Assembly: GCA_902790475.1 (NCBI GenBank)
Contig: CADASG010000042.1
Location: forward strand, 1 to 51,273
Origin: an uncultured Ruminococcus sp.
GTDB taxonomy: Bacteria; Bacillota; Clostridia; Oscillospirales; Acutalibacteraceae
Direction of reading: 5' to 3'
Length of the DNA: 51,273 bases
A program made the translations under genes and the position numbers. The stretch's first letter is position 1; each line of letters begins with the position of its first letter. Shown here in pieces: positions 1 to 51,273 of this stretch. The notes below the pieces were generated by a model. It saw only the letters and a program-made list of their open reading frames with translations, did not search any database and was not told where the DNA came from.

Positions 1-98
1 GGTACTGCACTCAAACTATTGAACCGCCGTGTACGGAACCGTACGCACGGTGGTGTGAGAGGTCGGCTGCTCAATTAACGGGCAGCCTCCTACTCGAT
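1..98 (+). mobile_element. 3' end of a group II intron (domains V and VI)
   Basis: Positions 22-54 fold as a domain V-like hairpin: stem 27-31 with 46-50, a two-base bulge at 44-45, upper stem 32-35 with 40-43, and a four-base loop. It is followed by a domain VI-like hairpin, where GAGAGG (57-62) pairs with CCTACTC (88-94) leaving A92 unpaired, the expected branch-point adenosine a few bases before a 3' end near 98. Only the tail is in the window; whether the intron body and its reverse transcriptase exist upstream cannot be seen. The assignment rests on structure and resemblance to clostridial intron ends. Confidence 0.75.
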
Positions 99-720
99 TT
101 TTCAGCTCGCGTTTTTCAGCTTGCGTACTTTACATCGGGTATTTCGATCATGTCGGTGTTTCGCGAGAAAAATTCATCTAACGGAAACTGTGAGGGCAAT
201 CGGCGTGCCGCTGCAGTCAGCTCGCGTACTTAACCTCGGGTTTACTGATAACGTCGGTGTTTGCGCGAGACAGAATAGAAATATCGGAAGCTGTGAGGGC
301 AATGGAAACAACGTTTCCTATTGATGTCATTTCGAGCGGTCGGCGCAAGCCGAATTCGCGCAGTGAATAGTCGAGAAATCTCCCTGATAGGGAACAATGC
401 TGCGTCGTTGAAGGAGATTTCTCCACGCGTACTGACTACCGGGGCACCCGGTCGAAATGACATCTGGAGGAAAGCTGTCGGTATTGCAAAACATGGTTAT
501 ATTATTAATGCAACCGTTTTGAAAATCATAAAACCTCAGTGTAGGGGCGCGCATTGCGCGTCCGCGGTCGGCGTGCCGCCGCAGTCAGCTCGCGTTTTTT
601 GGCTTGCGTACTTAACGTAGGGTGTATTGGTAACGTCGGCGTTTCGCGAGAAATATTCATCTATCGGAAACTGTGAGGGCAATGAAAACGACGTTTACAT
701 AATCATCGTTTTCCTTAACT
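99..720. repeat. Mosaic interspersed repeat (family A, with a family D piece)
   Basis: A non-coding mosaic directly after the intron end. It holds several partial copies of a module that recurs at 8820-9476 and 45857-46404: a segment with TTTCGCGAGA, one with CTGTGAGGGCAATGGAAAC, one with GTCATTTCGAGCGGTCGGCG, and an inverted pair GAGAAATCTCC / GGAGATTTCTC (about 382-426). Around 541-600 is a second module (family D, GCGCGTCCG...GTCAGCTCGCG), also seen at 23431-23490. Short open frames here have repeat-derived sequence and no ribosome binding site, so I see no gene between the intron end and 1059. Confidence 0.85.
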
Positions 721-883
721 GCGTAGGGTCGCACCCATGTGTGCGACCGAGTTTGCTGAGCCAAACGTTCTGCCTCTCTCTACACTCGGGCAGGAAAACA
801 ACATCGGCACGGCGGGCTTGCAATGCAAGCCCCTACAGGTTGAAACGCAAATCTCCTGCTGTTTCGCACCAAAACCTTCTTAC
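721..883 (-). repeat. Interspersed repeat family C, reverse copy
   Basis: This block is the reverse complement of 8591-8749, about 160 bp with scattered differences. Shared landmarks are the palindromic GGGTCGCACCCATGTGTGCG end, the GGCTTGCATTGCAAGCCC palindrome and the AAGAAGG end. A partial degenerate copy lies at 17974-18056. No coding potential. Confidence 0.85.
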
Positions 884-1019
884 GGGAGAATGAAATTTTT
901 AATCTGATGCAAGGTTATACTGTACTCAGAGAAAGCAGGCAAAGATTTTCAGTCTGATTTCCGCAAAGATTATCCATATTGTTTGACTTAACATTGAATA
1001 ATCAGAGACTCTCTAAAAT

Positions 1020-1054
1020 CAAAAAAAGGAGCGCGGATTTTGCGCTCCTTTTTG
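1020..1054 (-). terminator. Rho-independent terminator of the membrane glycosyltransferase-like gene
   Basis: AAGGAGCGC and GCGCTCCTT form a perfect stem with a short AT-rich loop, flanked by runs of A and T, so it works on both strands. It lies five bases beyond the stop codon of the gene at 1059-2672. Confidence 0.9.
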
Positions 1055-1058
1055 TCGG

Positions 1059-2672
1059 TTATACAGTTTTCTTTGATTCTTTTCGTTTTCGCAGCTGACC
1101 GCGCAGGAAATCGGCGAAGCCTTTTGTTACGTCGAGTCCGTCAACAGCCAGCAGGATGAATGCCGGAGTGAAGTTGTAAAGATACCGCGATCGTGTTTCC
1201 CATATCAGCAGGAAAATAAGGATCGCGAACACCACGCCGCGCAGCAGCACATATTCGTTGACGGAGGGTCGGATTATTGCCCGAAACGCCGACAGCGCCA
1301 TCATCAGTATCAAAAACAGCTGGAAGCCGCAGCAGTAGGCGTATAGCGCCATATGGTTTTCGCCGTCGTTCAGCACCAGCGTGTGCAGGAAAATTCTGCC
1401 GTTGAGCGGCTGGTCGATATGGTGCGAGATAAAGTAGGAGCCGTCCTCCCACGTCCAGACTATCTTGCGGTCAAGGTGGGTGAGCATGTCATCCACGCCG
1501 TTGAGCTGCTTGTTGCGCTGCTCGATACGGCTGTTGATGATCTCCATCGTGGCTTCGACCTTGGCGTCCTTGCCCATGCGTCTGCCCGTGTATTCCGCGT
1601 CTACGATAGTGTAGCAGCCGTAGCCCTTGAGTCCCATCATTATCCAGTGGGTGGGAGGGAATTCATATTTGTATTCCTGCTCCTTTGTGATGATATTTGA
1701 GGCTCGGTACGCCGCCGTATAGACCGCGTAGGTGCAGCCGAAGCCGATGACGAGCGCCAGCGTAAGGCAGGCGAATCTTTTGATATCAAGCTTGAGCAGC
1801 ATATAAACCACCGCGACCGCAAGCAGTATAGCGACGCTGCCTTTCATCTTGAAGCCTAACATTATCACCGCGCCGCAAATGAGCATCAGCACGTATTTTT
1901 TGTACTTGGTTTTCGATTTGACTGCTGAGAAGAACAGATACGTTCCGCCCACAAAGAATGGCATCGACAGCGAGTCGGTGTAGTAGTACGGCGTGTAGGT
2001 GTAGAATGGCACAAAGAGGAAGCACAAAATCAAGGTCATGAGCGCCTTTTTGTTTCCGAAAAGCTTTTGCGCATGCAGCGCTGTCATGAGCACCGAGGCG
2101 TTTATTGCGAGGGTGTTCATGATGACCGCGATATAATTTGACACATAGCCTGTTATCAGGAAGTCTGCGCGGTACAAAAATGACAGCAAAAACATGAGCG
2201 CGAGATTGTTGGGGTAGCGTATCATGTAGATAAAGCCCTTTGACGCGTCCTTTTGTATTAGGTCAAAATTGCCCGTATGCGCGAAGCTGTCGGCGTATTT
2301 GTTGATGATTTGAAGATCCGTTACGGGCTCGGTCGTCAGGAAATACGCCACGGTAAGCTGGAGAGCCAGCATCACCGCCGAAACGGCAAAGATAATGATT
2401 TTTGTTTGCCGGTTGGGATCCGAGACCCTGCGCCTGAGATTGTGCAGCCTGCCGAGATTCAGCGCGTAGTAGACCGCCGCGAAGATAAATGTTAGCACGA
2501 TCCCCGTGACAACGATCTGAACGACCTCCTCGGGGGTGCATTTATAGGTGTTGCGCTCTGTGTTATTCTGATAGCCGATAGCAAGTATCAGATAAAGCAG
2601 CCTGACAAACACGACCGTAAACAGAAAGCTGAACGCTATGTTCAGTATTTTAGCGACCTTATTGTTTTTCAT
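1059..2672 (-). CDS. Polytopic membrane protein, likely GT-C fold glycosyltransferase
   Basis: A 537-residue protein with about ten or more hydrophobic segments spread over its length and a Lys/Arg-rich C-terminus. The first large loop has an acidic patch (TEPVTDL) and later HTGNFD, in the place where GT39/PMT-like enzymes that use lipid-phosphate sugars carry their catalytic Asp. That layout suggests a GT-C glycosyltransferase acting outside the membrane on cell-wall or exported glycans; family and substrate are inference. The start is ATG at 2672 because TTAGGAGAATT sits just before it; an in-frame TTG 18 bases upstream has no such site. It is transcribed alone from a consensus promoter at 2763-2791, with a hairpin repeat in its leader and a strong terminator after it. 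Confidence 0.65.
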   Translation of the reverse strand: MKNNKVAKILNIAFSFLFTVVFVRLLYLILAIGYQNNTERNTYKCTPEEVVQIVVTGIVLTFIFAAVYYALNLGRLHNLRRRVSDPNRQTKIIIFAVSAVMLALQLTVAYFLTTEPVTDLQIINKYADSFAHTGNFDLIQKDASKGFIYMIRYPNNLALMFLLSFLYRADFLITGYVSNYIAVIMNTLAINASVLMTALHAQKLFGNKKALMTLILCFLFVPFYTYTPYYYTDSLSMPFFVGGTYLFFSAVKSKTKYKKYVLMLICGAVIMLGFKMKGSVAILLAVAVVYMLLKLDIKRFACLTLALVIGFGCTYAVYTAAYRASNIITKEQEYKYEFPPTHWIMMGLKGYGCYTIVDAEYTGRRMGKDAKVEATMEIINSRIEQRNKQLNGVDDMLTHLDRKIVWTWEDGSYFISHHIDQPLNGRIFLHTLVLNDGENHMALYAYCCGFQLFLILMMALSAFRAIIRPSVNEYVLLRGVVFAILIFLLIWETRSRYLYNFTPAFILLAVDGLDVTKGFADFLRGQLRKRKESKKTV

Positions 2673-2692
2673 AATTCTCCTAAGATTCAAAC

Positions 2693-2722
2693 AAGGCGCC
2701 GCAGACAGCGCGGTGTTGCCTT
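2693..2722. repeat. Short palindromic repeat (family B'), in the 5' leader
   Basis: An imperfect palindrome from AAGGCGCCGC to GCGCGGTGTTGCCTT. It lies between the promoter (2763-2791) and start codon (2672) of the glycosyltransferase-like gene, so it should be transcribed as a hairpin ending about 20 bases before the ATG. Related palindromes occur at 13081, 21031, 37757, 43250 and 48346. Confidence 0.75.
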
Positions 2723-2762
2723 ACATTATTAACAAATATTGGTACTAAAGGTAACCTATAAA

Positions 2763-2791
2763 ATTATACTATTATCCTCCGCTTTTGTCAA
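2763..2791 (-). promoter_or_regulatory. Consensus sigma-A-type promoter of the glycosyltransferase-like gene
   Basis: On the minus strand TTGACA (2791-2786), a 17-bp spacer and TATAAT (2768-2763), an exact match to the vegetative consensus. About 7 bp downstream is an imperfect palindrome GGTTACCTTTAGTACC, which resembles a sequence similarly placed after the pckA -10 box. Confidence 0.85.
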
Positions 2792-2846
2792 ATCAACATA
2801 ACCGCTGTTTTGATGATAAAAATTGTGTGATTTGTGAAAGAACAGG

Positions 2847-3800
2847 TTACTCCTGCATTGAGTGAAAGCTCTCGTCGAGGATGTTGTAGGATTTTTTGAA
2901 CTGATCAAGCTCGCTGCCGATCAGGTTCAGCTCCAAAACGCGGTTGGCGCCGCCGCTGTTGATGATGCAGGGGTTGCCGATAAACACGTCCTTGCGCAGA
3001 CCGTACTCGCCTCTGAGCCGCACCGAAGTGGTGTAGATAGAGTTTTCGTTATGAAAAATCGCTCGCACAATCTTGCATATTGCCATTCCGATACCGTAAT
3101 AGGTCGCACCCTTAGCCTTGATGATTTCGTAAGCTGCGGTGCGCACGTCGTTGCTCATTTTTTTCAGGTCGTCCATTTTGTACTGAGCGCTGTTGTCCCT
3201 GAGCATGTCGTAAACCGGCTTAACTCCTAAAATAGCCTGACTCCACGGCACAAACTCACTGTCGCCGTGCTCGCCGATGACATATGCGTGGATATTGCGC
3301 GGATCGACCTCAAAGTAATCACCGAGCAGATATCGCAGGCGTGCGCTGTCCAGCGTTGTGCCGGTGCCGATGACCTTGGCGGCGTTAAATCCGCTGAGCT
3401 CATAGGTCACTCTCGTCATGATGTCAACGGGGTTTGTCGCGACCAAAAAGATCCCGTCGAACCCGAAGGAGACTACGCGCGGTACTATAGCCTCAAAAAC
3501 CTTGGCGTTGCGCTGCAAAAGCTGCAAACGGGTCTCACCGGGCTTTTGGTTGACGCCGGCGCAGATCACCACGATGTCCGCGTCGCTGCAGTCCGAGTAA
3601 TCGCCGGCGTAGATCTTCATGCTTGAATTGGAAAAAGCCAGTCCGTGATTCAGATCCATAGCTTCGCCTATCGCGCGCTCGCGGTTAAGGTCGATCAGCA
3701 CAAGCTCGTCGCATATACTTTGATTGAGGGCGGCGTATGCAAAGCTCATTCCAACCATGCCTGCGCCAACCAGAACGACTTTTCTTTTAATATTTGCCAT
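2847..3800 (-). CDS. ldh: L-lactate dehydrogenase
   Basis: Reduces pyruvate to L-lactate with NADH in the cytoplasm, regenerating NAD+ in fermentation. The 317-residue length is normal. It begins with the Rossmann loop VGAGMVGMSFA (about residues 11-21), followed by the NAD-specific acidic LIDLNRE. It carries the substrate-loop region KPGETRLQLL, the TNPVDI turn, GTTLDSARLR with the family's Asp/Arg pair, and the active-site GEHGDSE with the catalytic His. CAAGGAGGACAAT precedes the ATG. The gene stands head-to-head with the NuoE/NuoF operon, sharing a 223-bp regulatory region, which fits joint control by redox state, though I see no clear Rex-type palindrome. Malate dehydrogenase is a less likely reading. 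Confidence 0.95.
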   Translation of the reverse strand: MANIKRKVVLVGAGMVGMSFAYAALNQSICDELVLIDLNRERAIGEAMDLNHGLAFSNSSMKIYAGDYSDCSDADIVVICAGVNQKPGETRLQLLQRNAKVFEAIVPRVVSFGFDGIFLVATNPVDIMTRVTYELSGFNAAKVIGTGTTLDSARLRYLLGDYFEVDPRNIHAYVIGEHGDSEFVPWSQAILGVKPVYDMLRDNSAQYKMDDLKKMSNDVRTAAYEIIKAKGATYYGIGMAICKIVRAIFHNENSIYTTSVRLRGEYGLRKDVFIGNPCIINSGGANRVLELNLIGSELDQFKKSYNILDESFHSMQE

Positions 3801-3844
3801 ATTGTCCTCCTTGTATTTGGCAGTATTTTATTATTGTTACTTCA

Positions 3845-3873
3845 ATTGTACCAAATTATAAATCATAAGTAAA
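3845..3873 (-). promoter_or_regulatory. Predicted ldh promoter
   Basis: Minus strand TTTACT (3873-3868), 17-bp spacer, TACAAT (3850-3845), about 45 bp ahead of the ldh start. The -35 box is one step from consensus. Confidence 0.65.
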
Positions 3874-3920
3874 GCATGTTTTTGCAATTTTTATAAAAAC
3901 GAAAGATTGTCGTTCAAAAC

Positions 3921-3949
3921 TTGCAAAAGCAGACGTAATATGATAAAAT
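3921..3949 (+). promoter_or_regulatory. Predicted promoter of the NuoE/NuoF operon (TTGCAA type)
   Basis: TTGCAA (3921-3926), 17-bp spacer, TAAAAT (3944-3949). The same -35 variant with the same spacing stands before pduL (29170-29198) and pckA (38423-38451). Confidence 0.6.
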
Positions 3950-4023
3950 AAAATGAAAAAGAGCAAATAATAAACAAGCAATAAATTATGAAATTGATTA
4001 TGAAATTGGACGGAGGTTTGTAA

Positions 4024-4503
4024 ATGGAAAAAACAGCAGTTGACCTGTCCCTGCTTGACGGCGTGCTCGAGGAGTACGCGTCGGTAAAGGGCAGTCTGAT
4101 TACTATTTTACAGCATACGCAGGAGATATACGGTTATCTTCCCCGACCTGCTATCGAGCTGATCTCGGAGAAAACGGGTATTGCCACATCGGAGATCATG
4201 GGCGTGGGTACGTTTTATACCCAGTTCCGTTTTGAGCCCGTGGGCAAGTATCTGATCATGCTGTGCCAGGGCACTGCCTGCCACGTTAATTCGTCGGAGC
4301 TGATTTTGCAGACGATCAAGGATGAGCTGGGCATCGAGGACGGTCAGACGACCGAGGACGGCTTGTTCTCGCTGAAATGCGTCGCCTGTCTCGGCTGCTG
4401 CTCGCTGTCTCCCGTTATGATGATCAACGAGGATACATACGGCAGCTTAACGCCTGACAAAACCAAGAAGATCTTAAAGGAATTAAGGGAGGCGGCAGAA
4501 TGA
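4024..4503 (+). CDS. NuoE-like [2Fe-2S] subunit of an NAD-linked flavin oxidoreductase
   Basis: A 159-residue thioredoxin-like ferredoxin subunit, as in NuoE, HydA-partner HndA and electron-bifurcating complexes. It passes electrons between the NuoF-type flavoprotein and the rest of the complex. The helical N-terminus holds the family pattern LLDGVLEEYASVKGSLITIL, then the four cluster cysteines as LCQGTACHV and CVACLGCCSLSP. The length matches the family. GGACGGAGGTTTGTAA precedes the ATG at 4024. The stop codon overlaps the next start (ATGA at 4500-4503), so the two subunits are translationally coupled. Known relatives can belong to hydrogenase or formate dehydrogenase complexes, but no such catalytic subunit is present here. 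Confidence 0.9.
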   Translation: MEKTAVDLSLLDGVLEEYASVKGSLITILQHTQEIYGYLPRPAIELISEKTGIATSEIMGVGTFYTQFRFEPVGKYLIMLCQGTACHVNSSELILQTIKDELGIEDGQTTEDGLFSLKCVACLGCCSLSPVMMINEDTYGSLTPDKTKKILKELREAAE

Positions 4504-6239
4504 GAATCGTTATCGGTCAGGGCTCCTGCGGAATCGCCGCGGGTGCCGAAAAAGTAAAGAAAGCTCTCTTAAACACAAATATAAACGCCGAAAGCATCAC
4601 CATCACAGGCTGTATCGGCATGTGCTGGCTTGAGCCGATCGTTGATATCTACGACGGCGATAAGCTGACAAGACTCGTCAGGGTCAGCGAAAACGACGCG
4701 GAAGCTATCGCGGAGTACGTTGAAACAGGCGACGAAAGCAAAATCGAAAAGCTGGTCGTTTCCGACGAGGACAGCGAGTTCCTCACCAAGCAGACCAGAA
4801 TAGCTCTGCGCAACTGCGGCATCATCAACCCCGATGAGATCGACGCGTACATCGGCGCAGACGGCTACACCGCGCTCAAAAAGGCGCTCGGCATGACTCC
4901 GGAGGAGGTTATTGAGATCATCAAGACCTCCGGTCTCGCAGGACGCGGCGGCGCAGGCTTCCCGACATGGTTCAAGTGGAACGCCGCAAGACAGAGCGCA
5001 GGCGAGGAAAAATATCTGATCTGCAACGCCGACGAGGGCGACCCCGGCGCGTTCATGGACAGAGCCGTTATCGAGTCCGATCCCCACAATCTGATCGAGG
5101 GTATGCTCATCGGCGCGTACGCTATCGGCGCAAAGCACGCGGTAGTATATGTCAGAGCGGAGTATCCTCTCGCTATCAAGCGCCTTAAAAACGCCATAGC
5201 TCAGGCTACCGAAAAGGGTATCATCGGCGATGACATCTTCGGATCGGGATTCTCCTGCGACTTCACTATCAAGGCAGGCGCAGGCGCGTTCGTATGCGGC
5301 GAGGAGACAGCGCTGATCGAATCGCTCGAGGGTCACAGAGGTATGCCGAGGCTCAAGCCTCCCTTCCCGGCGCAGTCCGGCTTCTGGAGAAAACCCTCCA
5401 ATATCAACAACGTAGAAACCTTTGCCAACGTCGGCTGGATTATCAACAACGGCGGCGAGGCGTTTGCGGCTATGGGCACCGAGGGCAGCAAGGGTACCAA
5501 GGTGTTTGCGGTCACAGGTAAGGTAAAGCGCAGCGGTCTGGTCGAGATCCCCATGGGCAAGACCCTCCGCGACGTTATCTTTGACATCGGCGGCGGCATG
5601 AAGACCGACAAGCCCTTCAAGGCGGTCCAGATGGGCGGTCCTTCGGGCGGATGTATCCCTGCCGAGCTGATCGACACCGTTATCGACTACAAGGCGCTGG
5701 GAGCTACCGGCGCTATCATGGGCTCCGGCGGTATGGTCGTCATGGACGAGAGCACCTGCATGGTCGGCATGGCTAAGTTCTTCCTTGACTTCACCGCAAA
5801 GGAAAGCTGCGGCAAGTGCATCCACTGCCGTATCGGCACCAAAAGAATGCTTGAAATGCTCGAGCGCATCACCAACGGCGAGGGCAAAGAGGGCGACATC
5901 GAGCTGCTCGAGGAGCTGTGCTATTCAATCAAGGACGGCGCGCTCTGCGGCTTGGGTCAGACCGCTCCCAACCCCGTTTTGACTACCATTAAATATTTCA
6001 GAAACGAGTACGAGGCGCACATCAAGGAAAAGAAATGTCCTTCCGGCGAGTGCAGCGCTCTTATCGAATACAAGATCGTTCCCGAAAAATGTAAGGGCTG
6101 CACGCTCTGCGCGCGCAACTGCCCTGTTGACGCTATCTCAGGCACTGTCAAGCAGCCGCATGTTATCGACACCGACAAGTGCATTAAGTGCGGCAAATGC
6201 TACCAGAGCTGCCGCTTTGACGCGATTGTGAAAGAGTAA
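4500..6239 (+). CDS. NuoF-like NAD(H)/FMN Fe-S flavoprotein with extra ferredoxin domains
   Basis: A 579-residue flavoprotein of the HndC/NuoF type that exchanges electrons with NAD(H) through FMN. It has an N-terminal thioredoxin-like [2Fe-2S] domain (Cys10, Cys38, Cys42; the usual first cysteine is not obvious), then FMN/NADH loops GRGGAGFPTWFKW (about 148-160) and NADEGDPGAFMDR (about 176-188). An SLBB domain follows, then a [4Fe-4S] motif ESCGKCIHCRIGTKR near 435-450, and a C-terminal two-cluster ferredoxin (CKGCTLCARNCP and CIKCGKCYQSC). This domain set is typical of soluble bifurcating or NAD-reducing complexes, not respiratory complex I, whose NuoF lacks both extensions. The start ATG overlaps the preceding stop. 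Confidence 0.92.
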   Translation: MRIVIGQGSCGIAAGAEKVKKALLNTNINAESITITGCIGMCWLEPIVDIYDGDKLTRLVRVSENDAEAIAEYVETGDESKIEKLVVSDEDSEFLTKQTRIALRNCGIINPDEIDAYIGADGYTALKKALGMTPEEVIEIIKTSGLAGRGGAGFPTWFKWNAARQSAGEEKYLICNADEGDPGAFMDRAVIESDPHNLIEGMLIGAYAIGAKHAVVYVRAEYPLAIKRLKNAIAQATEKGIIGDDIFGSGFSCDFTIKAGAGAFVCGEETALIESLEGHRGMPRLKPPFPAQSGFWRKPSNINNVETFANVGWIINNGGEAFAAMGTEGSKGTKVFAVTGKVKRSGLVEIPMGKTLRDVIFDIGGGMKTDKPFKAVQMGGPSGGCIPAELIDTVIDYKALGATGAIMGSGGMVVMDESTCMVGMAKFFLDFTAKESCGKCIHCRIGTKRMLEMLERITNGEGKEGDIELLEELCYSIKDGALCGLGQTAPNPVLTTIKYFRNEYEAHIKEKKCPSGECSALIEYKIVPEKCKGCTLCARNCPVDAISGTVKQPHVIDTDKCIKCGKCYQSCRFDAIVKE

Positions 6240-6251
6240 GGAGGGCTAAAA

Positions 6252-8453
6252 ATGATCAATTTAACAATTAACGGAAAAGCAATAACAGCCCCCGAGGGCT
6301 CTACGATCCTTGAAGCCGCGAGAGCTAACGGAATAGATATCCCCACCTTGTGCTATGACAAGGCAGTCGAGATCTACGGCGCGTGCGGTCTGTGCGTGGT
6401 TGAAGCTGAGGGTATCCCCAAGCTGCTGCGCTCATGCTCGGCTAAGGTAAGCGAGGGCATGGTCGTCAACACCGAAAGCGAGCGCGTGGTGCAGTCGCGC
6501 AAAATCGCAATGGAGCTGCTGATGTCCGCTCACGACGGCGACTGCGTGGCTCCCTGTCAGCTCAACTGCCCTGCGAGAACCGACTGTCAGGGCTATGTCG
6601 GTCTGATCGCGAACGGCGAGTACGACGCGGCTATCCGCCTTATCAAGAATAAGATACCGCTTCCTGCTTCGATCGGCAGAGTTTGTCCGCACCCCTGCGA
6701 AAAAGCCTGCCGCCGCAAGAACGTGGAGGAGCCTATAAACATCGCTCAGCTTAAAGCGTTCGCTGCCGACATAGATCTGAATGCAGAGAGCTATCTTCCC
6801 GACCTGATGGTTCGCACCGGCAAAAAGGTCGCAGTTATCGGCGCGGGTCCTGCAGGACTCACCGTCGCATATTATCTGAACATCATGGGTCACAGCGTGA
6901 CCGTTTACGATATGATGGAAAAGCCCGGCGGTATGCTCCGCTACGGCATTCCGCAGTACCGCCTGCCCAAGGAGGTACTGGACAAGGAGATCTCTCTGAT
7001 AGAAAAATCAGGCGTTGAAATCGTCTGCAACTCAAAGCTCGGCAGAGATTTCACGATCGAATCTCTTAAAGCTGAGAACGACGCAGTCATCGTCGCGGTC
7101 GGCGCGTGGAAGTCAAGCTCTATGCGCACGCCCGGCGAGGAGCTGGAGGGCGTTTACGGAGGTATCGACTTCCTCAGAGGCGTTATCAAGGGCAATGCTC
7201 CCGACATTGGCGAGAAGGTCGCAGTCTGCGGCGGCGGCAATACTGCAATGGACGCCTGCCGCACAGCGGTAAGACTGGGCGCGAAAGAGGTTTACGTCGT
7301 TTACAGAAGAACAAGAAACGAAATGCCTGCCGACAAGCTCGAGATAGACGAGGCTGAGGAAGAGGGCGTTATCTACAAGTTCCTCACCAATCCTCTCTCC
7401 TTCAACGGCGAGAACGGCAAGGTGAAGTCGATCACATTACAGGTCATGGAGCTGGGCGAGCCCGACGCTTCCGGCAGACGCAGACCCGTTCCCGTTGAGG
7501 GCAAGACCGAGGAGATCGCGGTTGACAGCGTGATTTTGGCTATCGGTCAGAAGCTCGTACAGAGCGACGTATCCGAGCTCAAGCTCAACGAACGCGGCAA
7601 CATCGAGGCCGACCCCGACTTCTTCAACACCGACATCGACGGCGTGTTTGCAATCGGCGACGCGACCAACCGCGGCGCTTCCATCGCTATCGAGGCTATC
7701 GGAGAGGCAGACCGCTGTGCGAAAGCCGTTGACGCTTATTTGAACGGAAAGCCGCTCGATACGCGCGTTCCGTATATCAGCAAGCGCGACGAAAGCAAGA
7801 TAGATTACTCCGACAGGGAAAAGCAGAGCCGCCTGACTCCCAAGGTGCTCGCTCCCGAGGTAAGAAACAAGAGCTTTGACGAGGTTTCTCTCGGCTTTAC
7901 AGAGGAAGAAGCCAAGGCAGAGGCGAGCCGTTGTCTGGAATGCGGCTGCCGCGAATACTACAAGTGCAAGCTGCTCAACGTTGCTCAGCGTTACGACATC
8001 GATCCCGGACGCTTCGCAGGCGAAATGCCGCAGAAGTATTCCCACGACGAGAACGCTTTTATCGAGCGCAACTCCGCGAAATGTATCCTCTGCGGACTCT
8101 GCGTGAGAAGCTGCCGCGAGGTTATGGATATCCACGCTATCGGACTGCTGGGACGCGGCTTTACCACCGACGTTTCTCCTGCGTTCGCTCTTCCGCTCGA
8201 TCAAACCAAGTGTACCAACTGCGGACTCTGCGTGCAGCTCTGTCCCACGGGCGCACTGACCGAAAAGGCGAACCTCAAAAAGCAGGTTCCGCTCAATGAG
8301 GAATACACCGAACAGAAAATTGATATCGACGGCAAAAAAGCAAGCGTGCTTGTGTCAAGATACAACGGCAAGATCCTCCGCGTGATCCCCAACGACGACC
8401 TGTCAAGAAGCATGAAGCTCAGCCGCGAGGAGCTTATCGAGAAAGTAAAATAA
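6252..8453 (+). CDS. Fusion: 2Fe-2S ferredoxin + GltD-like NAD(P)H/FAD oxidoreductase + 2x[4Fe-4S]
   Basis: A 733-residue multidomain protein. An N-terminal plant-type/NuoG-like [2Fe-2S] domain (Cys34, Cys45, Cys48, Cys62) is followed by the Cys-rich N-terminal part of glutamate synthase small subunit-type enzymes (CVAPCQLNCPARTDCQGY, then RVCPHPCEKACRR). Next come an FAD Rossmann loop VIGAGPAGLTVAYYLN (about 195-210) and an NADPH-type loop CGGGNTAMD with YRRTR. The C-terminus holds two [4Fe-4S] motifs (CILCGLCVRSCREV, CTNCGLCVQLCP). AAGGAGGGC lies just before the ATG, 12 bp after the NuoF stop. The likely role, inferred, is coupling NADP(H) or another carrier to the NuoE/NuoF core, in a bifurcating or transhydrogenase complex. 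No glutamate synthase large subunit is nearby, so a GltD role is less likely. Confidence 0.85.
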   Translation: MINLTINGKAITAPEGSTILEAARANGIDIPTLCYDKAVEIYGACGLCVVEAEGIPKLLRSCSAKVSEGMVVNTESERVVQSRKIAMELLMSAHDGDCVAPCQLNCPARTDCQGYVGLIANGEYDAAIRLIKNKIPLPASIGRVCPHPCEKACRRKNVEEPINIAQLKAFAADIDLNAESYLPDLMVRTGKKVAVIGAGPAGLTVAYYLNIMGHSVTVYDMMEKPGGMLRYGIPQYRLPKEVLDKEISLIEKSGVEIVCNSKLGRDFTIESLKAENDAVIVAVGAWKSSSMRTPGEELEGVYGGIDFLRGVIKGNAPDIGEKVAVCGGGNTAMDACRTAVRLGAKEVYVVYRRTRNEMPADKLEIDEAEEEGVIYKFLTNPLSFNGENGKVKSITLQVMELGEPDASGRRRPVPVEGKTEEIAVDSVILAIGQKLVQSDVSELKLNERGNIEADPDFFNTDIDGVFAIGDATNRGASIAIEAIGEADRCAKAVDAYLNGKPLDTRVPYISKRDESKIDYSDREKQSRLTPKVLAPEVRNKSFDEVSLGFTEEEAKAEASRCLECGCREYYKCKLLNVAQRYDIDPGRFAGEMPQKYSHDENAFIERNSAKCILCGLCVRSCREVMDIHAIGLLGRGFTTDVSPAFALPLDQTKCTNCGLCVQLCPTGALTEKANLKKQVPLNEEYTEQKIDIDGKKASVLVSRYNGKILRVIPNDDLSRSMKLSREELIEKVK

Positions 8454-8494
8454 TTTCGGAGAGTTGACTTACTCTCTGCCAAATAAAAACCATA

Positions 8495-8530
8495 CCGCCC
8501 GTCTTGATAAAAAGACGGGCGGTTTCCTTT
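8495..8530 (+). terminator. Terminator of the NuoE/NuoF/GltD-fusion operon
   Basis: CCGCCCGTCT (8495-8504) pairs perfectly with AGACGGGCGG (8513-8522), followed by TTTCCTTT, 41 bp after the stop. A second hairpin (8574-8600, AAAGCCTTCT/AGAAGGCTTT) runs into repeat family C. Confidence 0.9.
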
Positions 8531-8590
8531 GTTTGGAGAGTTATTTGATTATAACCCTGCGTTTGAAAAAACAAAAAGCCTTCTCTTTGT

Positions 8591-8749
8591 AAGAAGGCTT
8601 TGGTGTGAAACAGCAGTACATTACCGGTACAACCTGTAGACTTGCATTGCAAGCCCGCTGTGTCGACGTTGCTTTCCTGTCCGAGTGTTGAGAGGGGCGA
8701 AACGTTTAGCTCAGCAAATTCGGTCGCACACATGGGTGCGACCCTACGT
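8591..8749 (+). repeat. Interspersed repeat family C, forward copy
   Basis: About 160 bp matching the reverse complement of 721-883. Landmarks are AAGAAGGCTTTGGTG at the left, GACTTGCATTGCAAGCCCGC in the middle and a palindromic GTCGCACACATGGGTGCGAC at the right end. No coding potential. Confidence 0.85.
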
Positions 8750-8819
8750 AGTTGAGGACAGCATTTATTATTTTCAGAAAATTGTGATAAAATCTAACGT
8801 TTGGTTATATTCTGAATTA

Positions 8820-9476
8820 GCTGTCATTTCGACCAAGTGGAGCGAAGCGAAACGCGTGGAGAAATCTCCTTCATCGACGCAGCATTGTTCCCTCTCAGGG
8901 AGATTTCTCGACTAAATCACTTCGTGATTTTGCCCTTCGGGCACCGCTCGAAATGACATATGGAGGAAACGCACCGCTCGAAATGGCATCAATAGGAAAC
9001 GTTGTTTCCATTGCCCTCACAGCTTCCGATATCTCTATTCTATCTCGCGTAAACGCCGACGTTACCGGTGAACCCGAGGTTAAGTACGCGAGCCAAAAAA
9101 CGCGCGGAGAAATCTCCTTCGGCGACGAACCATCGTTCACTATCAAGGAGATTTCTCGACTATTCGCTTCGCGAATTCGGCTTGCGCCGACCGCTCGAAA
9201 TGACATCAATAGGAAAAGTTGTTTCCATTGCCCTCATAACTTCCGATATTTCTATTCTATCTCGCGAAACACCGATGTGACCGAAACATCCAATACAAGG
9301 TACGCGAACTGACTGCGGCGGCACGCCGATTGCCCTCACAGTTTCCGATATTTCTATTCTGTCTCGCGAAACGCCGACGTTACCGAAACGCCTGACGTTA
9401 AGTACGCGAGCTAAAATAAACGCGAACTGAAATAAACGGGAGCTAAAATAAACGCGAGTTGAGATATTAGTGGGGG
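8820..9476. repeat. Mosaic interspersed repeat family A, abutting the htpG stop codon
   Basis: A composite in opposite orientation to the copy at 99-720. It contains inverted GGAGATTTCTCGACT / GAGAAATCTCC pairs (about 8860-8915 and 9108-9162), the CGCTCGAAATGACAT module three times and the TTGCCCTCACAG...TCTCGCGAAACGCCGACGTTACC module three times. It ends in four short tandem variants of AAATAAACGCGA and runs up to the htpG stop codon at 9477, leaving no room for an ordinary terminator. The small open frames inside are repeat-derived. Confidence 0.85.
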
Positions 9477-11360
9477 TTAAATCAGTGAGCAAACTAAGTC
9501 GGTGTATTCGCTGGGGTTTTCGAGGGGGAGACCTGCTATCAGGAGCGCCTGGGCGTAGAGCACCTCGGCGTATTTTTTCGCCTTGTCGATGTCGGTCTCG
9601 ATTAGGCTCTGCATGGTCTTGACTGCGGAGTGGTTCATGTTAAGCTCCAAAACGCGCTGAGCCTTCATGCCGCTGTCGGGCTGAACGGAGTTGAAGTATT
9701 TTTCCATCTCAAATGAGATGCCGCCCTTCGCGGTCAGGCACACGGGGTGTGATACCAGCTTTTTGGAGGCGGTGACCTCGGCTACCTTGTCGCCTAAGGT
9801 TTCCTTGACAAAGGTCAGCAGAGCGTCGCTCGTCTGCTTGTTCTCCTCGGTTTCTTCTTCGTTTTCAATGCCTAAATCATCGTTGGTCGCGGAGCAGAAG
9901 GTCTTTTCCTTGTAGCTTGACAGCGTTTGCAGGGTGAACTCGTCAACGTCCTCGGTGCAGTAGAGGATCTCGTAGCCCTTGGAGCGCAGCAGCTCGGTCT
10001 GGGGCAGCGCGTCGATAGCGGCGGCGTTTTCGCCGGTCGCGAAGTAGATGAACTTTTGATCCTCCTTCATGCGCTCGACATACTCGGCGAGAGTCACGGG
10101 CTTTTTCTCGGTGGAGGAGTAGAACAGCAGCAGATCCTGCAAAGCTTCCTTGTGCATTCCGTAGTCGGAAACCACGCCGTATTTGAGCTGTCTGCCGAAC
10201 GCCTTAAAGAACTTTTCGTAGTCCTCGCGGTCGTTGTTGAGCATGGAGGTAAGCTCGTTTTTGACCTTCTTTTCCAGATTTTGCGCGATAGTCAGCAGAT
10301 GACGGTCGTGCTGGAGCATTTCGCGCGAGATATTGAGTGACAGATCGGCGGTGTCCACGATTCCCTTGACAAAACGGAAGTGCTCGGGAACCAGCTCCTC
10401 ACAGTTTTCGGTGATCAAAACGCCGCTGGAATAGAGCTGCAAGCCCTTTTTATATTCCTTTGTGTAGTAGTCGTAGGGGGTGGAGGAGGGGATGAAAAGC
10501 AGCGCCTTGTAGGTGACAACGCCCTCTACGGAGGTCACGATGGTGCGGATAGGCTTGTCCATGGCGAAAAACTTTTCGCTGTAGAAGCGGTCGTACTCCT
10601 CTTGGGTGACATCCTTTTTCGGACGCTGCCAAATGGGGATCATGCTGTTGAGGGTCTCCTCCTCGGTATAATCCTCATACTCGGGCTTTTCGCTGTCCTT
10701 GGTTTCCTCTTTGACGCGGCTCTTTGTCATGTCCATGATGATGGGATAGCGGATGTAGTCGGAATATTTTTTGATAAGGCTTTGGATACGGTACTGCTCC
10801 AAAAACTCGTCGTAATTTTCGTCGTCGGTGTTGTCCTTCATCTCCAAAATGATCTCGGTGCCGATGCCGTCCTTTTGGGTCTCCTCAATAGTGAAGCCGT
10901 CAGCGCCGCTTGACTGCCAGCAGTAAGCTGTGTCGCTGCCGTATTTTTTGGTGTTGACAGTGATGTTTTTAGCCACCATGAACGCTGAGTAAAAGCCTAC
11001 GCCGAACTGACCGATGATGTCGATATCGTCGGGCTTCTGCTCCATTTCCTGCTTGAATTTGTAGGAGCCCGAGGAGGCGATGGTGCCGAGGTTGTTTTCC
11101 AAATCGTCCTTGTCCATGCCGATGCCGTTGTCGGTGATCGTCAGGGTGCGCGCGTCCTTGTCGGCGTGGATATTGATCTTGAAGTCCTCGCGGGTCATGC
11201 CAAGCTTGTCGTCGGTGAGTGCGATAAAGCTGAGCTTGTCTATCGCGTCGCTGGCGTTGGATATGATCTCACGCAGAAAAATCTCCTTGTGGGTGTAGAT
11301 AGAGTTGATCATCAAATCCAGCAGTCGCTTGGATTCGGATTTAAACTGATGTTTTGCCAT
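9477..11360 (-). CDS. htpG: Molecular chaperone HtpG (Hsp90 family)
   Basis: ATP-dependent cytosolic chaperone for late protein folding under stress. The 627-residue length is full. The N-terminal GHKL ATPase domain shows the family motifs [17 protein letters not shown] (about residues 28-44, with the Mg-binding Asn), [29 protein letters not shown] and a GTEIIL element, followed by the middle and C-terminal dimerisation domains. GGAAGGATTACC precedes the ATG. There is no CIRCE element upstream. Instead a perfect 8-bp hairpin (11399-11421) lies in the leader about 40 bases before the start. The 3' end runs directly into repeat family A. Confidence 0.97.
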
Positions 11361-11398
11361 GGTAATCCTTCCTTTGCTTTATTACTGAATATATTTAT

Positions 11399-11427
11399 CC
11401 GCTGACCGAAAACGTCAGCGGTTTTTT
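11399..11427 (+). terminator. Hairpin with U-tract on the strand opposite htpG
   Basis: CCGCTGAC (11399-11406) pairs with GTCAGCGG (11414-11421), followed by TTTTTT on the plus strand. No plus-strand gene precedes it. It could end antisense RNA emerging from htpG, or act as a leader hairpin in the htpG transcript, where it lacks the U-tract. Confidence 0.55.
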
Positions 11428-11498
11428 ATACTAATCTCAGATAAAAAGTGGACAAAGATTTGCGAGGATATTTTTCGCAAGACGAGGCGGAGGACGCC

Positions 11499-11520
11499 GC
11501 AAGGCTGTCGCCTTGCAAGG
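11499..11520 (-). repeat. Fragment of repeat family B
   Basis: AAGGCTGTCGCCTTGC (11501-11516) is identical to the reverse complement of the hairpin end of the family B repeats at 23543, 29897 and 34143. Here it ends just before the ribF stop codon. Confidence 0.5.
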
Positions 11521-11525
11521 ATTGT

Positions 11526-12467
11526 CTATTTTTTATTTGAGTTTAGTATTAGCTTTTGTTCGTAGATCTCCAGTGCGGTTTGGCTGTTTAAGAGGATCTC
11601 CGCTTTCAGCGCGTCCAGTGACTCAAACTGTTTTTCGGGGCGTATAAAGTCAAGCAGCCTCACGTCGGCGCTCTGACCGTAGATCTCACCGCCCGTGTAT
11701 TTAGGCATATAAGTTTCCCACAAAAGCGTTGTGCCGCCCACAGTGGGTTTTATGCCGACGTTGGTAACGCCGCAGTAGGCTTCTCCGTTTTCGAGCGTTA
11801 CCCGAGAGCAGTACACGCCGCGCAGAGGCGTTATCAGCGATCCAAAAGGCGTTTGATTTATGGTGGGCGCTCCAAGCTTTCTGCCGAGGTGTTTGCCGTG
11901 CGTAACGGTTTGGGCAAAGCCGAATTCGCCGCAGAGCAGGCGGTTGGCGCGGCTCACCTCACCTCGCAGGATAAGCGACTTTATAAGCGACGACGACACT
12001 ACCTCGCCTTCGTCCTCTGCAGGTGGAAGCACGTGAAGCCTCAGACCGTAGCGCTCGCACAGCAGCCTGAGCGCCTGAGCGTCGCCCTCGGCGTTTTTGC
12101 CGAAGCGGTAGTTGAAGCCGCAGTACAGCTTTTTGGCGTGAAGCGTGTCGGAGAGTATCTCTTTTACGAACCGCTCGGCGCTGAGATCCATGATCTTCCG
12201 AAAGTCGGCGAACACTGTGTGTTCAAACCCGATACGCTCAAGCGCACGCGTTTTGTCCTCGCGGGTCATCAGCATAGGCAGTTGTTTTCCTGCCAGCACG
12301 CTTTTGGGGCTTTGCGAAAAGGTCAGGCACAGCGGAGTCAGTCCGTTGCGGCGCTGGTCGGCGGCGAGCTCGAGCACGCTGCGGTGTCCTATGTGGAGCC
12401 CGTCAAAAAAGCCGAGCGCCACGGCGGTATTCTGTTGTTCTTCGGGTATATGTTCAAAGCATTGCAT
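11526..12467 (-). CDS. ribF: Bifunctional riboflavin kinase / FAD synthetase
   Basis: Converts riboflavin to FMN and FMN to FAD, the cofactors used by the many flavoproteins nearby. The 313-residue length is normal. The N-terminal nucleotidyltransferase-like domain carries GFFDGLHIGHRSVL (about 19-32) and the CGFNYRFGKNAEGD segment. The C-terminal flavokinase domain carries HGKHLGRKLGAPTIN with the family's Pro-Thr motif (here APT) and a late ETYM. The start ATG lies 10 bp after the stop of the nudix gene, so the two are probably one transcript; AGGACT is a weak ribosome binding site. The chosen ATG at 12467 is the first of two closely spaced ones, and only six bases separate them. Confidence 0.93.
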   Translation of the reverse strand: MQCFEHIPEEQQNTAVALGFFDGLHIGHRSVLELAADQRRNGLTPLCLTFSQSPKSVLAGKQLPMLMTREDKTRALERIGFEHTVFADFRKIMDLSAERFVKEILSDTLHAKKLYCGFNYRFGKNAEGDAQALRLLCERYGLRLHVLPPAEDEGEVVSSSLIKSLILRGEVSRANRLLCGEFGFAQTVTHGKHLGRKLGAPTINQTPFGSLITPLRGVYCSRVTLENGEAYCGVTNVGIKPTVGGTTLLWETYMPKYTGGEIYGQSADVRLLDFIRPEKQFESLDALKAEILLNSQTALEIYEQKLILNSNKK

Positions 12468-12477
12468 AGACAGAGTC

Positions 12478-13023
12478 CTAAATTTTTCCGCTTTGCAGCA
12501 GCATGTAGATTTTCATAACGGCGATCTGAGTCTTTGCGTCGGGAAGCCGGTTGTTTAAAACCATTTCCACCGCTTTTGTAAGGGGTATCTTTTCCAAACG
12601 CAGCAGCTCGCCCTCGTCGGGGCGGCTTTCGCCCTGTGTTTTTACGCGGCAGGCGTAAAGGTGAATGATCTCGTTGGTGTAGCCGGGGGAGGGGTAGACC
12701 TGTCCCATCGAGATAAAGGAACAGCCCTGAGCGCCCGTTTCCTCGAGCAGCTCGCGCTTTCCGTTTTCAAGCGGAGTACTGCCCGGCTCCAGCTTTCCGG
12801 CAGGAAGCTCAGACACGATCTCCTTGTATGGGTAGCGGAACTGGCGCACAAACAGCAGCTCGTTTTGCTCGTTGAGCGCCGCGACGCACACGCCGCCCGG
12901 GTGCTCTACCCATTCGCGCGTGGAGCGCTTGCCGCCGTCCAGCTCCACCTCATCAACTTTCATATGCAGCACCCTTCCGCTGAACAGCTCGGTGCTGTTG
13001 ATCGTGGTTTCAGTCATATTCAT
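12478..13023 (-). CDS. Nudix hydrolase, ADP-ribose pyrophosphatase type
   Basis: A 181-residue cytosolic hydrolase that likely splits ADP-ribose and related nucleoside diphosphates. The Nudix box is complete: the Gly of AGKLEPGSTPLENGKRELL leads into REL-LEETGA, with the metal-binding Glu pair, at about residues 75-100. Upstream is FVRQFRYPYKE and downstream YPSPGYTNEIIHLY, both typical of the ADP-ribose branch. The start is ATG at 13023, since GGGAGAATAACC is directly upstream; a possible start 18 bases earlier has none. It precedes ribF by 10 bp. A link to nicotinamide or flavin dinucleotide turnover is suggested by the context but not shown. Confidence 0.9.
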   Translation of the reverse strand: MNMTETTINSTELFSGRVLHMKVDEVELDGGKRSTREWVEHPGGVCVAALNEQNELLFVRQFRYPYKEIVSELPAGKLEPGSTPLENGKRELLEETGAQGCSFISMGQVYPSPGYTNEIIHLYACRVKTQGESRPDEGELLRLEKIPLTKAVEMVLNNRLPDAKTQIAVMKIYMLLQSGKI

Positions 13024-13080
13024 GGTTATTCTCCCGCGCAAGTTGAGGGCAACAACGCTGTTACCCTCAACCTGTTATCT

Positions 13081-13134
13081 AAGGCAACACCGCACAAATC
13101 AAGGCGCACACCTGAATTGTGCGGTAGTGCCTAA
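13081..13134. repeat. Palindromic repeat (family B') supplying the asnB stop codon
   Basis: AAGGCAACACCGCACAAATC at the left pairs with GAATTGTGCGGTAGTGCCT at the right. The right end overlaps the asnB stop codon (13131-13133), and the left end is about 58 bp upstream of the nudix start. It may serve as asnB terminator. Confidence 0.8.
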
Positions 13135-15896
13135 TCGTTTGTTTCATCGAAAAAGTTTATCTGGCTTACGATATTATCGACAGCCTCGTCGGAAATGACG
13201 TTCGGCTCGTCAAGGTACTTGGAGCGCTTCTCTATGCTTTCAAGCGCCATTTCAAGCTGCTCCTGAGGAGTCAGCGGCTTTTGCGGCGCACGGTATGCCG
13301 CCATTTCACGGGGGCTTTGGATATTCACATATTCCTCGCCGTTGTTTTCGTCAGCATCCGCAGCGGTGATTTCGGCTTTGGGCTCCTCTGAGACAGCTTC
13401 CGCGGCTTTTTCCTCAGTTGCTTTCTCCGCAGGCTTTTCTTCTTTTGCTTCCTCTGTTTTTTCCTCGTCGGTTTCCGCAGGTTCATCACCGGATTTTTCG
13501 GCTTTCGGCTCTGACGGTTCATCGTCCGTTTCTTCCGCGGACGCTTCCATTACCTCGGGAGCGATCTCTTCAAAGGCTTCAGATAGGGCGTCGTTAGCTT
13601 TTTCGGCAGACTCGCCGTCTGTTTCGGCGGAGGGAGCTTCCGGCTCTTCCTCAGTGTCCGCGAACGCGCCGTCCGTCAGCACTGCCATTACCTCGTTGAG
13701 AGTCATGGCTTCCTCGCTGTCGGATCCTTTTTCATCGGTCGGCTCGGTCGGTTCTTCGACCTTCTCCGATTCCGCGGCTTCTGCGGCGCTATCGGTTTCT
13801 TTGGCATCTTCTGACGGAGCTTCGGTTTTTTTGTCAGCCCTGACGGGTGCGAATTCTTCCGTTTCGTCGTCCTCCGTGTCGTCAAAGAACTCGGGAGGAA
13901 GGACGTTTTCCGCTAACGGGCTGTCAGCGTTTTCGGTCTCCGACGGATCCGCGTTATCGGCTTTTTCAGCCGCCTTTTCAGCTTCTGCAAGCTGCTTTTT
14001 ACGTTTGGCTTCGGCAGCGGCTTTCAACTCGTCTAAGTGATTCTCGGGTTTTTCGACCTTGTCGCTGTCCCCGTTGAAATAGATATCGTACCAAACGAGG
14101 AACACATATACCGTCCATACGCGGCGGCTGTTGTCCTCCTTGCCGCTGTAGTGCTCGTCAAGCCACGCCACAAGTGCGTCGGTGTTAAAGAACTTTTCGG
14201 CGGTTTCGCTCTTAAATCTTTTCTTTACGATATTATAGAATTTTTCCTCTCTGAGCCACACGCGTGTGGGAACGGGGAAGCCGAGCTTTTCTTTCTCGGC
14301 AGTTTCCTCGGGCAGATGGCGCGCAGCGGCTTTGCGCATGGCGTATTTGGTGTTGTGCTTGTTCACGCGCAGGTCGGTGGGCAGTGAGGACGCGACCTTG
14401 AACACCTCTTTGTCGAGGAAGGGCACGCGCAGCTCCAGTGAGTTTGCCATGCTCATGCGGTCGGCTTTGAGAAGGATGTCGCCCGTCATCCAAAGGTTGA
14501 TGTCCAAATACTGCATCTTGGTAACGTCGTCATAGCGGCGGCAGCGGTAGTAATACCTCCTTACCAGTCGCAGAGGATCGGTGGCGATGGAGGGATCTTT
14601 TAAGATCCCCTGCTTTTCCTTTCGGTCGTACATAAAGGCGTTGCCGATGTAGCGCTGCTCAAGCGGATCGCAGGCGCGGATAACGTAGTCGCGTCCCTTT
14701 ATGTCGGGCAGCTTTTTTGCGAGAGCCCGCAGCGCCTTGCGCAGAAAATGCGGCACGATCTTTTGATAAATGCGGAATACTCCGGGGTCGTTGTAGCAGG
14801 TGTAGCCGCCGAACAGCTCGTCTGCGCCTTCGCCCGAGAGCACGACCTTTACGTATTCGGAGGCAAGGCGCGACACAAAGTACAGCGCCACGCAGCTCGG
14901 ATCGGCAAGCGGCTGATCCATGTGGTACTGAACGGTGGGGACAGCGTCCCAGAACTCGTCGCTTGATATCAGGTGGGTGTGGTGCTCCACACCGATTTTT
15001 TCGCTGAGCCCCTGCGCCCAGCTGATCTCGTTGTATTTCTCGCCGAAGTCAAAGCCCACGGTGAAGGTCTTTTGATCGGCAAAATAGGTGGATACGTAGC
15101 TTGAATCCACGCCCGACGACAGGAAGCAGCCAACCTCAACGTCGGCGATCTTGTGGGCGTTTACGGAATTTTCAAAGACCTTTTCGATTTTGTCAACGGC
15201 TTCTTTTTCGCTCATTTCGTTGTCGGGACGGAACTTTGCCTCGAAGTAGCGTGTGGTCTCAGCCACGCCGTCCCTGTACCAAAGGTAGTGACCGGGCAGC
15301 AGGCAGTATACGTCCTCAAAAAATGTCTCCGGCGGAACGGCGTACTGGAACGAAAGGTAGGTGTCCAGCGCTCTTTTATTAAAGCGTTTTTCAAAATTCG
15401 GGTGCTCCAAAATGCTTTTGATTTCGCTGGCATACACAAAATCCTCGCCGATCTGCGTGTAGTGAAGGGGCTTTATGCCGAAGAAATCACGTGCAAGGAA
15501 CAGGCTGTTGTTTTGGGTGTTATAGATGGCGAAGGCAAACATGCCCCTAAGCTTGGGGAGCATATCCTCGCCCCACTCCTCAAAGCCGTGAACCAACACC
15601 TCGCTGTCGGCTTCGGTGGAGAATTTGTGACCGCTCTCAATAAGCGCCTTGCGAAGCACCTTGTAGTTGTAGATCTCGCCGTTAAAGGTCAGCACCAGCG
15701 TTTTATCCTCGTTGTATATCGGTTGGTGACCTGTTTCCAAATCAATGATGGACAGACGGCGAAAACCCATGTTGATGTTTTCATCGACAAAAAAGCCGTC
15801 CGAATCGGGACCTCGGTGGGTGATCACCTCGGTCATTTTTCTCAAAACAGCTTCACGGTTTTCAATATTGCCGGTGAATCCGCAAATTCCGCACAT
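13131..15896 (-). CDS. asnB: Asparagine synthetase (glutamine-hydrolysing) with long acidic C-terminal extension
   Basis: Makes asparagine from aspartate, ATP and glutamine. The start ATG at 15896 puts Cys2 (MCGICGFTG), the glutaminase nucleophile, directly after Met; a TTG two codons upstream was rejected. The glutaminase domain shows RLSIIDL, FNGEIYNY and ARDFFGIKPL; the synthetase domain shows CFLSSGVDSS, LSGEGADELFGGY and LRVPFLD. The conserved enzyme ends near residue 620. A further ~300 residues follow, extremely rich in Glu, Ala, Asp, Ser and Pro with Lys, predicted disordered, ending in a less biased ~60-residue segment with NIQSPREMAAYRAPQKP and a helical LEMALESIEKR. Usual AsnB proteins are about 600-630 residues, so the tail is unusual; its role is unknown. 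Confidence 0.93.
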   Translation of the reverse strand: MCGICGFTGNIENREAVLRKMTEVITHRGPDSDGFFVDENINMGFRRLSIIDLETGHQPIYNEDKTLVLTFNGEIYNYKVLRKALIESGHKFSTEADSEVLVHGFEEWGEDMLPKLRGMFAFAIYNTQNNSLFLARDFFGIKPLHYTQIGEDFVYASEIKSILEHPNFEKRFNKRALDTYLSFQYAVPPETFFEDVYCLLPGHYLWYRDGVAETTRYFEAKFRPDNEMSEKEAVDKIEKVFENSVNAHKIADVEVGCFLSSGVDSSYVSTYFADQKTFTVGFDFGEKYNEISWAQGLSEKIGVEHHTHLISSDEFWDAVPTVQYHMDQPLADPSCVALYFVSRLASEYVKVVLSGEGADELFGGYTCYNDPGVFRIYQKIVPHFLRKALRALAKKLPDIKGRDYVIRACDPLEQRYIGNAFMYDRKEKQGILKDPSIATDPLRLVRRYYYRCRRYDDVTKMQYLDINLWMTGDILLKADRMSMANSLELRVPFLDKEVFKVASSLPTDLRVNKHNTKYAMRKAAARHLPEETAEKEKLGFPVPTRVWLREEKFYNIVKKRFKSETAEKFFNTDALVAWLDEHYSGKEDNSRRVWTVYVFLVWYDIYFNGDSDKVEKPENHLDELKAAAEAKRKKQLAEAEKAAEKADNADPSETENADSPLAENVLPPEFFDDTEDDETEEFAPVRADKKTEAPSEDAKETDSAAEAAESEKVEEPTEPTDEKGSDSEEAMTLNEVMAVLTDGAFADTEEEPEAPSAETDGESAEKANDALSEAFEEIAPEVMEASAEETDDEPSEPKAEKSGDEPAETDEEKTEEAKEEKPAEKATEEKAAEAVSEEPKAEITAADADENNGEEYVNIQSPREMAAYRAPQKPLTPQEQLEMALESIEKRSKYLDEPNVISDEAVDNIVSQINFFDETND

Positions 15897-15932
15897 TTGC
15901 AATACCCCTTTCTATGAAAAACGATAATCATA

Positions 15933-15971
15933 TACATATTATATTCTATCACAACAGTCAAAATAATTCAA
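15933..15971 (-). promoter_or_regulatory. Predicted overlapping asnB promoters
   Basis: Two overlapping minus-strand candidates with 17-bp spacers: TTGACT (15961-15956) with TATGTA (15938-15933), and TTGAAT (15971-15966) with TAGAAT (15948-15943). Either gives a short leader to the ATG at 15896. Confidence 0.45.
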
Positions 15972-16073
15972 CCGCAATCGGCGTTTTATAAAATATTTTT
16001 CGCTTTTCTTGATTGTTGTTTGTTTTTGTGGTAAGGTTATATCGGATATAAAAATCACAAAAAGGAGGCAGCT

Positions 16074-17975
16074 ATGCTTAGAAAATTCACTTCGGGAAAC
16101 CCTGTTCCCACCGGCGCGGTGCTCACATCTCCGAAGGCTGAGCCTGTTGAGGCGTTTCCGCTTTTGCACGGAACGAAAAACGGCGGCTTTTATTTTTCAT
16201 TTACAATGGAGCCGAACGGTATCGTCTACGGCTTGGGCGAAGCGCCGCGCGGTATCAACAAACGCGGCTGGGTCTACGAGAGCTACTGCTCCGACGATCC
16301 CTTTCACACCGAGACAAAAAGCTCCCTGTACGCCGCGCACAATTTTATAATTCTCAGCGGCGAGAGGCACTTCGGAGTTATGGTCGATTTTCCTGCGCGC
16401 GTTCGCTGGGACATCGGCTACACAAAAACCGACGAGGCGCTAATAACCCTTAGCGGCACGGATTTTGATTTGTATCTGATAACGGGCGACAGTCCGAGGG
16501 ACATAGTGCGGCAGTTCCGCGCAGCGATAGGAAAGAGCTATGTGCCGCCGTTTTGGGCGTTCGGTTATCAGCAAAGCCGCTGGAGCTACCACAACTCAGC
16601 CGCGCTAGACAGCGTGATCGAAGGCTATGACAAAGCGAATATTCCGCTGGACTGCGTGTATATGGATATCGACTACATGGACGGCTACAAGGATTTCACA
16701 GTCAGTGAGACGGCGTTCCCGGATTTCAAAAGCTATGTCGCAGGAAAGAGGGAGCAGGGCATCCACCTTATCCCGATCATTGACGCAGGTGTAAAAAAAG
16801 AGGACGGCTACCGCGTTTATGAGGAAGCGAGGGACAAGGGCTATTTCTGTAAACGCGCCGACGGCTCGGACTTTGAAGGAGGCGTTTGGCCGGGGATATG
16901 CGGCTTCCCCGATTTTCTGCGCCCCGAGGTGCGAGAGTGGTTCGGCTCGCAGTACCGTTATTTGCTCGACATGGGTATCGACGGATTTTGGAACGACATG
17001 AACGAGCCTGCTATCTTCTACTCAGCCGAGGGAATAAAGCAGGCGCTGGACAAGGCTGCGGAAGCGAGGGGAGAAAACATCGACCTCGGCAAATTTTTCA
17101 GCCTCAAGGATACCTTTATGGGGATATCCAACCGTCAGGAGGACTATTCGTCTATCTACCATCTGATAGACGGAAAGCCTGTCAATCATCAGAAGGTACA
17201 CAACCTCTACGGAGCCAATATGACCAAGGCGGCAGGCGATTATTTCGCGGAGCACTGCGGCGAGGGCGAGATACTCATGTTCTCGCGCGCGTCATATATC
17301 GGCGCGCACCGCACGGCTGGCATCTGGTTCGGAGACAATCATTCATGGTGGAGCCACATTCTGCTCAACCTTAAAATGCTCCCCTCCGCGAATATGTGCG
17401 GATTTTTGTACTGCGGCGCTGATCTCGGCGGCTTCAACGAAAACGCCACCCGTGACTTGGTTCTGCGGTTTTTGGCGCTGGGCGTATTCACGCCGCTCAT
17501 GCGCAACCACGCCGCGCTTGGTACGCGCGACCAGGAGTGTTACCGCTTTGAGCGCCCCGAGGATTTCAGGGATATAATAGAGGTGCGCTACCGCCTGATA
17601 CCGTACCTGTATAAGCTGTTCAAAACGGCGAGCGAAGAGAACGACATGCTTTTCCGTCCGCTGTCATTCGATTACCCCGACGACCCCGTGGCGCGCGAGT
17701 GCGAAACTCAGCTCATGCTGGGCGAGGACTGCATGATCGCGCCCGTCTATGAGCAAAACGTCGGCGGCCGCGCGGTGTATCTGCCCGAGGATATGAGATT
17801 CGTAAAGCTCAGCGGCAGCCGCGCGGAGTCCGTTGAACTGAAAAAAGGTCTGCACTATGTGCAGATCGCGCTCAATGAGGTGCCGCTCTTTATCAAAAAG
17901 GGCAAAAAGATCCCCCTGTGTCAGCCAGCGCTGCGCACAAGGGATCTCGAATGTGAAAAGGTAACGTATATTTAA
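16074..17975 (+). CDS. Alpha-glucosidase, glycoside hydrolase family 31
   Basis: Releases glucose from the non-reducing ends of alpha-glucosides such as maltose or isomaltose. The 633-residue protein has the GH31 N-terminal beta-sandwich (with GIVYGLGEAPRGINKRGW) and a TIM barrel. The barrel shows FWAFGYQQSRWSYHN, YMDIDYMDGYKDF, the nucleophile motif GFWNDMNEP (about residue 305) and the acid/base region GIWFGDNHSWWSH. There is no signal peptide, so it is probably cytosolic and acts on imported oligosaccharides, which fits the secreted starch-binding proteins in this window. AAAGGAGGCAGCT precedes the ATG. The stop codon is the first base pair group of a family C repeat fragment. Confidence 0.95.
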   Translation: MLRKFTSGNPVPTGAVLTSPKAEPVEAFPLLHGTKNGGFYFSFTMEPNGIVYGLGEAPRGINKRGWVYESYCSDDPFHTETKSSLYAAHNFIILSGERHFGVMVDFPARVRWDIGYTKTDEALITLSGTDFDLYLITGDSPRDIVRQFRAAIGKSYVPPFWAFGYQQSRWSYHNSAALDSVIEGYDKANIPLDCVYMDIDYMDGYKDFTVSETAFPDFKSYVAGKREQGIHLIPIIDAGVKKEDGYRVYEEARDKGYFCKRADGSDFEGGVWPGICGFPDFLRPEVREWFGSQYRYLLDMGIDGFWNDMNEPAIFYSAEGIKQALDKAAEARGENIDLGKFFSLKDTFMGISNRQEDYSSIYHLIDGKPVNHQKVHNLYGANMTKAAGDYFAEHCGEGEILMFSRASYIGAHRTAGIWFGDNHSWWSHILLNLKMLPSANMCGFLYCGADLGGFNENATRDLVLRFLALGVFTPLMRNHAALGTRDQECYRFERPEDFRDIIEVRYRLIPYLYKLFKTASEENDMLFRPLSFDYPDDPVARECETQLMLGEDCMIAPVYEQNVGGRAVYLPEDMRFVKLSGSRAESVELKKGLHYVQIALNEVPLFIKKGKKIPLCQPALRTRDLECEKVTYI

Positions 17976-18056
17976 GGCTTTGGTGCGGAACAGCAATACA
18001 GCACGCTGTGCCGACGGTATTGTTTTGCCCGAGCATTGATAGGAACAGAATATCTT
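17974..18056 (+). repeat. Degenerate fragment of repeat family C
   Basis: AAGGCTTTGGTGCGGAACAG, CTGTGCCGACGGTATTGTTT and GCCCGAGCATTGATAGG align with the left half of the family C copy at 8591-8749. The repeat begins inside the GH31 stop codon (17973-17975), so the repeat boundary and the gene end coincide. Confidence 0.65.
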
Positions 18057-18085
18057 GTTCAACAACCTCGGTTGCCTTAAAGATA

Positions 18086-18514
18086 TTAATTTAGACCCGT
18101 CCGATGCTTGCGGCTGTCTAAGAAATCCTGCAAAATAATCGTGGCGGCAACCGCGTCTACTACGTTTTTGCGTTTTTTGCCTCGGGTGTTGGTGACGTTG
18201 AGGACGTTGTGGGCGGTTACTGTGGTTCCGCGCTCGTCCTGCATCACTGCGTCAAGCCCCGTCAGTTCCTTTAGCTTTTCGGCAAAGGCTCTGGCGTTTT
18301 GGGCGCTTTCGCCCTCGGAGCCGTCCATATTCTTCGGCAAACCTACTACGATCAATTCGGCTTGACACGCTTTTGCCGCTTCGGCAACCTTTTCGGGCAG
18401 CTTCACGGGTGATTTTTCAAAGATAACCGTGTAGGGTGAGGCTAAAAATTCGGTTTTGTCGCAAACGGCGATTCCCGTTCTTGCTTTTCCCAAATCTACC
18501 GACATGATAATCAT
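18086..18514 (-). CDS. ruvX: Putative Holliday junction resolvase / pre-16S rRNA nuclease (YqgF family)
   Basis: A 142-residue RNase H-fold protein that in characterised relatives trims the 16S rRNA 5' end and is also annotated as a Holliday junction resolvase. It begins with the first acidic motif IMSVDLGKARTGIAVCD, has the central GLPKNMDGSEG loop, then the second acidic motif DERGTTVTA (family DERxxT) and a final acidic DAVAATIILQDFL. The start is ATG at 18514, where AAAGGATTTTTATT precedes it; an upstream in-frame start 27 bases earlier lacks a site. It is convergent with the GH31 gene, the gap being filled by a family C repeat fragment. Confidence 0.92.
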   Translation of the reverse strand: MIIMSVDLGKARTGIAVCDKTEFLASPYTVIFEKSPVKLPEKVAEAAKACQAELIVVGLPKNMDGSEGESAQNARAFAEKLKELTGLDAVMQDERGTTVTAHNVLNVTNTRGKKRKNVVDAVAATIILQDFLDSRKHRTGLN

Positions 18515-18636
18515 AATAAAAATCCTTTCTGCTTGATACAACCATTATAAACCAAAAGCGTCTGCAATACAATCTTTTTTGTTACCGGCCGTCGTTTTGA
18601 CGAGCGGTTTTGCCAAAACAACGGAAAATCAGCCAG

Positions 18637-18672
18637 CCACACACCGACAAAAGCGGTGTGTGGTTTTGTTTA
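18637..18672 (+). terminator. Orphan terminator-like hairpin upstream of spoIIE
   Basis: CCACACACCG (18637-18646) pairs perfectly with CGGTGTGTGG (18654-18663), followed by TTTTGTTTA. No plus-strand gene lies within 650 bp upstream. It overlaps a TATAAT (about 18671-18676) that may be the spoIIE -10 box, so it may insulate or attenuate spoIIE. Confidence 0.6.
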
Positions 18673-18708
18673 TAATAGGGATATCACAAGAACAGGGAAG
18701 TTGAAAAT

Positions 18709-21021
18709 ATGCAGAGTGCAGGACAGGCGCGCCGGGGCAGCGGCGCACAGGAACAGATCTTTAAGCGTGCCGCGACTACCGCCGTTTACGCGGCGCTGGG
18801 CTTGCTGACTTCGAGAGGCGCAGTGCTGGGGAATTTGGCGCCGTTCGGCGTTTCCTTCGCGGCAGCGGTACCGCGGCGCTATGTTATCCCCTCGCTGTTA
18901 GGCGCGGCGCTGGGCTATGTACTGCTGCTCCCGACGGACAGCTTTCGCTATTTGGCGGCGGTCGCGGCGGTCGGAGCGGCGCGGTGGCTGCTCAGCGATA
19001 TAAAAAGAATACGCAGAAGCAGGTTCTTTCCTCCCGTTACGGCGTTCCTCGCGGTTGGAAGCACGGGCGCGGCGCTGCTGTTCGGCGGCTCGGGAGAGGT
19101 TGACGCCGCCGTAACGGCGTTTTTGGAGGCGGCGCTGTCGGGAGCGGCGGCGTACTTTATGGCGGAGTCGGTGAGGCTGTATGATGAGCGCCGAAGTTTG
19201 GCGGCGTGCTCTCAGCAGGAGAGCGCTTCGCTGGTGCTCACAGCCTGCGTGCTGATGCTGTCGCTCAGCGGAGCGGCGCTTGAAGGCGTGTCGCTCGGAA
19301 GGATCGTCGCAGTGACGGCGGTGCTGCTGTGCGCGCGTTACGGCGGCGCAGGAGGCGGCGCGGTCAGCGGAGCGGCTACGGGCGCGGCGTTCAGCCTTGC
19401 CGATCTGAGCAGCGGCTATCTGTGCGGCGCTTACGCTTTCGGAGGGCTGATGGCAGGGCTGTTCTCGCCGCTGGGCAAGCTCGGCTGTGCGCTGTCATTT
19501 TTGCTGTCAAACGCCGTGATGACGCTCGGCTTCGGTCGGCAGGGAGTGCTGGCGGCATCGCTGATCGAAAGCGCGGCAGGCGGCGCGGTGTTTTTGCTGC
19601 TGCCAAAGGAGCTGGGAGCGCTGATCACGCCCGTGTTCCGCAGCGAGGAAAACGCGTCCTTGGGCGAGACTCTGAGGCGTAATATCGTCACGCGGCTCGG
19701 CTTTGCCTCAAAAGCGATCGCGGAAGTAAAAAACGACGTGCGCGAGGTTTCCGAAAAGCTCGGCGAGAAGTATTCCCCGACATTTTCGTGGGTCTGTCAA
19801 AACGTCGCTGAGCAGGTGTGCGTCGGCTGCGGAATGAGGATGTACTGCTACGAGCATGAGCAGGGCGTGACGCGCGACGACTTCTTGCGGCTGGAGGACG
19901 CGCTGCGCGAAAAGACAGTGATCTCGGAGCGCGACGTTGAGGAAAGCTTTGTCAAAACCTGCTGCAAAAAAGGCGAGCTCGCTGACAGCATGAACCGCAA
20001 CTACCGCGATCTGCTGGCGGCTCGCGAGGCGGCGCGCAGGGTGGCTGACATTCGCGGCGCCGTAGCCGGACAGTTTGCCGGAGTGAGCGATATCCTTGCC
20101 GACCTGTCGGAGGAATTCCGATGCGCCATGCGCTGCGATACCGAAGCGGCAGAGGCGATCACGGCAGCGCTCGCTGCGGCAGGACTGCCTGCCGAGGAAT
20201 GCGTGTGTCTGCTCAACGAAAGCGGAAGGCTCAATGTGGAGCTGACCTTTGCCGACAGCGCCGAGCATCTTCCAAAGGGACTGATCGCCCGTGAAGTCGG
20301 AAAATGCTGCGGCAGACGCTTTGACCTGCCGACCGTCAGCAGGGCAGGAAACCGCGCCCGCGCGGCGCTGTGCGAGCTTCCGCGTTTCGACGTTGAGATC
20401 GGCACCGACCAGCATATAGCAGGAGGCGGCAAGCTCTGCGGCGACTGCATAGACTACTTCAACGACGGCTTCGGCACCACCTACGCGCTTGTGTGCGACG
20501 GCATGGGCACGGGCGGCAGAGCGGCGGTTGACGGCAATATGGCGGTCTCCGTAATGGGCAGGCTGCTGCGGTCGGGGCTGTCCGCCGACAGCGCATTGCA
20601 GATCGTCAACACCGCGCTCATGGTCAAAAGCGAGGACGAGAGCCTGTCTACGGTGGATCTGACGGGCGTTGACCTCTACAGCGGAAGGGTCAGCCTGAAA
20701 AAAGCCGGCGCTCCGATGACCTATATCAAAAAGGGCGCGCGTGTGATTTGCCGCGAAATGCCCTCGCTGCCCGCAGGGATTTTGAGCGGGATACAGTTTA
20801 AATCCGATACTATCAAGCTTAATACGGGAGATATGGTGGTTATGGTGTCCGACGGTGTTGTGACAGGCAATGAAAAATGGCTGGAAAAGCTGATCCGCAC
20901 ATGGAACGAGGGCAGCACGCAGGAGCTGGCGAGGGCTGTGGTGGATGAGGCGATCCGCCGTCGCTCCGAAGTCCGCGACGACGATATTACCGCCGTTGCC
21001 ATGCGCCTGACCGACGTGTGA
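18709..21021 (+). CDS. spoIIE: Stage II sporulation protein E (membrane PP2C phosphatase)
   Basis: Dephosphorylates the anti-anti-sigma factor SpoIIAA to activate sigma F in the forespore and takes part in polar division. The 770-residue length and layout match SpoIIE: about ten Ala/Leu/Gly-rich membrane segments (residues ~20-310), a central cytosolic domain with Cys pairs (CVGCGMRMYCYE), and a C-terminal PP2C-type phosphatase. The phosphatase shows CGDCIDYFNDGFGTTYALV, the metal-binding CDGMGTGG, STVDLTGVDLYSGRV and MVVMVSDGVVTGN with the second Asp. The GGGAA before the ATG is a modest ribosome binding site. It is the clearest marker that the organism, or a recent ancestor, sporulates. Confidence 0.95.
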   Translation: MQSAGQARRGSGAQEQIFKRAATTAVYAALGLLTSRGAVLGNLAPFGVSFAAAVPRRYVIPSLLGAALGYVLLLPTDSFRYLAAVAAVGAARWLLSDIKRIRRSRFFPPVTAFLAVGSTGAALLFGGSGEVDAAVTAFLEAALSGAAAYFMAESVRLYDERRSLAACSQQESASLVLTACVLMLSLSGAALEGVSLGRIVAVTAVLLCARYGGAGGGAVSGAATGAAFSLADLSSGYLCGAYAFGGLMAGLFSPLGKLGCALSFLLSNAVMTLGFGRQGVLAASLIESAAGGAVFLLLPKELGALITPVFRSEENASLGETLRRNIVTRLGFASKAIAEVKNDVREVSEKLGEKYSPTFSWVCQNVAEQVCVGCGMRMYCYEHEQGVTRDDFLRLEDALREKTVISERDVEESFVKTCCKKGELADSMNRNYRDLLAAREAARRVADIRGAVAGQFAGVSDILADLSEEFRCAMRCDTEAAEAITAALAAAGLPAEECVCLLNESGRLNVELTFADSAEHLPKGLIAREVGKCCGRRFDLPTVSRAGNRARAALCELPRFDVEIGTDQHIAGGGKLCGDCIDYFNDGFGTTYALVCDGMGTGGRAAVDGNMAVSVMGRLLRSGLSADSALQIVNTALMVKSEDESLSTVDLTGVDLYSGRVSLKKAGAPMTYIKKGARVICREMPSLPAGILSGIQFKSDTIKLNTGDMVVMVSDGVVTGNEKWLEKLIRTWNEGSTQELARAVVDEAIRRRSEVRDDDITAVAMRLTDV

Positions 21022-21030
21022 CGTTTTGAC

Positions 21031-21061
21031 GGGGCAATGCCGATTCGTGCGGTATTGCCCC
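21031..21061. repeat. Short palindromic repeat (family B') after spoIIE
   Basis: GGGGCAATGCCG and CGGTATTGCCCC flank a seven-base centre, 10 bp after the spoIIE stop. It could end spoIIE transcription or lie in the leader of the lipoprotein gene that starts at 21121. Confidence 0.7.
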
Positions 21062-21120
21062 GTGACATGAAGCTTTGGGAACGGACATATATTTTGGTAC
21101 ATATTTTTCGGAGGTGCCGT

Positions 21121-21630
21121 ATGGGAAAAAAGATGATCGCGCTTTTCGCGGCTGCGGCGCTGGCAGTTTCGGCGCTGTGCGGATGCACTAAGCACAATGC
21201 GCGCAAAGAGCTGTGCGCGGATTTCAAGGCGGATTTTACCGCAGAATACCGCGGAATGAAGCTCGCCGGAAAGCTGATGTTCACCCGTCAGGGAGATCTC
21301 AGCCTGACGTTTTCTCAGCCGAAAACCCTTGACGGTCTTGACGTTCGCTATCGCAACAACACTCTGAGCCTGAGCCGTGACAGCGCCGTGTGTACCGCCG
21401 ACGAGGGATATCTGCCTGAGTGCTCCTTTCCGGAAACCGTGCGCAGCGTGCTGAAAGCGGCTGCGCATGGCAACGCGAAGCCCGTCGAACGCGGCGGCGA
21501 AACGGTGTATCGTCTGAGCAGCGCTCAGCTTGACTGCGAGATCACCGCCGATACCGACGGAATGATCGGGACCGTATCCGCAAACGACGGACAACTGCAG
21601 CTTTTACTGAGCGGAGCGGAAAGGATCTGA
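21121..21630 (+). CDS. Small predicted lipoprotein downstream of spoIIE
   Basis: A 169-residue protein with a Lys-Lys start, hydrophobic stretch and lipobox-like ALCGC, so lipidation at Cys21 and anchoring outside the membrane are likely. The mature part is a compact beta-rich domain with phrases such as ADFTAEYRGMKLAGKLMFTR and LSLTFSQPKTLDGLDVRY, resembling proteins annotated as outer-surface or sporulation-linked lipoproteins in clostridia; I do not recognise a named family. The start at 21121 is chosen because TCGGAGGTGCCGT is directly upstream; a longer frame would begin inside the palindromic repeat. Its place 100 bp after spoIIE hints at a link to sporulation but does not show it. Confidence 0.75.
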   Translation: MGKKMIALFAAAALAVSALCGCTKHNARKELCADFKADFTAEYRGMKLAGKLMFTRQGDLSLTFSQPKTLDGLDVRYRNNTLSLSRDSAVCTADEGYLPECSFPETVRSVLKAAAHGNAKPVERGGETVYRLSSAQLDCEITADTDGMIGTVSANDGQLQLLLSGAERI

Positions 21631-21794
21631 GCAAAACAGCGCCGTAGCCGGAAACGGTATTTACTGTCATAAAGACAACACCAAATGCGTGTCCGAAAAT
21701 AGTATATAGTAGCTGCATAACCAACGGCTTTCAGCCAATACTATAGACAAATACCTTTGCCGCGCGAAAGCAGGCATTTCGGAGCGTGAAATCA

Positions 21795-22136
21795 GTGAAC
21801 ATAAAACGCGGAGATATTTATTACGCGGATCTAAGCCCGGTGGTGGGTTCCGAACAGGGCGGGATACGTCCCGTGCTGATCGTGCAGAACAACGTCGGCA
21901 ACCGCTACAGTCCAACGGTCATAGCGGCGGCGATCACCAGCCGCCAGACAAAGGCGAAGCTGCCCACTCACATTCCGCTGCGTGCAAACGTTACGGGTCT
22001 GTCAAGGGACAGCGTGGTGCTTCTTGAGCAGGTGCGCACGATCGACAAACGCAGACTGAAAAGCAAAATGGGTTCGGCGGACGAATCCGCCATGAACGCC
22101 GTCAACAACGCCATATCGATTTCATTTGGATTATAG
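21795..22136 (+). CDS. mazF: MazF/PemK-type endoribonuclease toxin (EndoA-like), no antitoxin beside it
   Basis: Cleaves mRNA at short specific sites. The 113-residue sequence follows Bacillus EndoA closely: [30 protein letters not shown], the Thr-containing [33 protein letters not shown]. The start is GTG at 21795, where GGAG lies about 10 bp upstream and the protein lines up with relatives; a GTG nine bases earlier sits on top of that site. Toxin genes of this type usually follow an antitoxin gene (mazE/endoAI), but the 164 bp between the lipoprotein stop and this start hold no open frame able to code one. The antitoxin may be elsewhere or absent. Confidence 0.9.
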
Positions 22137-22154
22137 AGGGAACCTCATAACAGA

Positions 22155-22193
22155 AGGGACTGCCGCCAAATCTTTCGATTTGAGGCAGTCCCT
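22155..22193. terminator. Bidirectional terminator between mazF and the surface-protein gene
   Basis: AGGGACTGCC (22155-22164) pairs with GGCAGTCCCT (22184-22193), with an inner stem CAAATC/GATTTG and a TTTC loop. The U-tract is weak on either strand. It separates convergent genes. Confidence 0.7.
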
Positions 22194-22252
22194 CTGATTT
22201 GCTGTTGATTATTGCCATTATTTTACGGTTACCTTACACTGAGCGGTATTGC
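22189..22252. repeat. Shared 3'-end segment, copy 1
   Basis: Nearly identical to 23733-23798: a 20-bp block (CCCTCTGATTTGCTGTTGAT), seven differing bases, then about 31 identical bases. It covers the first arm of the terminator, the 3' UTR, the stop codon and the last ten codons of two otherwise unrelated minus-strand genes. Confidence 0.85.
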
Positions 22253-23285
22253 CTTTATTTCTGTTAAAATACATGACTGCAACGCCTGCCAGCAGGATGA
22301 CCAGTGCGCCGAGCGTGATCGTCGCCATGTCGTCACCCGTGGCGACGGCGCCGTTGCTGCTGTTCGTGCCGGAGGTGTTCTTTCCCGTCGTATCTTTGGC
22401 GGCGGAATCTTCGGACGCGGAACCAATGGCGGCGGAATGAACAGACGCGGAATTTATGGCAGAGGAAGTCTTGTCCTCGGAGGGCTCGTCGGGAGTACAT
22501 TTCATCTCGCTGCCGTCAGTATCATCGGTCAGAAGCAGATCCAATTCGCGGAAGAACTCGATCACTACGCCGTCGTTAGTGGTGATTTTGCCTTTGATGA
22601 AGTTCCTGCCAAAGCCATCGGGCGGATTATACCCATGCCAAGTATTATATTCGATCACCGCGTTATTATGATCAAAGGTCTCATATTTTTCCTCGATTTC
22701 GTTGTAAAGCGTGACTGCGTCATTCGGCATCGGCTTGAGCAGGCGGAAGGAGGTGCCGATGTAAAGCGCGTCTTTGTATAACTCAAAATCCACTCCCTGC
22801 TGCAGCGTCAGCGGTACGTTGAGGGCAAATTCATCGTAGCACTCCGACTTACCCATCTTTTCGTTTGATATAACGGTAACGGTCGTGGGCACCTGTAGAT
22901 GATAAATTCCGTATTCATCCCACTCCTCGATCGTCAACACCGCAGGCACCTGCGTCGTTTGATAAAGCACCGTGTCTATTTTGCAGTCGTAATAAAAAGT
23001 ACCGTAAGTCGTTTCCTTAGTAAACGTCTTGCCGGTGGCGGTATCGAGCATCGTCAGCTTGATCGGCGATTGCGTAAAGCCAAGTGAATAATACACCTTC
23101 CCGAACTCATCATGTTCCAAATACGCGCCATCGAACGAGGTTTCCGCAGCCGTATCGTCGGAAATCACTTGATAGCGTCCGGCTTGAGGCGTATCCTCCG
23201 TCGCCGGCGTCACCGCCGCCACAGTCGCCGCGTTGCCAAACAGCAAGGTACTCGCCAGTAAGCAGGCTGTAATGATTTTTTTCAT
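22218..23285 (-). CDS. Secreted, membrane-anchored surface protein with a foreign C-terminal tail
   Basis: A 355-residue protein, not recognised. The signal peptide is MKKIITACLLASTLLFGNAA, followed by about 210 residues of beta-rich extracellular sequence, then a Ser/Ala/Thr-rich linker with repeats of the SAxxSAxxGSAS kind. A C-terminal segment DDMATITLGALVILLAGVAV with basic YFNRNKG forms a membrane anchor. After this the last ten residues NTAQCKVTVK are identical to the end of the Ig-like protein at 23763-25313, where they belong to a BIG2 domain. Here they sit on the cytoplasmic side and make no domain, so they look acquired by recombination. The start at 23285 follows AAAGGAGAGATTATC; an upstream frame start lacks a site. 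Confidence 0.8.
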   Translation of the reverse strand: MKKIITACLLASTLLFGNAATVAAVTPATEDTPQAGRYQVISDDTAAETSFDGAYLEHDEFGKVYYSLGFTQSPIKLTMLDTATGKTFTKETTYGTFYYDCKIDTVLYQTTQVPAVLTIEEWDEYGIYHLQVPTTVTVISNEKMGKSECYDEFALNVPLTLQQGVDFELYKDALYIGTSFRLLKPMPNDAVTLYNEIEEKYETFDHNNAVIEYNTWHGYNPPDGFGRNFIKGKITTNDGVVIEFFRELDLLLTDDTDGSEMKCTPDEPSEDKTSSAINSASVHSAAIGSASEDSAAKDTTGKNTSGTNSSNGAVATGDDMATITLGALVILLAGVAVMYFNRNKGNTAQCKVTVK

Positions 23286-23430
23286 GATAATCTCTCCTTT
23301 TCTGATATAAAATCTCCTTTTATCCAAATTATAGCATGATGATATGATTTTGTCAATCCGGTAGTAGGATACTCAAACGTGAATTTGATTTTGAAATAAT
23401 GCTGTAACACAATGACAAACGACAATAATT

Positions 23431-23490
23431 GTAAGGACGACCCTTGCGCGTCCGAGGCAGCGTGCCGCTGTTGTCAGCTCGCGGACTATG
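23431..23490. repeat. Interspersed repeat family D fragment
   Basis: TTGCGCGTCCGAGGCAGCG and TGTCAGCTCGCGG match the block at about 541-600, followed by a family A-like GCGAGAAACGATCAAT. Together with 23543-23740 it fills the gap between two surface-protein genes. Confidence 0.6.
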
Positions 23491-23542
23491 GAGCGTTGAG
23501 AAAATTAACGTCGCCGTTACGCGAGAAACGATCAATGTATTT

Positions 23543-23636
23543 AAGGCAACACCGCACAATTCAAGGCGCCCGGCTTGCTTGAATCTTATTCCGTCAGCTT
23601 GCCCAAAAAATCTCGGCAAGGCGACAGCCTTACCTC
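23543..23636 (+). repeat. Interspersed repeat family B, full copy 1
   Basis: About 94 bp, nearly identical to 29897-29989 and 34143-34234. The left half AAGGCAACACCGCACAATTC is one arm of the family B' palindrome; the right half carries CCGTCAGCTTGCCC, an A-run and the hairpin GGCAAGGCGACAGCCTTACC. Confidence 0.9.
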
Positions 23637-23699
23637 TTAACATATGGGCGCGCCGCGGTTGCATCATTAAATGTTCTGCTTCTATCAACATGCGGACTG

Positions 23700-23737
23700 A
23701 AAAAAGGGGGCTTAGGGGGCTTGTGATGCAAGTCCCC
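23700..23737 (-). terminator. Probable terminator of the Ig-like protein gene
   Basis: On the minus strand GGGGACTTG pairs with CAAGCCCC (one bulge), followed by a C-run and TTTTTT (23705-23700). Confidence 0.55.
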
Positions 23738-23798
23738 TCTGATTTGCTGTTGATCAACGATATTATTTTACGGTTACCTTACACTGAGCGGTTTTGCC
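23733..23798. repeat. Shared 3'-end segment, copy 2
   Basis: Counterpart of 22189-22252. Here the coding part is a natural end of the third BIG2 domain (NGKTAQCKVTVK), so this is the likely original context. Confidence 0.85.
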
Positions 23799-25313
23799 GT
23801 TGTATAGGGTGATTTTTACATATGTCGTGCCTGTGCCGACCGCTTTGACTGCGGCTTTGTTGCCGCTGCCCTTTGTAACTTTCGCTACTTTTGTATTGGC
23901 GCTCGACCATTTCAGGTTGGAGGCGTTCGCGTAGCTGCCGCTGTTTGTGACCTCACTGACAGTGCGGCTCTGTCCTTTTTTCAGCGTGAAACTCGTATTG
24001 CTGAGCTTAACAGACGTCGGAGCGGACTTTACGGTTACCTTGCAGGTCGCGGTTTTGCCGTTGTAGGTACGAACCGTTATATTCGCCGTACCCGCGCCGA
24101 TAGCTTTCAGCACGGCTTTGTTGGTGCCCGCCTGTTTTGAAACGGTAACGACTTTTGTGTTGCTGCTTGACCATCTCAGATTGGCGGCGTTCGCGTAGCT
24201 GCCGCTGTTTGTACATTCGCTTACGGTGAGCTTCTCTCCCTTGCCAAGCGTGAGGCTTACGGGATTGATTTTAATCGAAGCGGGAGCTTCTTTTACGGTA
24301 ACACAGCAAATCGCGAAATATCCGTTGTCGGTAACAGCGACTACTTTAGCGGTACCCGGAAGCCTGCCTGTAACTCTGCCGTTATTGTCAACGACCGCAA
24401 CGTTCGGATTCATGCTTACCCATGCGATCCTTTGCTTTAAATAATCGGACGGAACGTAGGAATAAACGGATTCAACAATAAGTCCGTAGCTTTCACCGCC
24501 GCCCAAACTCAGAGAGCCGCGATTTAGTTTGATATCATCTATGCGATATTTGGGTGTGTACAACAAAGATTCAAGTTCGTTCCAGTCGCGGCTTCTGCCT
24601 GATTCGCGGACAGCTTTTTTTACCTCAATAATACTTAACCCGAGCATTATTGCGGTGTGGTCAATGGTTTGCTGTTTGGATTTGCCGTTAAATTTTATCG
24701 CGTTGTCAAGTCCTCTCTTTCCCTTATCCTTAAGGAAGGTCAAAAACAGGTCGTACTTGGATTGTCCGGGAATAAGCACATCACCGACAACGTTGCCGAC
24801 AGAAGTGATATCAAGAGGAACGCCCCATCTGTTAGGATCGGCGTTTTTCCACTTTACTCTCCGGTTCATTTTTTGGGAGTCTACGGTGTTTTCAAGCTTA
24901 TCGTTTTCGCCTGTGCAGTACGCGGTATCTCCCAGACATGGATTGCCGATTAACAAATCACAGGTTTGAAGCTCCGAATTTGTCAGAAAGATACAAGCGT
25001 AGTTCTTGCTGTCGGACATAGGATAAGCTGACATATCAAATGACCATAAACCGCTGCCTTCATTCGTCATCTTACCCCTTTTGGAATTCCATTTAATGAT
25101 AACATCGCCGCCAACCTCATATAGATAAAGGCGAATATCCCAATAGTTGTTCCAGAAGGACGGAGCCTTAAAATAAATCTTTGAATCGGAGCCTGAGGCG
25201 GATTCGGTCAAGGAAACCTCCGCGGCAGCCGCAGAAAAGGGAAGCGCGGATGTCAGCATAACAAACGCCAGTATTACGGCTGCTAATTGTTTGAGTCGTT
25301 TTTGAGTTTTCAT
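23763..25313 (-). CDS. Secreted protein with three BIG2 (bacterial Ig-like) domains
   Basis: A 516-residue exported protein. The signal peptide runs to about residue 30 (SALPFSAAAA). Next is a region of about 100 residues starting KIYFKAPSFWNNYWDIRLYL, reminiscent of starch-binding or CBM-like modules, then a Lys-rich alpha/beta segment with PGQSKYDLFLTFLKDKGK. The C-terminus holds three BIG2 domains (about 265-345, 347-432 and 433-516), each ending in a CxVTVK strand, with WSSSNTKVVTV and GAGTANITV in the second. Domains 2 and 3 are close tandem copies (both contain TNSGSYANA). AAGGGGCTGATACT precedes the ATG. It lies 22 bp after the membrane-anchored repeat protein, at the end of the ECF-sigma operon. 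Role likely adhesion or substrate contact at the cell surface. Confidence 0.85.
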   Translation of the reverse strand: MKTQKRLKQLAAVILAFVMLTSALPFSAAAAEVSLTESASGSDSKIYFKAPSFWNNYWDIRLYLYEVGGDVIIKWNSKRGKMTNEGSGLWSFDMSAYPMSDSKNYACIFLTNSELQTCDLLIGNPCLGDTAYCTGENDKLENTVDSQKMNRRVKWKNADPNRWGVPLDITSVGNVVGDVLIPGQSKYDLFLTFLKDKGKRGLDNAIKFNGKSKQQTIDHTAIMLGLSIIEVKKAVRESGRSRDWNELESLLYTPKYRIDDIKLNRGSLSLGGGESYGLIVESVYSYVPSDYLKQRIAWVSMNPNVAVVDNNGRVTGRLPGTAKVVAVTDNGYFAICCVTVKEAPASIKINPVSLTLGKGEKLTVSECTNSGSYANAANLRWSSSNTKVVTVSKQAGTNKAVLKAIGAGTANITVRTYNGKTATCKVTVKSAPTSVKLSNTSFTLKKGQSRTVSEVTNSGSYANASNLKWSSANTKVAKVTKGSGNKAAVKAVGTGTTYVKITLYNGKTAQCKVTVK

Positions 25314-25335
25314 AGTATCAGCCCCTTAAAAAACA

Positions 25336-26532
25336 TTAAACACGATTTTTAAAATATACATATACTCCTGCGACCGCCGCTGTTAAGGTTACTATCAGAG
25401 CTATCCACAACGCTCCCGATTCGCCTGTAGCGATAACATCATTAGCATTTTTGACCGCGGCGACGGAATCCTTGGCGCTTTCGGGCGTCGCCTGATCGCG
25501 TGTCGCGGGCTTGGCAGCTGCCGTGGGCTTGGTAACCGCCTCGGTCGGCTGCGGTTTGCCGTCGGAAGCGTATCCTCCCGGCTCGGTCGTCTTAGGCGCG
25601 ATGCGGTCAAAGTGCATGACCGTATCGATCTCGGCTAACAGCGCGTCGTCGATCAAACCGTTTTTATATGCGTCGGATAATTCGGTGAACACGCCGTCTT
25701 TGTACAAGCGAACCTGACGTTCGCCGTGTGTGTAAACGTAATCTCCCATCGGACTGTAGTAGAGAACATCATCGTAACACCATTCGGGTTCTTTCACAAA
25801 CACCAGCTTCATGCCGTTGCTCAGGTTTAAAAACAGGAGCACAGTGTAGTCCTCCGGATCGCCCGACGTGTTGTACTGCGCCTTGAAATCACGCGCGATC
25901 TTCAGCTTTTCCGCGTCGTCAAGCGGCAGGGAGAAGTTGGGGTAATCGTCAAAATCACGCTCCGTATAGATTATATGATCCATGAACGAATCGTCTGAGG
26001 GCGTATGGCGGACAATGTTCAAAACCGTAGCCAGTTCATCAAGATCGGCGTCTTTGATCAGGCCGTCCGCGTAAGCGTCGGGTATTTCCGTAAACGTACC
26101 GTTCTTATACAATAACGGATACGGGTAAGCGTACGTGTATTGGTATTCTCCCATGTTGGAATACATGCAGACTGACGGATAACAATGTTCTCCGGGAGTT
26201 TCAACATACACAAGCTTCATGCCATTGCTCATTTCCAAAAAGCACTGCACCGTATAGTCCTCAGGTTTTCCGTCTTTATTATTAAACTGCTTTTGGTAAT
26301 CGCGCACGATTTGCAGCTCTTCCTTTTTGTCAAGCTCTACACACTTTTCAGGCAGTGCGAAGGGATCTTTCTCCGGGATATCCTCCTGGTCCGGGGTCGC
26401 GCTGCCGGCTTTGGCAGAGTAGTCCGCGCCGTCGGGTAAATAGCCCTGTGTTTCATACGCCGCCGCGGGCACGCAGGCAAAAACGCTCGTCAATAAGCCT
26501 ATGATACAAATAATAACCGCTGTTTTTTTCAT
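25336..26532 (-). CDS. Secreted membrane-anchored protein with two internal repeats
   Basis: A 398-residue surface protein, not recognised. After the signal peptide (to about residue 25) are two homologous units of about 105 residues (roughly 65-170 and 205-310). Each has a basic helix (IVRDYQKQFNN / IARDFKAQYNT), PEDYTVxxFLxxSNGMKLV, a Tyr-rich MGxYxYT strand, and a final LYKxGxFTExxDAYxxGLI. A Thr/Pro/Ala-rich stalk follows, then a C-terminal membrane segment with basic FKNRV. This anchor resembles that of the protein at 22218-23285. AAGGAGAGAGCATAA precedes the ATG, 13 bp after the anti-sigma gene. Position makes it a likely target or partner of the sigma/anti-sigma pair. Confidence 0.8.
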   Translation of the reverse strand: MKKTAVIICIIGLLTSVFACVPAAAYETQGYLPDGADYSAKAGSATPDQEDIPEKDPFALPEKCVELDKKEELQIVRDYQKQFNNKDGKPEDYTVQCFLEMSNGMKLVYVETPGEHCYPSVCMYSNMGEYQYTYAYPYPLLYKNGTFTEIPDAYADGLIKDADLDELATVLNIVRHTPSDDSFMDHIIYTERDFDDYPNFSLPLDDAEKLKIARDFKAQYNTSGDPEDYTVLLFLNLSNGMKLVFVKEPEWCYDDVLYYSPMGDYVYTHGERQVRLYKDGVFTELSDAYKNGLIDDALLAEIDTVMHFDRIAPKTTEPGGYASDGKPQPTEAVTKPTAAAKPATRDQATPESAKDSVAAVKNANDVIATGESGALWIALIVTLTAAVAGVYVYFKNRV

Positions 26533-26545
26533 TTATGCTCTCTCC

Positions 26546-27478
26546 TTAAATCGTTATATTAACTGATTGTTTCCCCGAAAGGATTTGGGTCACTGTTTTG
26601 GTGACCGGTTCGCCGTCCGCTGTTTTTCCGGCAAACGTGAAGGTATAGGTGCAGCCGGACGGAATATATTTGCGGCAATCGTACAAATTGAACCGGACAG
26701 TTTTTTCTCCGTTTTCTCCGTCGGTAAGCATACGCGAAACAACGCCGTCGATTTTTTTGTCGGCAGGCGCATAGTATGATGAAATCTCGCACAGTATATT
26801 CCCGTTTACGTTGTACGGACTGTCCGCCGCCGTGCGCACCGTAATTGTGCCGGTATATAGCTCGCTGACTTTCAGCATATCGGGGGGGATTTCAACCTCG
26901 CGAGCCGATTCGTTTCGAGCGGAAGCAGAGTTGCTTCCACCGGAAGACGAGCTGTCGGAAGCGGAAGCCGGATAGATATCGTTTTCCATGATTTCCCATG
27001 AATCGGAAAGCTGATATCTTTCCTCACTGTAGGGATATTGTGTGCCGTTGTCCTCAGTGGGTTCGGTTTTTTTCTCGGCAGGAACGGTATTTGCTCTCGC
27101 TTCGGCAGAGGCTTCGGTAGGCTTGGGCTGTGTAGGCTCCGGCTCTGTAGGCGGTTCCTCGGTCGGTTTGGCAGTCGGTGTTGTCGGGTGAGTTTCTGTT
27201 GGCTTGACTTTTGTTGAAGCTTCTGTCGGAGCTTCCGTTGACTTTGTAACAGTCTGCGGCTTAACGGGAACAGGGGATTGAGGCGAAATCGGAGCCTGAC
27301 TTGTAAAGATGACCGCGAATACGGTCACCGCCACAGCCAGCACTACGCCTGCCGCGGAGCCTATCACATAGGGGCGCAGATACAAAGGCTTTTTCTTCGG
27401 CTTTGCATTCAGAGCTTTTTCGATCCAGCTTTCGGGTACTTCAAAGTTCTTTGCAGCGTTAAAATTCACCTTTTTCAT
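26546..27478 (-). CDS. Probable transmembrane anti-sigma factor with Pro/Thr stalk
   Basis: A 310-residue single-pass protein. The short cytoplasmic N-terminus (about 35 residues, VPESWIEKALNAKPKKK) is followed by one membrane segment (about 38-62), a long external Pro/Thr/Glu-rich stalk with many PTE and PTEAS repeats (about 70-140) and a C-terminal folded domain (about 195-310) rich in beta strands. The start codon overlaps the sigma-factor stop (ATGA), the arrangement typical of ECF sigma/anti-sigma pairs. The cytoplasmic part is short and I see no zinc-binding HxxxCxxC motif, so it would not be a classical ZAS-type anti-sigma. Inference: the external domain senses a surface signal, as RsgI proteins do in cellulolytic clostridia. 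Confidence 0.7.
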   Translation of the reverse strand: MKKVNFNAAKNFEVPESWIEKALNAKPKKKPLYLRPYVIGSAAGVVLAVAVTVFAVIFTSQAPISPQSPVPVKPQTVTKSTEAPTEASTKVKPTETHPTTPTAKPTEEPPTEPEPTQPKPTEASAEARANTVPAEKKTEPTEDNGTQYPYSEERYQLSDSWEIMENDIYPASASDSSSSGGSNSASARNESAREVEIPPDMLKVSELYTGTITVRTAADSPYNVNGNILCEISSYYAPADKKIDGVVSRMLTDGENGEKTVRFNLYDCRKYIPSGCTYTFTFAGKTADGEPVTKTVTQILSGKQSVNITI

Positions 27479-27966
27479 TTTTCGTCACCTCCGTAAACGG
27501 CTTTGAGCATATCTCTTCCGCGTTTAAGCATGACCTTGACAGTGTTTGGATTTCTGCCCAACAGCCGCGCGATCTCGTCGACCTTGCACCCCTCGCAGTA
27601 ATGAAGGTACAATATCTCGCGGTAATCGGGCTTGAGCTTCATAAGCGCCCACGAAACGTCCAGCGTATCGTCCGACTGACAATACGACGGTTCTTCCGTA
27701 ACTTCTTCAAACGACACTGTGCGCCTGTTCTTTTTGCGCAGATTGTGACACTCGTTAACCGCCACGCGCAGCAGCCAGTTTTTTAAATGGTTCTCATCGC
27801 TGAGCTTCGGCTGCTTTGTCAACAGCTTGACAAAGGTGTTTTGAAAGCAGTCCTCCGCGTCGGCGTGGTTTTGAAGCTGCATCATGCAGACGCCTGCCAC
27901 AGCCTGCGCAAATTCACGCAGAACTTCCTCATATGTATAGCCTGCGTACAGCGCCGATTTTGCCAT
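27475..27966 (-). CDS. ECF-type RNA polymerase sigma factor
   Basis: A 163-residue sigma-70 family protein that directs polymerase to a small regulon. Region 2 shows the ECF signature NHADAEDCFQNTFVKLLT (about 33-50) and HLKNWLLRVAVNECHN. Region 4 shows LPDYREILYLHYCEG-like sequence (LKPDYREILYLHYCEG) and the recognition helix IARLLGRNPNTVKVMLKRGR. GAGAGAGAGG lies directly before the ATG. It heads a tight minus-strand operon: sigma, anti-sigma, repeat surface protein, BIG2 protein. Such sigmas often drive their own operon; an autoregulated promoter would lie in 27967-28040, where I cannot name one. Confidence 0.92.
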   Translation of the reverse strand: MAKSALYAGYTYEEVLREFAQAVAGVCMMQLQNHADAEDCFQNTFVKLLTKQPKLSDENHLKNWLLRVAVNECHNLRKKNRRTVSFEEVTEEPSYCQSDDTLDVSWALMKLKPDYREILYLHYCEGCKVDEIARLLGRNPNTVKVMLKRGRDMLKAVYGGDEK

Positions 27967-28039
27967 TCCTCTCTCTCCCCTCTATAAAATATAACAATTC
28001 AGAACTCCGTTTGGTTACAATAAATTTTTTCCAAAAATA

Positions 28040-28068
28040 TAAAGAGGTCGTTTTGCCGACCCCTTTTT
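28040..28068 (-). terminator. Terminator after the spore-coat pair
   Basis: GGGGTCG and CGACCTC (minus strand) form a stem followed by TTTATATTTTT. On the plus strand the hairpin is followed by TTTTT. It lies just after the coat-protein stop at 28071. Confidence 0.6.
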
Positions 28069-28070
28069 CG

Positions 28071-28322
28071 TTACTGCGCCGCGTTTGCGAACTGCATTTT
28101 GATTTCGTTGATCTTGGTCTGTTGTACCTGTTCCGAGGGGTACCAGCCCTTTGCCTGCATTTTGTCATAGGTCTGCTGCTGCATACCGAGCACGGTGTTG
28201 AGCGAATCATTGAACGCCGCGCGAACCTCCTGAGTGGAAGCCTCCAGGCTGCCGTGCATAAGCAGGTCGCACGCGCCCTTTTCCAGCATCAGCATGTTTT
28301 CCATAAGGTTTCTGTCGTCCAT
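28071..28322 (-). CDS. Small spore coat protein, CotF-like
   Basis: An 83-residue, mostly helical protein with Met/Gln-rich sequence: NLMENMLMLEKGACDLLMHG and a second helix VRAAFNDSLNTVLGMQQQTY, then KMQAKGWYP. This pattern matches the Coat F domain of spore-coat proteins in clostridia and bacilli, a four-helix unit that coats the spore. TAAGGAGGACAGGC precedes the ATG, only 11 bp after the stop of a 57-residue gene of similar character, so the two are co-transcribed. Confidence 0.82.
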   Translation of the reverse strand: MDDRNLMENMLMLEKGACDLLMHGSLEASTQEVRAAFNDSLNTVLGMQQQTYDKMQAKGWYPSEQVQQTKINEIKMQFANAAQ

Positions 28323-28333
28323 GCCTGTCCTCC

Positions 28334-28507
28334 TTAGAGCAATTGATACAGATTTTGAAAAATGGTGTGGTGCTGCTGCTCAAGCTGACGGGCGAAGCTT
28401 TTTAGCTCGCCGTCTTGAAGCTGCTGCGCCGCGTTGCAGCACTGAGTCTGAAAATGCTGTTCATGACCCAGCGCGTCCTGCACATAGAGCAATTCTTTGT
28501 CGGTCAT
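28334..28507 (-). CDS. Very small spore-coat-associated protein (57 residues)
   Basis: A short gene found by reading the minus strand: ATG at 28507, preceded by GGGAGGGATAATAA, stop TAA at 28336-28334. The product begins MTDKELLYVQDALGHEQHF, contains QCCNAAQQLQDGELKSFA and ends HHTIFQNLYQLL. It is helical and rich in Gln, Leu and His, the composition of the short partners that precede CotF-like genes in clostridia. It ends 11 bp before the CotF-like start and shares its transcript. Expression in the mother cell during sporulation is expected but no sigma-E or sigma-K promoter was identified. Confidence 0.8.
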   Translation of the reverse strand: MTDKELLYVQDALGHEQHFQTQCCNAAQQLQDGELKSFARQLEQQHHTIFQNLYQLL

Positions 28508-28552
28508 TTATTATCCCTCCCAAATCGAACTGCTTCTATTATGCGCGGATAC

Positions 28553-29131
28553 TCACATATTATACGTATCGGGACAGACCTCTTTGATTTTTTCGCGCAG
28601 ATTTAAAAAATCGGCAAATGCCTCCGGCTTTTTTCGCGGATCGCGCAGCACCGCGGCAGGGTGGAGCATCGCCGTCATCCAAATACCGCCCTTTTTGAAC
28701 CAAACTCCGTGCTCGCGTGTGATGCGCAGGTCGGGCTTTATGATGCGGCAGCCGGCGATCCTGCCCAGACAGACGATGATCTTGGGGCGTATCAGACTCA
28801 CCTGACTGCGCAGCCAGTTTATGCACTGCTCCTGCTCCTCGGGCTTTGGGTCGCGGTTGTGCGGCGGACGGCACTTGACGATATTTGCTATGTAAATATT
28901 CGTGTGGCGGTCAAGGTCTACGGCGCAGAGCATTTTGTCGAGCAGGATACCGCCCTTGCCGACAAACGGCTCGCCCTGAAGATCCTCGTTTTCCCCGGGA
29001 CCTTCGCCGATAAACATCACCTCGGAGTTAGGATTGCCCACGCCTACTACAACGTTTGTGCGTGTTTTGCACAGCTCGCACCGCTGACAGGCAAGACATG
29101 CGGCGTTGAGCTCGTCCCAGCTTTGGATCAT
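28553..29131 (-). CDS. Uracil-DNA glycosylase, family 4 ([4Fe-4S])
   Basis: Removes uracil from DNA. The 192-residue length is normal for family 4. The cluster cysteines start as CLACQRCELCKTR (about 12-24), then the active-site water-activating motif GEGPGENEDLQGEPFVG, NIVKCRPPHNRDPKPEE, CLGRIAG, and the HPAAVLRDPRKK loop that enters the DNA. GAGGGTGAAAAA precedes the ATG. It lies 45 bp upstream of the spore-coat pair on the same strand; shared transcription is possible. Nothing unusual. Confidence 0.95.
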   Translation of the reverse strand: MIQSWDELNAACLACQRCELCKTRTNVVVGVGNPNSEVMFIGEGPGENEDLQGEPFVGKGGILLDKMLCAVDLDRHTNIYIANIVKCRPPHNRDPKPEEQEQCINWLRSQVSLIRPKIIVCLGRIAGCRIIKPDLRITREHGVWFKKGGIWMTAMLHPAAVLRDPRKKPEAFADFLNLREKIKEVCPDTYNM

Positions 29132-29169
29132 TTTTTCACCCTCGATCTGAAATATTTTCCCGTATAATG

Positions 29170-29198
29170 TTGCAAACAGCGCGATTTAGGTGTAAAAT
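29170..29198 (+). promoter_or_regulatory. Predicted pduL promoter (TTGCAA type)
   Basis: TTGCAA (29170-29175), 17-bp spacer, TAAAAT (29193-29198), followed by ATACTTCGGAG. The pckA promoter has TATAAT followed by ACACTTTGAGG, so the similarity extends past the -10 box. Confidence 0.55.
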
Positions 29199-29317
29199 AT
29201 ACTTCGGAGTCTGATAATTCCCTGTCGCACAGAAGCGCGGCGGTGGATTTTAGGGGCTCCCTTTATAACCGTGCTGCCGTTCGCACACGGAAATTTTATG
29301 AATGGTGGAAAGACAAA

Positions 29318-29887
29318 ATGAAAATCATGGTAGAAACCTCTGCTCATCACGTGCATGTTTGCAGAGACACCCTTGACGTTCTCTTCGGCAAGGATTATCA
29401 GTTGACAAACAAAAAGGATTTATCTCAGCCCGGTCAGTTCGCCTGCACCGAAAAGGTGACCGTTGTAGGTCCCAGAGGCGATATGACTATGTCTATCCTC
29501 GGTCCCGAACGTCCTGCCGATCAGGTTGAGATCAGCCTGACCGACGCCAGAAAGCTCGGTGTGACCGCTCCCGTAAGAGAATCCGGAGATATCGACGGTA
29601 CTCCCGGCTGCAAGCTGGTAGGTCCCGAGGGTGAGGTCGAGATAGCTCAGGGCGTTATCGTTGCAAAGCGCCACATCCACTTTGATCCCAAAACCGCCGA
29701 GGAATACGGCTTGGAGGACAAGCAGGTAGTTTCCGTCAAGGTCGGCATGGGCACAGGCAGAGAGGTAGTGTTCGGCGACGTTGTGATCCGCGTCAGCACC
29801 AAATTCGCGCCTGCTATGCACATCGACACCGATGAAAGCAACGCCGCAGGACTCACAGGAACCTGCGACGGCGAGATTTTAGCATAA
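29318..29887 (+). CDS. pduL: Phosphate propanoyl/acetyltransferase, PduL family
   Basis: Interconverts acyl-CoA and acyl phosphate, here probably acetyl-CoA to acetyl phosphate for ATP formation with acetate kinase. The 189-residue protein has two beta-barrel halves, each with zinc-binding His motifs: SAHHVHVCRDTL near the N-terminus, KRHIHFDPKTAEEYGL in the middle, and the final MHIDTDESNAAGL. The start at 29318 (MKIMVETSAHHVH) is preferred; a longer frame from 29243 adds 25 residues not typical of the core. No microcompartment shell genes or encapsulation peptide are visible, so this is a free-standing form used as the main phosphotransacetylase. A family B repeat lies between its stop and its terminator. 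Confidence 0.93.
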   Translation: MKIMVETSAHHVHVCRDTLDVLFGKDYQLTNKKDLSQPGQFACTEKVTVVGPRGDMTMSILGPERPADQVEISLTDARKLGVTAPVRESGDIDGTPGCKLVGPEGEVEIAQGVIVAKRHIHFDPKTAEEYGLEDKQVVSVKVGMGTGREVVFGDVVIRVSTKFAPAMHIDTDESNAAGLTGTCDGEILA

Positions 29888-29896
29888 AATCCGGTA

Positions 29897-29989
29897 AAGG
29901 CAACACCGCACAATTCAAGGCGCACGACTTGCCTTTTCTTATTCCGTCAGCTTGCCCAAAAAATCTCGGCAAGGCGACAGCCTTACCTC
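29897..29989 (+). repeat. Interspersed repeat family B, full copy 2, inside the pduL 3' UTR
   Basis: Starts AAGGCAACACCGCACAATTC 10 bp after the pduL stop and ends in GGCGACAGCCTTACCTC. Its middle (CACGACTTGCCTTTTC) differs slightly from the other two copies. Confidence 0.9.
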
Positions 29990-30048
29990 AATTTATTTGT
30001 GCAACCTGACGAAAAATCTTACTGCGCAATCCGCATAAAAGACAATCA

Positions 30049-30080
30049 AACGGCGGCTCCCCGGAGCTGCTGTTTTTTTA
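30049..30080 (+). terminator. Terminator of pduL
   Basis: AACGGCGGCTC pairs with GAGCTGCTGTT over 11 positions with two or three wobble pairs, followed by TTTTTTT. It is 160 bp past the pduL stop because a repeat lies between. Confidence 0.85.
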
Positions 30081-30094
30081 TTGGTATTTGAAAA

Positions 30095-30834
30095 TCATAT
30101 CACAAATCCTCCGTTGACGCCCAGCACCTGTCCCGTGATGAACTTGGCGCGGCTTGAGCACAGGAACACAGCCGCGTCGGCGATATCCTTGGGCGTGCCG
30201 AGGGCGCCCAGAGGGGTCTCCTCTTTGAGCGCGTCAAGGGTTTCTTCGTCAAAGCCGCTCATCATGTCGGTCATCACCACGCCCGGGGCGATGCAGTTGA
30301 CGCGTATTCCCGACAGCCCCAGCTCCTTGGCGAGCGCCTTGGTAAAGCCGATGACTCCTGCCTTGGCGGCGCTGTAATGAACCTCGCACGACGCGCCCGT
30401 CTGTCCCCACATGGAGCTGACATTCAGGATCACGCCGCTGTGACGGGGGAGCATAAAGCGCTTTACAGCCTCGCGCGAGCAGTAGAACACGCCGTCGAGA
30501 TCCGTTCCGGTCATCGAGCGCCAGTCGTCGTCGGTGATATCGACAAACAGCTTTTGCTGCGCGATACCTGCGTTGTTTACCAGTATGTCCAAAGCGCCGA
30601 GCTGTCTCTCGATCTCATCAAACATAGAGCGGACGCTGCCGCTGTCTGCGACGTCCGCCTGAACCGGCACGGCGTCTGCTCCGTAGCTCTCGCGCAGGAT
30701 ACCGGCGAGGCGTTCGGCTTTTTCCCGGCTCTTGCGGTAATGCACAGCGACATTGCAGCCTGTTTGCGCAAAGGCGACGCAGATCGCGGAACCGATGCCG
30801 CCTGCGCCGCCTGTGACCAATACGTTCCTGCGCA

Positions 30835-30835
<1 letters not shown>
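30095..30835 (-). CDS. fabG: Short-chain dehydrogenase, FabG-like (3-oxoacyl-ACP reductase)
   Basis: A 246-residue classical SDR that likely reduces 3-oxoacyl-ACP with NADPH in fatty acid synthesis. It shows the cofactor loop TGGAGGIGSAI (about 8-18), NNAGIAQ, catalytic Ser in NVSSMWG and the YSAAKAG pair (Tyr and Lys), then INCIAPG-like VNCIAPGVV, and the C-terminal GQVLGVNGGFV. Its ATG shares one base with the glnS stop (TAATG), so translation is coupled to glnS. No other fatty acid genes are adjacent, so the substrate could be another ketone; the FabG name is based on overall resemblance. Confidence 0.85.
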
Positions 30836-32517
<1,682 letters not shown>

Positions 32518-32528
32518 AGTGTTTCCTC

Positions 32529-33986
32529 TTAATTATTCAGTATTTCCAAGCCCTTTTCAAGTCTTGCAAGCGATTCTTCTCTGCCTAAGATATCCAAGAT
32601 CTCGATAGCGCCGCCGGGGGTCACGGTCTTTCCTGCGGCGGCTATGCGCACCGGCCACATTACGGTTCCGTTTTTCAGTTCCTTTTCCTTCGCCATGTTT
32701 ATCAGGCAGTCGTGGATCGGCTCGGCTTCCCACGCGGACAGAGCTTTTAGGCGCTCATATGCCTCGCTGAGCACTCCGGGAGCGTTGTCCAAATTGGTTT
32801 TGCTCTTTTTGTTGACAAAGAGCTGCTTGTCGTATTCGGGCAGTGCGGCGAAGAAGTCGATCATTTCGGGTATCTGGGTAAGCTGCGTCACTCGCTTTTG
32901 CAGGATCTCCGCGAATTTTTCATACGGCATATCCTTTTCGCCGAACACCTGACGGTAATACGGCATGGCGGCGGCGGTGAATTCATCGGCGCTCATCGCT
33001 TTTATGTACTCGCCGTTGAACCAGCTCAGCTTGTCGTAGTCGAACACGGCAGGGGATTTGCTGATACCGTCGATCGAAAACGCCTGCTCCAGCTCGCCGA
33101 GGGTGAATATCTCCGTGTTGTCCTTGGGACACCAGCCCAGCAGGGCGATGTAGTTGATGATCGCCTGCGGCAGATAGCCGTCCTCTATCAGGTCATAGAA
33201 GCCCGTAGCGCCGTGGCGCTTCGAGAGCTTCGACACGTTGCCGTCCTCGTCCTTGCCCATGATCAGCGGCAGGTGGATATATGTGGGGATCTCCCAGCCG
33301 AACGCCTCATACAGCAGATTGTATTTGGGAGTGGAGCTCAGGTATTCCGAGCCGCGCACCACGTGGGTGATGCCCATGGTGTGGTCGTCGATGACGTTGG
33401 CGAAGTTATAGGTAGGATAGCCGTCGGTCTTTATCAGGATCTGATCCTGCAGCTCGCTGTTCTCTACGGTGATATCGCCGAACACCGCGTCGGAAAAGGT
33501 CGTGCTGCCCTCGAGCGGCATTTTTTGACGGATCACATAGGGAGTGCCCTCAGCCAAAAGGCGGTCGATCTCCTCCTGCGGCAGATCGCGGCAGTGACGG
33601 TCGTAGCCGCCGCCGGCGCTCTCGCTCTGGATCGCTTCAAGGCGCTCCTTTGTGCAGAAGCAGCGGTAAGCCTTGCCCTCGTTTATCAGCTGCTCGGCAT
33701 AGGGAAGGTACATATCTCTGCGCTCGCTCTGTACATAGGGACCGAAGTCTCCGCCGACGTCGGGACCTTCGTCGTGTTTCAGTCCCGCAAGTTTAAGCGT
33801 GTTATAGATAAAGTCCACCGCGCCCTCGACCAGGCGTTCGCGGTCGGTGTCCTCGATGCGAAGAATGAATTTTCCGCCCTGCGATTTTGCGACAAGGTAT
33901 TCATACAGCGCGGTTCTCAGATTTCCCACATGCATAAAGCCCGTAGGACTGGGAGCATAGCGGGTTCTGACGGTTTTTTCAGCCAT
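32529..33986 (-). CDS. gltX: Glutamyl-tRNA synthetase
   Basis: Attaches glutamate to tRNA-Glu. With the start at 33986 (MAEKTVRTRYAPSPTGF) the protein has 485 residues, the usual length. Class I motifs are APSPTGFMHVGNL and KLSKRHGA (about 240-247); IEDTDRERLVEGAV is also typical. The frame stays open for 77 further codons upstream, but that stretch is read through a family B repeat and low-complexity sequence, has no ribosome binding site and no place in the family; it is rejected. GGATGGTGATTTT precedes the chosen ATG. First gene of the gltX-glnS-fabG operon. Confidence 0.97.
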   Translation of the reverse strand: MAEKTVRTRYAPSPTGFMHVGNLRTALYEYLVAKSQGGKFILRIEDTDRERLVEGAVDFIYNTLKLAGLKHDEGPDVGGDFGPYVQSERRDMYLPYAEQLINEGKAYRCFCTKERLEAIQSESAGGGYDRHCRDLPQEEIDRLLAEGTPYVIRQKMPLEGSTTFSDAVFGDITVENSELQDQILIKTDGYPTYNFANVIDDHTMGITHVVRGSEYLSSTPKYNLLYEAFGWEIPTYIHLPLIMGKDEDGNVSKLSKRHGATGFYDLIEDGYLPQAIINYIALLGWCPKDNTEIFTLGELEQAFSIDGISKSPAVFDYDKLSWFNGEYIKAMSADEFTAAAMPYYRQVFGEKDMPYEKFAEILQKRVTQLTQIPEMIDFFAALPEYDKQLFVNKKSKTNLDNAPGVLSEAYERLKALSAWEAEPIHDCLINMAKEKELKNGTVMWPVRIAAAGKTVTPGGAIEILDILGREESLARLEKGLEILNN

Positions 33987-34142
33987 AAAATCACCATCCA
34001 AAGTATTGTGGGAACCATCAGGCTCCCTTATCCAATTGATTATACCACAAAGCGGTTCGTTTTTCAATAAAAAAATAACGGCAGACTGCAAAAGCAATTG
34101 CAAACCCACGCGGCGTATGTTATTATATAACTGTGATATTAT

Positions 34143-34234
34143 GGCAACACCGCACAATTCAAGGCGCCCGGCTTGCTTGAATCTTATTCCGTCAGCTTGC
34201 CCAAAAAATCTCGGCAAGGCGACAGCCTTACCTC
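34143..34234 (+). repeat. Interspersed repeat family B, full copy 3
   Basis: Nearly identical to 23543-23636, including the segment CCCGGCTTGCTTGAATC. It lies in the divergent gap between gltX and the zinc-ribbon gene, ending 27 bp before the latter's start codon. Confidence 0.9.
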
Positions 34235-34260
34235 AATTCCCAAATCAAAGGAGCGATACT

Positions 34261-35889
34261 ATGATTCATTGTCCGTCCTGCGGCTCGGGACTGCGCTTTG
34301 ACATCGCGTCGCAGAAAACCTGCTGCGACCACTGCCGAAGCTTTTTTGAGCCGGAAGCGCTGCCCGACAGCGTATATGACGACGCGGAGACCGAAAAGGT
34401 CTTTGACAGCTTCCGCGTGATCTGCCCCGACTGCGGCGCGGAGCTGGTGACCACCGACCCCAACGACGCCGTGGGCTTTTGCCCTTACTGCGGCGGCGCG
34501 TCGGTGATCTATGATAAACTTCGCAAAGAGTGGGCGCCGAACGGGATCATCCCGTTTTCCGTCACAAAGGAGCAGTGCAGGGAGCTGTATTCAAAAGAGG
34601 TAAAGAAACAGTGGTTCGTGTCGCGCAAATACCGCGATCCGAAGCTTATCGAGAGCTTTCGCGGAATATATATGCCGTATAGCAGCTACCAAAACAGGGT
34701 GCAGGGACTCATTCAGCTTCGCGCGCACGGCAGGGAATACGACGAGGGCAACTACCGCTACTCCACCGATCATTTTATTGTAACAGCGAACGCCGACTAC
34801 ACGGTGAAGGATTCCTCGATGCACGAGGCTTCCGTCGCCTTTGACGACCACCTCAGCGACAGGATCGCTCCGTATGACGAAAAGGCTCTGCGCCGATTTA
34901 CACCCGGTTATCTCTGCGGCTTTTACGCCGAAACGGGCGATTTGGACGGAGACGAATACGCTTATGCTTCGGGCGAGACCGTAAGAAGCAGCATGTATAA
35001 CGCCCTAAACGGCGACAAGGTGTTTCACGGAGTGATGAAGGAGCAGAACCTGACGCTTGACAAGGCAAGCGACGACCATATCCCGTTCAAGCCGGAGTCC
35101 GCCGAACGCAGGCTTTACCCGGTTTGGTTTATGAGCTACCGTCGCGGAAACAAAATCACCTACGCAACCGTCAACGGACAGACCGGCAAGGTCGCCGCCG
35201 ATCTGCCGCTCAGTCCTCTGAGGATCCTTTTGACGGCGCTTGGACTGTTCGCAGTGCTGTTCGGTCTGATGCTGCTGCTTATAAACGTTTTGCCCACCGT
35301 TCCTGCCACCACCGTGAACGGCGTGAGCGCTATGCTCTCGCTGACGGGCATGTATATCATTCAGCACTCGTTTATCCGCACCGTCGGAAAAACGCTGCGC
35401 GCACCCGAAATGGACTGCAAGATCCCACTCGCCTTTATCGTATCCGCAATACTGATGACTGTCGGCGTGGTTTTGGCGACGACCGACGGCACCTATGAAC
35501 AGGACCGCTACGCAATGGGTATGCTTGCAATGATGGTGGGACTCATCGTCAACATCGTGCAGCATGTCAAGCAGAAAAAATATACGAATGTGATCAAGCA
35601 TTTGACTCTCACCACGCCGTCCATGCAGCAAAACGGCATACTTGCGGAGGCAAAAAGCTTCCGCGTGATCAACGGTATCTACCGCGTGCTGATGTATATC
35701 GCCGTGTTTATCTGTATCCTCGTTATTTCCGCGGATACTGCGGCAAAGTCTTTGTATTTCGCTTTGGCGGCTGTGAACGCCGCGGCTATGTTCGGACTCG
35801 CGCTGCTGCACATTTTCTTCCAGAAAAAGGTCGCTATGCGCCGTCCGCCTCAGTTCAACAAGAAGGGAGCGGCGTATGATGAAAAATAA
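34261..35889 (+). CDS. Zinc-ribbon membrane protein, first gene of the TPM/radical-SAM operon
   Basis: A 542-residue protein, function unknown. The N-terminus has two TFIIB-type zinc ribbons (Cys4/Cys7 with Cys22/Cys25, and Cys55/Cys58 with Cys74/Cys77). A central soluble region of about 230 residues contains PFSVTKEQCRELYSKEVKKQW and GIYMPYSSY. The C-terminal third has about five hydrophobic helices (roughly 320-520). The start ATG at 34261 follows AAAGGAGCGATACT; an open frame upstream is repeat-derived. It overlaps the next gene by 14 bp. Proteins of this kind are often found beside TPM-domain proteins in clostridia. Inference: a membrane partner or chaperone for the TPM protein. Confidence 0.8.
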   Translation: MIHCPSCGSGLRFDIASQKTCCDHCRSFFEPEALPDSVYDDAETEKVFDSFRVICPDCGAELVTTDPNDAVGFCPYCGGASVIYDKLRKEWAPNGIIPFSVTKEQCRELYSKEVKKQWFVSRKYRDPKLIESFRGIYMPYSSYQNRVQGLIQLRAHGREYDEGNYRYSTDHFIVTANADYTVKDSSMHEASVAFDDHLSDRIAPYDEKALRRFTPGYLCGFYAETGDLDGDEYAYASGETVRSSMYNALNGDKVFHGVMKEQNLTLDKASDDHIPFKPESAERRLYPVWFMSYRRGNKITYATVNGQTGKVAADLPLSPLRILLTALGLFAVLFGLMLLLINVLPTVPATTVNGVSAMLSLTGMYIIQHSFIRTVGKTLRAPEMDCKIPLAFIVSAILMTVGVVLATTDGTYEQDRYAMGMLAMMVGLIVNIVQHVKQKKYTNVIKHLTLTTPSMQQNGILAEAKSFRVINGIYRVLMYIAVFICILVISADTAAKSLYFALAAVNAAAMFGLALLHIFFQKKVAMRRPPQFNKKGAAYDEK

Positions 35890-36739
35890 GCTGAGAAAAC
35901 CGCTCTGCATTTGTCTGATATTTATTGTACTTACCGCCGCGTTCACCTTTTCGGCAAACGCCGCCGATGATGCTACGCGATATCAAAACAGCGAAACGGG
36001 TTACCGTGCAGTGATCATCGACGAGCTCGATCTGCTGACGGACTCGGAGGAGTCGCAGCTCGCCTTGGACATGGCGCCGATAACCGCCTACGGCAATATC
36101 GCCTTTTGGACAACCATGGAGCAGACTTCAAATGAGATAGATTCGGCGAGACTGAAACGCAAAGAGCTGTTCGGATTTTCAAGCGCGGGTATTTTCGCCG
36201 TCAACATGAGCGTTAAAAAGCTGACGATCCAAAGCTACGGCGATATCAACAGTGTGATAACCGATTCCTATGCGCGTTCCATTACCGACAATGTAAAAAA
36301 CTACGCTTCCACAGGGGATTATTACACCTGCGCGCAAATGGCTTTTCAGCAGATCTACACCAAGCTTGACGGCGGCACGATCAGCGAGCCGCTGAAGGTC
36401 ACGGGCTGCGTTGTGTTCGCGGTGATGATCGCTCTGATTTTGGCGCTGGGGATAGCCTTTTCACCCCGCTTCAATCCTCTGCTAAAGGATGCCGAAATAC
36501 AGTATCCTTCGCGCGCGAGGGCAAAGGGAAGCGTGAGCGAGGTCACGAATATCGCCTTCGTAGGAAAGACCACGACATACCGTCCGCCGCGACCCGTATA
36601 CATTCCGAGCGGAAGCTCCGGCGGATCAAGCTGCTCGAGCTGTTCGAGCGGATCAAGTTGCTCAAGCTGTTCGAGCGGTTCAAGCTGTTCGAGCTGCGGA
36701 GGCGGCGGCTGCGGCAGCGGCGGAAGCTCCTCGTTTTAA
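35876..36739 (+). CDS. Secreted TPM-domain protein with tandem Cys-Ser tail, candidate radical-SAM substrate
   Basis: A 287-residue membrane protein. The signal peptide runs to about residue 30 (FTFSANAA), the TPM domain covers roughly 45-165 (starts VIIDELDLLTDSEESQLA; includes AFWTTMEQTSNEID and GIFAVNM), a membrane segment lies at about 175-195, followed by a basic linker. The tail from 245 to 287 holds the nonapeptide SSCSSCSSG twice plus SSCSSC and GGGGCGSGG, with cysteines at 253, 256, 262, 265, 271, 274 and 279. TPM proteins usually end in plain Gly/Ser tails; the regular CxxC spacing is unusual. GGGAG precedes the ATG; a start three bases later is equally possible. It is followed after three bases by a radical SAM/SPASM gene. 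Confidence 0.85.
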   Translation: MMKNKLRKPLCICLIFIVLTAAFTFSANAADDATRYQNSETGYRAVIIDELDLLTDSEESQLALDMAPITAYGNIAFWTTMEQTSNEIDSARLKRKELFGFSSAGIFAVNMSVKKLTIQSYGDINSVITDSYARSITDNVKNYASTGDYYTCAQMAFQQIYTKLDGGTISEPLKVTGCVVFAVMIALILALGIAFSPRFNPLLKDAEIQYPSRARAKGSVSEVTNIAFVGKTTTYRPPRPVYIPSGSSGGSSCSSCSSGSSCSSCSSGSSCSSCGGGGCGSGGSSSF

Positions 36740-36742
36740 GCT

Positions 36743-37747
36743 ATGGAAGAGTATCTTTACGAGGGCTGCTTCACGCTGCAGTGGCACATCACCCACCGCT
36801 GCAACCTGCGCTGCGCCCACTGCTATCAGGATGACTACAGCGCCTTTGAGTCACGCGATACCATGACGGATGTACTCGATCAGTTTCAGGCGCTGCTGCG
36901 CGAGTACCGGCTCAGAGGACATATCAACGTCACGGGAGGCGAACCGCTGACCCATCCCGATTTGTTTTGGCTGCTGCGCGAGATCAACGACCGTCACATC
37001 TCCTCGGGCGTGCTCACGAACGGCACCCTCGTCGGACTGCGCGAGGCAAGGCTTTTTCGCGCCTGCGGCGTGGATTACGTGCAGATAAGCCTTGACGGTT
37101 TGGAAAAAACTCACGACGCGATCAGGGGAGAGGGAAGCTACGCGCGCGCACTCAGGGGGATAAACGCGCTCAAAGCGCAGGGGCTGTTCACCAGCGTCTC
37201 GTTTACCGCACAGCGCGGCAACCTGCGCGACCTGCCCGGGTTGGCGCGCGTCTGTGAAAAGGCAGGCGTTGACAAGCTGTGGTTCGACCGGGTGGTAATC
37301 CCTGCCGACGAAGATCCAAAGGGACTGTCGCTTGACAAAAAGGACTTTCAAAAGCTGATAAAAACCGCCGCGCGGCTAAACCGCAGCGGAAAGGTCTTTT
37401 GCGGAAGGGCTTTGCAGTTTATCCCTTGCCGCCGCAAGAATATCTACCGCTGTTCGGCAGGCGATTCGCTGCTGGTGCTGCTGGCTGACGGCTCCGTTAT
37501 GCCGTGCCGCAGACTGCCGTTAATCGCCGGCAATGCGCATGACAGCACTCTGCTCAGCATCTACCGCGATTCTCCCGTTATGATCTCGCTTCGTGAAACG
37601 GGAGTGCCGCAGGAATGCAGGGGCTGCCGCTACTCGGAGGACTGCCGCGGCGGCGCGAAGTGCGCGGCATACGCGCGTTTCGGCAGATACGATATCCCCG
37701 ACCCCGACTGTCCGCTGTTAAGGCAAAGTCATCGAGGAAATCTCTGA
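36743..37747 (+). CDS. Radical SAM/SPASM enzyme, possible maturase of the TPM tail
   Basis: A 334-residue radical S-adenosylmethionine enzyme. The [4Fe-4S]-SAM motif CNLRCAHC is at residues 20-27, NVTGGEP at about 62-68, and SLDG near 116-119. The C-terminal SPASM domain has Cys at 220, 229, 237, 255, 292, 295, 301, 307 and 323, with IYRCSAGDSLLVLLADGSVMPCR and CRGCRYSEDCRGG, enough for two auxiliary clusters. SPASM enzymes modify peptides or proteins, making thioether or C-C links. The start codon is three bases after the TPM stop, so translation is coupled. The direct link to a Cys-repeat protein makes that tail the natural substrate candidate; this is inference. No peptidase or precursor-peptide gene is seen. 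Confidence 0.9.
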   Translation: MEEYLYEGCFTLQWHITHRCNLRCAHCYQDDYSAFESRDTMTDVLDQFQALLREYRLRGHINVTGGEPLTHPDLFWLLREINDRHISSGVLTNGTLVGLREARLFRACGVDYVQISLDGLEKTHDAIRGEGSYARALRGINALKAQGLFTSVSFTAQRGNLRDLPGLARVCEKAGVDKLWFDRVVIPADEDPKGLSLDKKDFQKLIKTAARLNRSGKVFCGRALQFIPCRRKNIYRCSAGDSLLVLLADGSVMPCRRLPLIAGNAHDSTLLSIYRDSPVMISLRETGVPQECRGCRYSEDCRGGAKCAAYARFGRYDIPDPDCPLLRQSHRGNL

Positions 37748-37756
37748 CAATTTCTT

Positions 37757-37794
37757 AAGGCAGTACCGCGCGTTGATTTACGCGGTACTGCCTT
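37757..37794. terminator. Bidirectional palindrome/terminator (family B'-like)
   Basis: AAGGCAGTACCGCG pairs with CGCGGTACTGCCTT around a ten-base loop, between the convergent radical-SAM and lipoprotein genes. Sequence is related to the short family B' palindromes, with matching changes in both arms. Confidence 0.8.
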
Positions 37795-37805
37795 TACAGT
37801 TTGCT

Positions 37806-38183
37806 TTATTCATTCACCTTTGAAAAGAGGAAGGAATTTGATTCATTGTTGTAGTTGAGCGTAAGGGTCATCAGTCCTCCGCTGTAGTCAAGCTTTAGCG
37901 CCTGACCGCCGTAGGTGACGTCCACCGAGGTCTCGTTGAACACATACTCGCCCTCGTTTCGTATTCCGCCAAGCACCAAAATGCATTTGCCGCTCCTCTC
38001 AAACGTCAGGCTGAACTCCTTGTCTTCCTTTTTTATTTCGCTGTACGCGACCGAGCTGCCGCCGATGGTCACGGTGGTCGGCACCCACTTGCCGACGATC
38101 TCCTGATTATTGTCGTCGGAACAGCCTGCCAAGCCGCAAAGCATTGCCGCGCAAAGCAGAAGTCCGATCAGTTTTTTTACCAT
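37806..38183 (-). CDS. Small predicted lipoprotein, lipocalin-like
   Basis: A 125-residue exported lipoprotein with signal MVKKLIGLLLCAAMLCGLAGC and lipobox LAGC (Cys21). The mature part begins DDNNQEIVGKWV and runs as short beta strands with SLTFERSGKCIL and GEYVFNETSVDVTYGG, a pattern of small lipocalin-like proteins common in gut Firmicutes. Function unknown. TTGGAGATAATCAT precedes the ATG. It is single, converging on the radical-SAM operon, with the pckA promoter region on its other side. Confidence 0.8.
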   Translation of the reverse strand: MVKKLIGLLLCAAMLCGLAGCSDDNNQEIVGKWVPTTVTIGGSSVAYSEIKKEDKEFSLTFERSGKCILVLGGIRNEGEYVFNETSVDVTYGGQALKLDYSGGLMTLTLNYNNESNSFLFSKVNE

Positions 38184-38422
38184 ATGATTATCTCCAAAGA
38201 AAAAAGATACGACACTATTTTATCACTGTCGGGCTGATTCGTCAATTATGATTATACACAAAGATTACCCGCATCAAAGAAAAAAACCTGTTTTTCAGCC
38301 GATTCTTGCAGGAGAGAGGATATAAATCTTTCAAAAATCATTTTATGATTCTTTGTTAGAATTATAGGCAGTGTATTTTGCATGTTTCACAAAATAATAC
38401 TGCAACACAGGTTTTATTTGAC

Positions 38423-38451
38423 TTGCAAATCCCCATATATAATGGTATAAT
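38423..38451 (+). promoter_or_regulatory. Predicted pckA promoter (TTGCAA type)
   Basis: TTGCAA (38423-38428), 17-bp spacer, TATAAT (38446-38451). A TTGACT starts four bases earlier. Downstream GGTTACCATTTGGGTATC resembles the imperfect palindrome after the -10 box at 2763, and GCCGCTGTTGCGGC could form a leader hairpin. Confidence 0.65.
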
Positions 38452-38522
38452 ACACTTTGAGGTTACCATTTGGGTATCATCAGCCGCTGTTGCGGCAAGT
38501 ATATAGATAAGGAGTTATGTAT

Positions 38523-40220
38523 ATGTCAACAAAAGCTTATTACCCCTTAAACGAGATCGGCAAGGGCAAGGTCGGTTTCTCTAAGACCAGAGCGATCATC
38601 GAGGCTGCTTTCTACGGCAACAACGTCGTTAAGGTGAACACCTTGAAGGAAGCCTACAATCTCGCTAAGAATTCTCCCGGCACGATCGTGACCGACATGC
38701 CCGTTTACCGCGGCGAGGAATTCGGTCTGGACGCAGACGCAAAGGTGCTGCTGTTCAACGACGGCGCTATCACAGGCCGTTACGCGACCGCACGCCGCAT
38801 CGCCGGCGAACCCGGCGTTGACTGCGAAGCGCTTGACAAGGTTGTAATGGACGCTGTTTACAGCGCACGCTACAAGAAGCTCTATCACGCTACCTGCTTT
38901 GCGGGTCTTGACGAGGAATTCATGGTGAAGGTTCACCTGCTGATCCCCGAGGGCGAAGAAAATATCATGTACAACTGGATGCTCAACTTCCAGTATATGT
39001 CCGACGATTATGTAAAGATGTACAAGAACTCAAAGCCCGTCGGCGACGGCAACGAGCCCGACATCTATATCTTCTCCGATCCCCAGTGGACTCCCGTTGA
39101 GAACCCGGGCGTAAGCTTCGACTGCCTGTCCGATCCTGCCAAAAAGACCCTGTGCTACTTCAACACCGACACTAACTGCGCGGCTATTCTCGGCATGAGA
39201 TACTTCGGCGAGCACAAGAAGGGCACCCTGACCATGGTTTGGGCAATGGCTAACCGCAACGGTTACGCTTCCTGCCACGGCGGTCAGAAGGAATACACCC
39301 TTCCCGACGGCAGCAAGTATGTCGCTTCCGTTTACGGTCTGTCAGGCTCCGGTAAATCCACACTTACCCACGCAAAGCACGGCGGCAAGTACGAGATCAA
39401 GGTGCTCCACGACGACGCGTTCATCATCAACACCGACACCTGCGCGTCCATCGCGATCGAGCCCACCTACTTTGATAAAACAGCCGACTATCCCACAGGC
39501 TGCCCCGACAACAAGTATCTTCTCACCGTTCAGAACTGCTCCGCTACACTGGACGAGGACGGCAAGATCCAGATCGTTACCGAGGATATCCGCAACGGCA
39601 ACGGAAGAGCGATCAAGTCAAAGCTCTGGTCACCCAACCGTGTTGACAAGATCGAAGCACCCGTAAACGCTATCTTCTGGATCATGAAGGATCCCACCAT
39701 TCCTCCCGTTGTAAAGCTCAAGGGAGCTTCTCTGGCTTCCGTCATGGGCGCTACTCTGGCTACAAAGCGTTCCTCCGCAGAGCGTTTGGCTCCCGGCGTT
39801 GACCCCAACAAGCTCGTTGTTGTCCCCTACGCAAACCCCTTCAGAACCTATCCGCTGGCTAACGATTACGCCAAGTTCAAGAAGCTCGTTGAGGAAAAGA
39901 ACGTTGACTGCTACATCGTCAACACAGGCGACTTCATGGGCAAAAAGGTTCAGCCCAAGGACACCTTAGGCATACTCGAGGCTATCGTTGAGGGCAAGGC
40001 TGAGTTCAAGAAGTGGGGTCCCTTCTCCGACATCGAGATCATGGATTGGGAAGGCTTTGTACCCGACATGAACGACGCTGAGTATGTATCTCAGCTCAAG
40101 GCGAGAATGAACGACCGCGTAAACGAGATCAAGGCGTTCGGCGAAGAAAAGGGCGGTTACGACAAGCTCCCCGACGACGCTCTCGAAGCTATCCAGAAGG
40201 TCGTAGACGAGCTGGGCTGA
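38523..40220 (+). CDS. pckA: Phosphoenolpyruvate carboxykinase (ATP)
   Basis: Interconverts PEP + CO2 + ADP and oxaloacetate + ATP; in rumen- and gut-type fermenters it runs toward oxaloacetate. The 565-residue protein carries the kinase P-loop VYGLSGSGKSTLTHA, the metal-binding region LHDDAFIIN, and the downstream ATKRSSAERLAPGV arginine stretch. The N-terminal FNDGAITGRYATARR and the segment SCHGGQKEYTLPDG also fit. The start at 38523 is chosen over an ATG six bases earlier because AAGGAG then lies eight bases away. Codon use is strongly biased to GGC, AAG, CTC-type codons, as for a highly expressed gene. Single gene with its own strong promoter. Confidence 0.95.
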   Translation: MSTKAYYPLNEIGKGKVGFSKTRAIIEAAFYGNNVVKVNTLKEAYNLAKNSPGTIVTDMPVYRGEEFGLDADAKVLLFNDGAITGRYATARRIAGEPGVDCEALDKVVMDAVYSARYKKLYHATCFAGLDEEFMVKVHLLIPEGEENIMYNWMLNFQYMSDDYVKMYKNSKPVGDGNEPDIYIFSDPQWTPVENPGVSFDCLSDPAKKTLCYFNTDTNCAAILGMRYFGEHKKGTLTMVWAMANRNGYASCHGGQKEYTLPDGSKYVASVYGLSGSGKSTLTHAKHGGKYEIKVLHDDAFIINTDTCASIAIEPTYFDKTADYPTGCPDNKYLLTVQNCSATLDEDGKIQIVTEDIRNGNGRAIKSKLWSPNRVDKIEAPVNAIFWIMKDPTIPPVVKLKGASLASVMGATLATKRSSAERLAPGVDPNKLVVVPYANPFRTYPLANDYAKFKKLVEEKNVDCYIVNTGDFMGKKVQPKDTLGILEAIVEGKAEFKKWGPFSDIEIMDWEGFVPDMNDAEYVSQLKARMNDRVNEIKAFGEEKGGYDKLPDDALEAIQKVVDELG

Positions 40221-40333
40221 GTCATTTAGAGCGCCGGCCGAAATTATCTTTCCCATAATGATTCCCTGTCGTGCTGATGTGCGGCAGGGAAATAGTATTA
40301 GGTGGAAAACGCATCATAAAAGGAGGTTTTAGA

Positions 40334-41314
40334 ATGAAACATACGAAATTGTTATCCGCCGTTATGGCAGCGATCGTGACTGTCTCCGCTATGACAGTAT
40401 GTCTGCCGTCTGTGTCAGCATATGAAAACTATCAGGATCCGACGGGACACTGCACTGAAACAGACACTTATCCCGTCGAGGATTATACATACGATCCATA
40501 CGATCTATACGGTTCTACCAATCACTGCACCGATTGGGAGGATTATTATTTGTACATGGAATCGAATTACTGCGAAGACAACAATTATTATTCGGGTTCC
40601 TTGTACGGTACCCATGAATTAACGTTTACTGCGCCCGAGGATTTGGAGATCGTCAGTTTCAAATTCACGCTTTATCATGAAGATCCGTGCGTTTCGTTAA
40701 TCAGCTACGCTCCGTTTACCGACATGGACTGCGAAGAGCAGAACGATACGCGCATGCTGACGGGCAGCTTTGCTTCAACTAAAGCCGTGACGGTCAAAAA
40801 GGGTCAGCCGCTGCTGACTGCGGATGTTAAGGTAAGTGTAGCTGATGCTTACTTCTTTAACGACAGCGGTTTTCGGACTACCGTGTATTTTGAAGTTGAA
40901 GAATTACAGGTCGTTACCGCCGAAGGCTACAAGGTGATAATCGGCGATGAGGACACCACCGCTCCTGCCGGGGATCCCTATGGTCCCACCGATCACTGCA
41001 CAACCGACCCCGTGCCCACTTCGGTTCCCGGTGAGTCTTTCGATCCGCTGATCGCCACCACAACGCCCGGCATTCCTCCGGTTTCCGTTGTTATCGGCGA
41101 CGTTGATCACAACGGCTCCGTGAACATTGACGACGCCACAACGCTTCAAAGACATATCGCGGCTTTCAAAAACGCAGACGGCACGCCGATCGTTGATGAA
41201 ACCGATCCTGCGCAGATGGCGGTTGCCGACGTCAACAGCGACGGCGTCATCAGCGTAAAAGACGTAACCATGATCCAGCGTTATCTTGCCGGTATCATTG
41301 AAAAGCTCGGATAA
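40334..41314 (+). CDS. Secreted dockerin-containing protein
   Basis: A 326-residue exported protein. The signal peptide ends near SVSA (about residue 30). A Tyr/Asp/His-rich segment follows (GSTNHCTDWEDYYLY), then a beta-rich domain from HELTFTAPEDLEIVSFKFTL to about residue 215 whose strands recall cohesin or X-module folds, a Thr/Pro linker, and a C-terminal type I dockerin. The dockerin has two calcium-loop repeats: GDVDHNGSVNIDDATTLQRH and ADVNSDGVISVKDVTMIQRY. AAAGGAGGTTTTAGA precedes the ATG at 40334. Dockerins bind cohesins on scaffoldins, so this protein should join an extracellular or cell-bound complex; its own function is unknown. Confidence 0.85.
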   Translation: MKHTKLLSAVMAAIVTVSAMTVCLPSVSAYENYQDPTGHCTETDTYPVEDYTYDPYDLYGSTNHCTDWEDYYLYMESNYCEDNNYYSGSLYGTHELTFTAPEDLEIVSFKFTLYHEDPCVSLISYAPFTDMDCEEQNDTRMLTGSFASTKAVTVKKGQPLLTADVKVSVADAYFFNDSGFRTTVYFEVEELQVVTAEGYKVIIGDEDTTAPAGDPYGPTDHCTTDPVPTSVPGESFDPLIATTTPGIPPVSVVIGDVDHNGSVNIDDATTLQRHIAAFKNADGTPIVDETDPAQMAVADVNSDGVISVKDVTMIQRYLAGIIEKLG

Positions 41315-41333
41315 ATAAAACTATAGAAAACAG

Positions 41334-41366
41334 AAAACGCAGAGGCGAAAATGCCTCTGCGTTTTT
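41334..41366 (+). terminator. Terminator of the dockerin gene
   Basis: AAAACGCAGAGGC pairs with GCCTCTGCGTTTT around a short A-rich loop, followed by TTTTT. The 180 bp after it, up to 41544, show no gene. Confidence 0.9.
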
Positions 41367-41544
41367 GCATGTTACGGTTTGTATCGGTATATCAGGAGTC
41401 GGTAAACAGTTTGCCCGATTAACGGTTTCATCAGTGCTGACGGTAACCGCCGCCATGCAGCTGAAAACCGGCAATGAACGTCAGCTAAAGGCTGTTGAGC
41501 TGCGTGTCTTTTCACGATGATCTCCCGAAATATGTGTTGTTGTC

Positions 41545-43230
41545 TTAGTCGAACGTACAGGGAGTATATTCGATCTCACCCAAATTGTTGACGGTATATT
41601 CGGAATCGGTCAAATAATAAGCCGATTGTGTGAAATCGGTTATCATCGAGGTTTGACCGTCTTTGCCGTCGCAGATAACCAGTCCGGTCACATTTTTGGG
41701 AACCTTGATCCGGTAAATCTCCTCGCCGTAGTCGTTTAACATATAGACGGTCTGCTTTGCTCCCGGCCAATCCTGACTGACAACGCCCTTTTCATTATAC
41801 ATGATAACATACACTTCGTTCCAGTTCAGGGAATTCGCGAAAAGGAATTCCGACTTAGGGGTATCCTTAAAGGGCACAAGCGCCGGAACCTGCTGACCGA
41901 ATTCGTCTGTGACGGTTTTTTCGGGATCCAAATAGTATCCGCCGCCCTCGGGATAAAAATCGGTGATAGTGATCGTCTGGTTACGATTTTTTCCGTCATT
42001 CAAAATAACGCCCTTTGTATCATAATACGGAACAGTGACCTTATATATGTCGTTACCGCCGGCAGTGCTTGTGATATCGGTAAGCTTTGTACCGGGCCAT
42101 GCCCCCAGAAGATCGGCGCCGCTTTCGTCCCATGCGTAAGCGTAAACCTCGTCCCACTTCATGGTGTTTTCAAACAGGAATTCGGGATCCTCAGGCGGAG
42201 GCGCCCAGTGGGTAGCTACGTCGTTCAGGATTTCTCTCGGTGTTTCAGAATAAGGATCTACCATGATCGCGTACTCGGTTGACCACAGGGGATCAAACTT
42301 GATTTCAGGGGTATGCTTGCTGCCGTCTGCGCTGACAGCGCTCAAAGAAAATGCGTCCTCGGGGATCTTTACGCTGTATGTATCCCAGCCGAAAACTGTT
42401 TTGTCGGTGTAGGATATGCTGACTCCCGGCAAAACGCGGTTGCCCTTGTCGCGCGCGATTATGTTGAAATTGTCCCAGCCGAGAGAATCATAGATGCTAT
42501 ATTCAATGACCTTGAGCAGCTTGCCGTTTTTCACGGGTCTGCCGCAGAAGCTGCCGCTGTGGTTTAATCTTGCGATAAAATACTGAATGAGAGTGGCGTC
42601 ATTGATTTTTACCTCTTTGCTTTGGTCGGCGTCGGCAGCGTCGGGATTATACGTGTCGGGCACGGACATTTGCGCAAGGTAACGCTGGATCAGGGTAACG
42701 TCGTTGATGTCGATCGTATCGTCGCCGTTCGTGTCGCCGATCATGTAACGTTTAAAAATCGCAGGCTCGGGTGTGGGCTCGGGCTCGTCTACGGGCTCTG
42801 TCCAGTGCACCGGATCAGTCAGAGGGATGACCTCATAAACCTTTGAACCGTAAATGCTGAGACCGGTTTTTTCCGCGTCCAAATACCAGCCGCTGACGTT
42901 GAAATCAGTGATATCGTTGGTTTGGTCGCCGTCGTTGTTGCTGAGTACAATGCCGGACGCGCCTGCGGGGATATTTATGCTGTAAACATCATAGCCGTAG
43001 TCGTCCTTGCCGGAGACGTTCAGTTTTTCACCCGGCCAATCTCCCATTATGGAATTGCCGCTTTCGTCCCAAGCGTACTGATAAACATTTTCCCAACCCA
43101 GTGTGTTGTAGAAATAGAAAGCGCGGGCAGGAGCAGGAGCTTCCTCAGCGCTTGCAGGGAGTGCCGATATGCAGCTGAACAGCAGCATGATCACCAGCAC
43201 CGTTGAAATGATTTTTTGTGTTTTTTTCAT
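41545..43230 (-). CDS. Starch-binding protein: four CBM26-like modules with an internal dockerin
   Basis: A 561-residue secreted protein. Signal peptide to about residue 28. Module 1 (37-135) has the aromatic pattern of starch-binding CBM26: FYFYNTLGWENVYQYAWDES and GDWPGEKL. A type I dockerin lies inside the chain at 163-222 (GDTNGDDTIDINDVTLIQRY, then ADADQSKEVKINDATLIQYF). Three more CBM26-like modules follow (242-335, 351-452, 461-556), with the second the most diverged; modules 3 and 4 keep MKWDEVYAYAWDE and SLNWNEVYVIMYNE. No catalytic domain is present, so it likely ties an amylosome-type complex to starch. An internal rather than terminal dockerin is uncommon. AAGGAGGTTTACA precedes the ATG; a palindromic repeat lies in the leader. 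Confidence 0.88.
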   Translation of the reverse strand: MKKTQKIISTVLVIMLLFSCISALPASAEEAPAPARAFYFYNTLGWENVYQYAWDESGNSIMGDWPGEKLNVSGKDDYGYDVYSINIPAGASGIVLSNNDGDQTNDITDFNVSGWYLDAEKTGLSIYGSKVYEVIPLTDPVHWTEPVDEPEPTPEPAIFKRYMIGDTNGDDTIDINDVTLIQRYLAQMSVPDTYNPDAADADQSKEVKINDATLIQYFIARLNHSGSFCGRPVKNGKLLKVIEYSIYDSLGWDNFNIIARDKGNRVLPGVSISYTDKTVFGWDTYSVKIPEDAFSLSAVSADGSKHTPEIKFDPLWSTEYAIMVDPYSETPREILNDVATHWAPPPEDPEFLFENTMKWDEVYAYAWDESGADLLGAWPGTKLTDITSTAGGNDIYKVTVPYYDTKGVILNDGKNRNQTITITDFYPEGGGYYLDPEKTVTDEFGQQVPALVPFKDTPKSEFLFANSLNWNEVYVIMYNEKGVVSQDWPGAKQTVYMLNDYGEEIYRIKVPKNVTGLVICDGKDGQTSMITDFTQSAYYLTDSEYTVNNLGEIEYTPCTFD

Positions 43231-43249
43231 TGTAAACCTCCTTGGATTT

Positions 43250-43289
43250 AAGGCAATACCGCATAATTCAGGTGTGCAGTGTTGCCTTA
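43250..43289. repeat. Palindromic repeat (family B') in the leader of the starch-binding gene
   Basis: AAGGCAATACCGCATAATTC pairs with CAGTGTTGCCTT and nearby bases. It lies between the predicted promoter (43315-43343) and the ribosome binding site, ending 20 bp before the start codon, so the transcript leader should fold into a hairpin. Confidence 0.8.
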
Positions 43290-43314
43290 ATGTGCATTTA
43301 TCGCTTTGAGTTCT

Positions 43315-43343
43315 ATTATAGCGCCGCGAGAGGTTTTTTTCAA
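43315..43343 (-). promoter_or_regulatory. Predicted promoter of the starch-binding dockerin gene
   Basis: Minus strand TTGAAA (43343-43338), 17-bp spacer, TATAAT (43320-43315), about 85 bp before the start codon. Confidence 0.7.
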
Positions 43344-43396
43344 TCTTAAAAATGACTAATAAAAAAAGTCGTTCCTTGTACAGTTTGCCTAATTTT

Positions 43397-43453
43397 TCCC
43401 TATTATTATATAGCTGTTATAAATAATAGGGAATGAGGTCGTGCTCATTCCCT
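43397..43453 (-). terminator. Terminator region of the mntP operon with two alternative hairpins
   Basis: AGGGAATGAG (43428-43437) pairs with CTCATTCCCT (43444-43453). AATAATAGGGA (43423-43433) can instead pair with TCCCTATTATT (43397-43407). The two share bases and exclude each other. Both lie just past the mntP stop. Confidence 0.7.
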
Positions 43454-43458
43454 AAAAA

Positions 43459-44019
43459 TCACCCTCCGAAAAACAGGTGCTCGATAAGTATTTTCAAACC
43501 GATCAAAATCAAGATCACGCCGCCTGCGATCTCCGCCTTGCTTTTGAGACGGGTGCCGAACACGCTGCCTATCTTTACGCCTGCTGCCGACAGCGCGAAG
43601 GTGGTCGCGCCGATCAGGGCGACGGAGGGCAGGATATCCACCGACAGAAACGCGAAGGTCACTCCGACCGCCAGCGCGTCTATGGCGGTCGCCACAGCCA
43701 GCGGAAGCATGACCCTCGGCGTGAACGAATCGTTCTGCGCCTCGTCCACGCCGAACGCCTCGCGCAGCATGTTCGCGCCTATAAGCGCAAGCAGCACAAA
43801 GGCTATCCAGTGATCCACGCTTTTGATCAGGCTCTCAAACTGTCTGCCGAGCAGCCATCCCAGCAGCGGCATAAGCGCCTGAAATCCGCCGAAATACACG
43901 CCGGCGGTCAGGCAGTGGCGCGGTCTGACCTTTCTGACGGACAGTCCCTTGCACACCGACACCGCGAACGCGTCCATGGACAGTCCCACGCCAATAATAA
44001 ATATTTCCCAATAGCTCAT
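43459..44019 (-). CDS. mntP: Manganese efflux pump MntP
   Basis: Exports Mn2+ across the membrane. The 186-residue protein has six hydrophobic segments in two homologous halves, each with the family's acidic motif: SMDAFAVSVCKGL near the N-terminus and TAIDALAVGVTFAF in the second half, where the Asp residues bind the ion. The start is ATG at 44019 after GTGAGGATAAAGCT; a frame start 18 bases earlier overlaps the azlD end. It is the last gene of a Crp-azlC-azlD-mntP operon, which is an unusual place for a manganese exporter. No manganese (yybP-ykoY) riboswitch is seen before the operon. Confidence 0.92.
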   Translation of the reverse strand: MSYWEIFIIGVGLSMDAFAVSVCKGLSVRKVRPRHCLTAGVYFGGFQALMPLLGWLLGRQFESLIKSVDHWIAFVLLALIGANMLREAFGVDEAQNDSFTPRVMLPLAVATAIDALAVGVTFAFLSVDILPSVALIGATTFALSAAGVKIGSVFGTRLKSKAEIAGGVILILIGLKILIEHLFFGG

Positions 44020-44029
44020 AGCTTTATCC

Positions 44030-44362
44030 TCACACAAATACCAACTGTACCAAAACCATATAAAAGGCTACGCCCGAAAAAACGCTGATGAGCGTGTTGC
44101 GCCGCCATACGTGCAGTCCCAACACCAGCAGCGCCGCCAGCAGCTCGGGTATGCCCCACGGATAGCGAAGCACGCTTACGCCCTTGAAGCAGTACACCAC
44201 CAGCATACCTATTACAGCATATGGCAGCACACTGCCGAGATATGTTATCACCTTGGGACGTTTTCTGCCCTCGGGAAAGGCTATGAACGGCGAAAAGCGC
44301 AAAAAAGCGATGACAACTGCCATCACAGCCACCAAAATCAGCGAATGCTTAACGTCAATCAT
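44030..44362 (-). CDS. azlD: AzlD-like branched-chain amino acid export subunit
   Basis: A 110-residue protein with four hydrophobic segments, the small partner of AzlC in export of branched-chain amino acids and analogues. Typical features are the N-terminal helix LILVAVMAVVIAFLRFSPF, PKVITYLGSVLPYAVIGMLVVYCF and the following PELLAALLVLGLHVWRR. The ATG at 44362 is inside the end of azlC (8-bp overlap), with GAGGTGAGCGGTG as ribosome binding site; a GTG three bases upstream is possible. mntP starts 10 bp after its stop. Confidence 0.9.
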   Translation of the reverse strand: MIDVKHSLILVAVMAVVIAFLRFSPFIAFPEGRKRPKVITYLGSVLPYAVIGMLVVYCFKGVSVLRYPWGIPELLAALLVLGLHVWRRNTLISVFSGVAFYMVLVQLVFV

Positions 44363-45065
44363 CACCGCTCACCTCTTTCGACTCGGTTTTGTCCAGACGC
44401 CTGCGAAACAGCAGCAGCTCGGCGGCGATAAGCGTCATTGCCGGGATGATGAACAGATCGGCGCCGAAGATCAGCAGACACACCACCGTTGTGGCTATGC
44501 CCAGCAGCGCCGGCAGGTGTTCCTTGGTGTTCAGCCACTGCTCGGTCATGATAACGATAAACAGCGCGGTCATCGCAAAGTCGATGCCCTTGCTGTCAAA
44601 CGGCAGGAACTCGCCCAGCACCGCGCCCAGTGTGCAGCCCGTTATCCAGTAGGAGTGGTTGAGCGCCGTTAAAAAGAAGTAGTAGTTTTTGGGGTTTATG
44701 TCGTCCTCCAATTGCGCGGAGCAGACTATGGAATAGGTTTCGTCGGTAAGACCGAATATCATATACGGCTTTCGTATGCCCGTGCCCTTGTATTTGTCCA
44801 GCAGAGAAAAGCCGTAGAAAAAATGTCTCGCGTTGATTATGAAGGTCATAACAGCCGTGGTCAAAATCGACGCGCCGCTCGCCAAAAAATCAACCCCGGC
44901 ATACTGTCCGGAGCCTGCGAACATGGTGCAGCTCATCAGTATAGCCCACCAAAAGCTGTAGCCCTTGCTTTGGAGCATTACGCCAAAGCCCATTCCCAGC
45001 GCCAAATATCCTGCCAAAATCGGCAGACTGTCCTTAAACGCCCGTTTCAGGGTTCTTTTTCTCAT
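44355..45065 (-). CDS. azlC: AzlC-like branched-chain amino acid exporter
   Basis: A 236-residue membrane protein that with AzlD exports branched-chain amino acids. Family motifs are FKDSLPILAGYLALGMGFGVML, CTMFAGSGQYAGVDFLASGAS, FIINARHFFYGFSLLDKYK and GLTDETYSIV. Six to seven hydrophobic segments follow the usual order. The start is ATG at 45065 after GGAGGCATACGC; a longer frame starting 21 bases upstream is not needed. It starts 17 bp after the stop of the Crp-type regulator gene. Confidence 0.93.
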   Translation of the reverse strand: MRKRTLKRAFKDSLPILAGYLALGMGFGVMLQSKGYSFWWAILMSCTMFAGSGQYAGVDFLASGASILTTAVMTFIINARHFFYGFSLLDKYKGTGIRKPYMIFGLTDETYSIVCSAQLEDDINPKNYYFFLTALNHSYWITGCTLGAVLGEFLPFDSKGIDFAMTALFIVIMTEQWLNTKEHLPALLGIATTVVCLLIFGADLFIIPAMTLIAAELLLFRRRLDKTESKEVSGDD

Positions 45066-45082
45066 TGCGTATGCCTCCGTTG

Positions 45083-45793
45083 TCAAAAAGTGAAAAACTG
45101 CGTGGACAGAACCTTGAAATGGTTTTTGTGAAAATCTATCACGCCCTCGCGTTTAAGCTCGCCGAGCGAACGCGACAGCGCTGATCTGTCTACCGCGAGG
45201 TAATCCGCCAGATCCTCGCGCGAGAAAGGGATATCAAACTCATAGCTGCGGTTTTTTGCTATGCAAAACTGCAAAAATTTAAGTGCCTTATCGCGGATGC
45301 TCCGCTGGTTAAGGCAGTATAAATGGTTTGACAGGTCGCTGAACAAAGCGCGCTGCGCGTTTATCATGTTTACCAACAGACAGTGCTGCAGCATGACTAC
45401 CTGCTCGTCAGCGACATAGATAGTGTCGCGGTCAAACATGAGTATCAGACTGTCGGTTTTGCCCTCGATCTCCACCAGTGTGTTTTCAAAATCCAAAACC
45501 GAGAACAGTGTTCCGCTGCTCTGTGAATCGCTGAGGGATTTGTGAAGCAGACGGTTGCCGGCGTAGTCAACGCCATAGATTATGACCTGCCCCGAAAACA
45601 CCGCGCCTATGTGGTTGGAGTAATCATGGGAGAGCCGCACCACCTGACCCTCGTGAATGTCGATAAGCTTGGGCTGTGCGTGCTCCAAAAACTGCCGCAG
45701 CTCGTCCATTGTAAATTCCGAGAACAGCGCATGCCGCAAAATCAGTTCAAGCTGTTTTTCGTATGTGTTTTTAATGTCAAAGTATTCTTCCAT
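45083..45793 (-). CDS. Crp/Fnr-family transcription regulator
   Basis: A 236-residue regulator: N-terminal cyclic-nucleotide-like beta roll (about 25-130, IDIHEGQVVRLSHDYSNHIG, VFSGQVIIYGVDYAGNRLL), a dimer helix, and a C-terminal winged helix-turn-helix (FSREDLADYLAVDRSALSRS, about 190-210). No Fnr-type cysteine cluster is present at the N-terminus, so an effector other than oxygen is likely. It leads the operon with azlC, azlD and mntP and probably controls it. No Shine-Dalgarno sequence is visible before the ATG (only an A-run), and the region upstream holds three tandem ATTAATG units, then the 216-bp repeats. Confidence 0.88.
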   Translation of the reverse strand: MEEYFDIKNTYEKQLELILRHALFSEFTMDELRQFLEHAQPKLIDIHEGQVVRLSHDYSNHIGAVFSGQVIIYGVDYAGNRLLHKSLSDSQSSGTLFSVLDFENTLVEIEGKTDSLILMFDRDTIYVADEQVVMLQHCLLVNMINAQRALFSDLSNHLYCLNQRSIRDKALKFLQFCIAKNRSYEFDIPFSREDLADYLAVDRSALSRSLGELKREGVIDFHKNHFKVLSTQFFTF

Positions 45794-45856
45794 TTTTTTG
45801 ATTAAGAATTAATGATTAATGATTAATAGTTTCGGTCGGTTAGCACGTTTCCTACA

Positions 45857-46404
45857 TATGTCATTTCGAGCGGTCGGCGTAAGACGAATTCGCTCAGCGA
45901 ATAGCCGAGAAATCTCCCTGACAGGAAACAATGTAGCGTCGCCGAAGGAGATTTCTCCACGCGTTTTTTGGTTCGCGTACTTAACGTCGGACGCATAGGT
46001 AACGTTGGCGTTTCGCGAGAAAAATACATCAATAGGAAGCTGTGAGGGCAATGGAAACGACGTTTCCTAATATATGTCATTTCGAGCGGTCGGCGCAAGC
46101 CGAATTCGCGACAGCGAATAGCCGAGAAATCTCCCTGACAGGAAACCGCGCTTCACCTCCGAGGAGATTTCTCCGCGCGTTTTTTGGTTCGCGTACTTAA
46201 CGTCGGACGCATAGGTAACGTTAGCGTTTCGCGAGAAAAATACATCAATGGGAAGCTGTGAGGGCAATGGAAACGACGTTTCCTAATATATGTCATTTCG
46301 AGCGGTCGGCGCAAGCCGAATTCGCGACAGCGAATAGTCGAGAAATCTCCCTGACAGGAAACCACGGTTCACCTTCGAGGAGATTTCTCCGCGCCTAAAG
46401 CCCT
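45857..46404. repeat. 216-bp tandem repeat of family A, about 2.5 units
   Basis: TATGTCATTTCGAGCGGTCG begins at 45857, 46073 and 46289, exactly 216 bp apart. Each unit contains GAGAAATCTCCCTGACAGGAAAC, split here as GAGAAATCTCCC plus TGACAGGAAAC, then GGAGATTTCTCC, TTTTTTGGTTCGCGTACTTA, TTTCGCGAGAAAAATACATC and CTGTGAGGGCAATGGAAACG. The last unit is cut off 7-15 bp before the stop codon of the ABC-F gene. Fills the whole gap between that gene and the Crp-type regulator; small open frames inside are repeat-derived. Confidence 0.9.
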
Positions 46405-46410
46405 CAAAAC

Positions 46411-48309
46411 TCAGTCCGCCAGCTCCGACCAGATCTCGTACTGCTTTTCCTGTTCTGCCTGCAGCTCTTCGAGGCGTGCGGTCAGTTCCAGAACCTTCTC
46501 GTAATCGCCTGCCGTTTCGGGGTCGGCGAGCTGCGCCTGGACCTCTTCAAGCTCTCCGTCCAGACGTTCGATCTCCTCCTCGGCTTTTTTCAGCCGGGTG
46601 CGCCTTTTGCGTTCCTCGCTTTGGCGCTGCTTTTCCAAAAAATACGCGTTTTTGGGCTTGGCTGAGGACTTCGCGCCGTCCTGCTTCTGTGCCTCGTCCT
46701 CAGCCCTGACGCGCTCTATGTAGTAATCGTAATTTCCAAGATATTCCTTAAAGCCGTCCTGCCGCAGCACCAGCACGCGGTGGGCGAGCTTATTGATAAA
46801 GTAGCGGTCGTGGCTGATGATCAGCATGGTTCCGCTGTAGTCGAGCAGAGTGTTCTCCAGCTCCTCGCGGGATGACGCGTCGAGATGGTTGGTCGGCTCG
46901 TCAAGCAGCAGAAGGTTGCCGCCGCGCAGCATGAGTTTCAGCAGCGACACACGCGCGCGTTCGCCGCCGCTCATCTGCGACAGCGGCTTGAACACCTCGT
47001 CGCCCTTGAACAGGAACGCTGCCAGAGCGCTGCGCACCTGAGTCTGCGAAAGGTGTGGGAAGGCGTCCCACACCTCATCGAGCGCGGTTTTGCTCAGATC
47101 CAGATCCTGCTGCATCTGGTCGAAGTAACCCGGCATGACGTTTGCGCCGTATTCGTATTCGCCCTCATCCTGAGCGGCTTTGCCCGTGAGAATACGGAAC
47201 AGCGTGGTTTTTCCGCAGCCGTTTTCGCCGAGGATAAACACGCGCTCACCCTTGCGGATGTGCATGTTCAGGTGTTCAAACAGCAGCTTTTCACCAAAGC
47301 GCTTACTAAGCTCACGGCACATCAGCACGTCGTTTCCGCTTTCGCATTTGGGCGTGAAGCGCATACGCATTACTTCAAGCTCGTTTTCGGGCGCAACAAG
47401 CTGCTCTTTTATTTTATCCGCCTGCTTTTGGCGGCTGGCGGCGGTGATGAAGTTCCGTTCGCGCCCCCAGCGCTTTTGCTGTTCCACGATCCCCTCGATG
47501 CGGCGGATCTCTTTGAGGTCGTTTTCGTATTTGTTTTTCAGGCTCTCGTTGTACGCCTGTTTTTTCTTGATGAATTCCGAATATCCGCCCTTGTAGCACA
47601 TGGTTTTTTGGTGCTCCAGTTCAACGGTTTTGTTTGTGACGCGGTCGAGAAAATAGCGGTCGTGGCTTATTATCATCATCGCGCCGGAAAAATCGCGCAG
47701 AAAATCCTCCAGCCAGCCGACGGAGCGGATATCAAGGTGGTTTGTCGGCTCGTCAAGCAGAAGAAGCGTGCTTCTTGACAGCAGCAGCTTGGCAAGACAG
47801 AGCTTGGAGCGCTGTCCGCCGCTGAGAGCGCCAACCTCCATGGTGAAGTCCTGCTCGCGAAAGCCCAGACCCAGCAGCGCGGCGCGTGTGCGGCTTTGAT
47901 AGGTCAGACCGCCCTGCGCCTCAAATTCCTCGATCAGTCTTGTCTGACGCTCCACAAGCTCGTCCAAATCACCCCTGCCTTTGTCGATTTGTTCGGTGAG
48001 AAAGGAGATCTCGCGCTCCGTTTCTCTTAGGTAAGAGAAAACGGACAGCAGCTCGTGATACACGTCGATCTGCGGATTTGAGCAGGCGTGCTGTTCCATG
48101 TATCCCACCACGGTGTTTTTTTCAAACGCCACCGTACCCGAGGAAGGCTCCAGCTCGCCGTTGAGCACCTTGAACAGCGTGGTTTTTCCGACGCCGTTGG
48201 CGCCGATAAAGCCGACCTTGTCATTTTTTTCCACGTCAAAGGACACATCCGAAAACAACGTGCGCTCCGCAAAGGAGACCTCAAGATTTCGCACCGACAG
48301 AGCAGGCAC
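46411..48309 (-). CDS. ABC-F family ATPase (ribosome-associated)
   Basis: A 632-residue soluble protein with two ATP-binding cassettes and no membrane part; ABC-F proteins act on stalled ribosomes or protect them. Cassette 1: GANGVGKTTLF, GALSGGQRSKLCLAKLL, LLLLDEPTNHLD. Cassette 2: GENGCGKTTLF, MSGGERARVSLLKL, LLLLDEPTNHLD. Between them is a charged linker with EIRRIEGIVEQQKRWGRER; the C-terminus is a coiled coil of about 80 residues (ERKRRTRLKKAEEEIERLD). The start is GTG at 48309 because AAAGGAAG lies eight bases upstream; residues further upstream would come from a palindromic repeat. Closest in layout to YdiF/Uup types; antibiotic-resistance function cannot be told from sequence alone. 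Confidence 0.93.
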   Translation of the reverse strand: MPALSVRNLEVSFAERTLFSDVSFDVEKNDKVGFIGANGVGKTTLFKVLNGELEPSSGTVAFEKNTVVGYMEQHACSNPQIDVYHELLSVFSYLRETEREISFLTEQIDKGRGDLDELVERQTRLIEEFEAQGGLTYQSRTRAALLGLGFREQDFTMEVGALSGGQRSKLCLAKLLLSRSTLLLLDEPTNHLDIRSVGWLEDFLRDFSGAMMIISHDRYFLDRVTNKTVELEHQKTMCYKGGYSEFIKKKQAYNESLKNKYENDLKEIRRIEGIVEQQKRWGRERNFITAASRQKQADKIKEQLVAPENELEVMRMRFTPKCESGNDVLMCRELSKRFGEKLLFEHLNMHIRKGERVFILGENGCGKTTLFRILTGKAAQDEGEYEYGANVMPGYFDQMQQDLDLSKTALDEVWDAFPHLSQTQVRSALAAFLFKGDEVFKPLSQMSGGERARVSLLKLMLRGGNLLLLDEPTNHLDASSREELENTLLDYSGTMLIISHDRYFINKLAHRVLVLRQDGFKEYLGNYDYYIERVRAEDEAQKQDGAKSSAKPKNAYFLEKQRQSEERKRRTRLKKAEEEIERLDGELEEVQAQLADPETAGDYEKVLELTARLEELQAEQEKQYEIWSELAD

Positions 48310-48345
48310 AATCAACACTTCCTTTTTTCCGTTATATGGAACTTC

Positions 48346-48384
48346 GGGCAATACCGCAAAAATTTAGGTGTGCGGTGTTGCCTT
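48346..48384. repeat. Palindromic repeat (family B') upstream of the ABC-F gene
   Basis: GGGCAATACCGC and GCGGTGTTGCC form the arms. It lies 37 bp before the ABC-F start codon, probably in its transcript leader. Confidence 0.75.
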
Positions 48385-48439
48385 CACTATCCTGCCGCTG
48401 ATGAGGGCGAATAGGGATGAACGTTTCCAAGGTTGGACG

Positions 48440-48460
48440 AAAGCGCCCGGCGGCGCTTTT
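48440..48460. terminator. Hairpin between the small membrane protein and ABC-F genes
   Basis: AAAGCGCC pairs with GGCGCTTT around CGGC. A short T-run follows only on the plus strand, so its value as terminator for the gene at 48479-48853 is doubtful. Confidence 0.45.
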
Positions 48461-48478
48461 CACTCAGTTTATTGTACC

Positions 48479-48853
48479 TTAAAACGAGGAAAAGAGCAAT
48501 AGGAAATTGAAAATATGCCACAGGTTTACCGCAGCGTAGGCGATTATACCCGTGTAGAGCATGGCGTTTGACAGCTTTGTTTCGCCCACATCGGCGAACT
48601 TGTAGACCGCGCAGCACGCCGCGATCAGCAAAAACGGCAGGATACCCTTGATGAGCAGCGTCTGCCAAAAGCCGTTCAGGACGGGTCGCATAAAGGGATT
48701 TGCCTCATAAAACCTTCCGCTGCTCAGCAGCGCCTCGGTACACAGCCAGTCGGCGAGGTTGAGGAAATAAAGGAAAAAGATTTTTTGATAAAACGAATAG
48801 CGTTGTCTGACAGGCTTAGCTTCGGTTTTTGAAGCCTGAGCGGAAGCGTTCAC
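48479..48853 (-). CDS. Small membrane protein, DUF5658-like
   Basis: A 124-residue protein with three or four hydrophobic segments. It contains FLNLADWLCTEALLSSG followed by YEANPFMRP, the Asp-x-x-x-Thr and Glu-Ala-Asn-Pro pattern of a widespread family of small membrane proteins of unknown function. The start is GTG at 48853: AAAGGAGTCGGTCAT precedes it, and the ATG that overlaps it runs at once into a stop (ATGTGA). Single gene between the tRNA promoter region and the ABC-F gene. Confidence 0.78.
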   Translation of the reverse strand: MNASAQASKTEAKPVRQRYSFYQKIFFLYFLNLADWLCTEALLSSGRFYEANPFMRPVLNGFWQTLLIKGILPFLLIAACCAVYKFADVGETKLSNAMLYTGIIAYAAVNLWHIFNFLLLFSSF

Positions 48854-48982
48854 ATGACCGACTCCTTTGATTTGGATTTGTCAATAGTATGCGCGGCAAA
48901 CAAAAAAATATGAACAACACAGCTTTCACAGACAAATCAAAACGGAATCAAAAAATGAATCTGAAATTTTTTTGTAAAACTG

Positions 48983-49011
48983 TTGACAAACGCGGTTGAT
49001 TATGATATATT
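48983..49011 (+). promoter_or_regulatory. tRNA operon promoter
   Basis: TTGACA (48983-48988), 17-bp spacer, TATATT (49006-49011), 31 bp before tRNA-Thr. The -35 box is perfect. Confidence 0.85.
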
Positions 49012-49042
49012 ATATAAGCACGAAAAAGTGTTGCGAAAAAAC

Positions 49043-49118
49043 GCTGGTGTAGCTCAGTTGGTAGAGCAGCTGATTTGTAATCAGCAGGTCGGGGGTTCAA
49101 GTCCGTCCACCAGCTCCA
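49043..49118 (+). tRNA. tRNA-Thr (anticodon TGT), CCA encoded
   Basis: Acceptor GCTGGTG/CACCAGC, D-arm AGCTCAGTTGGTAGAGC, anticodon arm CTGATTTGTAATCAG with TGT, T-loop TTCAAGT. In the T stem (GGGGG against CCGTC) the middle position is G opposite G and one pair is G-T, so the stem is weaker than normal. Confidence 0.95.
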
Positions 49119-49171
49119 ACAAAGGTCTACGTCGAGTATCTATTATTGACAATCAAGTGAGTAGACCTAAT

Positions 49172-49256
49172 AGGAGAATTCCCGAGTGGCCAAAGGGGGC
49201 AGACTGTAAATCTGTTGCGTCATGCTTCGGTGGTTCGAATCCACCTTCTCCCACCA
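49172..49256 (+). tRNA. tRNA-Tyr (anticodon GTA), CCA encoded
   Basis: Long-variable-arm tRNA with TCCCGAGTGGCCAAAGGG, anticodon arm AGACTGTAAATCT and GGTGGTTCGAATCCACC. Position 8 is T79, which places A72 opposite C52 of the acceptor (A1 against C72) where bacterial tRNA-Tyr normally has G1-C72. The other six acceptor pairs are intact. Confidence 0.93.
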
Positions 49257-49793
49257 AACAGCAGTTTGGGCAGGAAACTGCTCAGACTGCTTGTTTTCAT
49301 ATAACTGTATAGTTTTTCGTATCTTTACCCCATTCAACAACGTCATGCAAACGGCGTTACACGCACTATTCTCTTGATGTTTCCCAACATGAGAGTGAGT
49401 TGCCGATGTAGTTACTAAACAAGAGCGGAAGTTCACACAGATTTCTAATCTTGCAGAGTGGATCAGGCTCTTACTCCGTACAAAAGGTTATTCCCCAAGA
49501 ATAACAACTGTGTGTTGGTCGCTTCCCTGTTGGCGCAGAGCTGGCTTATAAAAGTCAGTGGTCATCGCGTAACTCTTATTTGACGGTTGAGTACCAGATA
49601 CAGTGATCCTATTCAGTTTTATGGCACAGTTTAATCTTGTGAAAACGACAGCTCGTGGTGAAGTATGGGCTGTCTTTTCTTTTATAAACCATACCAAATT
49701 AGATTATATAGCAGTTGCCGATTATTGTCAATCGAATTTTGTCGAATCAGATTACAATCTGATTACAAAAACCAACAGAAGAAAAAATTACGC
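49257..49793. other. Gene-free region after the tRNAs, with hairpins
   Basis: No convincing open frame on either strand. A hairpin AGCAGTTT/AAACTGCT (49260-49282) may end the tRNA transcript. A second, GACAGC/GCTGTC (49647-49674) followed by TTTTCTTTT, is terminator-like. This stretch may hold an attachment site of the mobile-element-type genes to its right, but no direct repeat of the tRNA end is visible in the window. Confidence 0.5.
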
Positions 49794-49828
49794 AGGGATG
49801 GTGGACAAATTGTCCACTGTCCCTTTTT
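49794..49828 (+). terminator. Hairpin with palindromic core, downstream of the 223-residue gene
   Basis: AGGGA-TG-GTGGACAA/TTGTCCAC-TG-TCCCT followed by TTTTT. The core GTGGACAAATTGTCCAC (49801-49817) recurs inverted at 50544-50560. Confidence 0.75.
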
Positions 49829-49833
49829 CGCGC

Positions 49834-50505
49834 CTATCCTCTGCCCCAAAAGCGGTTGAAATAGTCTGTGTAATATTCCGTTGCGGTTTCATCACCAAAT
49901 GCGAGACTTTCTTTTTCGTATTCGTCAACGAGTTTTGCGTGGTACATTATACCCGCTTCCCACTCCTCTGCCAGCGGCTTGATTTTGCTTATGTACTCTG
50001 TCCGAAACAAATACTCTGCTTCATCATTCCATTCGGGAAACCTTTCGTCCTCGGTGTATTGCTCAAGCGCATTCATTTCCGCAGATTCCAAAATTTGGTC
50101 GTAAGTTGTTGGGTTAATATTTTCATTGAAACATCTTTGTTTCGTATCATAGTACACCAAGCTCTCCAACTCAGCGCGTACTCCCTCAAACTCAATCTTA
50201 ATGACTTCTGCCCATGTGGACGGTTCATCATCATCTTGCGGAACGATACTCTTGCCGGTCGAATCATATCCATAAAGTTCTGAGAACTTATGCACATCAT
50301 GGAACCCCTTATCTTCCGAGCAATTCCAATAGATTGTGCCATCGTCATTCTGCTTGCAGCCATGAGCCAAAAGCACATAGCCGCTTGATACACTGATGAA
50401 CAGACCGTCGTTACTGAAACCCTCGCTTTCCAAACATAAATACTTTATGCCGTTACGATTTTGATAGATCTGTCCGGCAATCGGGTGAAAATGATTATTT
50501 TCCAT
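49834..50505 (-). CDS. Mobile-element-associated hypothetical protein
   Basis: A 223-residue soluble acidic protein of unknown function. The N-terminal half (HFHPIAGQIYQNRNGIKYLC, YVLLAHGCKQNDDGTIYWN) resembles small proteins found in integrative and conjugative elements of gut Firmicutes, where a similar AHG...DGTIxWxxS pattern occurs; this is from memory and unchecked. The rest is Glu/Asp/Tyr-rich and helical. The start is ATG at 50505, after AAAGGAGTATTTATA. It is flanked on both sides by hairpins with the same 17-bp palindromic core. Confidence 0.65.
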   Translation of the reverse strand: MENNHFHPIAGQIYQNRNGIKYLCLESEGFSNDGLFISVSSGYVLLAHGCKQNDDGTIYWNCSEDKGFHDVHKFSELYGYDSTGKSIVPQDDDEPSTWAEVIKIEFEGVRAELESLVYYDTKQRCFNENINPTTYDQILESAEMNALEQYTEDERFPEWNDEAEYLFRTEYISKIKPLAEEWEAGIMYHAKLVDEYEKESLAFGDETATEYYTDYFNRFWGRG

Positions 50506-50535
50506 TATAAATACTCCTTTCATCTTCTCTGTCGC

Positions 50536-50569
50536 GGGAGCAAGTGGACAATTTGTCCACTTAACTCCC
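50536..50569. promoter_or_regulatory. Hairpin with palindromic core between two mobile-element-type genes
   Basis: GGGAG / CTCCC outer arms around the core GTGGACAATTTGTCCAC (50544-50560). The core is the same as at 49801-49817, but the outer arms differ, each pairing with its own partner. No U-tract, so not a standard terminator here. Confidence 0.65.
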
Positions 50570-50589
50570 CAACAGAAGCTACAATCTTC

Positions 50590-51153
50590 TTATACGGGCT
50601 TGTATGTAGCCCCGATATTTTCCATTCGCTCTGCAAACTCGCAGATATGATAGAGATTGTTGCCGATTTCGACGTGATATGGGTCAATATATCGGCAAAC
50701 ACGCTGCTCCGGCTTATCATTCAGATAGCTAATTTGAATGGTGCCACCGTCAGGGAGAATGAACAAGTCATTATAACCGGAATCTATGAAGCGGATACCC
50801 TTCTTAGCGCGCTCCAGATGGCTGTCTAACCAATCTTTTCTGTAGCAATAGCAATACAGGTTATACTCGCCTTTATGCGGATTCAGGCGCATCAGGAAGG
50901 TGTAATGCTCGGTATCCACCCTCACGCCGTACTCCCTGCCGTTGGAATACTCTAAAGTATTGCCCACCTCGTAACAGAAGTTCTCCATATCGCGCCGCTT
51001 GTGGAGAAATCTGTTCTTCTCGCGGAAATAGTCGATCACCGCATAGAACTCTGCTTTGAAGTCGTCCGTGTTGTAGTCGGCACGAAATTCGTTCCACGTG
51101 TTGAAGAATCCGTTGTCCGATGATCCGAAGTCAGCTCTGAGATAGCCGACCAA
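50590..51153 (-). pseudogene. Mobile-element protein, LPD28-like, start missing or displaced
   Basis: 187 residues from a TTG at 51153. GYLRADFGSSDNGFFNTW, EHYTFLMRLNPHKGEYNLYC and YHVEIGNNLYHICEFAERME match, from memory, a protein type common in conjugative elements of gut Firmicutes (large polyvalent protein-associated domain). The reading frame stays open upstream through SGKGAQQISGQTG to the window end, yet offers no ATG, GTG or ribosome binding site, and is crossed by a plus-strand promoter (51194-51222). Either the 5' end was lost in a rearrangement or the start is unconventional. It ends 84 bp before the 223-residue gene on the same strand. Confidence 0.55.
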
Positions 51154-51193
51154 GCCCGTTTGACCCGAAATCTGCTGTGCCCCCTTCCCCGAA

Positions 51194-51222
51194 TTGATAG
51201 ACAGAAAAAAGTATGGTAAAAT
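51194..51222 (+). promoter_or_regulatory. Predicted promoter of the gene cut by the window end
   Basis: TTGATA (51194-51199), 17-bp spacer, TAAAAT (51217-51222), 33 bp before the start codon at 51256. Confidence 0.65.
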
Positions 51223-51255
51223 GGAATGGAAGCAAAAATAAAAGGAGAGAAAACC

Positions 51256-51273
51256 ATGTCTAACAAAAAGGGA
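51256..51273 (+). CDS. Start of a gene cut off by the window end
   Basis: AAAGGAGAGAAAACC precedes ATG at 51256; the first six residues are MSNKKG. With a good ribosome binding site and a promoter at the right distance this is very likely a real gene start, but nothing can be said about its product. Confidence 0.7.

What the first reader, a model, noticed from the sequence alone, without database searches (positions are those of the whole stretch)
34261..37747. Zinc-ribbon / TPM with Cys-repeat tail / radical SAM-SPASM operon: candidate protein-tail modification system
Three genes in overlapping or touching order: a zinc-ribbon membrane protein, a secreted TPM-domain protein whose tail carries the nonamer SSCSSCSSG in tandem (seven Cys, CxxC spaced by five residues), and a full SPASM enzyme starting three bases after the TPM stop. 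SPASM enzymes are known to modify Cys-containing peptides (for example sactipeptide and ranthipeptide thioethers). I infer that this enzyme cross-links or modifies the TPM tail before export, which would be a RiPP-like modification at the end of a large membrane protein and not on a small leader peptide. I know of no characterised pair of this kind.
Basis: partly seen in the sequence, partly recalled or inferred. Interest (0 to 1): 0.82.

Follow-up and report, generated by a model that had tools for sequence, protein, structure and literature searches.

The report
Radical-SAM enzyme paired with cysteine-tailed membrane proteins
A bacterial enzyme that does radical chemistry travels with membrane proteins ending in a short glycine-serine tail dotted with cysteines, and in its own genus the tail has those cysteines only where the genome also has the enzyme, so it probably alters them chemically, which would be a little-studied kind of protein finishing.

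Summary
The three-gene operon is real and as described. The inference that the SPASM enzyme acts on the Cys tail survives the test its author proposed. In the 162 held genomes of the genus plus three from sister genera, the TPM tail has Cys in 37 of 37 copies where the genome has this SPASM gene and in 0 of 10 where it lacks it; residue -9 from the C-terminus is Cys versus Gly. In 8 of 33 genomes the enzyme lies on another contig, yet the tail keeps Cys. This is only one or two independent contrasts on the TPM tree. Stronger is recurrence: in a supported SPASM clade, 21 of 26 rows have a Gly/Ser/Cys tail gene in the locus (four phyla), on TPM, DUF2207, TIGR04222 or zinc-ribbon proteins, against 3 of 41 rows outside. 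TIGR04222 Cys tails are published candidate substrates of MNIO enzymes, which this genus lacks (0 of 162). SbtM, which turns Cys into thiooxazole, is the best-scoring named model for the window enzyme, far below cut-off. The tail is predicted cytosolic, not exported. Chemistry and function are unproven. Verdict: a new enzyme-substrate pairing; thiooxazole or thioether formation on tail Cys is likeliest.

The parts
34261..35889 (+). Gene 1: zinc-ribbon, multi-transmembrane protein (542 aa), the usual upstream partner of TPM genes in this lineage
   Evidence: homologues upstream of TPM with or without SPASM; paralogue in own genome
35876..36739 (+). Gene 2: TPM-domain membrane protein (287 aa) with Cys tail; probable substrate
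35876..35962 (+). Signal peptide of gene 2 (reading of the sequence, no predictor run)
   Evidence: sequence; hydrophobic stretch ending ANA
36017..36358 (+). TPM domain (PF04536)
36404..36460 (+). Single transmembrane helix of gene 2, followed by Lys/Arg (C-terminus inside)
36608..36736 (+). Gly/Ser/Cys tail, 43 residues, 7 Cys, tandem SSCSSCSSG
36710..36712 (+). Codon of the Cys at -9 from the C-terminus; Cys in 37 of 37 SPASM+ copies, Gly in 10 of 10 SPASM- copies
36743..37747 (+). Gene 3: radical SAM/SPASM enzyme (334 aa), probable tail maturase
36800..36823 (+). CxxxCxxC motif of the radical SAM cluster
   Evidence: sequence; invariant in A2
37451..37711 (+). SPASM Cys set C237, C255, C292, C295, C301, C307, C323 (CX17C, CX2CX5CX5C, C)
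37757..37794 (.). 14-bp perfect hairpin between the operon and the convergent gene; likely shared terminator
   Evidence: -26.9 kcal/mol, z -5.9

Best explanation
The operon encodes a protein-tail modification system. The TPM protein is inserted in the membrane with its TPM domain outside and its Gly/Ser/Cys tail in the cytosol. The SPASM enzyme, presumably cytosolic and without room for a separate leader-binding domain, binds the low-complexity C-terminal tail and oxidatively modifies its cysteines, including the one fixed nine residues from the end. Relatives of the enzyme do the same to similar tails on DUF2207, TIGR04222 and other membrane proteins: the enzyme and the tail are the constant pair, and the protein body is exchangeable. 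Shown by comparison: the linkage, the co-occurrence, the Cys/Gly switch at -9, and the tail shared by different bodies. Inferred: that the tail is the substrate (about 0.8). Guessed: the product; 5-thiooxazole (about 0.4) is slightly ahead of a thioether to a Gly or Ser alpha carbon (about 0.35). The modified tail may bind a metal such as Cu(I).
For: Whole held genus, 162 genomes: this SPASM gene (E 1e-60 or better) in 35, this TPM type (E 1e-35 or better) in 43, both in 33, SPASM alone in 2, TPM alone in 10, neither in 117; Fisher p 3e-23 without correction for kinship. Cys in the last 25 residues: 37 of 37 copies in SPASM+ genomes (34 in the genus, 3 in two sister genera), 0 of 10 in SPASM- genomes; residue -9 Cys versus Gly without exception. 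SPASM follows the TPM gene closely (coordinate differences 5-60; the window pair scores 7) in 25 of 33 genomes and is on another contig in 8 of 33, where all 8 tails still have Cys. Specificity inside genomes: 16 other TPM paralogues were found in 12 of the 13 SPASM+ genomes searched; 14 were read to the stop and none has Cys in the last 45 residues, though 3 of the 14 have no Gly/Ser tail at all. Wider: a clade of 26 SPASM rows (support 100/98), 21 with a Gly/Ser/Cys tail gene in the locus (20 by the automatic filter's standard, L114 by eye), versus 3 of 41 rows outside. Bodies: TPM, DUF2207 (6 loci over the cut-off), TIGR04222 (5 proteins in 4 loci over the cut-off), zinc-ribbon membrane protein. 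Control: of the 30 best DUF2207 loci from 196 Clostridia-class genomes, 21 show a Gly/Ser-rich end, 0 of 21 with Cys; the CxxxCxxC(Y/F) motif was seen in no ORF beside them except a 68-aa reading in L237. One genome (G096) fuses the zinc-ribbon start of gene 1 in frame to the SPASM enzyme.
Against: No biochemistry. On the TPM tree the SPASM state changes only twice: one independent contrast on supported branches, two on all branches; both agree, but a sign test cannot reach significance. SPASM-less genomes lack this enzyme, not radical SAM enzymes in general: weaker SPASM relatives are in nearly all genomes sampled (98 of 101 with some match). 2 of 35 SPASM+ genomes show no such TPM (G024, 81% complete; G085, 88%); the one TPM found in G085 has no Cys tail and that of G024 is cut before its end. 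5 of 26 clade rows show no tail gene nearby (L101, L112, L115, L117, L129). Some bodies may be related to each other: TIGR04222 partners give weak DUF2207_C hits and the zinc-ribbon partner a weak TIGR04222 hit, so the sure count of unrelated bodies is two (TPM, and the DUF2207/TIGR04222 group). Filter and by-eye labels were not applied alike inside and outside the clade. In 9 of 47 TPM proteins a second hydrophobic stretch before the tail makes its side uncertain. No NCBIfam maturase model shown is reached at its cut-off, so similarity does not settle the chemistry.
Confidence: 0.8

Rival explanations
1. Sactionine-type system: the SPASM enzyme links each tail Cys sulfur to the alpha carbon of a nearby Gly or Ser, giving a chain of small thioether rings (-2 Da each).
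For: Many SPASM enzymes make thioethers; sactipeptide and ranthipeptide maturases are among the models hit (StsB, PapB, AlbA). The solved structures that score best with the clade profile are SkfB, PqqE, 5wgg ('Radical SAM domain protein', which I recall as the ranthipeptide maturase CteB) and an anaerobic sulfatase-maturating enzyme. Repeats of the SSCSSC kind look like ring-forming arrays.
Against: These models score far below their cut-offs (78 of 625, 77 of 340 and 74 of 850 bits) and below SbtM and the ACGX system. Tails with a single Cys among Gly (3 of 37) allow only one ring.
Confidence: 0.35
2. SbtM/MNIO-like system: each Cys is oxidised by four electrons to 5-thiooxazole, making the tail a Cu(I)-binding array; the enzyme would be the radical SAM counterpart of MNIO enzymes on the same kind of tail.
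For: SbtM is the best NCBIfam hit of P0003 (158 bits); over P0003 and nine relatives it ranks first in 2 of 10 and in the first four in 9 of 10. SbtM removes four hydrogens from Cys to give thiooxazole (passages of the review PMC11002830; also passages of PMC12538549). TIGR04222 Cys tails, proposed MNIO substrates (PMC12452194, section read), pair with this SPASM clade in four genomes. MNIO is absent from the genus (0 of 162). Thiooxazole peptides bind copper (passages of PMC12668002).
Against: SbtM scores are below the cut-off of 350 in all ten, and SbtM's first ~190 residues are missing. The ACGX model ranks first or second in 9 of 10 and TIGR04053 ranks first in two, and heme-synthesis models score nearly as high, so the similarity is not specific. 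No copper gene stands beside the window operon; one cation efflux gene beside one relative (L119) is a single case.
Confidence: 0.4
3. The Cys tail is an unmodified redox or metal-binding appendage and the SPASM enzyme has another substrate, for example the TPM body or gene 1.
For: The enzyme's substrate was not assayed; Cys-rich tails can bind metals unaided; SPASM sits in an operon with two other proteins, and one genome fuses it to the gene 1 zinc ribbon.
Against: Bodies change (TPM against the DUF2207/TIGR04222 group) while tail and enzyme stay; TPM and gene 1 persist without SPASM and then the tail has no Cys.
Confidence: 0.11
4. Shared ancestry only: the tail type and the SPASM gene are inherited together in one lineage with no functional tie.
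For: Only one supported contrast, two in all, on the TPM tree.
Against: Tail Cys kept in 8 of 8 genomes where the genes are unlinked; the same kind of tail beside the same SPASM clade on different bodies in four phyla; TPM paralogues in the same genomes lack Cys.
Confidence: 0.07

Closest known systems
MNIO enzymes with TIGR04222 membrane proteins (proposal in PMC12452194)
   Same: Multi-pass membrane proteins whose Ser/Gly-rich C-terminus carries Cys, next to a Cys-modifying enzyme; some SPASM-clade partners are TIGR04222 proteins over the cut-off
   Different: Unrelated enzyme (radical SAM/SPASM, not MNIO); MNIO absent from this genus; TPM and DUF2207 bodies; the TPM tail is predicted cytosolic, whereas the paper predicts periplasmic tails
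SbtM (thio(seleno)oxazole maturase, TIGR04082)
   Same: Best NCBIfam hit of P0003 over the radical SAM and SPASM parts; acts on Cys
   Different: Below the family cut-off; lacks the N-terminal ~190 residues; SbtM acts on a precursor peptide (review passage), not on a membrane protein
ACGX-system radical SAM/SPASM protein (TIGR04340)
   Same: First or second model for 9 of the 10 proteins scanned; by its name it goes with Cys-Gly repeats
   Different: Below cut-off (140 of 400 for P0003); function not characterised as far as I recall
Sactipeptide and ranthipeptide maturases (AlbA, StsB, PapB, SkfB)
   Same: SPASM enzymes acting on Cys; SkfB is the best-scoring solved structure for the clade profile
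   Different: Act on leader-bearing peptides (recalled); far below cut-offs; P0003 is only 334 aa, too short for an added leader-binding domain
TPM (PF04536) and DUF2207 proteins with ordinary Gly/Ser tails
   Same: Same bodies and same kind of tail
   Different: No Cys in the tail when this SPASM enzyme is absent: 0 of 10 TPM, 0 of 21 DUF2207 without a radical SAM neighbour

Membership tests
Radical SAM/SPASM enzymes | CxxxCxxC cluster motif and SPASM domain over curated cut-offs | tested here: met
   PF04055 81.6 bits (29.5), PF13186 29.8 bits (21.5); over 36 aligned rows all motif Cys invariant except C295, which is at 90% or more
Any named NCBIfam SPASM maturase | Score over the model's curated cut-off | tested here: not met
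   25 best of 80 models shown for P0003, all under cut-off; 9 relatives likewise among models shown at E 1e-30 or better
Sactipeptide/ranthipeptide system | Thioether cross-links from Cys | not testable with these tools
   needs mass spectrometry
RiPP | Small precursor with leader, core at the C-terminus, core later released | tested here: inconclusive
   tail is at the end of a 287-aa membrane protein; C-terminal position fits, small leader peptide does not; release not testable
SbtM-type thiooxazole system | Member of TIGR04082 and Cys to thiooxazole | tested here: not met
   158 of 350 bits, N-terminal part missing; product untested
MNIO/TIGR04222 system | MNIO enzyme (PF05114) in the genome | tested here: not met
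   0 of 162 genus genomes; control search rings in 2 of 14 known genomes
MNIO/TIGR04222 system | TIGR04222 body with Cys-rich tail | tested here: inconclusive
   window TPM protein: no NCBIfam hit at E 0.01; five SPASM-clade partners in four genomes over the cut-off
TPM domain proteins | PF04536 over cut-off | tested here: met
   33.3 bits (22.1)

The most novel reading that the evidence does not exclude
This SPASM clade is the radical SAM counterpart of MNIO enzymes: it installs 5-thiooxazoles (or an equivalent Cys heterocycle) on the Cys tails of membrane proteins of several different folds, turning an ordinary Gly/Ser tail into a membrane-tethered, cytosol-facing Cu(I)-binding array in anaerobes and other prokaryotes. 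Two unrelated enzyme families would have converged on one substrate type and one chemistry.
Probability: 0.3. Interest if true: 0.88.

Novelty: new variant of a known kind. Interest (0 to 1): 0.74.

Why it matters
If right, a radical SAM enzyme modifies the tail of large membrane proteins and not a small peptide, and the same tail-enzyme module has been attached to at least two unrelated protein bodies (four by family name) in four phyla. It would give TPM, DUF2207 and TIGR04222 proteins, widespread and little understood, a testable biochemical handle. It would also connect two separate fields, SPASM maturases and copper-binding thiooxazole peptides. A size limit on precursor peptides, which RiPP mining commonly uses (recalled), would hide such pairs.

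Tried and rejected
The gene 1 alignment made for it (A3) was not used further. A DUF2207 protein used as a direct query in 245 Clostridia-class genomes found nothing (an uninformative blank, since no genome was known to match), so the Pfam family was used instead. Paper searches for TPM with radical SAM and DUF2207 with radical SAM found 0 papers; 'selenooxazole' found 0; the wider searches listed nothing on this pairing as far as titles and starts of abstracts show, and one search showed 15 of 2,979, 25 of 83. TIGR04222 is in 2 papers. Passages of PMC9062424, a radical SAM mapping paper, hold neither 'TPM' nor 'Cys-rich'. The only text library is open-licence PMC, so absence there is weak; supplements were not seen. 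The SbtM primary paper is not held.

Rejected: that the zinc-ribbon gene is needed for the modification (it accompanies TPM genes without SPASM), although the fusion in G096 keeps a link possible. Rejected: chance composition of the tail. In one search, ORFs of 100 aa or more with a Cys tail were found in 18 of 24 clade loci, 4 of 55 distant SPASM loci (one of them, L160, an out-of-frame reading, seen) and 0 of 30 DUF2207 control loci. Not counted: L087 (not read) and L073 (cut at the contig end) among the TPM paralogues; G430, cut before the tail; 9 of the 30 DUF2207 loci whose end was cut, frame-shifted or not a Gly/Ser tail, among them L238, whose reading has 3 Cys in the last 45 residues but only 10 of 45 Gly, Ser or Cys. 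The enzyme match in G525 covers only residues 1-197 and was counted as present. The SPASM tree used 65 of the 80 loci plus L092 and P0003; the 15 left out are L099 (one stop in frame; its locus has a Cys tail) and 14 distant ones. Alignment A1 used a hand-picked 19 of the SPASM sequences at hand.


Full report
WHAT IS THERE. The window holds a compact three-gene operon at 34261-37747: a zinc-ribbon membrane protein (542 aa), a TPM-domain protein (287 aa) and a radical SAM/SPASM enzyme (334 aa), the first two overlapping and the third starting after three bases. A perfect 14-bp hairpin follows. The TPM protein ends in a 43-residue Gly/Ser/Cys tail with seven Cys and the unit SSCSSCSSG. The genome also has a second TPM gene of the same type with a Cys tail on contig C44, with no ORF bearing the radical SAM motif in the 9.9 kb read around it, and a third, more distant TPM gene on C31 with a Ser/Gly tail without Cys.

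I searched all 162 held genomes of the genus. This SPASM enzyme (E 1e-60 or better) is in 35, this TPM type (E 1e-35 or better) in 43, both in 33, SPASM alone in 2, TPM alone in 10, neither in 117 (Fisher p 3e-23, not corrected for kinship). Weaker radical SAM relatives are in nearly every genome (98 of 101 sampled), so 'SPASM-less' means lacking this enzyme. Adding the second own copy and three genomes of two sister genera that have both genes, 47 tails could be read to the stop; one further TPM gene (G430) is cut off before its tail. Cys in the last 25 residues: 37 of 37 with the enzyme in the genome, 0 of 10 without. The C-terminus is otherwise the same: C-G-(G/S)-G-G-(S/G)-S-S-F in the first group (with one Ala and one His exception at -3 and -2), G-G-G-G-G-S-S-S-F in the second; the switch is at -9. 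The first group has 1 to 9 Cys in the last 45 residues; in the three with a single Cys it is the one at -9.

LINKAGE IS NOT NEEDED. In 25 of 33 genomes the SPASM gene follows the TPM gene closely on the same strand (differences of 5-60, where the window pair scores 7); in 8 of 33 it is on another contig, and all 8 tails keep Cys. TPM paralogues of other types do not have it: 16 were found in 12 of the 13 SPASM+ genomes searched, 14 were read to the stop and 0 have Cys in the last 45 residues, though 3 of the 14 lack a Gly/Ser tail altogether.

HOW MUCH THAT IS WORTH. On a tree of the TPM bodies (tails left out) the SPASM state changes twice, once at a well-supported clade of nine and once at G075 on weaker branches. 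Independent pairs: one on supported branches, two on all; both go the same way, but that proves nothing statistically. The two SPASM-only genomes, 81% and 88% complete, may have lost the partner to incompleteness, but the TPM gene that was found in G085 lacks Cys and the one in G024 is cut.

RECURRENCE ON OTHER BODIES. In the family sample (398 genomes) the enzyme was found in 5 genomes and the TPM type in 5; in G409 a 40%-identical enzyme (L092) directly follows a different membrane protein with a Cys tail. A scan of genome contigs with a profile of the enzyme gave the best 80 loci. Of the 24 that are listed first and score best (L098-L121), 19 carry an ORF with a Cys-rich Gly/Ser tail by an automatic filter, and L114 has a two-Cys tail read by eye. 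On the tree (67 rows) the window enzyme lies in a clade of 26 (support 100/98) from records labelled Bacillota, Pseudomonadota, Armatimonadota, Thermodesulfobacteriota and Methanobacteriota; 21 of 26 have such a tail gene in the locus, against 3 of 41 outside. The Methanobacteriota member (L129) has no tail gene nearby and may be a stray contig, so the pairing is seen in four phyla. The bodies are TPM, DUF2207 (PF09972 over cut-off in L102, L104, L105, L106, L107, L121), TIGR04222 over cut-off (L100, L103, L110 and two genes in L111), and a zinc-ribbon membrane protein (L098; L092 has a similar partner). Weak cross-hits between TIGR04222, DUF2207_C and the zinc-ribbon protein mean that these may be distant kin; TPM is the clearly separate one. 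The tail gene is upstream, downstream (L102, L104, L107) or convergent (L103, L111). In ten genomes searched for TIGR04222, all five genes over the cut-off lie in the SPASM loci. As a control, 30 DUF2207 loci, the best of a sample of 196 Clostridia-class genomes, show the radical SAM motif in no neighbouring ORF but a 68-aa reading; 21 show a Gly/Ser-rich end and 0 of those 21 has Cys.

MECHANISM. The TPM protein has a signal peptide, an outside domain, one helix and then Lys/Arg residues, so the tail faces the cytosol where the enzyme is expected (38 of 47 proteins with one helix, 9 with a second weaker hydrophobic stretch whose topology is uncertain). The enzyme has the radical SAM motif and seven SPASM Cys, with CX5C where the usual SPASM motif (recalled) has CX3C, and is too short for an added leader-binding domain. 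All 179 Cys counted in the last 40 residues of the 37 tails have Gly or Ser on both sides. What is made of them is open. P0003 scores best with SbtM and then the ACGX system; over ten proteins ACGX is first or second in 9, SbtM first in 2, TIGR04053 first in 2, all under the cut-offs; sacti- and ranthipeptide maturases score lower for P0003. SbtM takes four hydrogens from Cys and leaves a thiooxazole (PMC11002830, passages). MNIO enzymes make 5-thiooxazoles that bind copper (PMC12668002, passages) and are proposed to modify Cys tails of TIGR04222 membrane proteins (PMC12452194, TIGR04222 section and passages). MNIO is absent from this genus (0 of 162). MNIO enzymes use oxygen (recalled), so a radical SAM enzyme doing the same work in anaerobes is a natural reading, but it is a reading.

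NOVELTY. The main text of PMC12452194 has 'radical SAM' only in its reference list. Searches for TPM or DUF2207 together with radical SAM returned no paper, and a broader one showed only general radical SAM work in the 25 of 83 papers listed (titles and abstract starts). The library is limited to open-licence papers. I call it a new variant of a known kind: peptide-type maturation by a SPASM enzyme, moved to the tails of membrane proteins.

VERDICT. The pairing of enzyme and tail is well supported by comparison. The chemistry, the function and any metal binding remain to be tested.

Noticed in passing
L021:1501-2670 (G096:C18): The zinc-ribbon N-terminus of a gene 1 homologue is fused in frame to the SPASM enzyme, although the genome keeps gene 1 and TPM on another contig.
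   Followed up: partly
L128:1925-3496, L137:2389-3903, L141:2-478 and 584-2359: Cys-Gly tails on membrane proteins beside SPASM enzymes outside the main clade (records labelled Zixibacteria, Thorarchaeota, Sigynarchaeota); possibly separate origins of the same pairing.
   Followed up: partly
L119:2005-3558: In an Electrothrix record the SPASM gene and its Cys-tailed membrane protein are followed by a cation efflux gene (PF01545), a possible hint at metal handling.
   Followed up: partly
L045, L053, L054, L055, L058, L062: Six TPM genes of the genus have long open frames (454-478 aa); five of them give a second TPM-like match in the same frame, a tandem.
   Followed up: no
window 37757-37794: Perfect 14-bp hairpin with a 10-base loop between the operon and a convergent small gene (37806-38183).
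   Followed up: yes
window 40271-41314: Dockerin-bearing protein (PF00404) downstream of a PEP carboxykinase; a second dockerin-like stretch is read by eye in 41545-43230, suggesting a cellulosome-type organism.
   Followed up: partly
L129:4001-4987: A record labelled Methanophagales carries a SPASM gene sister to a Thiotrichaceae one, with no tail gene nearby; gene transfer or a misplaced contig.
   Followed up: no
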